Source of the DNA: Sergeia podlipaevii
Taxonomy: Eukaryota > Euglenozoa > Kinetoplastea > Trypanosomatida > Trypanosomatidae
Direction: 5' to 3'
Length of the DNA: 49,016 nt
Assembly: GCA_030849805.1 (NCBI GenBank)
Contig: JASANZ010002121.1
Span: forward strand, 1-49,016
Shown here: positions 1 through 49,016 of the stretch, piece after piece
Position numbering within the stretch: position 1 is the stretch's first letter
Layout: each line of letters begins with the position of its first letter
Translations under genes and position numbers: made by a program
Notes under the pieces: generated by a model
The model's input: the letters and a program-made list of their open reading frames with translations, nothing else
The model's database searches: none
What the model was told of the DNA's origin: nothing

Positions 1-2638
1 GGACTCCACCCGCCGCCATACAGCGCAGAGCTCCCTTGCGCAAAGAAGGAAGAGCCAGCGATGATTCCTCCTTCTGTAGAGCCGTGCGGATAACATCGCA
101 GCACTCCGCCGGCCTGCTGAAGATACGCTGGGTGGGACCACGGTTGGCAATAATGGACGCCAGAACGCTCGCCTGATCCCTCGGTAGGGAGGAAGGGATA
201 GCGTATGGTCCGCGAAAGCGCGCACCCTTGCCGCGTCGCATCGTCGCCACAACCCTCACGCAACCGTGTGGGACCTGTGCCTGCGCTGAAAAGAGGCCCT
301 CTGTCCTCTCCTCCTCCTCCGTGACAAAACGGATGTCGCTGCATTGGAGCGTGCGAATGTCTCCAGAGCGGGCCGCGAAGGCCCACATCATCTCCAAGTA
401 CAGAGATGCCTCTGGGTCCTGACGCAACAGTGCGCTGCTCTGCGCTCTCGTCACGTGCGCGCGGGTTGCCGCAGACGGCGGCTGAGGGATGCTCTCCTTC
501 TCGAACCTCTGCGCCGCGGCCAGAGCGTTGCGCCACTCCGGACAGTTGTTGAGGAAGATAGGCTCTGTCTGGTTTGTATATAGTGAGAGGTTCGCAAGGG
601 CCCCGCTGATTGACGCAAGAGCCTTGCAAACCGTTGCCCATTTCCATGCACGTGCCGCGGCCATGTGACGCACCAGCTCGATTATTGCTGACGCCAGGTT
701 CCTGTGGCGAAGAAGCTCCTGCGGCATTGCGCGAAGCTCGTAGAGCCATCGGCGGTGACTGTCGCGAGTCGAGCGTGTTACGCCCTGCCATGCCACCTCG
801 CTGATGTGTGGGGGTTTGTCGGCATATATGTACCACGTTCTCGGGCAGCTCGGTGCACCCCCTGTGCTCCGACTGCTCGGCTCGTTTAAATGAGCTCCTG
901 CCGTGGACGTATACAGCGCAGCTTTTGCGTCTGCGCTACAGTCGTTGTCCTCTGACTGTTGCCGCTGCACTGCAGCTGTGTCAACAACTTGTGGTGACGC
1001 AGCAACAACGGTAGTTGTGTTGCTGCGCTGCCCTTCCTGACGAGGCAAGGCACCAGCAGTTGTGGCAACGGTGGCTGCGGTGGGACGCAGCTCGTCGTAC
1101 CCAAAGTTCCTGTATCGTCGCAGTTCCTCTGGGTGAGGCATGCTCGCTTCTGGTGGAGCAACCGGCTTGTAGCACGTACCTCTTGGCAGACGCTTTCGTG
1201 CAAGCTGTTGGTAAGAATCCTCGGCAGGATTCCGGTAGACAGCTGCGACCGCCTGTGCGCTGTCCGTTGTCAGGACATAGCGACCAAGGAGGGAGGAATG
1301 GCTGTGCTCTTCTTGGGCCGCTGCAATGAATGCAACTCCCAACACAAACTCAAAGTCGCCGATGCGCTGCTGCATCGGCATGCATCTGCTGTCCTGTGAT
1401 GGCGGAGAACGCATGAGGTATCGCTCTCCTCCATCCTCCACAGCAGTCGACGCAAGGTCTTCCGGGAAAACAGGTGTCTTTCCAAGCACCTTGAGTGCCT
1501 CAACCACTGAGTATGGGATGTCCTTCTTGAATCCCAAACGGTGTGCTTGCATGGCAAGCGATGGAAGCTTGAGCGACCTCTTCGTGCCGTCACCAACGTT
1601 GGTGAGGGCGGATACGGCCCACATATAGTCCAGAGTGGCCCTGAATGCAACCCTCTCGCTCTCTGCAGCCTGTGCCATAGTGCTAGCAAGATGCTCCCGC
1701 ACTGATAAATTGGCGCTGTCTGTGCCGACCGCGATAGCCTCTCCATCTCTCCGTCTCTCCTCCGCAGCTACGTGGCGTGGAACGTAACTGTGTGGAAGCG
1801 GGTGCGAACTCGTGGCATCCGTGACAGGATGAGTGACACTGCTCTGCGAGGTCTGAACGATGCCTTCTTCAGGTGCTTCATGCACTGCTTGGCCAACCGA
1901 TTGACGCTGCGCATTGACTGCTTCAGCAATTGCAGCTGTAACCGTTTCTTCTGTCGGCACTGGTTCCGCAGCAACAGGAGGTGGTGGTGCATTGGTGTTT
2001 CCTCTCTCTGCCGTTTGGGGATATGGCTCGTAGCGAGGACTGTGATCTACACTCTTTGGCGGCTCCTTACCAGCACCTCCCTCAAATCCTGACTGGGCAT
2101 GTCGTCCGCAAAGGACGTTGCGCATCTTCTTCATGAACACCTCTTGTTCAATAGGAGCCAACGATACCTTGTAGAGAAATGGACGTAGTCTTGCCGCCAT
2201 AGTCACACCCTGTTTGATGGGGGTGTGGAGGTGGTGCGCGAAGAAGTTTGCAACCATGTGCAAACCGCAGTCGTCGCTGAAGCGCTTCTGGCGTAAGGCG
2301 CTCCTGTGCTCAATCTTCAGGTCCAGCCAAAGACTATGGATCTGCTTGTGGAGATCCCTGTGAACACATTCAGAAGGAGCCGAGTCCTGTATGTACAGGA
2401 TCGCCTCTTTGTCGTCTGGTGCAGATACCAGTATTCCGGCGATCCAATGGGATCGCAAGAAAATGGGGAAGTAGATAGTGCCAACACGACGGAGTTGTCC
2501 AGCAAGCTTATTGGCTGACTTGCTGGTCATCTCAAACATCGTGCGTGCGGAGACAACATTGTCCCTCGGAAGATAGCGGAGAATGATCGCATCGATCTCT
2601 GCGTCTGACTTCTTCCCATGGAGAAAATCTCCTCCCAT
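1..2638 (-). CDS. Ulp1-like protease / tyrosine recombinase polyprotein of a retroelement (partial, runs off the left edge)
   Basis: The frame is open from a TGA near 2853 to position 1, giving at least 879 codons from the ATG at 2638; other in-frame ATGs are at 2752 and 2530. I chose 2638 because the recognisable domain begins there. Residues 1-140 resemble Ulp1/SENP (C48) peptidases: an N-terminal helix of the SDAEIDAIIL type, His64 in SHWIAGIL, Asp85 in IQDSAPS, Gln117, and Cys124 in SDDCGLHM. A long Pro/Ala/Thr-rich linker follows. The last third is a tyrosine recombinase: Arg757 in AARSGDIRTLQ (catalytic Arg I), a basic RRGKGAR hairpin, and Arg867 in SLRKGALRCMAAGG (Arg II), where the usual H-x-x-R histidine reads as Pro. 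The nucleophile tyrosine would lie past the edge. The ORF overlaps the gag ORF by about 107 nt in the +1 frame, so translation needs re-initiation, leaky scanning or frameshifting. Confidence 0.85.
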   Translation of the reverse strand, partial: MGGDFLHGKKSDAEIDAIILRYLPRDNVVSARTMFEMTSKSANKLAGQLRRVGTIYFPIFLRSHWIAGILVSAPDDKEAILYIQDSAPSECVHRDLHKQIHSLWLDLKIEHRSALRQKRFSDDCGLHMVANFFAHHLHTPIKQGVTMAARLRPFLYKVSLAPIEQEVFMKKMRNVLCGRHAQSGFEGGAGKEPPKSVDHSPRYEPYPQTAERGNTNAPPPPVAAEPVPTEETVTAAIAEAVNAQRQSVGQAVHEAPEEGIVQTSQSSVTHPVTDATSSHPLPHSYVPRHVAAEERRRDGEAIAVGTDSANLSVREHLASTMAQAAESERVAFRATLDYMWAVSALTNVGDGTKRSLKLPSLAMQAHRLGFKKDIPYSVVEALKVLGKTPVFPEDLASTAVEDGGERYLMRSPPSQDSRCMPMQQRIGDFEFVLGVAFIAAAQEEHSHSSLLGRYVLTTDSAQAVAAVYRNPAEDSYQQLARKRLPRGTCYKPVAPPEASMPHPEELRRYRNFGYDELRPTAATVATTAGALPRQEGQRSNTTTVVAASPQVVDTAAVQRQQSEDNDCSADAKAALYTSTAGAHLNEPSSRSTGGAPSCPRTWYIYADKPPHISEVAWQGVTRSTRDSHRRWLYELRAMPQELLRHRNLASAIIELVRHMAAARAWKWATVCKALASISGALANLSLYTNQTEPIFLNNCPEWRNALAAAQRFEKESIPQPPSAATRAHVTRAQSSALLRQDPEASLYLEMMWAFAARSGDIRTLQCSDIRFVTEEEERTEGLFSAQAQVPHGCVRVVATMRRGKGARFRGPYAIPSSLPRDQASVLASIIANRGPTQRIFSRPAECCDVIRTALQKEESSLALPSLRKGALRCMAAGGV

Positions 2639-3737
2639 GCACACTTCCTTTGTTACAGCAGGACGCGCCTCCTTTACAGTACGTTCTGCTGACGGCCTGG
2701 CGCGTAGCTGTTTTTGGCCCTTCGATACGGGGAAGATCGGGCCTCCTCTCATTTCCCATGGTGTTGGACTCGTCGTCCAAGCCGCCTCCTCGACGTTGCT
2801 TCTGTTTTGGCTTCTTGGTCTTGAAGGAGCTCGTCGCCTGTTGCGACTTGCTCATGCCGGAGTCAATGTGAGATTTCAGCATCCTCCTCTTTGCAGCAGA
2901 CAATGTATTGACCTGCTCGGAAAGAGAACCAAACGCCATCTCCACCTCAGAGAGATCCGCAACGCCAGTTTGTGCACCCTGTGCGTCGTACACAGGGGCG
3001 AGGTAACCACTGCTCCAGACAGTGATGTCGGGATATGTAAATCCCTTCTGCAGCCTTGCAGATACTGAACTTCCACCATTGAGTTCCAACACAGCGTTCA
3101 GTGCGTCTGTGTTTCGTGACGCCGTGTTGTCGTGGAAAGGGAGCAAAGGGACGGGCAAACGGGAGATCGCCAAAGCGCTGGTGTACTGCCTCTCAGCAGG
3201 CCACTCAGACGCCTTGCGGAAATTGTAACACTGTAGCTGTGTTACAGGGGCCTCCCGGAGCCAGCAGTTGATGAGCCACACCATGTTCTTGTATAGCTCT
3301 GCCTCAGTGGCAACGCGACCCTTAATTGCCATGGTTGATCCAACAACAACAACGAATGCAGGATCTAGATGGCCTCCACCGGCCTTGACGTAGAACTCCC
3401 TCATCAGGTGTTCCACAAAGTCGAGACTCTCCATCGACTGTTCGAACATCTTCTCACTGGCTTGAAACCGTTCCAAGGTCTCAATGCCAGGATAGATGTT
3501 CCGGCGCTCAGTGCGGTGGATGTACTCCATGTAGTCGGAGGAGCCACCAGTGTTCTTGTTTTTCAGGGTATCCTTCAAAACAATAAACGAGGATTGCAGA
3601 GATTTTAAGGCTTGCTCCTTTAGTTTCTCTGCCTTGCTGCTTGGTGGAAGATCACTCAAGCCTTCCATCATCTCCTCATAACACCTAAATGGCTCCTCCA
3701 TGCCAGGGAAATCCCGTATGTCAGCAATGGAGAACAT
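2532..3737 (-). CDS. Gag-like protein of a TATE/VIPER-like retroelement
   Basis: The product is 401 residues from the ATG at 3737; the frame is open a little further upstream but without an ATG. A pyrimidine-rich stretch ending in AG dinucleotides lies just before the ATG. The N-terminal two thirds are mainly helical with no enzymatic motif. The C-terminal part is strongly basic (KKPKQKQRR) and Cys-rich, with a knuckle-like C-x5-CC-x5-H beginning near residue 354, as expected for nucleic-acid binding by a Gag. It stands immediately upstream of, and overlapping, the protease/recombinase ORF. The Gag assignment rests on position, basic/Cys tail and element context, not on a recognised family signature. 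Confidence 0.7.
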   Translation of the reverse strand: MFSIADIRDFPGMEEPFRCYEEMMEGLSDLPPSSKAEKLKEQALKSLQSSFIVLKDTLKNKNTGGSSDYMEYIHRTERRNIYPGIETLERFQASEKMFEQSMESLDFVEHLMREFYVKAGGGHLDPAFVVVVGSTMAIKGRVATEAELYKNMVWLINCWLREAPVTQLQCYNFRKASEWPAERQYTSALAISRLPVPLLPFHDNTASRNTDALNAVLELNGGSSVSARLQKGFTYPDITVWSSGYLAPVYDAQGAQTGVADLSEVEMAFGSLSEQVNTLSAAKRRMLKSHIDSGMSKSQQATSSFKTKKPKQKQRRGGGLDDESNTMGNERRPDLPRIEGPKTATRQAVSRTYCKGGASCCNKGSVHGRRFSPWEEVRRRDRCDHSPLSSEGQCCLRTHDV

Positions 3738-5181
3738 ACTACTGACTTGGGTAGTAGAAAAGAAAACAGACAAAGAAATAAAGCACCTATTTGATTTGTC
3801 TTTTAGACAACAACGTACGTTATCTGTTTATGGAAACAAATATGTTGTCTAATGTAAATCAAACTATTTCTTTTTATTCTTCTATCAATCCTAACAAAAA
3901 ATCTGTTTTCCTTTTTCGCGAAAACGACTTTCTATTCCTAGCAAGAAGATAAAGTGTATGCTATTCGCAATGCAAAAGAGATCAGTGTAATTTGAGAAAA
4001 CAGAGATTAAACAACCTCCTCGAGCTTTGGACAAAAGCAAAGCACACCAATAGTACGTACACCAGAGTAGGAAGAAACCAATACACTGTGATGCAGAAGA
4101 CCTGCAAGAAGGCTTGCATCTATTTGCTAGCTGAATAGTCTATCATTCAGTTCGTCAAGGAATACACTCGGGGAATCCGGTGAGCAAAGCCTTCTCGACG
4201 TCTAAGTAGACACTCATCCGCAGCTCAAATGTATAGCGTAAAAATGCGAAAGAGCTAATTTGTGCTGGCGTAAGTGTAAACTCCTTATCAATATCAATAT
4301 TGATCTATTAAGCGATCCTTACGTGGGTGACGTTTCCCACACGTAACGGCAGGAGCTGAAGCTATCGTATACATAATACCATGTGGCTCATCCAGGTGAG
4401 ATTCTTGCGAATAGTAGATTAATACTACATGCGATTGACAAGGCATTGACAGCTCCTCCAGGTTTATCATTTTCACCTGCTATTATATCATTGTTGTTTT
4501 ATATGTATAATACTAATTAGCGCTTGAGAATGTATTGCACAAACACACACGCACGCAAAGGGTGTGAACATCATAGAAAGAAGTAGAAAAAAGGATCGAG
4601 ACAATGAAAGATAGCCCATCTAATCGATACAATTGGCGTAAATGAATGCGCATTTTGGATGCGTATTCAGGTTGACACAGGTTGCATAATGTACTGCTCC
4701 TCCTGTGTGCAATGCCACATTTCCGCGTTGTAAGCAATCAAAGAGGCACTTGATGTATTTTTTTCTTGATATTCCAGTGTTGTCATGTGTATCACAAAAC
4801 GGTGGAGAAAAAAAAATTTACAACTATATACTCCTTCCGCTAACAATTCATTCGTGTGCTTTTCTTTTCACAAGCATCCCCTTTTAAGAATAATTGTTAT
4901 ATTTATAGTTATAACTATACAGACAAAATGCTACAATGAGCACATTTTCCCAAGTGTGATTTCATACATATTCAAAAATGATTTCCAGTAGTTCAAAAAA
5001 AAAAAAAAAGAATCTACCACTGGGAGAAAAAAAAATGGTAGCACTAGAAGTGGCTACCGTGAGGGGTGTGATTCATCAATAAGCATTTTAAACAAGAAAA
5101 GCAAAGTTATTTTTTGGTGTTTTCTCTTTTATTGCTTATCCTAACTATTTCTTTCTTTTCTTTGGGTTAATACATGTGCTC
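3738..5181. other. Intergenic, AT-rich; no gene seen
   Basis: This stretch holds the 3' flank of the coiled-coil/Cys-repeat gene and the 5' flank of the retroelement. It contains A-runs at about 4998-5010 and 5027-5035 and one copy of a motif shared with two other intergenic regions (4057-4067). Minus-strand ORFs of 60-74 codons (4294-4476, 4513-4737) have no coding character. No telomeric hexamer array, tRNA or terminal repeat was recognised. Confidence 0.6.
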
Positions 5182-6885
5182 TTAGCATACAGCAACACCT
5201 GCTCGCACTGGGGACGGGCTACCGACACCGAATGCAACATCTTCTAGAATATCATCGATCAGCGCCACAACGCATCGTTTGCGGCACGCCTCAACATCTG
5301 CATCACTCCGGCAGCTACAGGAGCTCACGCAGTCATCATGTTTCTCGCTGTCACTACACCGTGCACTAAGTGAGTGCGGGTCCATCGTCTCTTTGGGGTC
5401 GTTGTCTTCTTCACTGCTAAATCCACAGTAGGGCATTAACACTTCATCAAGTAGATCGCTGATGAAGTGCGTGCGACACGGTACAATATCGGATATATCG
5501 CCACAGGCGCACTCTTGGTCACATGGAGGTGTTGGTGGCACAGAGGCGTAGTCTGACATTGTGTCTTTTTCACTAGAGGCAGAAAAGATGTTCTCTGGCA
5601 GTATCTCGGATGACTTCACGTCTTCATCAGCCGCCGGTACCAAAGCTGTCGCGACTGCGGTGTCAGCAGCTGCAAACAACTCGTCGACATACGCTCTGGA
5701 AGTGAAATCGCGGCACTGGGTAATGTCGTTGTGGTTCCCGCACCCACAAGATCCTACAGTCTTCGGTGTGGCAGGAAGTTCATGCAGGGCTGCGTTGGTC
5801 AGTTCGCAGGCCAGCTCGTCCCTCAACGCATACGAAGAAGAAGCAGATACTTCCACCGGCTTCGATGGCGTATCAGATGACAAACGTGCTGCCGAAGCCG
5901 CCGCGAGGACACCCTCCACAAAGGTGCGTGCGGCGGCACTGCGGCACGCACCCACATCACGCTGGGATGCACACGGACATAGCGCCTCCTCTTCCGCAGA
6001 CCCGCCTTCACTCTCTGTCCTTATCTCCACTCGAGGGACTTGCTCTACAGCTGCCTGCTCGACCTCCTGTTTCTGCGTGTCTTCAGCTCTCTGAGACTTG
6101 GCCGCCTCGGCCGCAGCAACCGAACTGTTGTAGCGCGCCCGCTGTGTGTCGATCATGCGATATAAGAAGATGCGCTCATCTTGCTCCTCCTGTGCGAGTA
6201 GCTCGCGCTCACGAATTTCATTCAAGCTGCAGATATAGTGTGAAATAAGAATCTCTACCTGTTGCTCCTCCTCCACCTCCTCCATCGCACGGCGGCGTTG
6301 TTCCGTCTGCATGAGCTCGAGTCGCTGTGTGTCAAACACCGCCTGCATGTAGCGCTGCTCTGAGGACTCCAGTGTGGCCATTGTATCCTCCACGTTCTGC
6401 ATCAACGTCCGCAATTTGCAAAGCTCACGGGTTTCCTCAAATTGGATAGTGTTTCGCTGGGAGTACTCCAGGGCTGCCTCATACCGCAGTGCGTCCTTCA
6501 AATTCACCTGTGCAATTTGCGCCGCGGATGCACGCACTAGTGCATCATTCCTGAGTGGCGGAAGGTGGTACTGTTTCTGCCTTACACCCGATAAAGAGCG
6601 GCGGAGATGCGTCACTGTGACTGATGCTGTCCCTGAGCTTAGCCCCGGTGAACTCAAGCTGCCCGCTGCCAAGGGCTCTACCGCTGTTGCTCGAACCGCC
6701 TCAGTGGCTGCTTTCGGTCGCGCATGTGCACCACCTGGTTGGGTGCCTGTGCGCTTCATTTCAGCATTCGCCCACTCCCGCCCCGGAAGAATATACTTCC
6801 GATTGTCCAGGCCGTAGGGATAGTTCATCTGGTTGTAGGGAAGTAGCAATTGCTTTTTTCTTTTGCCGTTACTTTCCTTCTTCAT
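5182..6885 (-). CDS. Coiled-coil protein with four C-x-C-x8-C-R repeats
   Basis: The product is 567 residues; the first ATG is used, and Met20 (6828) is an alternative. I do not recognise the family. Residues 1-110 are basic and low-complexity. Residues 130-270 are a charged coiled coil rich in E/Q/R. Residues 300-550 hold four spaced copies of one motif: C303-x-C305 with C314, C380-x-C382 with C391, C459-x-C461 with C470, and C523-x-C525 with C534. In all four the second and third cysteines are separated by exactly eight residues, the third is preceded by D-[VI]-x-x and followed by Arg, and an amphipathic [FLY]-[IV]-[DES]-type helix comes next. Acidic Ser-rich spacers separate the units. The spacing suggests metal binding or a repeated interaction module; function is unknown. 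It is the last array gene before the retroelement. Confidence 0.85.
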   Translation of the reverse strand: MKKESNGKRKKQLLLPYNQMNYPYGLDNRKYILPGREWANAEMKRTGTQPGGAHARPKAATEAVRATAVEPLAAGSLSSPGLSSGTASVTVTHLRRSLSGVRQKQYHLPPLRNDALVRASAAQIAQVNLKDALRYEAALEYSQRNTIQFEETRELCKLRTLMQNVEDTMATLESSEQRYMQAVFDTQRLELMQTEQRRRAMEEVEEEQQVEILISHYICSLNEIRERELLAQEEQDERIFLYRMIDTQRARYNSSVAAAEAAKSQRAEDTQKQEVEQAAVEQVPRVEIRTESEGGSAEEEALCPCASQRDVGACRSAAARTFVEGVLAAASAARLSSDTPSKPVEVSASSSYALRDELACELTNAALHELPATPKTVGSCGCGNHNDITQCRDFTSRAYVDELFAAADTAVATALVPAADEDVKSSEILPENIFSASSEKDTMSDYASVPPTPPCDQECACGDISDIVPCRTHFISDLLDEVLMPYCGFSSEEDNDPKETMDPHSLSARCSDSEKHDDCVSSCSCRSDADVEACRKRCVVALIDDILEDVAFGVGSPSPVRAGVAVC

Positions 6886-7139
6886 AAAAAGACAAATAAA
6901 TAAATAGATAACGAATCAAAGAAGAATAAAAGAAGGACTTTATAAGATTACAGCAAAGCAACAAAGGACGTACAGTGCACTTCGAGAAAATGCGTATCTC
7001 ACTGCATTTACTAGCATTAAAGAGTAGTTTATGTATGTGTGTATGTGTAATATGACTTACATGCAGCAGATGCAATGGTGTAGCAGGTAGCACATATGTT
7101 TAAAAATACAAAAACATAATATATTCATAAAGTGCCGCC

Positions 7140-7607
7140 TTATTCCAAGTTATTATTATCATCCAATATCGTGATTGCCTTTACGACATCTGCATCCGTC
7201 AGCCCATCGGCCCCATTGGTGCATACTGCATGTTTGGTAAAGAAAGCCTTGTCCGGGGCAGTTGCCGCCAAGTTGATGTCATCCAGCGCAACAAAGTTGA
7301 CAATTGTGTACTGTGCCTTGTGATCAGCAATCCAAGAAAGAATTTCGCGTGAGCGACTGAAGCCAGTGAGTACTGGAGTGCAATCCATAAAGGTTGGCAT
7401 CCCATTCTCAACTAGATATTTTGTCACCTCCCTTCGGCCAAACTCGCTCTCTCGCCAAGACGAACTCAGCACAATCTTGGCGCCTGTAGCGTCAATGATT
7501 CTCTTGAGCCTCTCCATGTGGACCTTTGAAAACATCCCCATCGACTGCGAAAACGGTGAGACCACCCCATCGCAGTCAAGAAACACAATCTTTGTTCCCT
7601 GAGGCAT
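7140..7607 (-). CDS. Small HAD-like hydrolase domain protein
   Basis: The product is 155 residues from an ATG at 7607. Motif I of the haloacid dehalogenase superfamily is clear: IVFLDCDGVV with Asp11 and Asp13. A motif II-like IVLSSSWRES (Ser near 50) follows. The segment VALDD near residue 107 may supply the acidic motif. There is no large cap domain. This layout resembles the compact HAD domain found in Swiss-Army-Knife RNA repair proteins and in stand-alone bacterial and protist proteins, which suggests a phosphatase acting on a small phosphorylated substrate or on nucleic acid ends; the substrate is unknown. There is no signal peptide or membrane segment. Confidence 0.8.
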   Translation of the reverse strand: MPQGTKIVFLDCDGVVSPFSQSMGMFSKVHMERLKRIIDATGAKIVLSSSWRESEFGRREVTKYLVENGMPTFMDCTPVLTGFSRSREILSWIADHKAQYTIVNFVALDDINLAATAPDKAFFTKHAVCTNGADGLTDADVVKAITILDDNNNLE

Positions 7608-8072
7608 CGTAGAAATTAATAATGAACAAAAGAAAAAAAAAGTTAATGTAATTATGAAGTATAAAATGTCTTGAAACTCACCAAGAACTGAGCTGGACCT
7701 AATGCTTTTATAGTTGTGTCCGCGTTTAGTAATTTAAGATATATAGGAAGGAGAGCAAAGGAAAGAAAATGTAAAGAAAAATATCAACATAAAAATAAAG
7801 GGATAGCAAAGCAGCGTCCGAAAACGAGAAGTAAACAAAACTATGATTGATTTTGGATCACATTAATAAATGCAGTTATTGAAAAAGTGTCTACGTTTGC
7901 GGGCCAGTCTCCACATCAAAAAAAAGGGAAAAAAAAGCAGTACAAAGTCACTTAATGAATAGATGTAAATAGAAGCGTAGTGGCTAAATAAGAAGGGGGG
8001 AGGAGAGAGAAAGAGAAAGAAAACACGCACACAAAGACACTACGAAGATATAGATGTTTTTGATCCTTGTAG
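7608..8072. other. Intergenic spacer
   Basis: AT-rich 3' flank of the glutamate-cysteine ligase gene and 5' flank of the HAD gene, with short A-runs and purine-rich stretches (7997-8024). No gene or structured element seen. Confidence 0.6.
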
Positions 8073-10181
8073 TCACTTTGATGATGCGTCGTTCCATTCT
8101 TCACGACCACGCTTGAACACCTTGAACGCCTTCATGGGCAAGTATGATTCGTCAGTGATCTTTGCACTGGCTAGGTCGTGAACGTGCATGACGATATCGC
8201 GGCCAATGGTATCCGTGATGCGAGAGTCCTGCTTATAATCAGGATGCTTGAGTACATAGTTTCGCAGATACTGCGCAGCTGTTGGTATCTTGCCCGCAGC
8301 CCGCATGGAAAGAAAGTTGATGTAAGTCTCAAGCTCCGGTGTGGACCGCTGCTCTTCCGCGAGATAGCGGCGCACAAGTGGAATGAGGCCGTAGTAAACA
8401 CCTTCCCTGCCGTTAAAAATATCATCCACGTTCAACTTAATCGTCTCTGCGTCCTCCGCTGAAATCAGACCGTCTTGTGGAAATATGTTCTTGCGCATGA
8501 CGTACTTCTCATTGCACGGATTAATACGGTGTGCTCGTCCCATGTTCTCATCCACAGTGGACAGTCGCGTATAGAAAGTGGCGTTGTACCTGATAATGGC
8601 ATTGGTGAGCAGCGGAATGAAAACGGAGAAGGCCGCATTCTCAAACGGTGTGGGTTGAATGTCCATCACGCGAAACTCCACCCGCCATCCAATCTCGCCG
8701 TCAATTGGCGGTGGTTTAAAGCGCACTGTTTGCCAGTTGGTAGATTGAATATTTTCAAAATGTTCCGTGTGGGTGGTGTCATCAATGTCAATCATCTGAT
8801 CATACATGACAAGCGGGTCGCGAATGAAAAGATGTGCAATGTGCTTTGCAAGACGCGTGTCGACGCCGTTTTTAGTGAGTACCTCATAAAACGGGTGGCT
8901 GATTTCAATGTGAGAGTCGTTAAACTGATCCACGTTGTCTACCTCTGCACCTATGAAGACAGAGATGGAGTCGTAGCGGGACTTGATGATGCGTGGCACC
9001 TCCTCACGTTTGCGGTCGTCCACAGAAGCAGCGATGGTGAGCCAGCGAACATCAGAGTCGCACAGCAGTCCCTTTTGGAAAGGCGTGGCGGAGCTCAGTG
9101 CGAGGAAAGCAGGGCAGAGGATTGCCAGCTGGTCGTACAGGTGTCGCGCCTGACGCTCATTCTTCATCTGCATTGTCACCTGCAGACAGTGGCAGCCCAT
9201 ACCAAACGCCATGCAGTCCATGTAAATGCACGGATGGTTCACAGAAGGCACAGGACACGGGCATGCGTCGTAGCGCTTCTTCACGTTTTCCCTCTGCTGG
9301 TTGGTAAAGTACTGTCCATAATAGTACAAAGTAGCCGGTGTATATAAATGTGTCATGGCCGCAGCGGCAGGGTATTGCCGCACCATAGGATCGACAGGAC
9401 TGTCAATGGCAGACGCTACTGCCTCCTCGCCGTTACCTGCCTGAGCTACGCCGCTCCCAAACTTCTTGGACTTGTTCTTCTTCCCATCCACGGTGCCGCA
9501 GTCGATGTCCTTGTTCTTTGGGCTTGCATCAATATTAAGGCGCTTGTCTACTGTTCGTTCAAGCGTGTTACTGTCAATGTACAGCGGAACCTGAATGCAT
9601 ACCTTGCGACCACGTCTCAACCGAATGTTCGCTGTCAGGTTGGCAAAACGGGGGTGCGAGCGGTTGATGCAGGCGTCTGGTACAAAAAGAGAGCAGGAAT
9701 ACGGTGATTCTGTGCTGTCTGAAAGAATGAACTTGCCAACTCCCATCAAGGGAAAAGTGACGAGCGTTGTGCCAAAGGTGCCTGGAGCTGACTCCTTGTC
9801 AATCAATTCATACCGATGGCGCATATTAGACTCCACACTACCAAGACTCGCACTGTCAAGAGTGTACGGCACTTCAGGGGTGCTCTCCACCATGTAAGAT
9901 CCATACTCTGGATGCCACACAGCATGGCTGTCAGGGCGACTGCTGAGCCGCTCCATCACCTCGGCTGCATCAAGCGACAAGTAAACGCGGCCATTCTCCT
10001 GATGAACGAGTTGGTGCTCAAGCTCTTCTCCCCAAAGAAAGGGGCAGTTGTCCAAGTCCTTCTTTGCCCGGTAAACGTTCAAGAACTGCTGAATACCATG
10101 CGCACTTACATGGGGGATGGCCTTGTTGTTCTCGTCGGTACCCCACTTCATGGGAGCGCCGCCTGTTGTTAGCAAACCCAT
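8073..10181 (-). CDS. GSH1: Glutamate-cysteine ligase (gamma-glutamylcysteine synthetase)
   Basis: The product is 702 residues, close to the eukaryotic GCL catalytic subunit length. It catalyses ATP-dependent joining of L-glutamate and L-cysteine, the first and usually limiting step of glutathione and hence trypanothione synthesis, in the cytosol. Visible family features are the FLWGEELEHQLV segment near residue 50 (ATP/metal-binding GEE), MVESTPEVPY near 112, HPRFANLTANIRLRRG near 175, the Cys-rich YMDCMAFGMGCHCLQVTMQM with the GCL core helix near 320, and WRVEFRVMDIQPTPFENAAF near 510. A Lys/Ser-rich insertion with an acidic segment (about 215-265) interrupts the core, as in other trypanosomatid forms. 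The upstream flank has a poly-T tract and AG dinucleotides 4-7 nt before the ATG, which supports the start. Confidence 0.97.
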   Translation of the reverse strand: MGLLTTGGAPMKWGTDENNKAIPHVSAHGIQQFLNVYRAKKDLDNCPFLWGEELEHQLVHQENGRVYLSLDAAEVMERLSSRPDSHAVWHPEYGSYMVESTPEVPYTLDSASLGSVESNMRHRYELIDKESAPGTFGTTLVTFPLMGVGKFILSDSTESPYSCSLFVPDACINRSHPRFANLTANIRLRRGRKVCIQVPLYIDSNTLERTVDKRLNIDASPKNKDIDCGTVDGKKNKSKKFGSGVAQAGNGEEAVASAIDSPVDPMVRQYPAAAAMTHLYTPATLYYYGQYFTNQQRENVKKRYDACPCPVPSVNHPCIYMDCMAFGMGCHCLQVTMQMKNERQARHLYDQLAILCPAFLALSSATPFQKGLLCDSDVRWLTIAASVDDRKREEVPRIIKSRYDSISVFIGAEVDNVDQFNDSHIEISHPFYEVLTKNGVDTRLAKHIAHLFIRDPLVMYDQMIDIDDTTHTEHFENIQSTNWQTVRFKPPPIDGEIGWRVEFRVMDIQPTPFENAAFSVFIPLLTNAIIRYNATFYTRLSTVDENMGRAHRINPCNEKYVMRKNIFPQDGLISAEDAETIKLNVDDIFNGREGVYYGLIPLVRRYLAEEQRSTPELETYINFLSMRAAGKIPTAAQYLRNYVLKHPDYKQDSRITDTIGRDIVMHVHDLASAKITDESYLPMKAFKVFKRGREEWNDASSK

Positions 10182-10183
10182 TG

Positions 10184-10206
10184 CTCCTTCCGCAAAAAAA
10201 AAAAAA
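10184..10206 (-). promoter_or_regulatory. Probable trans-splice acceptor of GSH1
   Basis: On the minus strand a T13 tract is followed by GCGGAAGGAG and then the ATG at 10181. The AG dinucleotides at 10187-10188 and 10184-10185 are the likely spliced-leader acceptor sites, giving a very short 5'UTR. Confidence 0.5.
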
Positions 10207-10592
10207 ATTGAATATGTCTGTATACACGGAGGAAGAATTGTGCAAAGGAAAGAAAGAAAATAGAGTAGCCGATAGACAACAACTTACGTGATGTCCTTTT
10301 TGCTTAACTAAAAATAAAGTAAAGTAAATAATAATAGTAATAGTACGTAACGCACGATAACTTGGTGTGATATATATGTATGTATTTATGTTTATGTGCT
10401 GTCACAAAATGTGCTTTTGTATTCTTGACTAAAATGCAACACACGCTAAACAAGAAGAAAGGTGGTGAAATCATGAGAGACAAATAGTTGTAACAATCGT
10501 GCAATCACACAGACTACACAACACCGCTTCTAAGAACCAAGCAGATGCAGAAAAATGACTCTCTAATGTCTTCAAAAAGTTTATTCATATGT

Positions 10593-10617
10593 TTATATAT
10601 ATATATATATATATATC
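10593..10617. repeat. (TA)n microsatellite
   Basis: An uninterrupted TA dinucleotide array of about 25 nt in the 3' flank of the DnaJ gene. Confidence 0.9.
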
Positions 10618-10808
10618 TTTAGAAATCAAAAGGTGCAACAATAACATGAGTGTACATTATCATCTTCAAAGACCTCGTCTTTCACGCCGTGCAGAAAAAG
10701 AAAAACACGTTTCTCAGCGCTGAAGTCTACTACGCAAAACCATTCTTTATCAATAATAAAAAGAAAAGATGTCGCATAGCGTACAAAACCGCAGATGTGC
10801 AACCTGCC

Positions 10809-12641
10809 TCATTGTGAAGAAGCAAGGATTGCGTTCATGATTTGCTCGTATGCATGTTGAATCTCCTTAAACTTGGTCTCTGACGCTTGCACTTCAGCAG
10901 CACTGCTTCCGCACCAGCGGTCGGGATGCCAGCGCATAGCGAGGGCTCGATAGGTGCGCTTGACGAGCATCTCGTCTGCATCCTCCGGTAACGAAAGTGT
11001 ACCATAGAAACTTTGAAGTGATCCTTCCGTAGAGGGTTGGTTGCTCTCCCTCTGGTGTTGTTGGTACTGCTTGTGATCGTGTGTATCAAAGCTCCCTCTA
11101 GCCCCGTATGCCTTCTCCTTGTGTGGGCTTGGTGGTGATGCACATCTTTTTTCCCTGGCTCTTTGAGCAACCAACTTCGCTTCAAGTGTGCGAAGATACG
11201 CCACATAGGTCGCACAGTTCTCTGGTTGTGAAGAAATTATGCGTCGCATACGAGCGACAGCGTCCCTATAGCGGTGCAAGCCTTCCTCGCACTGAGCAGC
11301 CAAGTGCATAAGACGAGAGGCATTGCCAACTGTCTCCTGCTCCTCAGTATAACTCAATGCTCGCTGCACGTCATCAAGGGCACGATACCACGATTGTATC
11401 TTCACATACGCAGTTGCACGAGCTGAAAAGAGAAACTGCCTGACTCCCTCAGTGGCAACCAAAATCTGATTCTGCTCTTTGCCATCTTGTATGGCGTTCG
11501 TGCACCTGTCTACAACGGCTTGCCAATTACGGGCGTCTATCAGGGATTGCACCCCCTCCACTAAGTCTATGGAAGCATTCACCTGAATAATAGCTCGACG
11601 AAATCGTGTGTTCTCCCCACCGGGGGTGGCTGCCGCGCTTGTGAAACACTCCAACACGCTATGCAGCTCTTCTGAGTTGGCGGCAACACGAAATTCCAGC
11701 TCTGTTTTCCAGAAGCGAAGATCAGATGCATACGGCGCGGCAGACAGTGCTTTGCTTGCGTAGCGAACTGCATCTCTGGTGCTCTCTAGAGACAACAACT
11801 GCACTTTATACGTTTCAAAGGTGGCACACGGAAACACATTGAGTAGTGCGTCCAGCTCTCTGAGAGCATGACTGTACTGATTGGAGTTGTACAGTACTTC
11901 GTAAGCTGCATACGCTTTGATGGCATCCGCCTCTGCCTGCCACGATGGCCCTACAGCTTCACTCGGCTGGGCGCCTTTAATCCTCTCTGCCTTGTGAGCA
12001 GCAAAAAGCAGCTTGGCACCCTTTGTATCGCCCATGGCAATGCAGATGCGTAGAGCCCGCCGCTTGGCAGCATCGTATTCCGGATGAGCGTCCAACAGCC
12101 TATGTGTTGCCGCGAGTGCTGCCTCCCACTTCTCTACTCTGTAGAGGCAGACAGAATGATTGTTGAGCACTGAGGCAGAAAGACGCCCTGTGGCAGCACA
12201 CAAAGAAACTAGTTCCCCCATGTGTTCAAGAGCTTCTTCAAAGCAACGTGCCTTATACGCGCGTATAACCGCTTGCGCTCGTGGACGTAACGAAGGAACC
12301 ACCACCTCTGTCATACGAGTGTCAAGCTGGTCCACCGCTAGCGCACTACCAGTTGCCTCCCGACTGCGCTGCTGTGCCACCAACTCGTCGCTCAAGCGGT
12401 CTAGTGCCGACGTCATGGCAAAAAAGTCTTCCATGTCCACCTCCTTACTGTTGCCTTGAGTCTGCGCAGTGACTGCCGGTAACGAAGGCGTAGGCGCTGT
12501 CGGTGCAGGGAGAAGGCGGCACTCTTCAACGTCACTAAGTACTGATGTTGCTGCGCGCTCCCAGGCAGATTGCAAAGAGGAGTCAAGAGCCCGCGAGCTA
12601 TCCATCATCATGAGCAGTGAAGGAGGGCATCGAGAGAGCAT
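10809..12641 (-). CDS. TPR-repeat DnaJ (J-domain) co-chaperone
   Basis: The product is 610 residues from the ATG at 12641; Met codons at 12611, 12608 and 12605 are alternatives. Upstream in-frame sequence would add a hydrophobic stretch, but it lacks an ATG and contains the likely splice acceptor (CTATTTCTTTAG near 12666). The middle is helical with TPR-like pairs (for example CLYRVEKWEAALAATHRLLD and YNSNQYSHALRELDALL). The C-terminal 65 residues form a J domain: SFYGTLSLPEDADEMLVKRT, then a canonical HPD in RWHPDR and a FKEIQHAYEQI helix. This order (TPRs then C-terminal J) matches the DNAJC7/TPR2 type, which bridges Hsp70 and Hsp90. There is no zinc finger or Gly/Phe region. A cytosolic Hsp70 partner is inferred. 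Confidence 0.92.
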   Translation of the reverse strand: MLSRCPPSLLMMMDSSRALDSSLQSAWERAATSVLSDVEECRLLPAPTAPTPSLPAVTAQTQGNSKEVDMEDFFAMTSALDRLSDELVAQQRSREATGSALAVDQLDTRMTEVVVPSLRPRAQAVIRAYKARCFEEALEHMGELVSLCAATGRLSASVLNNHSVCLYRVEKWEAALAATHRLLDAHPEYDAAKRRALRICIAMGDTKGAKLLFAAHKAERIKGAQPSEAVGPSWQAEADAIKAYAAYEVLYNSNQYSHALRELDALLNVFPCATFETYKVQLLSLESTRDAVRYASKALSAAPYASDLRFWKTELEFRVAANSEELHSVLECFTSAAATPGGENTRFRRAIIQVNASIDLVEGVQSLIDARNWQAVVDRCTNAIQDGKEQNQILVATEGVRQFLFSARATAYVKIQSWYRALDDVQRALSYTEEQETVGNASRLMHLAAQCEEGLHRYRDAVARMRRIISSQPENCATYVAYLRTLEAKLVAQRAREKRCASPPSPHKEKAYGARGSFDTHDHKQYQQHQRESNQPSTEGSLQSFYGTLSLPEDADEMLVKRTYRALAMRWHPDRWCGSSAAEVQASETKFKEIQHAYEQIMNAILASSQ

Positions 12642-13604
12642 TAGAGGGAAGAGCAGTGGTACCGCTAAAGAAATAGAAATTACTGCTGCCACATAAAAAA
12701 AAAAATGATTTACCCCAACATATATACCTTCACAGCTCCTAAGTACTGCTGACAAGAAAAAGAAGAGAGGCAGATGGTGAGTAAAAAAATATGGTTTAAT
12801 GAAGTTGTCATTTGATGTGCGGCACCACTAAACAATAGCGCTCTCCAGAATGTGGGTCTTATGCATATGATCCCTCACGCCAATAGCTAAACAAAGCCTT
12901 TCCGGAAACAGTGCATAAGACATTTTTTTTAAAAAAAGCATGTTTATCTGAATATCTGAATAGCTCTTCAACACAACTTACTGGGCTGCAAGTGCTATAA
13001 GTACCCTTCTTTGCTTACATAGTAATTACGTAAAGGATAAGAAAGCGAGAGTGTAGTAGACGCCTTTGTGGGTATTTCATCACTTTTCTTCTCCTTCTCC
13101 CTTCATCGGCTGTTGGTGTTGCTGCTTTTCGATTCAGAAAAAAAAAACTCTGCGCGAGCATATATATATTTTTTATGTACATATTTGTATGCTCATGTAG
13201 CGACAGTTCTCTTACTTGTATCACGACATCCTGTGCAACGCACTCACTACTTAATGAATGCTTCAAAGAAATGCCGCCCATCACTGCACGCCCCCGCGCA
13301 GGAGCAATGAATATTTTTCAGTTATGTGTTGAAGCGAAAAGAGGTAGCAATGTGCACTAAGGAACCAAGAAAAATACACGCACATATACGAAGGCCCAGA
13401 AAAGGAAAAAAGTGGAGACGCAATCCTTTTTTTTTCGTATTTTCCTTCCTTGTCTTTTGCTTTTCTGGGAAGAACTAAAGAAGAGAGAGAAAGGCATCTG
13501 ACGGCTACCTCACCTCCTATCGTTCATGTAGCGACCTCCTTCTCCATCGCCTAAACTTTTTACATAGTACCCCCAGTGGTACGAGTATATTGCGCGTTGG
13601 CCTC
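12642..13604. other. Intergenic spacer
   Basis: 3' flank of the 118-residue protein gene and 5' flank of the DnaJ gene. It contains an inverted T8/A7 junction near 12921-12937 and two pyrimidine tracts on the plus strand (13081-13108 and 13428-13466), opposite to the usual polarity here. The ORFs across 13015-13310 are short and unconvincing on both strands. Confidence 0.55.
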
Positions 13605-13961
13605 CTAGTGAGCACCACGAACAAAAAAGAACTTGTAGGTGGCCTTATCGTTGTCGTGAGTCATGGAAGTGCTACCGCGGAGCTTCCAGGCTCCCTCCTC
13701 CTCAAGCGCATCGAGGAGGGTGACGAAAAGCTGGCAGGTACCAATATCCTCGCTGGCAAACTGAGTGCGCAGCTCACCATACCAGTGCGGGGGCTCCTCC
13801 TGGCGCACAAACGCAAAAGGTACCTTGCCAGTGTTGGTGGTGGAGCACGAGTTGGGAAGCGCCTCGTTAAGGTGGTCAATGGTGCTCTCCTTGATGGGAC
13901 CGAAAATAGACACCACCGGCGGGTTGCAGGTGATGTTGACAATAAGGTTCATCTCGGACAT
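13605..13961 (-). CDS. Small conserved-looking hypothetical protein
   Basis: The product is 118 residues from an ATG at 13961. Codon use is GC-richer than the flanks and the frame is bounded by AT-rich spacers, so a real gene is likely. The N-terminus alternates hydrophobic beta-like stretches (NLIVNITCNPPVVSIFGPI), the middle contains EPPHWYGELRTQFA, and the C-terminus ends in a beta-like KATYKFFFVRGAH. There is no signal peptide, membrane segment or cysteine cluster. The compact alpha/beta pattern suggests a single small globular domain. I do not recognise the family and assign no function. Confidence 0.75.
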   Translation of the reverse strand: MSEMNLIVNITCNPPVVSIFGPIKESTIDHLNEALPNSCSTTNTGKVPFAFVRQEEPPHWYGELRTQFASEDIGTCQLFVTLLDALEEEGAWKLRGSTSMTHDNDKATYKFFFVRGAH

Positions 13962-14370
13962 GGCTGGCGTGGATGGTGATGTTGGTGAACAAAGAAAGAC
14001 GTGTAACTCTTTAAAGAAAAAATAATAATAATAGTAATAATAGTAATAATAAACAGAAAGGAAAAAGAGAAGGAGAAAAAAAAAGGGTAGATAATATGGC
14101 AGTCTTATTCAGACATGAGTGATGCAATCAGATCCTCACACGCTGTAGTAAATGAAAGATTTTCATAAAAACAAAAAAAAAGGTACACCAGAGCAAGCGG
14201 TGAGCATCCTCACAAAAACGATTCAATAATGCAGCACATTAACTTGGCTCCTGTCTTCGTTCTGGCTTGATCTTCGGTACTTCCTCAAACGAAGGCTTTC
14301 ACACCTTTGAAGTACACATACATCTCTCTCGATGTGGCGGTTGCTATTTTATACTTTACATACTGAAACA
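13962..14370. other. Intergenic spacer with trinucleotide repeats
   Basis: Contains imperfect (TAA)n/(TAG) repeats at 14023-14052 and one copy (14183-14193) of a motif shared by three intergenic regions, next to an A-run. No gene seen. Confidence 0.6.
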
Positions 14371-15156
14371 CTACAGACCAGCAAGAGGGTCATCAGCGGC
14401 AGCAGCTGCAGCACGCTCCTGCTCTTCCTTGCGAAGCTTCTCCTCATAGGCAGCAGCAGCAGCTCTGTCCAGCTCCTCCTGTGTGGGAGGCATATACGTA
14501 CCCTGAATGCGAGCCGCTAGCTCCTCAAAGCTACATTGCTCTGGCAACAAAGCCACTAGTTGCTTCACTTCAGCAGGTGTCAAAATGTTGTCACCGTTGC
14601 TAGTGACAATTTGAATAAGTTTTTCCCGCTTCATAGCGCCTGGCTTCCCATCCACCTGGAATACCTTCAGTGCCTGTAGCACATCCTTCTCCTCTGTGGC
14701 CGCATCCCGGTACATCTCCTCTACGCAAGAAATAAAAATGTTCCAGTCAATATTTTTGATCTCCTCCACAGGGATCACCTTGACGGCTTTCTGCTGCTCA
14801 GAGTTCTCCACCACCTTATCTATCATAGATTTCCGCTTGGACGCGGCCGATGTAGCGGCCATGCTACCACGCTTCTTTTTCTCACGCATCTCCTCCTTCC
14901 GGCGCTCCTTCTCGCGTTTGAGTTCCTCCTCGCGCCTCCACTGTTCAAGCCGAAATACAGGTTCCGCCATGCGAGCCTTGAGACGGTCCATGTCGTCATG
15001 TGTTGGGTTCATTCCCATCCCACGAAGCAGCGTCGTACAGTCAAGAAATGAGATGAGCTTCTCCTTGTTCTGAAGAAGGTTGAATACGGCCTCTGCGTCA
15101 TTGTACACTTCGCTCGTGATCACAGACGGTGCATCGTTCCCATTGCCGTTGTTCAT
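14371..15156 (-). CDS. Calmodulin-like (degenerate EF-hand) protein, possibly DRC8/EFCAB2-like
   Basis: The product is 261 residues from an ATG at 15156. An N-terminal EF-hand-like segment (AEAVFNLL...FLDCTTLLRGMGMNPTHDDM, about 23-60) and a C-terminal pair (VLQALKVFQVDGKPGAMKREKL and NILTPAEVKQLVALLP, about 155-210) flank a highly charged coiled-coil insert rich in E/K/R (about 70-110). The calcium-binding loops lack the full Asp/Glu ladder, so calcium binding is doubtful. The split layout and the LR-x-(L/M)-G-x-x-P-T signature recall dynein regulatory complex subunit 8 (EFCAB2) and axonemal calmodulin-like proteins, so a flagellar role is plausible inference. The C-terminus is Ala/Glu-rich, low-complexity and ends in DDPLAGL. 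Confidence 0.85.
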   Translation of the reverse strand: MNNGNGNDAPSVITSEVYNDAEAVFNLLQNKEKLISFLDCTTLLRGMGMNPTHDDMDRLKARMAEPVFRLEQWRREEELKREKERRKEEMREKKKRGSMAATSAASKRKSMIDKVVENSEQQKAVKVIPVEEIKNIDWNIFISCVEEMYRDAATEEKDVLQALKVFQVDGKPGAMKREKLIQIVTSNGDNILTPAEVKQLVALLPEQCSFEELAARIQGTYMPPTQEELDRAAAAAYEEKLRKEEQERAAAAAADDPLAGL

Positions 15157-15212
15157 TGTAAGACCTAAAATGCAGTATCAGATGTAAAAATATATAATCT
15201 GATGATACGGGG

Positions 15213-15224
15213 GGGGAGCTCCCC
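15213..15224. repeat. 12-bp GC palindrome
   Basis: GGGGAGCTCCCC, a perfect palindrome preceded by further G residues, about 60 bp upstream of the calmodulin-like gene in otherwise AT-rich sequence. Role unknown. Confidence 0.7.
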
Positions 15225-15566
15225 TTTGATTTTTATCGGATATATGGTGAAAAGAAAGACGACACTATATATCTATATTTACTTGACAACAGTCAAGTCA
15301 ACAAAATGATATGGCAAACTGGCCTATTGTCTCGTTGTATTTGAGGAGTTGCGCACTCTGATTTGTTCGCAGACTTTTGAAACAAAAAAAAAATTGTTAT
15401 TATTATTATAAAATCAACGAAGAAGAAGAAGAGGAAAAAACAAATTCACAGCATAGTACGCTCGTGCAACAACGAAAAGATAAGCCAATACCTATTAGAT
15501 CAAAAAAAAAAAATGCCAATGTTTTTCTTGAGCTCATTTATTTTCACACGACAAAAAAAAAAAAAA

Positions 15567-15583
15567 ATGTGCTACACTGAAAT
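15567..15583. repeat. 17-nt intergenic repeat, copy 1
   Basis: TGTGCTACACTGAAATT follows a long A-run. An identical copy lies at 18291-18307. Both are downstream of stop codons of minus-strand genes, so they probably lie in 3'UTRs. Confidence 0.8.
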
Positions 15584-15971
15584 TTTCATTAGATAATATT
15601 AGAACTCGAGAACGCTTTATTACGATTGCACTTTCTATCGTGTGCATTTATGCTAAACGGGAAAAAAAAGGAGAAAATACATGAAAAGAAATCACACACC
15701 ACTGCAATTTACAGCATACGTGCGAGCAATAACAACCAGTGTTACGTCTAGGGCATTACCCCCAGAGGGAGAGCACTCAATAGCAAGATAACAATAGTAA
15801 TCATAGAAAAACAAGAGTCAGCATAAAATTGGCCTCTTCGGACTGAAAGGAAAAAAAACATTTTAGAAGCATTCGTCAAAAAGGGACAGTTTTCCATGCG
15901 TATATAGAGAAGTGGGGTAAAGGAAAAAAAAATAGTTAAATACTGGAAGAGTGCTTGCAAGGGACTACGAT

Positions 15972-17540
15972 TCACATGTCACTCTGTGCTGGCAATTCCT
16001 CTGCGTGCAGATTGCGCAGCGTCCGTGGATCCTCACTAATCCCCTCCAACGTAGCGCATTGCTTCAGAGGGTCTTCCGGTTTTGTGGGAGATGAAATACT
16101 CAGCTCATATATTGTCACCTCCTCACCATCTTCACTACGCTGTGACTTAAGCGCCAGCTTCTCCCAATTGAAGCGTGTCATCCAAAAGAATAGCGCAGGG
16201 ATCTCTGCGACAAAACCCACGAGCAACCCTCCAAGGCATCCCCATACACCTGTTTTTATGCCACAAACAAATAGTACGGATGTGGGAACACCAATACCCC
16301 ACAACGTCACCAGTACGGCGATACCAGCTTGCTTAGGCCGTCCTGCACCGCGGAATATTCCTTGGAGACAAAATTGGAGAGAGTCTCCAATATGAGTAAG
16401 GATGACAAAAGGCAAAATAGCGGTGACGCCCGCAATCACTTCTGGTTCCGTTGAAAATATGTGTGCAATGTGGGTGCCGAATATCCACATGAGCAATCCA
16501 GTAATTATACCCAGCGCACCAGCGAGATAGAAGATGAAGAACGCGTACTGCTTAGCCTGCACCGGACGCATACCACCGAGGGAGTTGCCAACCACCACGC
16601 TGGCAGACACACTCACGCCAAGAGCAACGGAAAACAAGAGGGACACAATGTTCATAGCAACGCCATGAATCGCCAGAGCGAGTGGGGAAATCGTAACTGC
16701 AAGAACAGCCTGCACCTCGAACGCCCACCACTCCGCGCAGGTGGCCAAAACTGAAGGAAATCCGACCCTGAAGAATTCAGCCCACGCCTCCTTGTTCTTC
16801 AGCCGCGGCGTAGGCCAAGGAGCATAGCGCACGATAATCTGAGGGTGATAGAGGCAGCACAGAATGTGTGTGATGGCGCAGCACCCTACCGTGACAAAGA
16901 GAGACAGCGCTGCTCCATAGAGACCAAGAGGCGTCAAAAAATAGTTTGCGATGGGAGAAACCAGTGCGGCCACAAGGTTCGCACCCGCGACCACCATTGG
17001 AGCCTTCTGGGCAAACATTGTTTTACTCATAATGCCACTGATAATCTGAACAAGCATGTAGAGTGGGCTGAACTTGAGAAACTCCGACACGCCCACACCC
17101 ACCTCCTCGCCAAAGACAAAGTTCACCACGGGCCCAAGATTCCAAAACAAAATGCAAATCATGGTGCCAAGCAGCGCATTCACGGCAAGCGCCATCTGCA
17201 TCGTTTCTCCCACCAGAGGTGACCGCTTATCGCGTCCGTAGGCTTGCGAAGATATGGTATCAATAGCGGCGCCAAAGCCTTGAATAATGGAAAAGCCCAT
17301 CATATTAAAGACAATCAAAGCCGCACTGTACTGAGCAATAGCGAGCGCGCCAAGATACCTGCCGACAAAGACAAGAGTAATAGTCTGGGAAGACATCCAA
17401 AACATACTACCCAAGTCCGTTGGGATCAAAATATATAGTGCTTTGCTGAGAAGGGTTGAGAACGGGAGCGGTTTGTCGTCAGGGCTGAATCGAGGTGGTG
17501 TGACATCACCGGAATCCTCCTCAACTAGTATGCTCCCCAT
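15972..17540 (-). CDS. MATE family multidrug/metabolite transporter
   Basis: The product is 522 residues from an ATG at 17540. It has about twelve membrane segments in two pseudo-symmetric halves, typical of MatE. The N-terminal tail is hydrophilic and acidic; the first bundle begins near residue 28 (LLSKALYILIPTDLGSMFW). Family-like segments include GFGAAIDTISSQAYG near 90, LYGAALSLFVTVGC near 209, and the second-half MNIVSLLFSVALGVSVSASVVVGNSLGG near 296-323. The C-terminal tail of about 70 residues is cytosolic and Ser/Glu-rich. MATE proteins exchange H+ or Na+ for cationic drugs or metabolites at the plasma membrane or in endomembranes; the substrate here is unknown. Length and topology are normal, with no sign of truncation. 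Confidence 0.95.
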   Translation of the reverse strand: MGSILVEEDSGDVTPPRFSPDDKPLPFSTLLSKALYILIPTDLGSMFWMSSQTITLVFVGRYLGALAIAQYSAALIVFNMMGFSIIQGFGAAIDTISSQAYGRDKRSPLVGETMQMALAVNALLGTMICILFWNLGPVVNFVFGEEVGVGVSEFLKFSPLYMLVQIISGIMSKTMFAQKAPMVVAGANLVAALVSPIANYFLTPLGLYGAALSLFVTVGCCAITHILCCLYHPQIIVRYAPWPTPRLKNKEAWAEFFRVGFPSVLATCAEWWAFEVQAVLAVTISPLALAIHGVAMNIVSLLFSVALGVSVSASVVVGNSLGGMRPVQAKQYAFFIFYLAGALGIITGLLMWIFGTHIAHIFSTEPEVIAGVTAILPFVILTHIGDSLQFCLQGIFRGAGRPKQAGIAVLVTLWGIGVPTSVLFVCGIKTGVWGCLGGLLVGFVAEIPALFFWMTRFNWEKLALKSQRSEDGEEVTIYELSISSPTKPEDPLKQCATLEGISEDPRTLRNLHAEELPAQSDM

Positions 17541-18510
17541 TATATGTAGCGTTGAGTTGGTTCTTCACCAACGTTTGGAGATGCAACTGTTTATGTCTGT
17601 GTACCGACCACTCAAAACTCCGTAATAGTCAAGCACTTTTTTTATTTTGGCTCGTACTATTTATTTTTATACAGTCGGAGACAACTGCAAAAAAAAAAAA
17701 AAAAATGCCGAGCTGAGCTGGGCAATGTATATAGTGTAATAATGGTAATAAATAAGTTTGATTAGCAGTTGCGATTCTTTTTTTAAAAAAAAAATGCCTT
17801 TTAAACAAAATGCAGCTTTAGTTTGCTATCCTCACTGCCTTTGCTTACCAAAAAAAAAAAAAAATGATAAATATATTGATGTGTAGTGTTTACCCTGTCA
17901 CGTTGCACTGGCTACAATTTCTGCTTCGCTTTAAGTCACCCGCGTTCAGCATGCAGATTCTTTTCCGTTGCTCACTTTGTATTCTATGTGGCTATTTAAA
18001 TACAATTGTCCTGGTGCGTATATATATATGAATTATATAGAAGATCCTAGTTACACGCAATAAGCGCTCAAAAACACACACCTATGCACAAGTAGAGCTA
18101 TGTTCTTTGTTGACTGCAAAAACAACACATAAATATGTACTAGATCAACAGTATGTCTGCTCTACAAATAAAAGTATCTAAAGAAAGAGGAGGAAAAAAA
18201 AAATAGATAAAAAAACTGCGAAGAAATTCTATAACAGATAGAGAGAAGAAGAGAAAGAAAAAGAGATACGATAAAGAGAAAAAAAAAATGTGTGCTACAC
18301 TGAAATTGAGTACTAGAACGTGAACAAGATACATTGCTAAAATGTAACTTAGCACAAACAAAGCTATACATAAAGTCATAGCAACTCTGAAATCTAGCAA
18401 ATGTATTGCATTTCTTTTTTCGTCAATATGTTGACTCTAGCTACAATGTGTATGTACATGAGAGACACTTTCGCATCGAACACCACCATTTGCTACCTAT
18501 ACTAGCTTCC
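17541..18510. other. Intergenic spacer with many A-runs
   Basis: Contains three long A-runs each followed by TG (near 17689-17707, 17785-17796 and 17850-17867), a (TA)n at 18019-18030, a purine-rich plus-strand stretch (18180-18288), and copy 2 of the 17-nt repeat at 18291-18307. ORFs crossing it are low-complexity Phe/Leu/Ser frames, which I do not accept as genes. Confidence 0.6.
18291..18307. repeat. 17-nt intergenic repeat, copy 2
   Basis: Identical to 15567-15583 and also preceded by an A-run and TG. Sequence after both copies retains TAGAAC and GAAC blocks, which suggests a longer degraded repeat. Confidence 0.8.
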
Positions 18511-19200
18511 TTACTGAGAAACAATCAAAAGAGAAGCCGCCAGTGCAGCCTTGGCATCATCCATGGAGCGAACAACCTCCAGGGGGACTGCCACAGGTGT
18601 CTCGAGCGAGTCAGCCGGCATAGCGCTCGCTATTCCATTGAGTTGCTCTTCAGAGAGCTGGATGGACATAGTAAAGACCTTGTATCCCATCTTACCTTCA
18701 TTGCCAATAGTAAACAAGGCTTCAGAAAGAGGTTGCGCAGTGGAAAGGTCAAACCCAACGCGTTTAAGCATCTCGTCGTGTGCGCTTGTAAACTCACCAG
18801 ACTCGAGCGCAGTGCCATAGAACGCCTCGTTCGTTGGTTGCAGCGACACCGGAAGTCGCCGCTGGCGGTGCAGTATGCCATACTTGCGTCCGTCCACCTC
18901 AGCCACGGGAAGCAGTACGGCAGGGGCGGCATCAGTTAGGTGGATCGACTGAGACACAGTGAGGCCGGAGGGATCCGCGTACTCTACATCGGCGATAACA
19001 CCAACTACACGATGTGCCATACGGAACACGGTGCGGATGATGATAGCACGAGGGGCGGGTCCCTTGGACTCACAGCCCGCTATGTATTCTTTGAATGGTG
19101 CGTACTCACATACAGATACAATTCCATTTGCTTCCTCTGTCTCCTTGTACGTCTTGTGCGTCGTCACAAGCACAGCCTTGCCGCGTACAGACACCTCCAT
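18511..19200 (-). CDS. Nudix-fold protein with a degenerate Nudix box
   Basis: The product is 229 residues from the ATG at 19200 (MEVSVRGKAVLV). The frame stays open further upstream, but that part encodes Phe/Leu-rich low-complexity sequence, and a good acceptor (CTATTGCAG) with a pyrimidine stretch lies about 15-20 nt before this ATG. The segment DAAPAVLLPVAEVDGRKYGI...RQRRLPVSLQPTNEAFYGTALESGEF matches the fold of ADP-sugar/UDP-sugar diphosphatases (NUDT5/14 type) just before the catalytic box. The box itself should read REUxEExGU but appears as DEMLKRVGF: the paired metal-binding glutamates are Lys-Arg. A catalytically dead or altered paralogue is therefore likely. The assignment is by pattern only, and an unrelated fold is possible. 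Confidence 0.75.
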   Translation of the reverse strand: MEVSVRGKAVLVTTHKTYKETEEANGIVSVCEYAPFKEYIAGCESKGPAPRAIIIRTVFRMAHRVVGVIADVEYADPSGLTVSQSIHLTDAAPAVLLPVAEVDGRKYGILHRQRRLPVSLQPTNEAFYGTALESGEFTSAHDEMLKRVGFDLSTAQPLSEALFTIGNEGKMGYKVFTMSIQLSEEQLNGIASAMPADSLETPVAVPLEVVRSMDDAKAALAASLLIVSQ

Positions 19201-19868
19201 ATATGAAGAAAAAGTGACTGCAATAGAAAACTTCTCGCAAACGTGCCTATTGCCTTCAATACGCACTAATGTACCCTCGTGTATGGTATTTTTTTTAAAA
19301 AAAAAAAATGAGACTACCAACATATGAAGAAATACAAGAAAAAAAAAAGTCAAGAAGCAACGGATATTAACCAGTAATAAGCAGAGAAAGTATTGCATCT
19401 TCGCAAGAGCGTAACTTGTAGCACATCCAGTAAAATAGAAGCACAACACACAGATGAAAATAAAATAACGAAGCAAAGATACGCCTATGCGCTGCCAGTT
19501 CTCAGCCGGAGCATAAACCAAATATTTCTTTTATTTATATATTTACTTTTTTGGAAGAGTGTGCGCACACAAGCACATGTGCACACACACACACTGCTAT
19601 GAAGACACAGATACAACTGGATTTTCATCCAGATGGGAAACCTCAGGAGCCCATTTGAGGTGAGCACAGGCGTATGAGTGAGGACTCAGCGTGCCACCGC
19701 CTGTAGTATAGCATCTCATCATGACTTCTGTACCTCAATCGTCACCCGCCAGAGTTTCTTTTTCTTTTAAAATAAAAAGGAAGATGAAGAGTATCTGGTC
19801 CACCATCTAAACTTCATTTCTTCTTTACGACAGCATCAAGCAACAAAGAGTAACCCTTCACGGTACAC
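19201..19868. other. Intergenic spacer
   Basis: 3' flank of GOT1 and 5' flank of the Nudix-like gene. It contains a T8/A12 junction near 19290-19309, poly-A near 19340-19348, and (CA)n near 19581-19593. No gene seen. Confidence 0.6.
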
Positions 19869-20297
19869 CTATACGTTGCGGCTATTGCGGGTACTGAGAT
19901 TGGCCATAGCAAGCACCCTCTGGACTGGTGCTGATAGTACAATCGGCCCTATAATAGGCGCAGACTCTAACACTCTCGCAACCATGGGAAAAAAATTACC
20001 AAACAAGTTGAGTGCGCCGAAGCCTTGCATGATGAGTCCAATAAAGCACCACCCAAATAGTACGAGCGTAATGCCTATAAAAAAACAAAAAGAGGCACGA
20101 CGACGAGCAATGAAAAAGTTCTTGAACCGAGCAGGACCCATTATGAGCGCCACGCCCGACACAAAGAGCACATTCCCCATCGTGAGCAGTACACTATCGA
20201 GTAACATCAGGCATCCTAAACAGGAAAAGCACACGCCAAGGCCTGTGAGAGCAACACCGATTTTGGTCGTATCATTCCAGTTGTAAAGCGTGTCCAT
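19869..20297 (-). CDS. GOT1: GOT1-like Golgi transport protein
   Basis: The product is 142 residues from the ATG at 20297 (MDTLYNWNDTTKIGVALTGLG). Four membrane segments lie at about 13-34, 38-58, 70-92 and 97-120, the layout of the Got1/Sft2 family. Family-typical motifs include KIGVALTGLGVCFSCLGCLM, the GNVLFVSGVALIMGPARF loop, GWCFIGLIMQGFGALNLFGNF and the C-terminal GPIVLSAPVQRV. Got1 is a small membrane protein of the early secretory pathway that supports ER-to-Golgi vesicle fusion or cargo concentration. An in-frame extension upstream lacks an ATG. A (AC)n tract (20385-20408) lies in the 5' flank. Confidence 0.95.
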   Translation of the reverse strand: MDTLYNWNDTTKIGVALTGLGVCFSCLGCLMLLDSVLLTMGNVLFVSGVALIMGPARFKNFFIARRRASFCFFIGITLVLFGWCFIGLIMQGFGALNLFGNFFPMVARVLESAPIIGPIVLSAPVQRVLAMANLSTRNSRNV

Positions 20298-21006
20298 TTG
20301 ACTTGCCAACTGATGTGTTCGAGAACCACCTGCTGTACTAAAGTTTGTCTACTGCAACGAGTCTTACAAAGCCGCGTTGACTTAACACACACACACACAC
20401 ACACACACCTTCCCACTGACGGTTAATGATGTGTATTATGATGATGATAAAGTTTCTCTGCACTAGCCTAACAATTCAATTTGTTGATCCCAACAAAAAA
20501 AAGGAAACAAAAAAAATATTAGAGAGAGAGATATATATATAATGAAGAAGGGAAACGAACGCAAAGCACAAAGGTCAAATGATCACGTTGAAAGCTCTCA
20601 CTCTAGTATAAAGTATTCTTACACATGCGACTTCTACGTACCTATTGGGCTCCTTCGCATGCGCCAATACGATCATGCGATAGTGCTGTGCTATACAACT
20701 GCAGTGCTTGTGCGTCGATGCAGCCGCACAGGTAAATCTCCAGACCGGCGCATAGAATCCCTCCCGCAGTACCGTCATAATAGCATTTTTTTTTGTATTT
20801 TTTTTTAAAGATAAAATAAAACGTTTAGTTCGAGTGGTTAATCCGGGTATATCTATTTTTGTCCTTTAATTACTGGTGTTACAATTATTACTGTGCATAC
20901 CGCCAGAAAGAGAGAAAAAAAAAAAATTTAACCATCACACCACCACCACCTACGGCATCCAGGCCAAACTCAACTCTTTAAACCATTCCCCTCCTCTCCC
21001 TCTTCT
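20298..21006. other. Intergenic spacer
   Basis: 3' flank of NOC2 and 5' flank of GOT1. It contains (AC)n at 20385-20408, (GA)n/(TA)n near 20521-20541, and a notably GC-richer island at about 20580-20780. A minus-strand ORF of 67 codons (20575-20778) in the island has no recognisable domain, and I do not call it. No tRNA fold was recognised. Confidence 0.55.
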
Positions 21007-22947
21007 TTACTCAGCGGAACGCGAGCGCTTCTTGCCTCCTTGCTTCCCCTTGCTACGCCTTGCCACAGCAGACTCTAACGTCGTGCGACCACCCTCTTGC
21101 TTGAGTGTCTTCTGCTTGTTGACAAACACTTCCACGCGCTGCTGGCGAAGACTCTGGTGGTATGGGATCATAGCATTGCCCTGACGCTTAAGCTCATCCT
21201 CAAATTGCTTCACTGCTGCCATGTCGCATGGGCCAAAACTCGCTTGGTCACGCTTTGTGGTGATTTTCTGGGAAGTACTCTGCATGTGGCGCAGCAAGTT
21301 GCTAATCTGCGAGTGCACCTTGGGCACCTTCACTTCACCGCGAAGCTTCTTGAGCGTGCTCTCTACAGCCCAGAACGTCTCGGGGAACCCTACGGTAGTG
21401 CTATGTGTAGCGAGGTGCTCGGTGAGAAGATACAAAGCCTCGGTCCACACCGTGCGGTGGTACGCATTGCTACGCGCCTGTGATTTCTTGACGCGGATTG
21501 TAAAGGGCAGCTCAACTGCCTCGTTACTGGCAGATGCGTTTGGCGCGTTTGAGAGAGCCACGCTGGGAGAGGAAAGAATTCGCAGAAGATACGGTGCGAC
21601 TGGGATGTAAAGACCATCTGCCCTGCTTGATATGTGATTGAGGACCTCTATAATCTGCAGATGCATCGGGAACATACGCGGCGATGAGAACAAGTCCATG
21701 AGCCCCGTTGCAATCTGCACAACGGGGTGGATAAGTGGTCCAAGCTGCGCAGGCTCGGAGTACGTCGACACCACAGCACCCCACGTGCGTAGTGCGTTGA
21801 TGTACTGCCAGTTCACTACCGCGCGCACGTTGCTCTGGGTCTGCTGCTGAAGGGCTGCACGAAGATAGATGGCGAGCTGGCGCAGGTACACAAAGGCATG
21901 TTGGTACGCAGCCTCAATATCAGTGCCGTAGAGATCCACGACGCAGTTCATCAAGAAAGCCACCACCTGCTGGTTGTGCACGTTGTATTGATGGCTGGCG
22001 CGCACTAGGGCGAGAAAGATACCCTTGAATGCGGTAGACTGATACATAGAGCGCGTGCCAGTGGCGCGGGTTGCGATGGCCCGCACGACAATATAGGCAG
22101 CAATCCTGACAGGCTCCTCGCTCGCTGTGCAGAGTGCCAAAGCTGCCTTAAGAACTGTCTTGGTGATACCGCGCACGTAGTGTAGAAGAGGCACAAAGGG
22201 GGCGAGGGCGTGCAGGAGACCAGCTAGGAGGGTCATATCAGTACTGCCTTCACTGATGACAGAAGAAATGGCAAAGAGAAAGCGCTTCACAAGGTAGCGC
22301 GTCTTGTGGGACGTGAATGCACCCTTGCCAGTGACAAGCGTGCCCAGGTTCTTGCCCACGTGCTGTGCAATACCAAGAAGGGACTCTTTCACCAGGGACG
22401 GGTCCTCAAACTTACGCTTCGTGCTAGCCTTCACATTTTCCTTCAACGGGTAGTTCATCTCACGCACGGCGCACACAAAAATATCAATGCAGCTCTCTAT
22501 CTTATTGCTGGAGAGAAGCTTGCTCACTTCCTCCTTGGTAATACGCGGCTGTTTAGAGGCGCCGCTGCCTTCCTCGTTGTCGCCATTGTCGCTACCATCC
22601 GCAGACCCATCGTCCCCCTGCTCCTCCTCATCCAAGTCAGTTCCCTCGTCGCTGCCCTCATCCTCGTCTACGCCGCCAACATCTTCCTGGCCAAATTGAA
22701 GCAACGTAGGGTCTTCCTCCTCCAAATAGGAGTAGAACTCAGGGTCTGTGTCCTTCAGTCTCTCGAGCTGCTCTGTGTGTTCATTTTCTTCCTTGGCTGC
22801 TTCCTTAGCCTCCTTGACCTTCTTACGCTCCACGCGCTCAAGCTTCTCCTTCTTGGACTTGGCAGTCTGACGACGAGTTTGGATAACACCCGCAAGATGT
22901 TTCTTGGCAAACTTCTTGAAGGACTTCTTCACTTTATTATTGGCCAT
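21007..22947 (-). CDS. NOC2: NOC2 nucleolar complex protein (60S ribosome biogenesis)
   Basis: The product is 646 residues from the ATG at 22947 (MANNKVKKSFKKFAKKHL); the 13 in-frame residues upstream lack basic NOC2 character. The family hallmark EQLERLKDTDPEFYSYLEEEDPTLLQF is near residue 80. A Lys/Glu-rich basic N-terminus, an acidic Asp/Glu/Gly tract (about 105-150) and a helical HEAT-like body follow, including GLLHALAPFVPLLHYVRGI and the late conserved WQYINALRTWGAVVSTY and PLIHPVVQIATGLM. The extreme C-terminus is basic (SKGKQGGKKRSRS). NOC2 pairs with NOC1 and NOC3 for pre-60S assembly and nuclear export. No truncation is seen. Confidence 0.96.
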   Translation of the reverse strand: MANNKVKKSFKKFAKKHLAGVIQTRRQTAKSKKEKLERVERKKVKEAKEAAKEENEHTEQLERLKDTDPEFYSYLEEEDPTLLQFGQEDVGGVDEDEGSDEGTDLDEEEQGDDGSADGSDNGDNEEGSGASKQPRITKEEVSKLLSSNKIESCIDIFVCAVREMNYPLKENVKASTKRKFEDPSLVKESLLGIAQHVGKNLGTLVTGKGAFTSHKTRYLVKRFLFAISSVISEGSTDMTLLAGLLHALAPFVPLLHYVRGITKTVLKAALALCTASEEPVRIAAYIVVRAIATRATGTRSMYQSTAFKGIFLALVRASHQYNVHNQQVVAFLMNCVVDLYGTDIEAAYQHAFVYLRQLAIYLRAALQQQTQSNVRAVVNWQYINALRTWGAVVSTYSEPAQLGPLIHPVVQIATGLMDLFSSPRMFPMHLQIIEVLNHISSRADGLYIPVAPYLLRILSSPSVALSNAPNASASNEAVELPFTIRVKKSQARSNAYHRTVWTEALYLLTEHLATHSTTVGFPETFWAVESTLKKLRGEVKVPKVHSQISNLLRHMQSTSQKITTKRDQASFGPCDMAAVKQFEDELKRQGNAMIPYHQSLRQQRVEVFVNKQKTLKQEGGRTTLESAVARRSKGKQGGKKRSRSAE

Positions 22948-23728
22948 TTTTCTTTTACTTTTTATGTGTGCGTGTGTGGGTGGCACTTTCTCCTCAATGG
23001 CTGTGCAAATATATATATATATATATATTTTTCTTTAAGCCAGCTGCTTTTCCGAAAGCAGTGAGTGAATTGTGCACAGAAAAGATGTAAAGAAGCTGCT
23101 TGTTGTCTCTTGCTCTTGTTGTGGTGATGCTTGTTTAGGATTAAACGTGTGATATGATATATCTGCCTCCACAGAGGAAACTGGTTTACCAATCAAAACA
23201 AAAGTAGACTTAACAATGAAATATTAGTGCAAGTACAACTGGCGCAGAGCAGAAATACAATAAAAAAAGAAAAGCGGGGAAAAAAAATGTGCAGAGGAAA
23301 AAAAAACAGGTTACGATGAGTACTCAGAAATATATGTAATTAATAAAGGTGAAGCATGTTATGTAGTGCTATGTTTCCACTTGTATGGTGAAAGTTGAAG
23401 CACATCCGTGTGCCTATGTGTGTATTGCACTACAGCGAAAAAAAAAATGCGCTTTCAAGTAGCTCCTCTAGAAAAAAAACTGCATTTTATAGTTGCTTTT
23501 CCTTTGGCTCAGTGTCTCGCAATCGTACACAGCGCAGTAAGTATGCATACCGCTTCACTCTATAGTGAATGCAGTTGGAGGGTGGGGGGATTTTCAATAA
23601 AAATGCGCGCTTCTTCCTCCTACCTCAAACTCCCTGTTGTTGACACTCAAAAAAAAAAAAAAAAAAGTAATAGCACCATAGAAGCTCTCCAACAGCCTTC
23701 CTTTCCTCCTTTATAAAAAAAAGCGTCT
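22948..23728. other. Intergenic spacer
   Basis: Contains (TA)n at 23010-23028, A-runs near 23280, 23440 (followed by TGCGC) and an A17 at about 23650-23666, and a poly-T tract region for NOC2 splicing. Plus-strand ORF 23408-23716 is not convincing. Confidence 0.6.
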
Positions 23729-26251
23729 TCACAGCATCACACAGTTTTGGCACTTTTCGTGCTTCACTGCCTTATCACGAGTACTTCCGTGCATCTTTCG
23801 GCTTTTCATATGCGTAGGAGATGTCGGGGTGTGATCGCCCGAGAGCCGCACAGACGACGGCTCAACTGTCGCACCTGATTTCGGTTTAACTACCAATGGC
23901 ACGGAGCCTTGCCGCTTTGCCAAGTCCTTGTCCCCTTCACTAACAAGGACCCTACCCGCTAAATCAGCGGGAGGCACCTGAAGTGCACTAACAGGTGGAG
24001 AGCGCCGCGACACAACGCACATTAACTGCACATCCTCAATGCTGGCCTCCAAGTTGCTGTGCACTCCGCTACCTTGCGCAATGGATATCCGCGTCCACAA
24101 ATCTTGTGTCGTCGACGTGCTGGATGAATGACTAGAAGGTGGTGTAGAAGTGACCCGCTCAGCAGGTGCTTCCACGTGCGCTGGTGCAGGAGTGGACACC
24201 CTGTCGCTGGCCTCTTCGCTACTCTCCGTGTCGCTGGAAGAAGCCCGAAAGGGTGCCGCCAAGAGAGACGTATCTCTAGACTGCCGTGCCACCTCCTTTG
24301 CTAAGTCATCCCTACTGCCCTTGTCGTCTGTCTTGCGCATCGCTGGCGACGCACTGCATGGCGCGTCGTCTTCGTCGTCGATAGAGTAGCACTGGGAGAT
24401 GCCCGCGACCTCGGCCATGCGGCCTGTCATCTCCTCTTGCTCTCCTTGCAAACTGATGAGCTCCTGAAGAATGGATTCCTTCACAGAATCCGGTGCGCTG
24501 CGTTGCACGCACAGAGCAGTTGCAATGGGCAGCAAAGGCTCAGTAGAGACGTACCCACCACAACAGGACAGGTTGCTGCTGCTGTCATCGCTCTCTTCTA
24601 ACTTTGCCGCTGCTGGTGCGCACGCTGAGTGAGCAGCAAGGCACTGCATCGTTTGACTAGACACCTCAAAAAAGGCAAGGACGTACACCAAAGCGGTCTT
24701 GCTAGGTGTACCTGGCACAGGCACTTCATAGGCCTCCCAGGACTCGCAATGTGCGCAGCGTGCTGTGTGTAGACGCACAAAACTCGGAATGCCGGCATCT
24801 ACCATAGTAAGACCCATGGAAAGGTCACCCACATCAAGGAAGGCAAGAGCATCATCGTCTGTTGCACGCGGCGCGAGGCACGCCATTGTCGAGACGTACC
24901 CGATAACTTGCACAGTGAGAGGGAAAAAGCGATCGAAGTAGTCGTCGTACCCAACATTAATCTGTGGAAGATCACCAAGCACACGGCTGAGCAACCACCC
25001 CGCCACGCGTCTGGTGTCACGTGCCCGCAGCTGCCGCGCCAGTATCCCACTTTCATCGACATCCCCAGACTGTTTGACCGGAGACAATGAAAGAGAACCT
25101 GTCTGGCGTTGGCGCTCTAGCGTGTCCTCAAGCTCAGCAATGCGCTCGCGCTGAGACTTCTCAATAGTTTGTGAGAGGCTCTCGTGGTGCTTCAGCTGCT
25201 CCTTCAGCCTCAAGAGCTCGCCGAGCAGCTCGTCGTGTGCGCCAAGCCTCAGCCCACTCATCTCATTAACGTCTGGTCGTGCCGCAGCCGTCTTTATCTT
25301 CTTCAGCCGCTGCGTGTATCGCAATGTGCTCAGAGTTTCGGGACAAAACTGAGCTGAGGGGTGAACGCAGGCAAGAAAAGTGGTCATGGAAGCCCCAGAT
25401 AGGTACCTCTGTAGTAGTACAGTGAGGGTGGTATCGCGGAAGTTAACGTAGGAGCGCGTGCCATCCTCCAGCACCCGCTGAGTGCTTAACGCCTCCAGCA
25501 CAGTGCTCAGGCGCGAGAGAGACTTGTTGATTGCAATGCTCTCCTTGTTCAGCTGGGGCGAGAACACAGTCTGTCTCTCACTTCCGGCAAGATCTACAAG
25601 ACATAACCGCACGCCGAATGTTTTAATCGTAAAAATAGCGTGACTTCGACTGCTCCTCGCATTGCGGTCTGTGGGTGCGGTGCGGCGTGAGCGCATGCCA
25701 TACGCAGAAACGGCCTTCCACTGAGCCACTGATGTAATTGCACATGTAGTGAGTCCCTCCACCACTATGGCAGTGCCTCCAGCGGCGTTACCGCTTGGTC
25801 TACGGCGGATACGACGCGCTGCCCCTTCAGCGAGCAAGTCCTGAACAGTATCCATGTATATCTCTAGCATTGAAATCTCCACTACACCCTCCCGGGAAAG
25901 CAGCTCCTCCACACACAAAGTGAGGACGCCGGCTTCTGTCTCGCTGCCTGCGATAGTGTGCGTCTTGCCACTGCAAGTATGGCCATACGCAAGGAAGCAC
26001 AAGGTGTCGGGGGCGTCAGAGGTGGCGGTGCTCATCTTCCCGAGTACCAGTTTCTCGAATAGTTCACGGTTGGTCGCGTCGGCATCAAAAAGACTATCTT
26101 GACAATAAGAGCGTCCATTCATTGAAGAATGAAGAGCGGACTTGTCAGAAACAGATATTCGCTTGCGGTCAGCACTAAAGGATACGCAACTGTCCTCGCT
26201 TGGGTTCTCCGACGGGCGTACTCGCACAATCACCTCCACTCTTCGTTGCAT
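23729..26251 (-). CDS. Divergent kinesin with C-terminal CaaX box
   Basis: The product is 840 residues from the ATG at 26251, 28 nt after a T19-AG splice acceptor; the frame upstream lacks an ATG. The motor domain fills residues 3-330: VEVIVRVRP, P-loop GHTCSGKT (90-97, Cys-Ser in place of the usual Gly-Ser), NARSSRSHAIF (switch I), LCLVDLAGSERQ (switch II), and LRYTQRLKKI (neck). A short coiled coil follows (about 345-385). The remainder is Ser/Glu-rich and probably disordered, apart from a Cys-containing module near 430-560. The last residues are basic (DKAVKHEKCQNCVML) and end in C-V-M-L, a CaaX prenylation motif. A minus-strand neighbour array gives no functional hint. This motor probably walks on flagellar or subpellicular microtubules while tethered to membrane; that is inference. 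Confidence 0.95.
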   Translation of the reverse strand: MQRRVEVIVRVRPSENPSEDSCVSFSADRKRISVSDKSALHSSMNGRSYCQDSLFDADATNRELFEKLVLGKMSTATSDAPDTLCFLAYGHTCSGKTHTIAGSETEAGVLTLCVEELLSREGVVEISMLEIYMDTVQDLLAEGAARRIRRRPSGNAAGGTAIVVEGLTTCAITSVAQWKAVSAYGMRSRRTAPTDRNARSSRSHAIFTIKTFGVRLCLVDLAGSERQTVFSPQLNKESIAINKSLSRLSTVLEALSTQRVLEDGTRSYVNFRDTTLTVLLQRYLSGASMTTFLACVHPSAQFCPETLSTLRYTQRLKKIKTAAARPDVNEMSGLRLGAHDELLGELLRLKEQLKHHESLSQTIEKSQRERIAELEDTLERQRQTGSLSLSPVKQSGDVDESGILARQLRARDTRRVAGWLLSRVLGDLPQINVGYDDYFDRFFPLTVQVIGYVSTMACLAPRATDDDALAFLDVGDLSMGLTMVDAGIPSFVRLHTARCAHCESWEAYEVPVPGTPSKTALVYVLAFFEVSSQTMQCLAAHSACAPAAAKLEESDDSSSNLSCCGGYVSTEPLLPIATALCVQRSAPDSVKESILQELISLQGEQEEMTGRMAEVAGISQCYSIDDEDDAPCSASPAMRKTDDKGSRDDLAKEVARQSRDTSLLAAPFRASSSDTESSEEASDRVSTPAPAHVEAPAERVTSTPPSSHSSSTSTTQDLWTRISIAQGSGVHSNLEASIEDVQLMCVVSRRSPPVSALQVPPADLAGRVLVSEGDKDLAKRQGSVPLVVKPKSGATVEPSSVRLSGDHTPTSPTHMKSRKMHGSTRDKAVKHEKCQNCVML

Positions 26252-26278
26252 TGTGCTTACCTCCCTCCCTAGTGGCAC

Positions 26279-26299
26279 CTAAAAAAAAAAAAAAAAAAA
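26279..26299 (-). promoter_or_regulatory. Trans-splice acceptor with T19 tract
   Basis: On the minus strand 19 consecutive T residues (26281-26299) are followed directly by AG (26279-26280), then 27 nt to the kinesin ATG. This is the clearest polypyrimidine/AG acceptor in the window and fixes the kinesin start. Confidence 0.7.
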
Positions 26300-26905
26300 G
26301 ATAACACTGCTGCTCCACCCTAAGCACCTATACAGGTGTGTGTTCTATGCCGCCTGTCCAATTTAATATGTATATATATATATATGTGTGTATGTGTGGA
26401 TATATCTAGATATCTATATCTTTTTTTCCGTGTGTGTGTGTGTGCAACTCCAGTGCCTTTATACCCACACCAGCAAAAGACAACAGCAAGTTTGAGAGAA
26501 AAGAAAATAACAATTATAATAACATAGAGGAGAAGAGGAACCACTTTAAATAAACGGGGGCTACAATAAAACGCACCTCATCGCTGCTTTAATTGAATAC
26601 AAAAACAAATGTTTTGGCTCATTGCAGGAAGAAAAGAAGAGAGCACAGTCATCGTGCAGAACTACCTCGCGCCCTTCGTGGAGTGTCTGACCTCTGTTAT
26701 ATATATATAATTATTGTGTGAGTACTGCGCAGACAACAGACAAAGTGGAGAAAAAGAGGGAGAAAGGGGGTGGGAGGAGTGAACAATCTTTGGCACATGC
26801 GTATAAAAGAAAAATAGTAATATAACGGTACATTCAACAGGTTTTGTGGAACAGCGGCGTGCCACAACGTCTATTATCCCTTCTTAAAAAGGCAAAAAAA
26901 AATAG

Positions 26906-26916
26906 GTACACCAGAG
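26906..26916. repeat. 11-nt intergenic motif GTACACCAGAG (three copies)
   Basis: The exact 11-mer also occurs at 4057-4067 and 14183-14193, always intergenic and in the same orientation. The copies at 14183 and 26906 extend to a shared GGTACACCAGAG-y-AAG with an A-run immediately 5'. Confidence 0.7.
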
Positions 26917-27838
26917 TAAGTAAGTAAACCCGTTTGATACGTTTCCTTTTCTCCCTACATTCACCCTTTTTTTTTTGTGTGTGTGTTGTAGAAGCAAACA
27001 AAACAGAAATACCGCACCAGAAGATTTTAGCTAAAGTAACAAATTGCATATAAATAAATAGATATTATACACCTCGAATGATCAACGGAGGTATTTGCAA
27101 CTCCCATCAGTCATTCACCTAAGAGAGCAACATGCCAAAAGATGTATGGTACAAAACTCGTCATTCTATATAAACGGAGTGTATGTAAAGTGAAGAAGAA
27201 TAATAATAATATATATTGTTTTAAATATCTAATATAAATTAAATACCCTAATCAGTCTTTCAAAGAAAGAATATATATATATAACATGTACAAATATCAT
27301 TCTCACTGTTCCGTTTTCATTACGGATGCAGACATGCACATATCAACAATGAAATGGCCTGTTACCCTCTTGTCGCTCCTCTTGCGAGACAATTCAATTT
27401 GCCGTCTATTTTTTTTCATCCAAATTGGTACTGGTACAAGAAGGCGTAACAAGACCGCAGAAGGAAACACACAGTAGCACATCTCTATCTTCCTTCGCTG
27501 CCACCATACATGTGTATGCACGTCTGCTTGTACATGTGTAGCTGGACAACGTCCCTTGCTGCCTCTAGTGCGTTCTACGGTATCGTCCGCTGTACTATTG
27601 TATACAAGAGCATAGACTATTTGAAATCATACAGAACGAAACGGTACTCCCCTTCTTTGGAAAAAAAAAAAACGTTTTTGGTTTGCCTCTCATATTGCAG
27701 CACACAATGCACGTGCATGTGGCGACCAACAGCAAAGGATAGAGATCATGTCTGTTCATCAACTGTCAACCGCTACTGCTTTTCTAGCTTTTCAATATTC
27801 CACACTCGCACCATCAAGCGATGCTGATGGACCAGATG

Positions 27839-28429
27839 TCATTGTAGCTGTCTTGCTCGCCGCAGCACAAAGACAGTAGCAGTGGCAATTCCCACTACTA
27901 CCGCCGCTATAGATACAACGCGCGTCAAGTGACTCGATCTTCCCTCGTTAAATTTATATTTCGCCGCAGCCGCCTCCGGGTAGGCCGGCACTACGTACCG
28001 ATGAGCCGGGGAGTCACTCACCACGCATCCAAAGTCGTACGTTTGAACTCCACCTCGTTGGAAAAAAGGCTTGCATACAGGCTTCTCGTGCTCCTTGTGC
28101 TTCATCACCTCACTGGCCTCTTCATGAGAAAGATGAACGTACTCAACGCGGATTGTCGAAAGCTTCCCGGCAATGGCGACACTTGGGCTGGCGTAAATAG
28201 ATATGGTATCCTGGTACGATGGGTGTGGGCTGTTGCTGGCATCACGCCCAAGAAAGCCATAAATTTTAGAAAACAAAATAGAGGCCTCCTTCACACGCAA
28301 ACGATAAAGAACGTAGCACGGGGCTGGCAGTGCTGTATTGAGAATAACCTTGAAAGTGCCAACTAGCCGATTGTCGGAAGGATGAAGAGTAAGCTGGTCC
28401 TTACTTGGGCCTGCAACTGACAAGGACAT
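27839..28429 (-). CDS. Tail-anchored MSP-domain (VAP-like) protein
   Basis: The product is 196 residues from an ATG at 28429. Residues 11-98 look like a divergent major-sperm-protein immunoglobulin-like fold: LTLHPSDNRLVGTFKVILNTA, a Tyr-rich YVLYRLRVKEA strand, and TIRVEYVHLSHEE at the end. The usual FFAT-binding basic signature is not obvious. A linker (100-168) leads to a single C-terminal membrane helix at about 170-189 followed by RRARQLQ, the topology of VAP proteins at the ER. VAPs recruit FFAT-motif lipid-transfer proteins to membrane contact sites. The fold assignment is moderate; the tail anchor is directly visible. Confidence 0.7.
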   Translation of the reverse strand: MSLSVAGPSKDQLTLHPSDNRLVGTFKVILNTALPAPCYVLYRLRVKEASILFSKIYGFLGRDASNSPHPSYQDTISIYASPSVAIAGKLSTIRVEYVHLSHEEASEVMKHKEHEKPVCKPFFQRGGVQTYDFGCVVSDSPAHRYVVPAYPEAAAAKYKFNEGRSSHLTRVVSIAAVVVGIATATVFVLRRARQLQ

Positions 28430-29083
28430 TGACGCTAATGATGTTTTCCAGTGTACTTTTTTTCTTTTAAAAGAGTGAAGCTAGATGGTACAACTATATA
28501 CGGAAGCGGAAATGAAAATATATATCTTGTGTGTGTGTGTGTGTGTGTATGTAGAAGTGCGCAAGATAATAGTAATAATAATAATAGTAAGCGCACAGTA
28601 GCTACTGCTATAACACCATGTAATGCTGGACTGCTAGTCAGCTAAAGCAAGATAATAATAATAGTTATAATAGTAATAATAATAATAATAAGTTAAAAAA
28701 GAGAAAGAGGACAAGAAAGGCTTACTTCTTGCTAAAGGTCAACTACAAGAACAACATAAAAATAATTGTATTTTGAAGAAACGCACGTACATGATATCAA
28801 AAGGATGGCAATGAACTTCTTCTTTAACTTTCTCCTTTTTCATGACGCAGAAAACACGTAAGTTTAGGAGAATAGTTTGCGTTATCACAAAGCAACAACC
28901 CACAGGAGGAACCTCGTCGGGCCATAACGCATACACACGTGCAAGCAGCTACGTCTAAAGGTGTAGAGAAGCATTACAAGGGCGTACACACACGTAGAAG
29001 CATTACTACTGCTAGCCCGCTACTCTCATCACGCCCTCCCTCTGCAGGCACTCATACCTCCACCCATTAGCGAGATGCAACAT
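28430..29083. other. Intergenic spacer with simple repeats
   Basis: Contains (TG)n at 28529-28548 and imperfect (TAA)n/(TAG)n at 28570-28588 and 28651-28690. The remainder, to 29083, is 3' flank of the longin gene. No gene seen. Confidence 0.6.
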
Positions 29084-29821
29084 TCATGAAAGCGCTAGGT
29101 TCTTCAGCATCCCTATCAAAAACCATAAAGTGAGCAGAGCCATCACCACCGTAACACAGACAACGGTTACAACAGCCTTATTCTTTTCAGTGTATCGCAT
29201 AATATTGGCAAGCAGATGCGGATCCTTCAGCATATCCAGCAGGTCCTTCGCAGATTTACCCCCACCACCGCCACGACTGCCTTGACCGCCACTAGGGAAG
29301 AAAGAGGAGCCCCCAATAGAAGATGAGCTAATTCGTGTTCCATGAAGCTCAAAATCTTTTAACGGAATTTTCATCGGCGGAAGAGCGCCACCTCGGCTTT
29401 CAAATGCAGCAGCACGTGAGGCTGTCCCTGCAGCAAACGCCTTCTTTGTTTTCTGCAGATACAAATCAAATTTAATAAAGCAATACGGACGTGAGGCAGC
29501 CGCCAGTTTGTCCTGGTACTGTTGATGAAACTCTCTCAGTATTTCATCTAGGTACGCGAATGCAATATTGTTGGAGCTCACAGAATCACACACGGTCGCA
29601 GCCACCACACCACCAGACACAGCCACGTGAAATGCGTACGGAGCCGCAATCACGGTGAACTGAGCGGGGGTGGGCTGATGCTGTGCGTACTCCTCAGCAA
29701 CACGCCGGCAAACGTTCTTCGTCAGCACCTTCGGTTCCTCGGAATGACAAAGCGAACTATCTGTATCAGCGACCAAGGCAAGGCCATCGTACTGCCTACA
29801 CAATAAAGTAAAGTGAAACAT
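29084..29821 (-). CDS. Sec22-like longin-domain membrane protein without a SNARE motif
   Basis: The product is 245 residues from the ATG at 29821 (MFHFTLLCRQYDGLALVADTD). Residues 1-125 form a longin domain of the Sec22 type: DGLALVADTD, a YAFHVAVSGGVVAATVCD strand pair, AFAYLDEILREFHQQY, and the Sec22 signature RPYCFIKFDLYLQKTKKAF. Where Sec22 has its R-SNARE coiled coil with a zero-layer Arg, this protein has a Gly/Ser-rich linker (about 150-190, with RGGGGGK) and a short helix. A single C-terminal membrane helix lies at about 216-239. It resembles SNARE-less Sec22 relatives such as SEC22C, so a regulatory or cargo role at the ER/Golgi is more likely than fusion. The tail is luminal and short. 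Confidence 0.88.
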   Translation of the reverse strand: MFHFTLLCRQYDGLALVADTDSSLCHSEEPKVLTKNVCRRVAEEYAQHQPTPAQFTVIAAPYAFHVAVSGGVVAATVCDSVSSNNIAFAYLDEILREFHQQYQDKLAAASRPYCFIKFDLYLQKTKKAFAAGTASRAAAFESRGGALPPMKIPLKDFELHGTRISSSSIGGSSFFPSGGQGSRGGGGGKSAKDLLDMLKDPHLLANIMRYTEKNKAVVTVVCVTVVMALLTLWFLIGMLKNLALS

Positions 29822-31019
29822 GTGGCAGACACTGGTGCCCACCACTCGCAAAGTCAGGATCTTTTCTCAACTGGAATCTATAAAAGTAAAAAGTGATCAA
29901 CCGTCAAGCCAAAAGGAAAAAAAAAGGAAAGCTGAAGCCTACACGGCTGTAAGATGAAGCAACAAAAATGACAACAATCACAAGGCAAAAAAAAAAAAGA
30001 GGGAAAGGGAAAAGAAAAAATAGAGGCCAAAAAAAAAAAAGCGCAACGCGAAATAAAAGGAAATCACTCCTGTACGAAAAACAAACGTTTTCTCTGTTTA
30101 GCCAATAATAACAAAAAAAAAAATATATATATAAAATACAGAATGTATTGGTTTGAAAATAGTGGAAGTGATGCGCACACAAAAAAATAAACAGATTTAT
30201 AGAGAGAGACACTATTCTTATATATCTTTACACACGCCGCGGCGGCAGAGCGAGCACCCACACACAACAACTCACACGCCACCGCAATCATAGCATTTTG
30301 TAATAAGCACCTTTGTGACGCCACGCACACGCACGCGCGCACGTGTGGGTCACAGTGGCTGCTGTAAAAAAAAAACAAAAAAAGAAGAAGTGACAAATAT
30401 AAAAAAAAGAGAAACGGGAGGTAAAACCACACGAAAGAAAAAAATTGAAAAAAGTAGGGAAGGGAGATAACACGTAAGCACGCATACACAAACACACACA
30501 CATACATGTGTATGTAACCACAAAGCATATAGTTAGTGGAGCTATTGAGCCTGGCTCAAGACACCGCATACCACAAGCGAACAAGCTGTGAGCGCGACAA
30601 ACAACAACAAAACGCACGCGCACACGTATTTATGCATATATCAACACACCGCGAGGCACTCAGAAGAAGCGGTGGCATGCGATCTTCATGCAGTACAGCG
30701 GCAGCAGCCCCAGGCAGCTTCACCTCCCGCGTTAAGTATGATTCACACCGTAGCCACGAACATCTACAGGGCCTCCATAGGTTTCTCGTTTTATGATGTT
30801 TCGCCAGTGCGCATTTTGAACTTTTGATTTTGATAATTCTCTCTTGCTTCCAGGAATGTAGTTAAATAATAATAACTTGTGTTTTCATCGGTAACTCTAC
30901 TCTGGTCACGCACACCACCAACGATGGCGACTGGCAAAAACAAAAAAGTAAAATAAAAGAAAAAAGAGGAAAAAAAAAATACTACTAACTAAAAATGTGA
31001 CAGGAATTTGCCCTGCTGT
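29822..31019. other. Intergenic spacer
   Basis: About 1.2 kb with strong purine bias on the plus strand at 29910-30130, (TA)n near 30123-30132, and (CA)n near 30491-30506. The GC-richer patch 30240-30360 and 30540-30790 gives only short ORFs with no recognisable product. No RNA gene recognised. Confidence 0.55.
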
Positions 31020-31787
31020 TTACTTGGGGTCACCAATGCGCTTCAACGCGTCAACAATGAGGCCCCAAAACTTCCCGTGGTCAAGCTTCACAGCAACCTG
31101 CGTGCGGCAGTCGGGACCGGGAGGTGAGCGAAAGTCGGCAACAGTCATACCAACAGTCAGCTTGCCGGTCAGCTCAATGTCAACAGGAACGCGCTGCGTC
31201 GTCATCACAGACTGGTCGATCACGTACGCCACAGCGCACGGGTCGTGCACAGGCGGGAACTCGAACCCCTGCTCGCGCTTGTACTGTGTCGCAAAGAACC
31301 GCAGCAGTTCCACAACAAAGCGGGCGGGCTTCGTGCCAACAGCAGCAACTTGCTCCACCACAGCGGGCGTCGCAAGCGCCTGGTGCGTCTGGTCGAGCCC
31401 AACCATCGTCAGCGACCACCCAGCGTTGAACACAATGTGCGCGGCCTCGGGGTCAATCTTGATGTTGAACTCAGCAACGGGACTCCAGTTGCCGGTGTGG
31501 TAGCCGCCGCCCATCAGCACAACCTCCTGCACGCGGTCGATGATGCGCGGCTCAAGGCGCGCCGCCATCGCAATGTTAGTTAGTCCGCCGGTGGGCACAA
31601 TCGTCACCGTCTTGGGCTCGTGCGACATGATCAGGTCAATGATCAGCTGCACCGCGTGGCGCTTATCAAGTGGGATCGACGANGTCGTCACGGCAAGCAG
31701 CTCAATGTTCGGGTTGCCGTGGGCAAGCAGAATGGCTACGGCGTCATCGAGGCCGGGGTCGCAGTCGAGGATGATCTTGCGGGCCAT
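31020..31787 (-). CDS. IUNH: Inosine-uridine nucleoside hydrolase, internally incomplete at an assembly gap
   Basis: The product is 255 residues as read, from the ATG at 31787 ([26 protein letters not shown]). The enzyme cleaves purine and pyrimidine ribonucleosides for base salvage. Asp10, Asp14 and Asp15 of the calcium/ribose site, [32 protein letters not shown] and [12 protein letters not shown] (His-Asp) are present. After ELLAVT, about 60 residues expected from the Crithidia enzyme (about 315 residues) are missing. The jump falls exactly at an undetermined base (31683) and removes the equivalents of Asn39 and the HIHG loop. I read this as a mis-sized assembly gap rather than a real deletion, as the rest of the gene is intact and in frame. 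Codon use is markedly GC-rich at third positions compared with neighbours, as for a highly expressed gene. Confidence 0.93.
31683..31683. other. Undetermined base marking a probable collapsed gap
   Basis: The only N in the window. It lies at the point where the nucleoside hydrolase loses about 60 conserved residues. Confidence 0.9.
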
Positions 31788-32880
31788 TGTGGATGTGGAT
31801 GTGGGGGTGACGGATGTTGTTGTAGAATGAAGATAGATCACTAGTAGTGGGGAACTAGTTAGCGTATACAATACAATACAGTGAGGAAGTTATGGAGTGA
31901 AAACGGAACAATTGTTAAATGCAGCATCAAAAACAGTAACGAAATAAGAATGTACTTTTCTTGGTGCTAGGGAGAAAGTATTAGGTCTAAAGTGTAAGTA
32001 GTTTATGAGTGTGTTGTATGCTGTTTGGCAGATAGTGCTACAGACGTCTCATTGTTTTGAACTTTCTTTTTGGTTACCGTGTTGATGATTGTACTTATAT
32101 TTCTCGTATGTAGTTCCCGTGGAGAGTCAGCATCTCCCTCTGTGGTGAATTGGATTATCAGTCCCAAATGATGTCCTGCTGGTTGATGCGAGTCAGAGAT
32201 GCGTTTTGGTTGTGCATGTAAGTAGTTATACAATGCATTCATGCATTATAGCAAATAATAGATGTGTTGATGGGTCGCTAGATGCTCACATAGGGTTTGT
32301 TGTTGTTCTGAAGTGAGAATGCACTCTAAGTAGCCACTGTAAATAGATTCTTTTTTTTTCCCTCAATTGTCAACCGTGAAGCGGGAGGCGGGGGGTAAAG
32401 AAAGTAAAAAGAAAATAGGTGGACAGAGTGCGGTTATGAAATGGTGTATTCGTACTGCTTTTACTGTATACTATTTTCTTTTTCCTTTCTGAGTCCCTTC
32501 ACTTTCCTCTTTACTTTTGTCCCTCTGATATGATCGCAACGGATACGCGTCTAAGACAACTCACAACAGCATCGTCGGTAAAGAAAGCAGTTTGGTGTTC
32601 TCTATTCCGTTGATCTTTTTTTTTATTGTGTTTGTTTTCATTTTTTTTTTTTTAAAGAAAGAGGAGCGTTCCTGTGAGAAAGAAGGGAAGAGAGAGGTCT
32701 TCCCTGGTGCATCATCAAGCTAGACGGGTGTACCTTAGATACTCGCTTCGTTGGTGATCGCCGCCATCGTGCGGCATCGCAGAGAGAAGAAGAGATAGAG
32801 AGATAGACTATTGCATGGGTGTTCTCTTTCGTCCTTGCCTCTCTCACCTTCTCCTTCCCTGTTCCATTCGATAATATCCC
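31788..32880. other. Intergenic spacer with reversed strand bias
   Basis: About 1.1 kb in which pyrimidine tracts lie on the plus strand (32350-32363, 32470-32526, T13 at 32641-32653), opposite to most spacers in this array. ORFs on both strands are 69-79 codons with no domain. No RNA gene recognised. Confidence 0.55.
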
Positions 32881-33363
32881 TTAACTCATGTAGGCAAACT
32901 GAATAAACTCTATGCGGGCCCTACACACAGGACATTCATTTCCTAAAATGCGACTAGCGCAAGGCCAGCACATGCAGAAGTGCTGACAAGGAGATGCGAG
33001 GGTATCCTTTCGGTTAGCCATACATATCACGCATTCCTCGGCATCAAAGGAGGCTTCCACAGGCTCATAGCTGGCGGGCGGTGCAACGTTTCGCCGCAAG
33101 CGCGAGAGTTGATAGGTATAGCGCATTGCCATGCCTCCAGCGATGACCACGCTTGCTGTTACTGCCAGCAGTCGCGCTCGACCTACAGAACGGGAGAGGT
33201 TTGGTCCTGCACCATTGTGAATGAGTGACTCTAGAGCGTCTTGCTGGGTACTGATGGTGACCTCGTGCTGCTCGATAAGATTCTGTTGCTCATAAACTTT
33301 CTTTGTGAGTCTCCAGGCCGCGATAACAAAGGGCACTACAGCAATGATTTCTAGTCCAGACAT
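32881..33363 (-). CDS. Membrane RING-finger E3 ligase-like protein
   Basis: The product is 160 residues from an ATG at 33363. Two hydrophobic segments (about 5-17 and 64-82) flank a helical linker (about 20-50). The C-terminus is a C3HC4 RING: C111-x2-C114, C126-x-H128, C132-x2-C135 and C144-x2-C147, in ECVICMANRKD...PCQHFCMCWPC...ECPVCRA. The arrangement (two membrane helices and a terminal RING with IEFIQFAY tail) resembles MUL1/MULAN and SP1-type ligases of mitochondrial or plastid outer membranes, shortened by loss of much of the BAM/GIDE region. A role in ubiquitin-dependent organelle quality control is inference. Confidence 0.9.
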   Translation of the reverse strand: MSGLEIIAVVPFVIAAWRLTKKVYEQQNLIEQHEVTISTQQDALESLIHNGAGPNLSRSVGRARLLAVTASVVIAGGMAMRYTYQLSRLRRNVAPPASYEPVEASFDAEECVICMANRKDTLASPCQHFCMCWPCASRILGNECPVCRARIEFIQFAYMS

Positions 33364-34502
33364 GTTGGTCGCTATGTCAAGAAGCGCTCCACTGAAAAAT
33401 AAAGTTTATTTTTTTCGGTAAAGCTTCTTTAAAAAAAAAAAAAAAACTTTCGCACTGTTTACTTCTCTTTCGCTATATATATATATATATTCTTTGTGGA
33501 AAGAAATCTCGGCAGAGGACCAAGTGCAGGAGGACGTAAGTGAAATTGATCTTTATAAAGAGAAAATGATATACAGATACTAAGAAAGAGAAGAAAGAAA
33601 GAAAAAAAAAAGCAAACTCGAGTGCGTCCTTTGCGATAAAATGGTAATTGGCAAAGAGATCTCGTTACACTACGTGGCAGTAGTGAATAAGCGCTCAGAA
33701 CAGCTGTACTGCGCACAATGAGGGAGAGAACGAACAAAAAAAAAATGTGAGAGTTCTCTTACAAATAGCAAAAGAAAAGACTACAACCGACAAGTATTCT
33801 AAATATGTAGATCGCTAAAGTGGTAACTTTAGTAACAAAACCACTTGCACACTAAAAGGGCAAAATAAAGATAATAATGATATTACATGAGTGAGTGAGA
33901 AGAGAAGCAATGTAATAAGATGCCATGATGCTGTTTTTATTTGTGTAGCGCCATTATAAGTGGTGAACAAGGCCCTAAGGAGAAATATGCGCTGCACAAT
34001 CTTCTCTGAACTCATTAGACGAGTCACATTGACAAGGCACAATTATATTTTTTTTGATTTTGCATCTTTATTTATGACAACAGAAAACATCCTTTGTGCC
34101 TTTTTTTCTTCTTTCTTTGGAGTTAGTTGGCTTATCTGCAGAGACAAGCAGGGTTTACGATAAACACACGCTGAGAGAGAGAGGGAGAGAAGACGCCTTC
34201 TATTTGTGTTGACTCGTGCTCATGCACTGGCACTCCGGAGTACCTACTCACACACACGTGCATTATATATATAGCACACACACATATCAATTTCAAATAA
34301 AGCTTTTGACGTAACGACTCGCATAGACTTCACTTTTTGGGTAAACAACAACAACAACAACAACACCAACAAAAAGACACACGTCGTGAGCAGGTAACAA
34401 AGCCGCCTTTGCGACAATGACAAGAGAAAAAAAAAGTTCTTGCAATAATAATAATAATAGGGCCTCAGACTATAATAAGCTGACAAGATCAGCGGGTCAG
34501 CT
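33364..34502. other. Intergenic spacer
   Basis: Contains A15 at about 33430-33446 with a preceding CTTTA, (TA)n at 33475-33490, A-runs near 33603 and 33737, (CAA)n at 34346-34366, and (AATA)n near 34445-34460. No gene seen. Confidence 0.6.
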
Positions 34503-36194
34503 CTAGAAACCACGGCCGCCGCGTGCCTTACCATCTGTGAGGCTGAAGCCCTGCCACATCACCATCGTGAAGGTCGGATCGTCCTCCACCGCAGCTGAAA
34601 TCATGTGCCAGAAGAAGGCAAATATGTCGTACGTGAGCTGATCATCACCAAGCTCATCAATAAATGTGGCAAACGCCTGACGCCAGTCCACAGCATTCTT
34701 ACGTAGTGCAACACCCTCTACTCGGCTAGGGCAGAACCGCTCCATAACAAGCCCTGCACTCACGCCTTCTGCACTGTCCCCGCCGAGACGGTCGTACAGC
34801 TTCCGCACCACCGCCTCTCGACCTGAAGGTGCTGGCAGACAAAGTGCCATGAGAAGATCCACACGAGTTGGGGCACGCAGACGCAGCCATTCCAGCTCGA
34901 TATCGGCAACACCAGCGGCACCACCAGGTACCCCACACTCCCTAAGAGCTGCAACATACGACCTCAGCGGCACACAATGCGTGCCCCACTGCTCTAGGCG
35001 AGTGTAGAGGCGCACAAAGATGAGCTGATCCCCTTTGCGGCGTAGAAGCACCTTGCACGCGTCCTGGATGAGGCCAAGCAAAGAGAGCCGTACAGGAGGA
35101 AAAAACCTACGAAACATCAACGCTACTGCACGCACCAACACACCCGCGCCATGTGCGTCTTCGTTTAGAAACCCAAACAATGAGTGTGTCTCCTCCTCAG
35201 TAAAGCCAGTAAAGAGGCGACTGCAGAGACGAGAAAACTGATCTACACTAATAGCCGTCGTGTAGCTCTCTAGCATGGTCAAGTCGTCCATCTCAGTAGA
35301 ATGCATCACAATACCAGTCTCCTGCAAAGCGTCCAATAGCGCCATAGAGCCTGTCGATGTGCTCCTACCATCCTCTGGGGCTACTGCGGTGGCCTCAGCA
35401 AACCTTCCCGCTAAGAGTGGGTACTCCGCATGTGGTGGCATGGGGTCAGAGAATAAAAGGCCATGCAAGACTGGCAGGCTCAGCGTAGAGGCACTAGAGC
35501 TGCCGTTGCCGCTAACGTCTTCGCGCGCACAGTACTGAAGAAGCAGGTCCGACTCAGAGCTACTCAGCCCACATGCAGGAGACACAAGAAAGCCATGCGC
35601 CTCCGATTCTGTCACTGGAGGTGCACGAGGATTGCTCAGCACATCTACCACGTGTTCCTCAAAGCCACTCATGCAGTCAGACTTAAAAATAGAACGCCGC
35701 GCCAGGCGCACAATGGTGAACATTTGCCACGTGCTGTATGGGACCATCTCCCTCAGCATCATAAACACATCGGCCACCTCCACCACATTCGCCACCCCCG
35801 AATGGGATGCATATTTGTCCCGTGACCTGGACAAGGCACCGAAAACACTACTATTATCGCCACTCCTTCCTTGCGCTAGGCCGGCCTCTGTGTCCCCCAT
35901 GGAGCCTGGAAGCGGGAGGCACGCAAGCAACACCTTCAGCTCGCGGTCAGCAAGCACAGTGCTAGGAAAAGCCGGTCTTATGCGCACATAGAGCTCGTTC
36001 AACGACACAGGGCCCTCACCTTTACCATTGGCACACTTCTTTACGCACTTGGAGTCGATCAGTTCAAAGGAGTTTAGGAAGTGAGGAATGCCTTGCGCGT
36101 CTCGGCGTACAATGCACTGGCTGCTCTTCTTATAAAGCCGCAACAGCTGCAGCGGGTTTCGCAACCACGACTCATCCGTTGCATCCAATTCCAT
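34503..36194 (-). CDS. Calcyphosin-like (degenerate EF-hand) protein
   Basis: The product is 563 residues from the ATG at 36194 (MELDATDESWLRNPLQLLRL). The upstream open frame is Phe/Leu-rich, lacks coding character and is not included. The chain is helical with repeated EF-hand-sized blocks, for example EEETHSLFGFLNEDAHGAGVLVRAVALMF near 340 and VRKLYDRLGGDSAEGVSAGLVMERF near 455. The final block, FATFIDELGDDQLTYDIFAFFWHMISAAVEDDPTFTMVMWQGFSL, has the closing pattern of calcyphosin and related proteins (f-x-x-y-y-x-x-i-s-x-x-v-x-d-D-x-x-F). The loops lack complete calcium ligands. An axonemal location is common for such proteins and is only a guess here. It ends RGGRGF. Confidence 0.85.
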   Translation of the reverse strand: MELDATDESWLRNPLQLLRLYKKSSQCIVRRDAQGIPHFLNSFELIDSKCVKKCANGKGEGPVSLNELYVRIRPAFPSTVLADRELKVLLACLPLPGSMGDTEAGLAQGRSGDNSSVFGALSRSRDKYASHSGVANVVEVADVFMMLREMVPYSTWQMFTIVRLARRSIFKSDCMSGFEEHVVDVLSNPRAPPVTESEAHGFLVSPACGLSSSESDLLLQYCAREDVSGNGSSSASTLSLPVLHGLLFSDPMPPHAEYPLLAGRFAEATAVAPEDGRSTSTGSMALLDALQETGIVMHSTEMDDLTMLESYTTAISVDQFSRLCSRLFTGFTEEETHSLFGFLNEDAHGAGVLVRAVALMFRRFFPPVRLSLLGLIQDACKVLLRRKGDQLIFVRLYTRLEQWGTHCVPLRSYVAALRECGVPGGAAGVADIELEWLRLRAPTRVDLLMALCLPAPSGREAVVRKLYDRLGGDSAEGVSAGLVMERFCPSRVEGVALRKNAVDWRQAFATFIDELGDDQLTYDIFAFFWHMISAAVEDDPTFTMVMWQGFSLTDGKARGGRGF

Positions 36195-36550
36195 TAATAC
36201 AAAAAGAAAAACTAAATTAGAAATTATAGTAACAATAAATGAAAAGGCATTTGGGAAAGGGAAAAAAAGGAAGATAAAAACCGAGTCCCTCCCTCTGTGT
36301 GATCTAAAATAGAGTCGATGCGATGCACAACGCACAAAACAAAAACACACACACACAAAGTAAATACATAAAGATATCATCAGAAGAGCAAAGAAAATTA
36401 ATACATAGCCAGTGTGCTAGCCGCTTCAAACAGTCTTGCTACCTCTGCGGTGAGTTAAAATTATATATGTCTTCAAAAAAATTTAGAGCTACAATGAGTA
36501 AAAGAGAAAAAAAAAATACAAGTATACAAATTGAATGTCTGCATTCAACC
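36195..36550. other. Intergenic spacer
   Basis: Short AT-rich spacer with (CA)n near 36344-36357 and an A8 near 36509-36516. No gene seen. Confidence 0.6.
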
Positions 36551-37969
36551 TCATGCAAGCTGCGCCTCTAAGGCAGTCACGCTCCTCTCCATATTCCCAA
36601 TCGCTTGTCGCATCCGTGCCTGCAGTACTTCTTCTTTAGCCATCGCGTCCTTTGCAGCGTCCTGCGCCGCCTTGTGCCGCATTGCCTCGCGCACCAGCAC
36701 CCGCCGTAGCTCCTCGAGCCTCTTCTCTTTGTGAACAGTGTGATGCGAAGAACTCTCGAGTTGAGTGGCAGTGGTGTTTAGTTCATGAGCGGCATCGCGC
36801 AGAGCAGCTGAGTATGCTTCGGCCTCGCGCACATACAATGAGCTCTCCGTGATCGTATGCTGTGCCCCCCATAGATGCCCCTGTCGTGCCTCCAGCTCCT
36901 CCTCGGCGCGGCGTATCTGCAATACAATAGCCGCTAGGGCATCTCTGTTCGTTGCTGCCGAAGCCTCAGAGGTAGACAGCTGCTCCTCGTACTTTACCTT
37001 GAGGCGCACACGATGCTGTCGCTCTCTCTCAGCGATTTCAGTCCGTAGAGCATTAATGCGGCGCTCAAGCACGAGTGCCTCCACTTCGGATGGCAGCCGC
37101 GTTCCATTCCAGAAAGAAGTTTCTTGTCCATTCAATGTAGTGCTCGCATTGCTTGCAGTGTTGTGCGAATGTAGATTCAACGCTGCTGTGTGCTCCACAG
37201 GTGACCGTGAGAGAGAAAGATGACGCAGCTCTGCGTACCGCCTCTGCAGTTTCTGCCACTTGTCTATGATTCGCTTTCGGCCTGCTGAAGAGCTCTTTGT
37301 TGGCTCACTGGGAAGAGGAAGAACAGCCAGACATGCACGCAAGAGAATATCAATGTGTGCGCTTATCGTCGCTCTATGTGGAGGTTGTACAGACACAGCA
37401 GCCTCAGTCGCTATGTGTTGACGGAGTCGCATGCACACAGCGAGTACGTCCAGCACGTTCTGCTCCGCCACGTGCGTACTCAACGCTCTTGCACTCATCT
37501 CCGCGTGCCACTCCATATCAAACTGAGCGCACGTTTCGTATAGTGAAAGCAGATCTGCTAAACTTTCCGTGTAGGCGCTGCGCTGCGCATCACATTTAGC
37601 GTCGTGCTCTTGTTTTTTCGCCCCTTCACACTGCTCAAGAGCCCGCAGCTCCTGTGTGCAGCGGCGGCAGATACGCCAGAAGTCATTTTCATCCCCCAAT
37701 GCGCAGCAACGCAGGGCCGCAGACGCGGCGGTGAAGCGCGCTCGTTTAAAAACAATGCGCTGCGAAGGTGGTGACGCCGCCGCCAATGTGGAAAGGTTGT
37801 TCTGAGCAATGGGGTAACCTACAGATACTGGTGATGCGAGTAATTGGTGGAAGTACGAGGAACCAGACACGAGTGCATCGCGCGAGAAGTGTAGCTCTTT
37901 CCCTTCTACGACAAATACAACTGAAGAAGATGTCAACTGTGTGACGGGGAAGGAAGGTGAGTGAAGCAT
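36551..37969 (-). CDS. BTB/POZ-like protein with C-terminal coiled coil
   Basis: The product is 472 residues from the ATG at 37969 (MLHSPSFPVTQLTSSSVVFVVEGKELHFSRDAL). The open frame continues upstream through a poly-T and (ATT)n tract, which is the splice signal and not coding. Residues 12-120 resemble a BTB/POZ fold: VVFVVEGKELHFSRDALVSGSSYFHQLL, then FKRARFTAASAALRCCALGD, then a helix pair with AQFDMEWHAEMSARALSTHV. BTB proteins often serve as dimerising Cullin-3 adaptors. Residues 230-470 are Arg/Glu/Ala-rich coiled coil, for example EVEALVLERRINALRTEIAER and LEELRRVLVREAMR. There are no kelch or other substrate modules. Function unknown; a structural or adaptor role is possible. Confidence 0.8.
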   Translation of the reverse strand: MLHSPSFPVTQLTSSSVVFVVEGKELHFSRDALVSGSSYFHQLLASPVSVGYPIAQNNLSTLAAASPPSQRIVFKRARFTAASAALRCCALGDENDFWRICRRCTQELRALEQCEGAKKQEHDAKCDAQRSAYTESLADLLSLYETCAQFDMEWHAEMSARALSTHVAEQNVLDVLAVCMRLRQHIATEAAVSVQPPHRATISAHIDILLRACLAVLPLPSEPTKSSSAGRKRIIDKWQKLQRRYAELRHLSLSRSPVEHTAALNLHSHNTASNASTTLNGQETSFWNGTRLPSEVEALVLERRINALRTEIAERERQHRVRLKVKYEEQLSTSEASAATNRDALAAIVLQIRRAEEELEARQGHLWGAQHTITESSLYVREAEAYSAALRDAAHELNTTATQLESSSHHTVHKEKRLEELRRVLVREAMRHKAAQDAAKDAMAKEEVLQARMRQAIGNMERSVTALEAQLA

Positions 37970-38621
37970 AGCGCAAAACGTACCTTCATGCACTACCAAA
38001 AAAAAAAAAATAATAATAATAATAATAATAATAAAGATGTTGGCTACGCAATTTGTTGTCGTAATGGTGTACTGTGAAAGTTTGGAAAAGTAGAAAAAAA
38101 AAAAAGTATGCGCAAAGGATGCCCTGTTGAGTTGATAGAGAGAGTACAGAGGAAAGCAAAAATAAAATATAATAAAAAACAGGCAAGAGAGAAAAGGAAA
38201 ATGGAGTACCAAAAGGTTTAGAAAAAAAAAAAATCCATACGGCGAGAGCAGTGGCATCAGCATCAGCAGTGCATCCTAACATGCATCTTATGGTTGTCAT
38301 AACGGTTCTTCTCCTTTTATGTCTTTTTTTAAAGCTCAACCGCTATAGCGGTTCCCTGAGGTATCCACCTCTATTGGCCTCTTAGTCTACTGAAGTACGT
38401 GAAAAAAGAAATGCAAAAGTAAACAAAAGCTTACATGATAGTCTACATTGGAAATAAATTCGAAATGATCATCATTCAATCAAACTCCAGTTTTGATATT
38501 CCACTCATGATCACAACAGGTAGTAATACAAATCTCTATCGGTCGCATTGATTGATTCCTCTCTGCGTCCTTCCACACACACGCGGGTGTGGTCATGTAT
38601 GCCGCGCGCGTAACAGGTATC

Positions 38622-38649
<28 letters not shown>
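37970..38649. other. Intergenic spacer
   Basis: 3' flank of the nucleotide-sugar transporter gene and 5' flank of the BTB-like gene. It contains (AAT)n at 38010-38035, A-runs near 38095 and 38222, and the (TTA)n array that begins at the transporter stop. No separate gene accepted. Confidence 0.6.
37993..38010 (-). promoter_or_regulatory. Probable trans-splice acceptor of the BTB-like gene
   Basis: On the minus strand a T13 tract (37998-38010) leads to GGTAG (AG at 37993-37994), 24 nt upstream of the ATG at 37969. The tract is extended 5' by an (ATT)n array. Confidence 0.55.

Positions 38650-38653
<4 letters not shown>
38623..38653. repeat. (TTA)10 array starting at a stop codon
   Basis: The array reads (TAA)n on the coding strand and supplies the transporter stop codon plus about nine more in-frame stops immediately after it. 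Confidence 0.9.
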
Positions 38654-38654
<1 letters not shown>

Positions 38655-39822
38655 GTCTCGAGCTGCACTTCACGCCGCTGCGCGACAGCGACGCCGGGCG
38701 GCTGCGGCTTGCTGACCGCCCCCTAGGTGCCTTTTGTCCCTTCATTCCAGCCTTTGGTAAGAAGGGATAGGCCGCACCCGCAATCAGCGCGCTGACCATT
38801 GCGATCCACTCCACAAGGGTAAAAGCGCGGAAATGATTAAAATACAAAACAGAAAGGGTAAAGCTAGCTAGCTTGCGCAGTGTCAACGTTAGCGCGAGCG
38901 TGAAAGCGGATGTGCGACTGCTCACCACGTACACTCCAGCAATACATACAAACTGGGTAAGACAGTTTAGCAGCAAGTGCGTGTAGCTCTCTACATGCAC
39001 CATGTACATTTCGCCCATCAAGAGGCGCGGCTGCAGAAAGAACAGTGGCCCGGCCAGTGCATGAGTAAAAAACAAGGTCTCGGCCCACATGGGTGCTGGC
39101 CCCGCCTTTGCCGCCGCCACCTCGTGTCTTGGGGATGTGGGGTTAGTCACTAGGTAGCGTTGCTGACGGCGATGAAACTGCCAGCGTTCCTCCTCGGCAG
39201 CCTGAGCGTACATTCGTTCCTGAAAGATACCAATCGCTGTGGAGCAAGCCGTGGTGCACACAAGGATGCATATTCCGCACATCCACTCAACGTACTCCTG
39301 CGGGGTAAGGCCGGTAAAGGATGACATGGAGCCAGACACGTCACCCTGGTTCTGCTTTCTTGTTTTCTCTACCGCAAGAGCGACGAGGCCTCCACAGATT
39401 ACTGCCGCACACATCACCTGAGCGGGAGTGAAGGTCTTCCCCAGAAAGAGATACCCAGCTAGCATGTTCAACATCAGAGAAGTAGACCGGAAAGTGGCAT
39501 GAAGAGGCACAGATATATGAAAACCAAAGGTCATGTTGTTCCCTACTGACATCCCCCACGAAAGTACTGCGAGGATAGCCTTAGACTTGAGCGGCAGTCG
39601 CTGCTGGCGCCACCGAAAAGGCCACATGCTCACCGCACCAGCTTCCTCCTCGGGCTGTGCAAGTCGAAGCAGCAGTGGAAGTGCAAGCACGGCAACAGCA
39701 ACATACTGAGCAAAGGTGAGGAAGTAGTATGTGTTAGGGCTCATTAAAGTGATAAGCTCCAGAAGAAACACATTGGCCTGACAACCGCAGAAGACACTAC
39801 CAAGACCCAAAATGGTGTCCAT
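38650..39822 (-). CDS. UAA-family nucleotide-sugar transporter (SLC35B-like)
   Basis: The product is 390 residues from an ATG at 39822. There are about ten membrane segments. Family-like segments are the start (ILGLGSVFCGCQANVFLLELI), GNNMTFGFHISVPLHATFRSTSLMLNMLAGYLFLGKTFTPAQV near 95-137, and the late ALTLTLRKLASFTLSVLYFNHFRAFTLVEW near 325-352, which matches SLC35B4/YEA4-type UDP-GlcNAc/UDP-xylose carriers. A hydrophilic loop (about 215-250) separates the two halves. It probably exchanges UDP-sugar for UMP in ER or Golgi to feed glycan and GPI synthesis. The substrate cannot be set by sequence alone. The C-terminal tail is basic, Ser/Arg-rich and stops at the (TAA)n array. Confidence 0.93.
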
Positions 39823-40846
39823 GTGTACGATGCGTTTCAGGAAGCCAGAAAGGTCAATAATAGAGCAAGAAGAAAAATAATAATCGTGGATGTATAGTGA
39901 GATGATAGAAAAAAAAGAAAAAAAAGAGAGAGATAGAAGAAAAGAAGGGCAGCGACTGCAATGAAATGGTCTTCTTCTTTTCTCTTACTTGTTATGATTG
40001 ATAAGTTGATAGAATAAGCGTGCTTTGCTGATAAAATTATATGAGTATAGAAAAAAAAAGGGGGAAAGAAAGGGGGGAAATGACCAATACATCTGGAAAA
40101 ACTGAATCAAAAGAAAAAAATGAATAATAAACTTTAGCAAACATCAAAGATATGTGAAGGTGTGGATACCTTTGGTTGATTCTCTCAGACCAATTTAGTT
40201 TCGCGTCTCCTTTTTTTGCTTGTTTGTTTAAAACATATATACGTATAAATTTTTCTTTGAGCGGTAATGTATTGCAGTAACCATACAAAAGTGTATCTGG
40301 CTCAAGCATCTTCACTTCTTCACTTTCTCTTCTTTTGTTCGATGCACACACACACACACGTACGTACGTACGCGCCATCGCTTTTCCTAAAAGACAGAAG
40401 CGAAAGTGACTAAAGAAGACATGCAACACATGAAAGCACTCATTGAAGAAGAAAAAAAAAAAGATCAAAAAGAAGAAAAGAAGGACACGCAAAAGCAGCA
40501 AACGGCACAAAACTCAAAAAAAAAAAAAATTATAATAATAATACAGACAATTAGTGTACAATGACGACAAGATCAAGATGAATTAAAGCAATAGATACAC
40601 ACACACACACGTATATCTACCCAAATGAAAAGACAGAGGACCACGATATATATATTCGCTTGTTCGTTTGTGTGTTCGCTTTTTTTTTTGGCTATATATA
40701 GTTCTATCAACAGTACTACGCCAGTAGAGATAAAAAAAGAATATATATGAGCATCCAAAAGTAGCGTGGTGCCAATACATGCGGGTGAACCTTACCATCG
40801 GTATCTACTTTGGCGGGCCTGTCCCTCTCTCTCTCTCTCACACCTT
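39823..40846. other. Intergenic spacer
   Basis: About 1 kb, AT-rich and purine-biased on the plus strand (39900-39950, 40447-40500). It contains (AC)n at 40346-40358 with (CGTA)n at 40359-40371, a (CA)n at 40595-40610, and (TA)n near 40645-40653. No gene seen. Confidence 0.6.
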
Positions 40847-43800
40847 CTACTTATGTAGTCTACGCACCTTGACAACGTCGGGCGTGTTGCGAGCAACAGG
40901 CTCACTCGCTACACCATTATCAGCGCCACCTCCGTTGCTACTACAGCATCCCGCACTGTTCCGTCTGGGGGCTTCATCGGCTGCTGCATCGTGTCGGCCA
41001 TTACGCGTAGACCGCTTCACCTTAGCAGAAGGCACGCCATGGCCCGTGTTGCAGCGCACCTCTGCCGCGGTCGTGGAGGTCCACCCCCGCGCTGCAGTAG
41101 ACGCCTGCAGATTGTGGTGGGGTGAGAGACCGACGCCACTGCTGGTGCCAGTGCGGTCGTCAGCATGAACGCGTGTATTCGCAGTCATGATTGCCGCCAG
41201 GTGTAACTTTCGTGCCTCACCCCCGCTCGCCCGCCGTCCCTCCAGTCTATCCCCCTGTAGCAGAGCATGGCTGTGTGATGGCTGCGATTGTAGCTTCTGC
41301 TTGGGAGAGGAGCGCTTCTCTCGGCGCAGCACCACATCATCAGAGGTACGCCCACCGCCATCCCCACCCATTGCGCCATTCGTGATACCGTTGGCACCTG
41401 TCATGTGTGCCTCTCCCTTTGTAGCGCCATACGCCCCGTTCACGTTCATTCGGGAGATCACGACTTCTTCTCTCGCCCTAGCCCTCGTCAGCTCTCTCTC
41501 AAGTTCTTCAATCCGATCCTCCTGCTCCCGACACACTTGGCGCATCGTGTTCTGTTCCTCCGTGGCTGTATTGAGCCATGTCACCAACTGGCTCTCATTG
41601 TTCTTGTAAGCAAATATGTACGCGCACGCATTGGACACTTCGCTACCCAGCCTGATTTTGTCAGCCTCTAAGGCGGCATTGCACTCGGAAAGCGCGCTGT
41701 AGCGCTCATGCAAGTCCGTTAGCTGTCGGGCAAGCTCTTCGTTTCTGTTGTTCAGCGTGTCAATGGTAAAATCCTTTTCGCGCGAGGTGCTGGCTGCCTG
41801 CTCCAAATTTTTGGTCAGCTGCTGAAGTGTCAGACGCATCTGAACAGCCATGTAGCCCTGAGAAAGAGAGACACCAGCAGTGCTGCTGCTTGTGCAGCCA
41901 GCCACATTCGCAGCACTGCTTGAGACCGCTCCGCCACCCATGCCATTCAATGCGACTGCCATAGCTGCCGCTACCCCATTGTTGCTGGCAGGCGATGATG
42001 AACCGGACATGTTGTGGTTGTACATGGAGAGATCATTAAACCGCGCCTTCTGCTGAGGCGAGAGCAAAGCCCATATGTTCTTCAGCGTCGCGCCCCTGTT
42101 CCGCATCTCCGCCTCCGTCATCTCGAGCTTGTGTGATGTGTTGTCCAAGTCCTCCTCCAACTCAGACAGACGCCTCTGCAGTTGATCTGATAGCGTGCGC
42201 TGCTCCTCACACGCGGTCTGAAGTGCTTTCTGCTCCTCCTCGTACCGCCCGCGATCGCCGCTATACAAGAGACGTGACTCCTCTCGAACCGCACGCTCCA
42301 TGTCGCCGCGGTACTGCTGAAGGCTTGCTTGATCCAATTGTTGCCCCAGCCTCTTGCACTCCGCGTGTGCCTGCACCAACTTCGCCTCCCTGGAAGCCAC
42401 CTTCGCCTCCTGACGCGCGAGTTCCTTGCGGACCTCCATCTGCTCTCGCTCCAGCCGTCGATTCTCGCGGCGCACGCTATCCAGTGTCCTCTCCGCCACC
42501 TTGTACTGCTCCAGAACAGCACTGTATTGCTCATGAGCCCATAGAAACGCTTCACTGAGACCTTCTGTCAACTCACCATCCGTGTTGTGGGTGCGAAGGG
42601 TCTCTAAGAGCCGTTGTGCACGGTCATCCTCTGCTGCTCGTATTTCCGCGTACTGTTGGACCTCCTCCTCTACGCCGGCCTGCAGCGTGCACAACTCTTC
42701 TCTGTCGCGCAGCATGGCCTGGAAGCGAGCGCACTGCTGCTCGAGCATGCGTATGCGTTCCACTGAGGGGGAGGGGGGCTGTGTCTGTGAAAATGCAGCG
42801 CTCTTCTCGAGAGTGAGCGCCGGTGTTCCGGGAGCACTACTCTTCATGGCGTCAAGTGGGTTACCGCTCTCGATCATTGCCGGTGTAGCGGGCACGGTGA
42901 TCGGTGTTGTGCTAGTGCCAGTGGCAACGGGATCGCGAGAGCCCGTGTCGTAGCCTTCCAATTGCCGTTGTTGCTGTTGTTGGCTCTGGGGAGATGGGAA
43001 TGCCCCAACAGCATCTGTAGGGGAAGGCACAACTGGGCCTTTACTTGTGTCCCCAATGGGCTCGCTATCACACCGCCCTGCATGACCTGCAGAGTCACCC
43101 CTGCACTTTGCGACACCATCGCTAGCGTCACCGCCTGCGTTCCCTTGCATGCCGCTTCCACTAGGCGCAGCCGCGCTAGCCGTGGAGGTGCCCACGAAGG
43201 CGCTGCTTGGCTCTCGCAGGAGCGGGGAAGTACTAACTGAAGGTACAGCTGCATCACACACTGTTGATGTAGCCATACCAATCTGCTGTTGCTGAAGAAG
43301 TGCTGCTGGTGCTTCTTGCTGCGCTATCGCTTGCCGCGCCTCCAGTTCACTGCGCTCCCGCTCAATCGCCAGCTCCTCCTGCAAGGACTCCACCCGGTGC
43401 CTCAGCGTCTCTATCACCGTCACCAGCTTCGCACGCGCCTCTGCCACAGCGGACTCGCCGCAACCGTTCACCGAGCCGGGCCCGTAGTCCGCCGTGTGTG
43501 ATTTCTTTTTCGCCACTAGGCAGCCCTTCGCTGTAGTGGCAAAATCTAAAGACGTTTTGGTCTCTGAGAAGTCGGAGCGCTCGAGGGAAGCGGTAACGAT
43601 GAGCACCAGGTGCCAGTCCTTGAGTCGCGGGGCGAGGTACAGCGTCAGAAGATTCTCACGGTACCGAAGTATATCGGTAGAGTCCGCCGCAGAGGAGATC
43701 ATCGAGCGCAGCGCCAACAGCGACTTATTGATGGCAATGGCCTCTCCCAGTCCCTCCCCAGCAGCGCCAGTTTTCTTCACGCGCTCAGAGCCAGCCAAGT

Positions 43801-45034
43801 CAGCAAGCGTCGCCTTGGTCGTCACAAGAGGTGCGCCATCGACGCACTTGGTGACGTGAATAGAGAGAAGCGTGTGAGAACGCGAGCTGCGTGCATTGAG
43901 GCTATGCGAGCTCGTGAAGCGAAACTTTTGAGCTGCTTTTATCTTTTCTACGAGCTCATCCGCATTACGAACCAAATACTTCGGCTCACACACAAAGGTG
44001 CCCTGCGGCTTTGGCAGTGGAGCACCCAAGTTGTCCTTTTCAGTAAACTTGCCCAGCAAGTTATATGCCCTATCATTGTACAGTTGTATGAAAGACACCT
44101 CCACAATGTCGTTGCTGGTGTCGATTGCCTCGAAAATGGCGTGAATAAGCGCAGGCGCAAGCACATTGATGGTGTGCGTCTTACCGCTGCCTGTCTGGCC
44201 ATAGCATAATAGACAAGCGTTATATCCCGCCAGAAGTTGATCCACAATGCCAGATACTACCCCTGCACACAGATCTACATCAGACACATCAGGGCCAAAT
44301 ACCTCGTTGAACTCGTAGGTTCGTGTTTCGTCCCCCGCACCCTCACTGCTACTGCTAGGACCCGTAATGGACAGAAGCGTACCTAGATGTGCTGAGCTGC
44401 ACATCGAGTTACCCAGCAGCCTTCCAGGAGTGCTGGGCCCTGAACGCCCTACTCTAGCAGAGGTCGGAGAAGTTACTGAAGTTAATGAGCGATTTAACAC
44501 AGCTGGGGCACGTGCGGTGCGCGGGGTACTACGCGGAGAAGATGGCGGGAGATGCCCAGCCTCAATGGAGAACTTGATATGAGCACCAGGGGCCTTCTTG
44601 AGTTTTGGTTTTAGTCGCACCACAACATCCACGTAGTCCTGTGCGGTGGCACTGGTGCCAGAACCTTTCATACTACTGTTGCCGTAGTGGCATCCACTTC
44701 GCGATGTATACGAGCGCAATCGAGTTCGCGGTGACTTTGATGTAGTGGATGCAGTCACCTGGGAACCAGTGCTTGGAAGTTCGCCTTGTGAAGTAGACGG
44801 TGGTGAAGTAGATGGTGGCTCGTCATCTAACACTAAAGAGTTCGCGGTGACCGTAGTGGTGATGGTGGCTGCATCACAGTCGTCGTGGCGGGGAGTACTG
44901 CCCTCTTCACCTAAGGTAGAGGATGCAGAGGCGTCGTTGACGCCACCGCTTGTCTCTCCTCCATACAGTGAATGTGAGCTAAGCCCAGAATCGCTAGTTG
45001 CTGGCAACACACAAGAGGGTTCTCGAGTTGACAT
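40847..45034 (-). CDS. Large kinesin with N-terminal extension and long coiled-coil stalk
   Basis: The product is 1395 residues from an ATG at 45034. Residues 1-130 are Ser/Thr-rich and low-complexity. The motor spans about 133-515: YVDVVVRLKPK, P-loop CYGQTGSGKTHT (278-288), NARSSRSHTLLSI, LADLAGSERVKKTG and LDFATTAKGC. An insertion of about 85 Ser/Pro/Arg-rich residues (150-235) splits the region before the P-loop. Coiled coils follow (about 530-575, 770-1010 and 1085-1200), separated by low-complexity Ser/Gly/Gln segments, and the tail is basic. An N-terminal motor indicates a plus-end-directed transport or cytoskeletal kinesin; the subfamily is not clear, and kinetoplastids have many orphan kinesins. 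It is the first gene of the visible array, next to the putative strand-switch region. Confidence 0.96.
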   Translation of the reverse strand: MSTREPSCVLPATSDSGLSSHSLYGGETSGGVNDASASSTLGEEGSTPRHDDCDAATITTTVTANSLVLDDEPPSTSPPSTSQGELPSTGSQVTASTTSKSPRTRLRSYTSRSGCHYGNSSMKGSGTSATAQDYVDVVVRLKPKLKKAPGAHIKFSIEAGHLPPSSPRSTPRTARAPAVLNRSLTSVTSPTSARVGRSGPSTPGRLLGNSMCSSAHLGTLLSITGPSSSSEGAGDETRTYEFNEVFGPDVSDVDLCAGVVSGIVDQLLAGYNACLLCYGQTGSGKTHTINVLAPALIHAIFEAIDTSNDIVEVSFIQLYNDRAYNLLGKFTEKDNLGAPLPKPQGTFVCEPKYLVRNADELVEKIKAAQKFRFTSSHSLNARSSRSHTLLSIHVTKCVDGAPLVTTKATLADLAGSERVKKTGAAGEGLGEAIAINKSLLALRSMISSAADSTDILRYRENLLTLYLAPRLKDWHLVLIVTASLERSDFSETKTSLDFATTAKGCLVAKKKSHTADYGPGSVNGCGESAVAEARAKLVTVIETLRHRVESLQEELAIERERSELEARQAIAQQEAPAALLQQQQIGMATSTVCDAAVPSVSTSPLLREPSSAFVGTSTASAAAPSGSGMQGNAGGDASDGVAKCRGDSAGHAGRCDSEPIGDTSKGPVVPSPTDAVGAFPSPQSQQQQQRQLEGYDTGSRDPVATGTSTTPITVPATPAMIESGNPLDAMKSSAPGTPALTLEKSAAFSQTQPPSPSVERIRMLEQQCARFQAMLRDREELCTLQAGVEEEVQQYAEIRAAEDDRAQRLLETLRTHNTDGELTEGLSEAFLWAHEQYSAVLEQYKVAERTLDSVRRENRRLEREQMEVRKELARQEAKVASREAKLVQAHAECKRLGQQLDQASLQQYRGDMERAVREESRLLYSGDRGRYEEEQKALQTACEEQRTLSDQLQRRLSELEEDLDNTSHKLEMTEAEMRNRGATLKNIWALLSPQQKARFNDLSMYNHNMSGSSSPASNNGVAAAMAVALNGMGGGAVSSSAANVAGCTSSSTAGVSLSQGYMAVQMRLTLQQLTKNLEQAASTSREKDFTIDTLNNRNEELARQLTDLHERYSALSECNAALEADKIRLGSEVSNACAYIFAYKNNESQLVTWLNTATEEQNTMRQVCREQEDRIEELERELTRARAREEVVISRMNVNGAYGATKGEAHMTGANGITNGAMGGDGGGRTSDDVVLRREKRSSPKQKLQSQPSHSHALLQGDRLEGRRASGGEARKLHLAAIMTANTRVHADDRTGTSSGVGLSPHHNLQASTAARGWTSTTAAEVRCNTGHGVPSAKVKRSTRNGRHDAAADEAPRRNSAGCCSSNGGGADNGVASEPVARNTPDVVKVRRLHK

Positions 45035-45621
45035 ACCCGCGTGAAATGCGAGTGTAGATTAGTGGGTGCTTCTACGTACCGACGTGGGTTAATACCCAAA
45101 CCTGCTTTGGCTGTCAATCTCTCCTGGATTTCCTCGTCTCACTTGGATATCCAAGGAGCAAAAATTAAAAAATATAGCAACAACAAATATGTGTATATAT
45201 ATTCAAGTATCTGCAGCTGAATATACTTTTTTCACATAAAAAAATAATATATACTATCCTTCGCTTTGTACTTCTTGTATCTCTAGTATGTGTGCTTCAG
45301 TCCTTCTCCTTCGTTTCCGTTTTTTTTTTGTTGTTGTTTTGGAGAAGTAGAAGAAGAAGAAATGATCTCAAAAATATCAAAAAAAAAAAAAAAAAAGAAA
45401 AAAATGTTTCTTTTTTCTATTCAAGTGATGGCGGGGTAGCGCCAAAACTACTACCAAGATTTAAAAAAAAAAAAAAAAATTTTAAGAATGAAAAGAAAAG
45501 GAAAGAGAAGAGAAGAGAAGAAGACGTCATCACACACAGAGCAAAAAAAAAAAGTGAGCAAAGAGCATGAAAACGTCGAGTATATAAATATATAAATATA
45601 AATGGCTATAGCCTTGCAGCT

Positions 45622-45656
45622 GTTCCGTGCTCAAGCTCTCGGAACCCCTTTTTTTT
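45622..45656 (+). other. Hairpin followed by T8, possible Pol III-type terminator or ncRNA 3' end
   Basis: GTTCCG and CGGAAC form a 6-bp stem, with a nested GCT-CA-AGC inside the loop, followed by CCC and eight T residues. The palindrome GGCTATAGCC lies just upstream at 45604-45613, in a GC-richer island within AT-rich DNA. No known RNA family was recognised. Confidence 0.4.
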
Positions 45657-45802
45657 AGTCAATACCAACCTCCCCCTAGCCCATAAGGGCTCCATAGAGA
45701 AAAACATCCTGGTCGGTAGAAGAAGAAAGAAAAGGGTAGCGAGCAGAAGGCTAGCTGCGTATAGCTGCAGAGATACTATCAAGGTAGTTTCTTGAAATTA
45801 TG

Positions 45803-45822
45803 ATATATATATATATATATAT
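45803..45822. repeat. (TA)n microsatellite
   Basis: An uninterrupted AT dinucleotide array of about 20 nt. Confidence 0.9.
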
Positions 45823-46465
45823 CGTAGTTGTTTGTCCTCGCTAACACTTGCACTTGTGTGCTTTTAGATATCCATTGGGGAAAACAGATATATATATACA
45901 TATCTATATGAGTAATGCACTAGTCACACAGACATTTCCTTCTTTTTTTTCCTCCCTTGATATCAAAGTAATGTTAATATTAGTTTTCCTCGTCCGTCCC
46001 TGATATCTTTTTCTAAAAACAAACAAAAACAAAAACAAAAAAAATCATTTATTTTTCCTGCGGGACCGAACAATCTTTAATGGGCTTTGAAGAAAGTATT
46101 AGTAGTAGTAATAATAATAATAATAATATATAACAACACATTTGAAGTTACAACAGAATGATATACAATTCCATACCCCTTTCATACTTCCCCTTCACGT
46201 ATTCCTTTTCTTTTTCTCTTTTCTTTTCATTTCGTTACTTGTTGCAGTACAGTTTGATTTTTTTGAATTATATTATATATTTAACTTCTTAGACATATAT
46301 GTTGTGAGTTAATGGTGTTTGGGTTTGTAATACGCTCACTTCTGGTCACTGACAAAAAAAAGGAGGAGGAAAAAAAAAAGAAGAAAGAGAGACCACCAAC
46401 GCAGTCTATATATTCCTAATTAAAGAGGAAAGAGTAAAAAGTGGCGACTCTCTTATCCACAAATA

Positions 46466-46510
46466 CATACACACACACATATATATATATATATATACGT
46501 ATATATATAT
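46466..46510. repeat. (CA)n/(TA)n microsatellite
   Basis: ACACAC followed by an interrupted TA array ending in a second TA block after ACGT. Confidence 0.85.
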
Positions 46511-48996
46511 GAAGACTCTCCTTTTTTAAAAAAAAAATGGGGGCAAATCAGAGCTTGAAACAGCACTTTCAGTAGTGTAGTAATAAATAAATAAAAATAA
46601 AATAAACAAAGAGAGAATGTAAAGGAAGAGATGTACAGCGTGCAAAAGGAAAAAAGTGAACGCTAAATCAAAAAAGGGGGCCATATAAGCGAAAAGGAAA
46701 AGGAAGACATGCAGTAAGCGGTATTCTAAAGCTCAAGGTAGAACAAAAAAAAACAAATACAATATACAAAAGTTATGTGGACATACATAAACGCACACAC
46801 ACACATACATACATATACAGTTGCACATAAATATAATATGGTATTAGTTGCGCTGCTGAAAAAGGGGAGATGGGTCTCTTAGTATCCTTCGTGGAGAAAC
46901 GTGAGCACCCACTACATCATGTCATATATGTCCCGTTTTTCATACATGTGACGATATACTGGATATGCCTGAGTATATATGCATGTGTTTGTGTATGTGT
47001 CCTTGCAGACAGGTAGCATACGCAGCTCAACAAGGTAAGCTATGTCCCATCCTTTTTATTATCATTTTTTTTCTAATTTTTTCTACATTTGATTTGTTCA
47101 CTTGTTCTACCAACTGTTTCACCCTGAGTTCCTTCCCAACGTTGCTACAAGATACCAACATGGCTCCCTCTTCTTTTTGTTTCCCCCTAGTTGTCGGTGC
47201 TGTCATTCTGATTACTACTACTGCTCTGCTTGCTCACATACAACTTCTATCTTGACTTTTTTTTTTCTTGTAGATACTCTAAACTAATTGGAAGATATAC
47301 TTGTGAAGGGGGTTGGAGTGGGGGATGAGGGGTGTAAAATATCAAGCCCTGCAATTTAATTGCATATAGCAACGCTAAACACCACGCACATACCCATATC
47401 AAAAAAATAATACTAAAAGAATTATAACAATAGAAATTAAAAAAAAAAAAAAAACGTGCGAAGCTAAACAACCTTTAAAATAATTAGACAAAAAAAAGCG
47501 ATGAAACAATTATTTTTATTTTTTCCCCTTTGTTGTTTCCCTTTTACACTTAGCCCAGAAAAAAGCGGTTTCCCCTTCGAAAAAAAAAAAAATGAACTAC
47601 ACGAATCAACAAACAAAATTGTTTCCATACACTGTTCATGAATCAAAAAGTTAATAGATAAATAAATAAATATATATATATATGATAACGACCTATGATA
47701 ACGACCGAAAGTGTTTCTTTAAAAAAAAAAAATTATATATACTGTTCGCATATCGACCGGAGATGCAAGATACAAAAAAAAAAAGTTAACAAAAATGGTT
47801 GATAAATATACGTCAAGAAAGCCTTGATGAGCCACTGACTGCCTCCTCCTTCCCGGTACATGCAACATCTCTTACTTCTCACTTCACCCTCTTCGCGAGT
47901 CTTGCTCTGTGTAGCAATACACAATCCATACACCAGCACATCACTGCCTCTTCCCTTCTGATGTGTGTACATGTGTATGCACCTAAGGAGCTGTGTTCAA
48001 ACCTCGGTGGTAACGCAAGCCTCCACATCATAATATCGGCACGCCTCAAGAGAAGCAAAATAATAGCAAAAATAAAATGCTGCATAATACAACAAAAAAA
48101 GGGGGACGTGTATAAATATAACTTTTTTAAATATTTAAAGCAACAACATAAACATACAATTTAGAAAAAGAAAAAAAAATACGAGAGAGGAGAGAAAATA
48201 CACAAGAAAATGCGAATGTAAATGCTTTCTGAGTAGACCACAATACTCCCGCTTTGATTTTTACTTTCATTCTATTTTTTCCTTCCGTATCCTCTCTTCG
48301 CTAACTCGATTTCTTCTTGCTATTCCTTCTTTTCACTTTGAACACAGAAAGATAAGAGAACAGATCTCTAGAAAATAATCCATTTTTTTTTAATAAAAAT
48401 AAAAATGAAGACTATCAGCTATATCCTTTTTCTGTCACACCATCCTTCTCTGTCCGTCAGTCACTCAGCGGTTGCATATTGTTGAAGTGCTACCATTATT
48501 GCCATTGCTATTTTTTCTTTATCCTTTTTAGATATATTTGGCACAGTTTGCCGAATGATAGATATTCCCTTTTTTTTTTCTCATTTCCTCCTTTTCTTCT
48601 TTGCAAAAGGCCCAACAAAAAAAAAAAACATAAAATAAAACCGAAACCCCCTTTAAAAAAAAAAAAAAACCTTAAACACAGATACATAATAAAGAAAAAA
48701 AAATCTTACAATTTAAAAACTTTTCAGCGTACCTGCATACGATATCGCTGCGAATATTGAGCCCTGCGCATGTCTGTTTTCGTGAAAGGGGAGAGGGGAA
48801 GTGCGACAAGAGATAAAAAAAAATCAAAATAAAACAACAACAACAACAGAAGAGCAATAAGGAAACAAAAAAAGGCACTTACCACACAAGGACACAGTCA
48901 GTTTATTGATGCCTTTCATTTTAATATTACTTTTCTCTCATCTGCGCTCACTCAGTGGGTACTAGCAAGAAGCACATCATACGCACCAGCCACCTT

Positions 48997-49008
48997 CCCC
49001 CCCCCCCC
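48997..49008. repeat. C12 homopolymer
   Basis: Twelve consecutive C on the plus strand, that is G12 on the strand that codes the array, near the right edge. Confidence 0.9.
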
Positions 49009-49016
49009 TCACCCAC

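What the first reader, a model, noticed from the sequence alone, without database searches (positions are those of the whole stretch)
1..2638. Ulp1-like cysteine protease fused to a tyrosine recombinase in a kinetoplastid retroelement
One open frame of at least 879 codons carries His64, Asp85, Gln117 and Cys124 in C48-like contexts, then a tyrosine recombinase with two catalytic arginines (757 and 867). Gag-recombinase order is known for VIPER-type elements; I do not know of a SUMO-protease-like domain fused to the recombinase there. It could process the element's own products or strip SUMO from host proteins at the integration site.
Basis: partly seen in the sequence, partly recalled or inferred. 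Interest (0 to 1): 0.85.

Follow-up and report, generated by a model that had tools for sequence, protein, structure and literature searches.

The report
SUMO-protease-like domain inside TATE retrotransposon
A jumping gene of single-celled trypanosome relatives carries a protein-cutting enzyme, of the kind that trims SUMO tags or matures viruses, fused to its DNA-inserting enzyme, next to motifs that look like its own cutting sites.

Summary

New: a hydrophobic-x-Gly-Gly motif, resembling the adenovirus-protease consensus (M/I/L)xGG-x, follows the protease in 10 of 12 copies (shuffles 0.67; next linker 0 of 8) and sits at its N-terminal edge in 6 of 9. Best reading: a self-processing maturation protease, in an order of elements that lacks the aspartic one; deSUMOylation of host proteins is the rival. 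The motif was found post hoc; no activity is shown; single copies miss the Pfam cut-off; copies in this genome look partly decayed. Parallel: C48 peptidases in oomycete Cryptons.

The parts
2..2851 (-). ORF2: protease + middle domain + tyrosine recombinase, 950 codons, 3' end cut by the contig end (P0001)
2111..2638 (-). Ulp1/SENP-like (CE-clan) cysteine protease domain, residues about 72-247
2447..2449 (-). catalytic His135 codon
   Evidence: invariant 10 of 10; position
2384..2386 (-). catalytic Asp156 codon
   Evidence: invariant 10 of 10; position
2288..2290 (-). Gln188 codon (oxyanion hole in Ulp1-type proteases; role recalled)
   Evidence: invariant 10 of 10; position
2267..2269 (-). catalytic Cys195 codon
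   Evidence: invariant 10 of 10; position
2630..2635 (-). Gly-Gly of CMGG|DF at the N-terminal edge of the protease (candidate cleavage site)
   Evidence: [LIMFYVC]xGG in 6 of 9 rows there, shuffle mean 0.58, 0 of 20,000 shuffles as high; the window's Cys at P4 is outside the strict adenain set
2075..2080 (-). Gly-Gly of FEGG|AG in the linker after the protease (candidate cleavage site)
   Evidence: [LIMFYVC]xGG in 10 of 12 copies, shuffle mean 0.67, 0 of 20,000 shuffles as high; 0 of 8 in the control linker; the window's Phe at P4 is outside the strict adenain set
1226..1708 (-). middle domain of unknown fold; the Cys and His that 5 relatives carry are Asp408 and Arg524 here
2..847 (-). tyrosine recombinase domain, incomplete: Arg828 (368-370) and Arg938 (38-40) present, Tyr beyond the contig end
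2532..3737 (-). ORF1, Gag-like, 401 codons, overlaps ORF2 in another frame; candidate LNGG motif
   Evidence: no Pfam match
3892..4009 (-). probable terminal repeat at the 5' side of the element (A1?); like stretches in contigs C485 and C330; the 5' boundary near 4009 is tentative

Best explanation
The window holds the 5' part of a TATE-like tyrosine-recombinase retrotransposon of a trypanosomatid-like host, cut by a contig end. Its second frame is a polyprotein: a CE-clan, Ulp1/adenain-like cysteine protease, then a middle domain, then the tyrosine recombinase. Shown: the frame, the predicted protease fold, the invariant His-Asp-Gln-Cys, and the same order in relatives. Inferred: the protease cuts after Gly-Gly in hydrophobic-x-Gly-Gly motifs on both sides of itself, frees the recombinase from the protease, and may trim Gag. 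It would thus do the work that an aspartic protease does in Gypsy-like elements and that is not found in DIRS elements.
Against: No activity shown. The motif was noticed in these sequences and tested on the same ones, the linker limits and the wider residue set were mine, and the copies are related, so the shuffles overstate the case; L022 and L024 are near copies (without L024: 9 of 11). P0004 and P0010 have Gly-Gly but no hydrophobic P4; the window's own two motifs miss the strict adenain set. The GG at the N-terminal edge may be kept for the fold. Gag motif counts are not significant one by one (shuffles as high: 800 to 2718 of 20,000), and one of 5 Gag frames lacks it at that place. Gly-Gly recognition fits a SUMO/ubiquitin protease as well. 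Between the two closest copies in this genome the protease part shows no purifying selection (dN 0.045, dS 0.043 over 100 codons, one copy frameshifted). An amplified family in the same genome (10 loci) has no protease found upstream of its recombinase.
Confidence: 0.55

Rival explanations
1. The domain is a deconjugase: it removes SUMO, ubiquitin or a related tag from host proteins, for example at the chromatin where the recombinase inserts, or from the element's own proteins to escape degradation.
For: The best fold matches are SUMO and ubiquitin proteases (SENP5, OtDUB, SENP3). A relative, P0010, carries a USP-type ubiquitin hydrolase at the place of the middle domain (PF00443 E 3e-6 on the segment; USP14 E 1.4e-5). 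Some Ginger1 and Mutator transposons carry Ulp1 domains, and a role in transposition was proposed there (PMC2836005 passages).
Against: Does not explain why the motif sits beside the protease in the element's own protein and not in the next linker. In the window the middle domain lacks the Cys and His that 5 relatives carry.
Confidence: 0.25
2. Both at once, as adenovirus protease does: one enzyme matures the element's proteins and also strips ubiquitin-like tags.
For: This double function is described for viral deconjugases, adenain among them (PMC7464072 passages). The motif data and the fold data are each compatible.
Against: No direct evidence for either activity here.
Confidence: 0.12
3. 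A decayed passenger: the catalytic residues persist by descent, the copies in this genome are dead, and the protease plays no part in transposition now.
For: dN about equal to dS in the protease between the two closest copies and a frameshift in one; an amplified family without the protease; the window's middle domain has lost its Cys and His.
Against: Invariant His, Asp, Gln, Cys in 10 of 10 copies, the closest pair about 50% identical; long unbroken frames of 771 to 1513 aa in six sources besides the window (P0004, P0006-P0010).
Confidence: 0.08

Closest known systems
TATE retrotransposon (VIPER-like subgroup of DIRS; Ribeiro et al. 2019, PMC6681497; read: abstract, first part of the results, TATE section, section on modular evolution, section on characterisation of copies)
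   Same: Gag-like frame, then a long recombinase frame (982 aa alignment in L. braziliensis), then RT/RH; P0004, one of the two nearest proteins, is called 'TATE DNA Transposon [Leptomonas pyrrhocoris]'.
   Different: The TATE section reports only the recombinase domain and a low-significance SPOR match N-terminal to it; the words Ulp1, C48, SUMO, protease and cysteine do not occur in its main text.
CryptonF-2_PS and CryptonS of oomycetes (Kojima and Jurka 2011, PMC3212892; passages)
   Different: DNA transposons without reverse transcriptase (recalled); in CryptonS the peptidase is in an additional protein.
Ginger1 and Mutator transposons with Ulp1 or OTU domains (PMC2836005; passages)
   Same: Transposase plus Ulp1-type protease.
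   Different: DDE transposases; domain at the C-terminus in Ginger1; no recombinase, no reverse transcriptase.
Adenovirus protease (adenain) and yeast Ulp1 / human SENP5
   Same: CE-clan fold; adenain consensus (M/I/L)XGG-X (PMC7998265 passage) resembles the motifs beside the domain.
   Different: Not fused to a recombinase; sequence identity 12-17% in the structural alignments of these three.

Membership tests
CE-clan / Peptidase_C48 (Ulp1-like) | His, Asp, Gln, Cys in order | tested here: met
   10 of 10 rows
CE-clan / Peptidase_C48 (Ulp1-like) | Ulp1/SENP fold | tested here: met
CE-clan / Peptidase_C48 (Ulp1-like) | Pfam PF02902 gathering score 20.7 on a single copy | tested here: not met
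   12.2 bits window, 18.4 bits L023, not listed for the other 10 scanned (one of them, P0005, lacks the domain); TATE copies not found by PF02902 in the genome; so it is called Ulp1-like, not a formal PF02902 member
CE-clan / Peptidase_C48 (Ulp1-like) | cleaves SUMO or ubiquitin-like tails | not testable with these tools
   needs an assay
TATE retrotransposon | recombinase close to annotated TATE | tested here: met
   46% identity over 86% of the recombinase query to P0004, named TATE; P0005, a Leishmania protein not so named, is as close
TATE retrotransposon | Gag-like frame upstream | tested here: met
   by position and weak similarity (15-20%) of Gag frames at four loci
TATE retrotransposon | RT/RH frame overlapping the recombinase frame | tested here: inconclusive
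   contig ends inside the recombinase; other loci of the genome have RT frames overlapping recombinase frames (L020, L026, L027)
TATE retrotransposon | split direct repeats A1 ... B1 A2 B2 | tested here: inconclusive
   one 118-bp repeat with copies on two other contigs; full order not visible
TATE retrotransposon | insertion in telomeric repeats (recalled) | not tested
   -
Tyrosine recombinase | two Arg, His and nucleophilic Tyr | tested here: inconclusive
   window has both Arg only; Tyr in 7 of 7 relatives P0004-P0010; the His of the box-II HxxR is absent in 8 of 8 incl. window
Tyrosine recombinase | Cre/integrase fold | tested here: met
Crypton | no reverse transcriptase (recalled) | tested here: inconclusive
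   relative P0003 carries an RT (PF00078); the window's own 3' end is missing
USP (peptidase C19) for the middle domain | Cys box and His box with USP fold | tested here: inconclusive
   Cys and His both present in 5 of 8 copies; no PDB or Pfam match for 7 rows; only P0010 has a USP; fold of this part barely tested

The most novel reading that the evidence does not exclude
TATE elements are tyrosine-recombinase retrotransposons that carry a virus-like, Gly-Gly-cutting CE-clan maturation protease, which processes ORF2 and Gag in place of the missing aspartic protease; I found no report of such a thing in the searches. Together with the recombinase it was inherited from a Crypton-like donor that already paired C48 with a recombinase. 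Some relatives add a ubiquitin hydrolase.
Probability: 0.35. Interest if true: 0.78.

Novelty: new variant of a known kind. Interest (0 to 1): 0.62.

Why it matters
DIRS-order retrotransposons are described as lacking the aspartic protease of other LTR-type elements, so how they mature their proteins is open. A conserved protease with candidate cleavage sites in TATE makes that directly testable. It also gives another case, beside oomycete Cryptons, of a C48-type peptidase carried with a tyrosine recombinase. That bears on the proposal that such elements arose by joining a Crypton to a reverse transcriptase. And it gives a likely function to about 180 residues of TATE ORF2 for which the survey's TATE section names no reliable domain.

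Tried and rejected
Rejected: reading on the + strand (that frame has many stops). Chance resemblance of the four residues. Programmed frameshift between Gag and ORF2 as a fixed trait: the frame relation differs between copies (read off the coordinates, not modelled). Recent capture of the host SENP: the only PF02902 match in the genome is one frame on C551, and the TATE protease profile finds it only weakly (11.0 bits).

The second C48-like stretch of P0010 is by eye only (no family match). The BFVD search gave 5 matches under E 0.001, three of them named viral ubiquitin-like proteases. The recombinase tree is unresolved. PMC8547959 (Ngaro in Cafeteria; passages) showed no such protease in the Ngaro frames described. 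No literature search found the domain in TATE: (open-licence PMC only; seen as listings, apart from the papers named in this report), with text look-ups. Repbase, TriTrypDB and supplements were not seen.

Full report
What is there. The window is contig C422 of a 23.4-Mb, 576-contig genome. Every ATG frame of more than 200 codons in it lies on the minus strand. A nucleoside hydrolase in the window matches the solved enzymes 1ezr, 8ctm and 1mas at E 2.4e-117 or better (that these come from Leishmania and Crithidia is recalled). With the relatives below, this points to a trypanosomatid; the species is not established. A Gag-like frame of 401 codons, 2532-3737(-), lies just upstream and overlaps it in another frame. 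A 118-bp stretch at 3892-4009 recurs with 97% identity in contig C485 and, for 44 bp, at the very end of contig C330; both matches stop at the same window base, 4009, where the window's flank departs. I take it as a terminal repeat at the 5' side, so that the element covers window 1 to about 4009; this is tentative. A shared sequence of about 450 bp precedes the repeat in C485 and C330 but not in the window, which I cannot fit into the published A1...B1-A2-B2 order.

Fusion. Protease and recombinase are in one frame in 7 of 8 proteins; in P0003 the likeness to the recombinase stops after its first residues, which I read as a change of frame without having seen the DNA. In the same genome there is also an amplified family, compared at 10 loci (84.9-89.7% nucleotide identity between pairs over 1.8-2.9 kb; an eleventh, L033, was not compared). 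Its recombinase frame begins 24 codons before the domain in 9 of the 10 and 10 codons before it in the other. Its upstream 1.5 kb holds no forward frame over 136 codons, and no protease was found there by profile search. I read it as a reduced or decayed TATE family; the recombinase tree does not resolve its place.

Middle domain. Between protease and recombinase lies a conserved region with a Leu-Cys-Tyr and a Gly-His-Tyr motif. Of 8 copies that cover both, P0003, P0005, P0006, P0007 and P0008 have Cys and His; P0004 has Cys only; the window and P0009 have neither. L022 and L024 have the Cys and do not reach the His; L023 lacks the Cys. In P0008's model the Cys begins a helix. At this place P0010 has a USP-type ubiquitin hydrolase (PF00443 E 3e-6, over cut-off, when the segment is given alone; USP14 E 1.4e-5; not listed when the whole protein was scanned). 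That the shorter domain is a reduced papain-like or USP-like protease is a guess: a profile of 7 copies finds only designed helical proteins at E 0.11 or worse in the PDB, and scans of the 7 find no Pfam family under E 0.14.

Candidate cleavage sites. In the linker after the protease, whose length varies and whose limits I set (50 residues after the Cys to 20 before the middle-domain motif), all 12 copies have Gly-Gly (shuffle mean 3.34, 0 of 20,000 as high) and 10 of 12 have [LIMFYVC]xGG (0.67; 0 of 20,000). The linker between middle domain and recombinase has 0 of 8 (expected 1.08). With the published adenain set [MIL]xGG the count is 7 of 12 (0.39; 0 of 20,000) against 0 of 8; the window is not among the 7. 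Adding the other adenain form, [MIL]xGxG, leaves 7 of 12 and gives 1 of 8 in the control. The N-terminal edge of the protease has the motif in 6 of 9 rows (0.58; two of the rows, P0007 and P0008, have only 8 and 3 residues there), or 4 of 9 with the strict set (0.31; 1 of 20,000). Fourteen host frames of the window hold 9 motifs in 7409 residues. In 4 of 5 Gag frames, at four loci, a like motif falls within two columns of one place in the C-terminal part; the counts per Gag are not significant one by one. The motif was found by looking at these same sequences, the wider residue set was chosen after looking, and the copies are related; independent sequences are needed.

How it most likely works. 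Adenovirus protease cuts (M/I/L)XGG-X and matures virion proteins (passages of PMC7998265 and PMC7464072). A protease of the same clan, flanked by such motifs inside a polyprotein of an element whose order lacks the aspartic protease (PMC12440569 passage), is most simply a maturation protease that frees the recombinase and perhaps trims Gag. The rival, removal of SUMO or ubiquitin from host proteins, fits the fold as well and the motif less well. Against current function in this genome: dN about equals dS in the protease part between L022 and L024 (100 codons; the whole aligned frame 0.084/0.142; Gag 0.099/0.454), and L024 is frameshifted.

Relation to the known. TATE and VIPER have been surveyed (PMC6681497: abstract, first part of the results, and the TATE, modular-evolution and copy-description sections read; PMC12278014: passages). 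Neither main text mentions Ulp1, C48, SUMO or a cysteine protease; the former notes, for L. braziliensis, only a low-significance SPOR match N-terminal of the recombinase. The nearest parallel I know is in oomycete Cryptons, which encode a C48 peptidase beside a tyrosine recombinase (PMC3212892 passages). Since the TATE/VIPER recombinase was found allied to Crypton (PMC6681497 abstract and section 13), joint inheritance is possible but untested.

Noticed in passing
P0010 (unnamed ENA contig), residues about 376-630 and 740-825: A relative of ORF2 with a USP-type ubiquitin hydrolase and, by eye, a second Ulp1-like His/Asp/Gln/Cys set between the first protease and the recombinase.
   Followed up: partly
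L020, L025-L032, L034 (10 loci of the same genome): Amplified recombinase family, 84.9-89.7% identical in DNA between pairs, with about 1.5 kb of shared upstream sequence without a long frame and no protease found; stops inside the matched recombinase stretch in 8 of the 10.
   Followed up: partly
window 1226-1708: Middle domain whose Cys/His pair is kept in 5 of 8 copies, and absent on both sides in the window and P0009: a possible second, decaying protease.
   Followed up: partly
C485:1-569 (L053) and end of C330 (L054): A sequence of about 450 bp, 87% identical between the two contigs, directly precedes the 118-bp repeat in both but not in the window; possibly solo repeats or other element ends.
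   Followed up: partly
window 31020-31787: A nucleoside hydrolase frame with an ambiguous codon near its start (one X in the translation).
   Followed up: no
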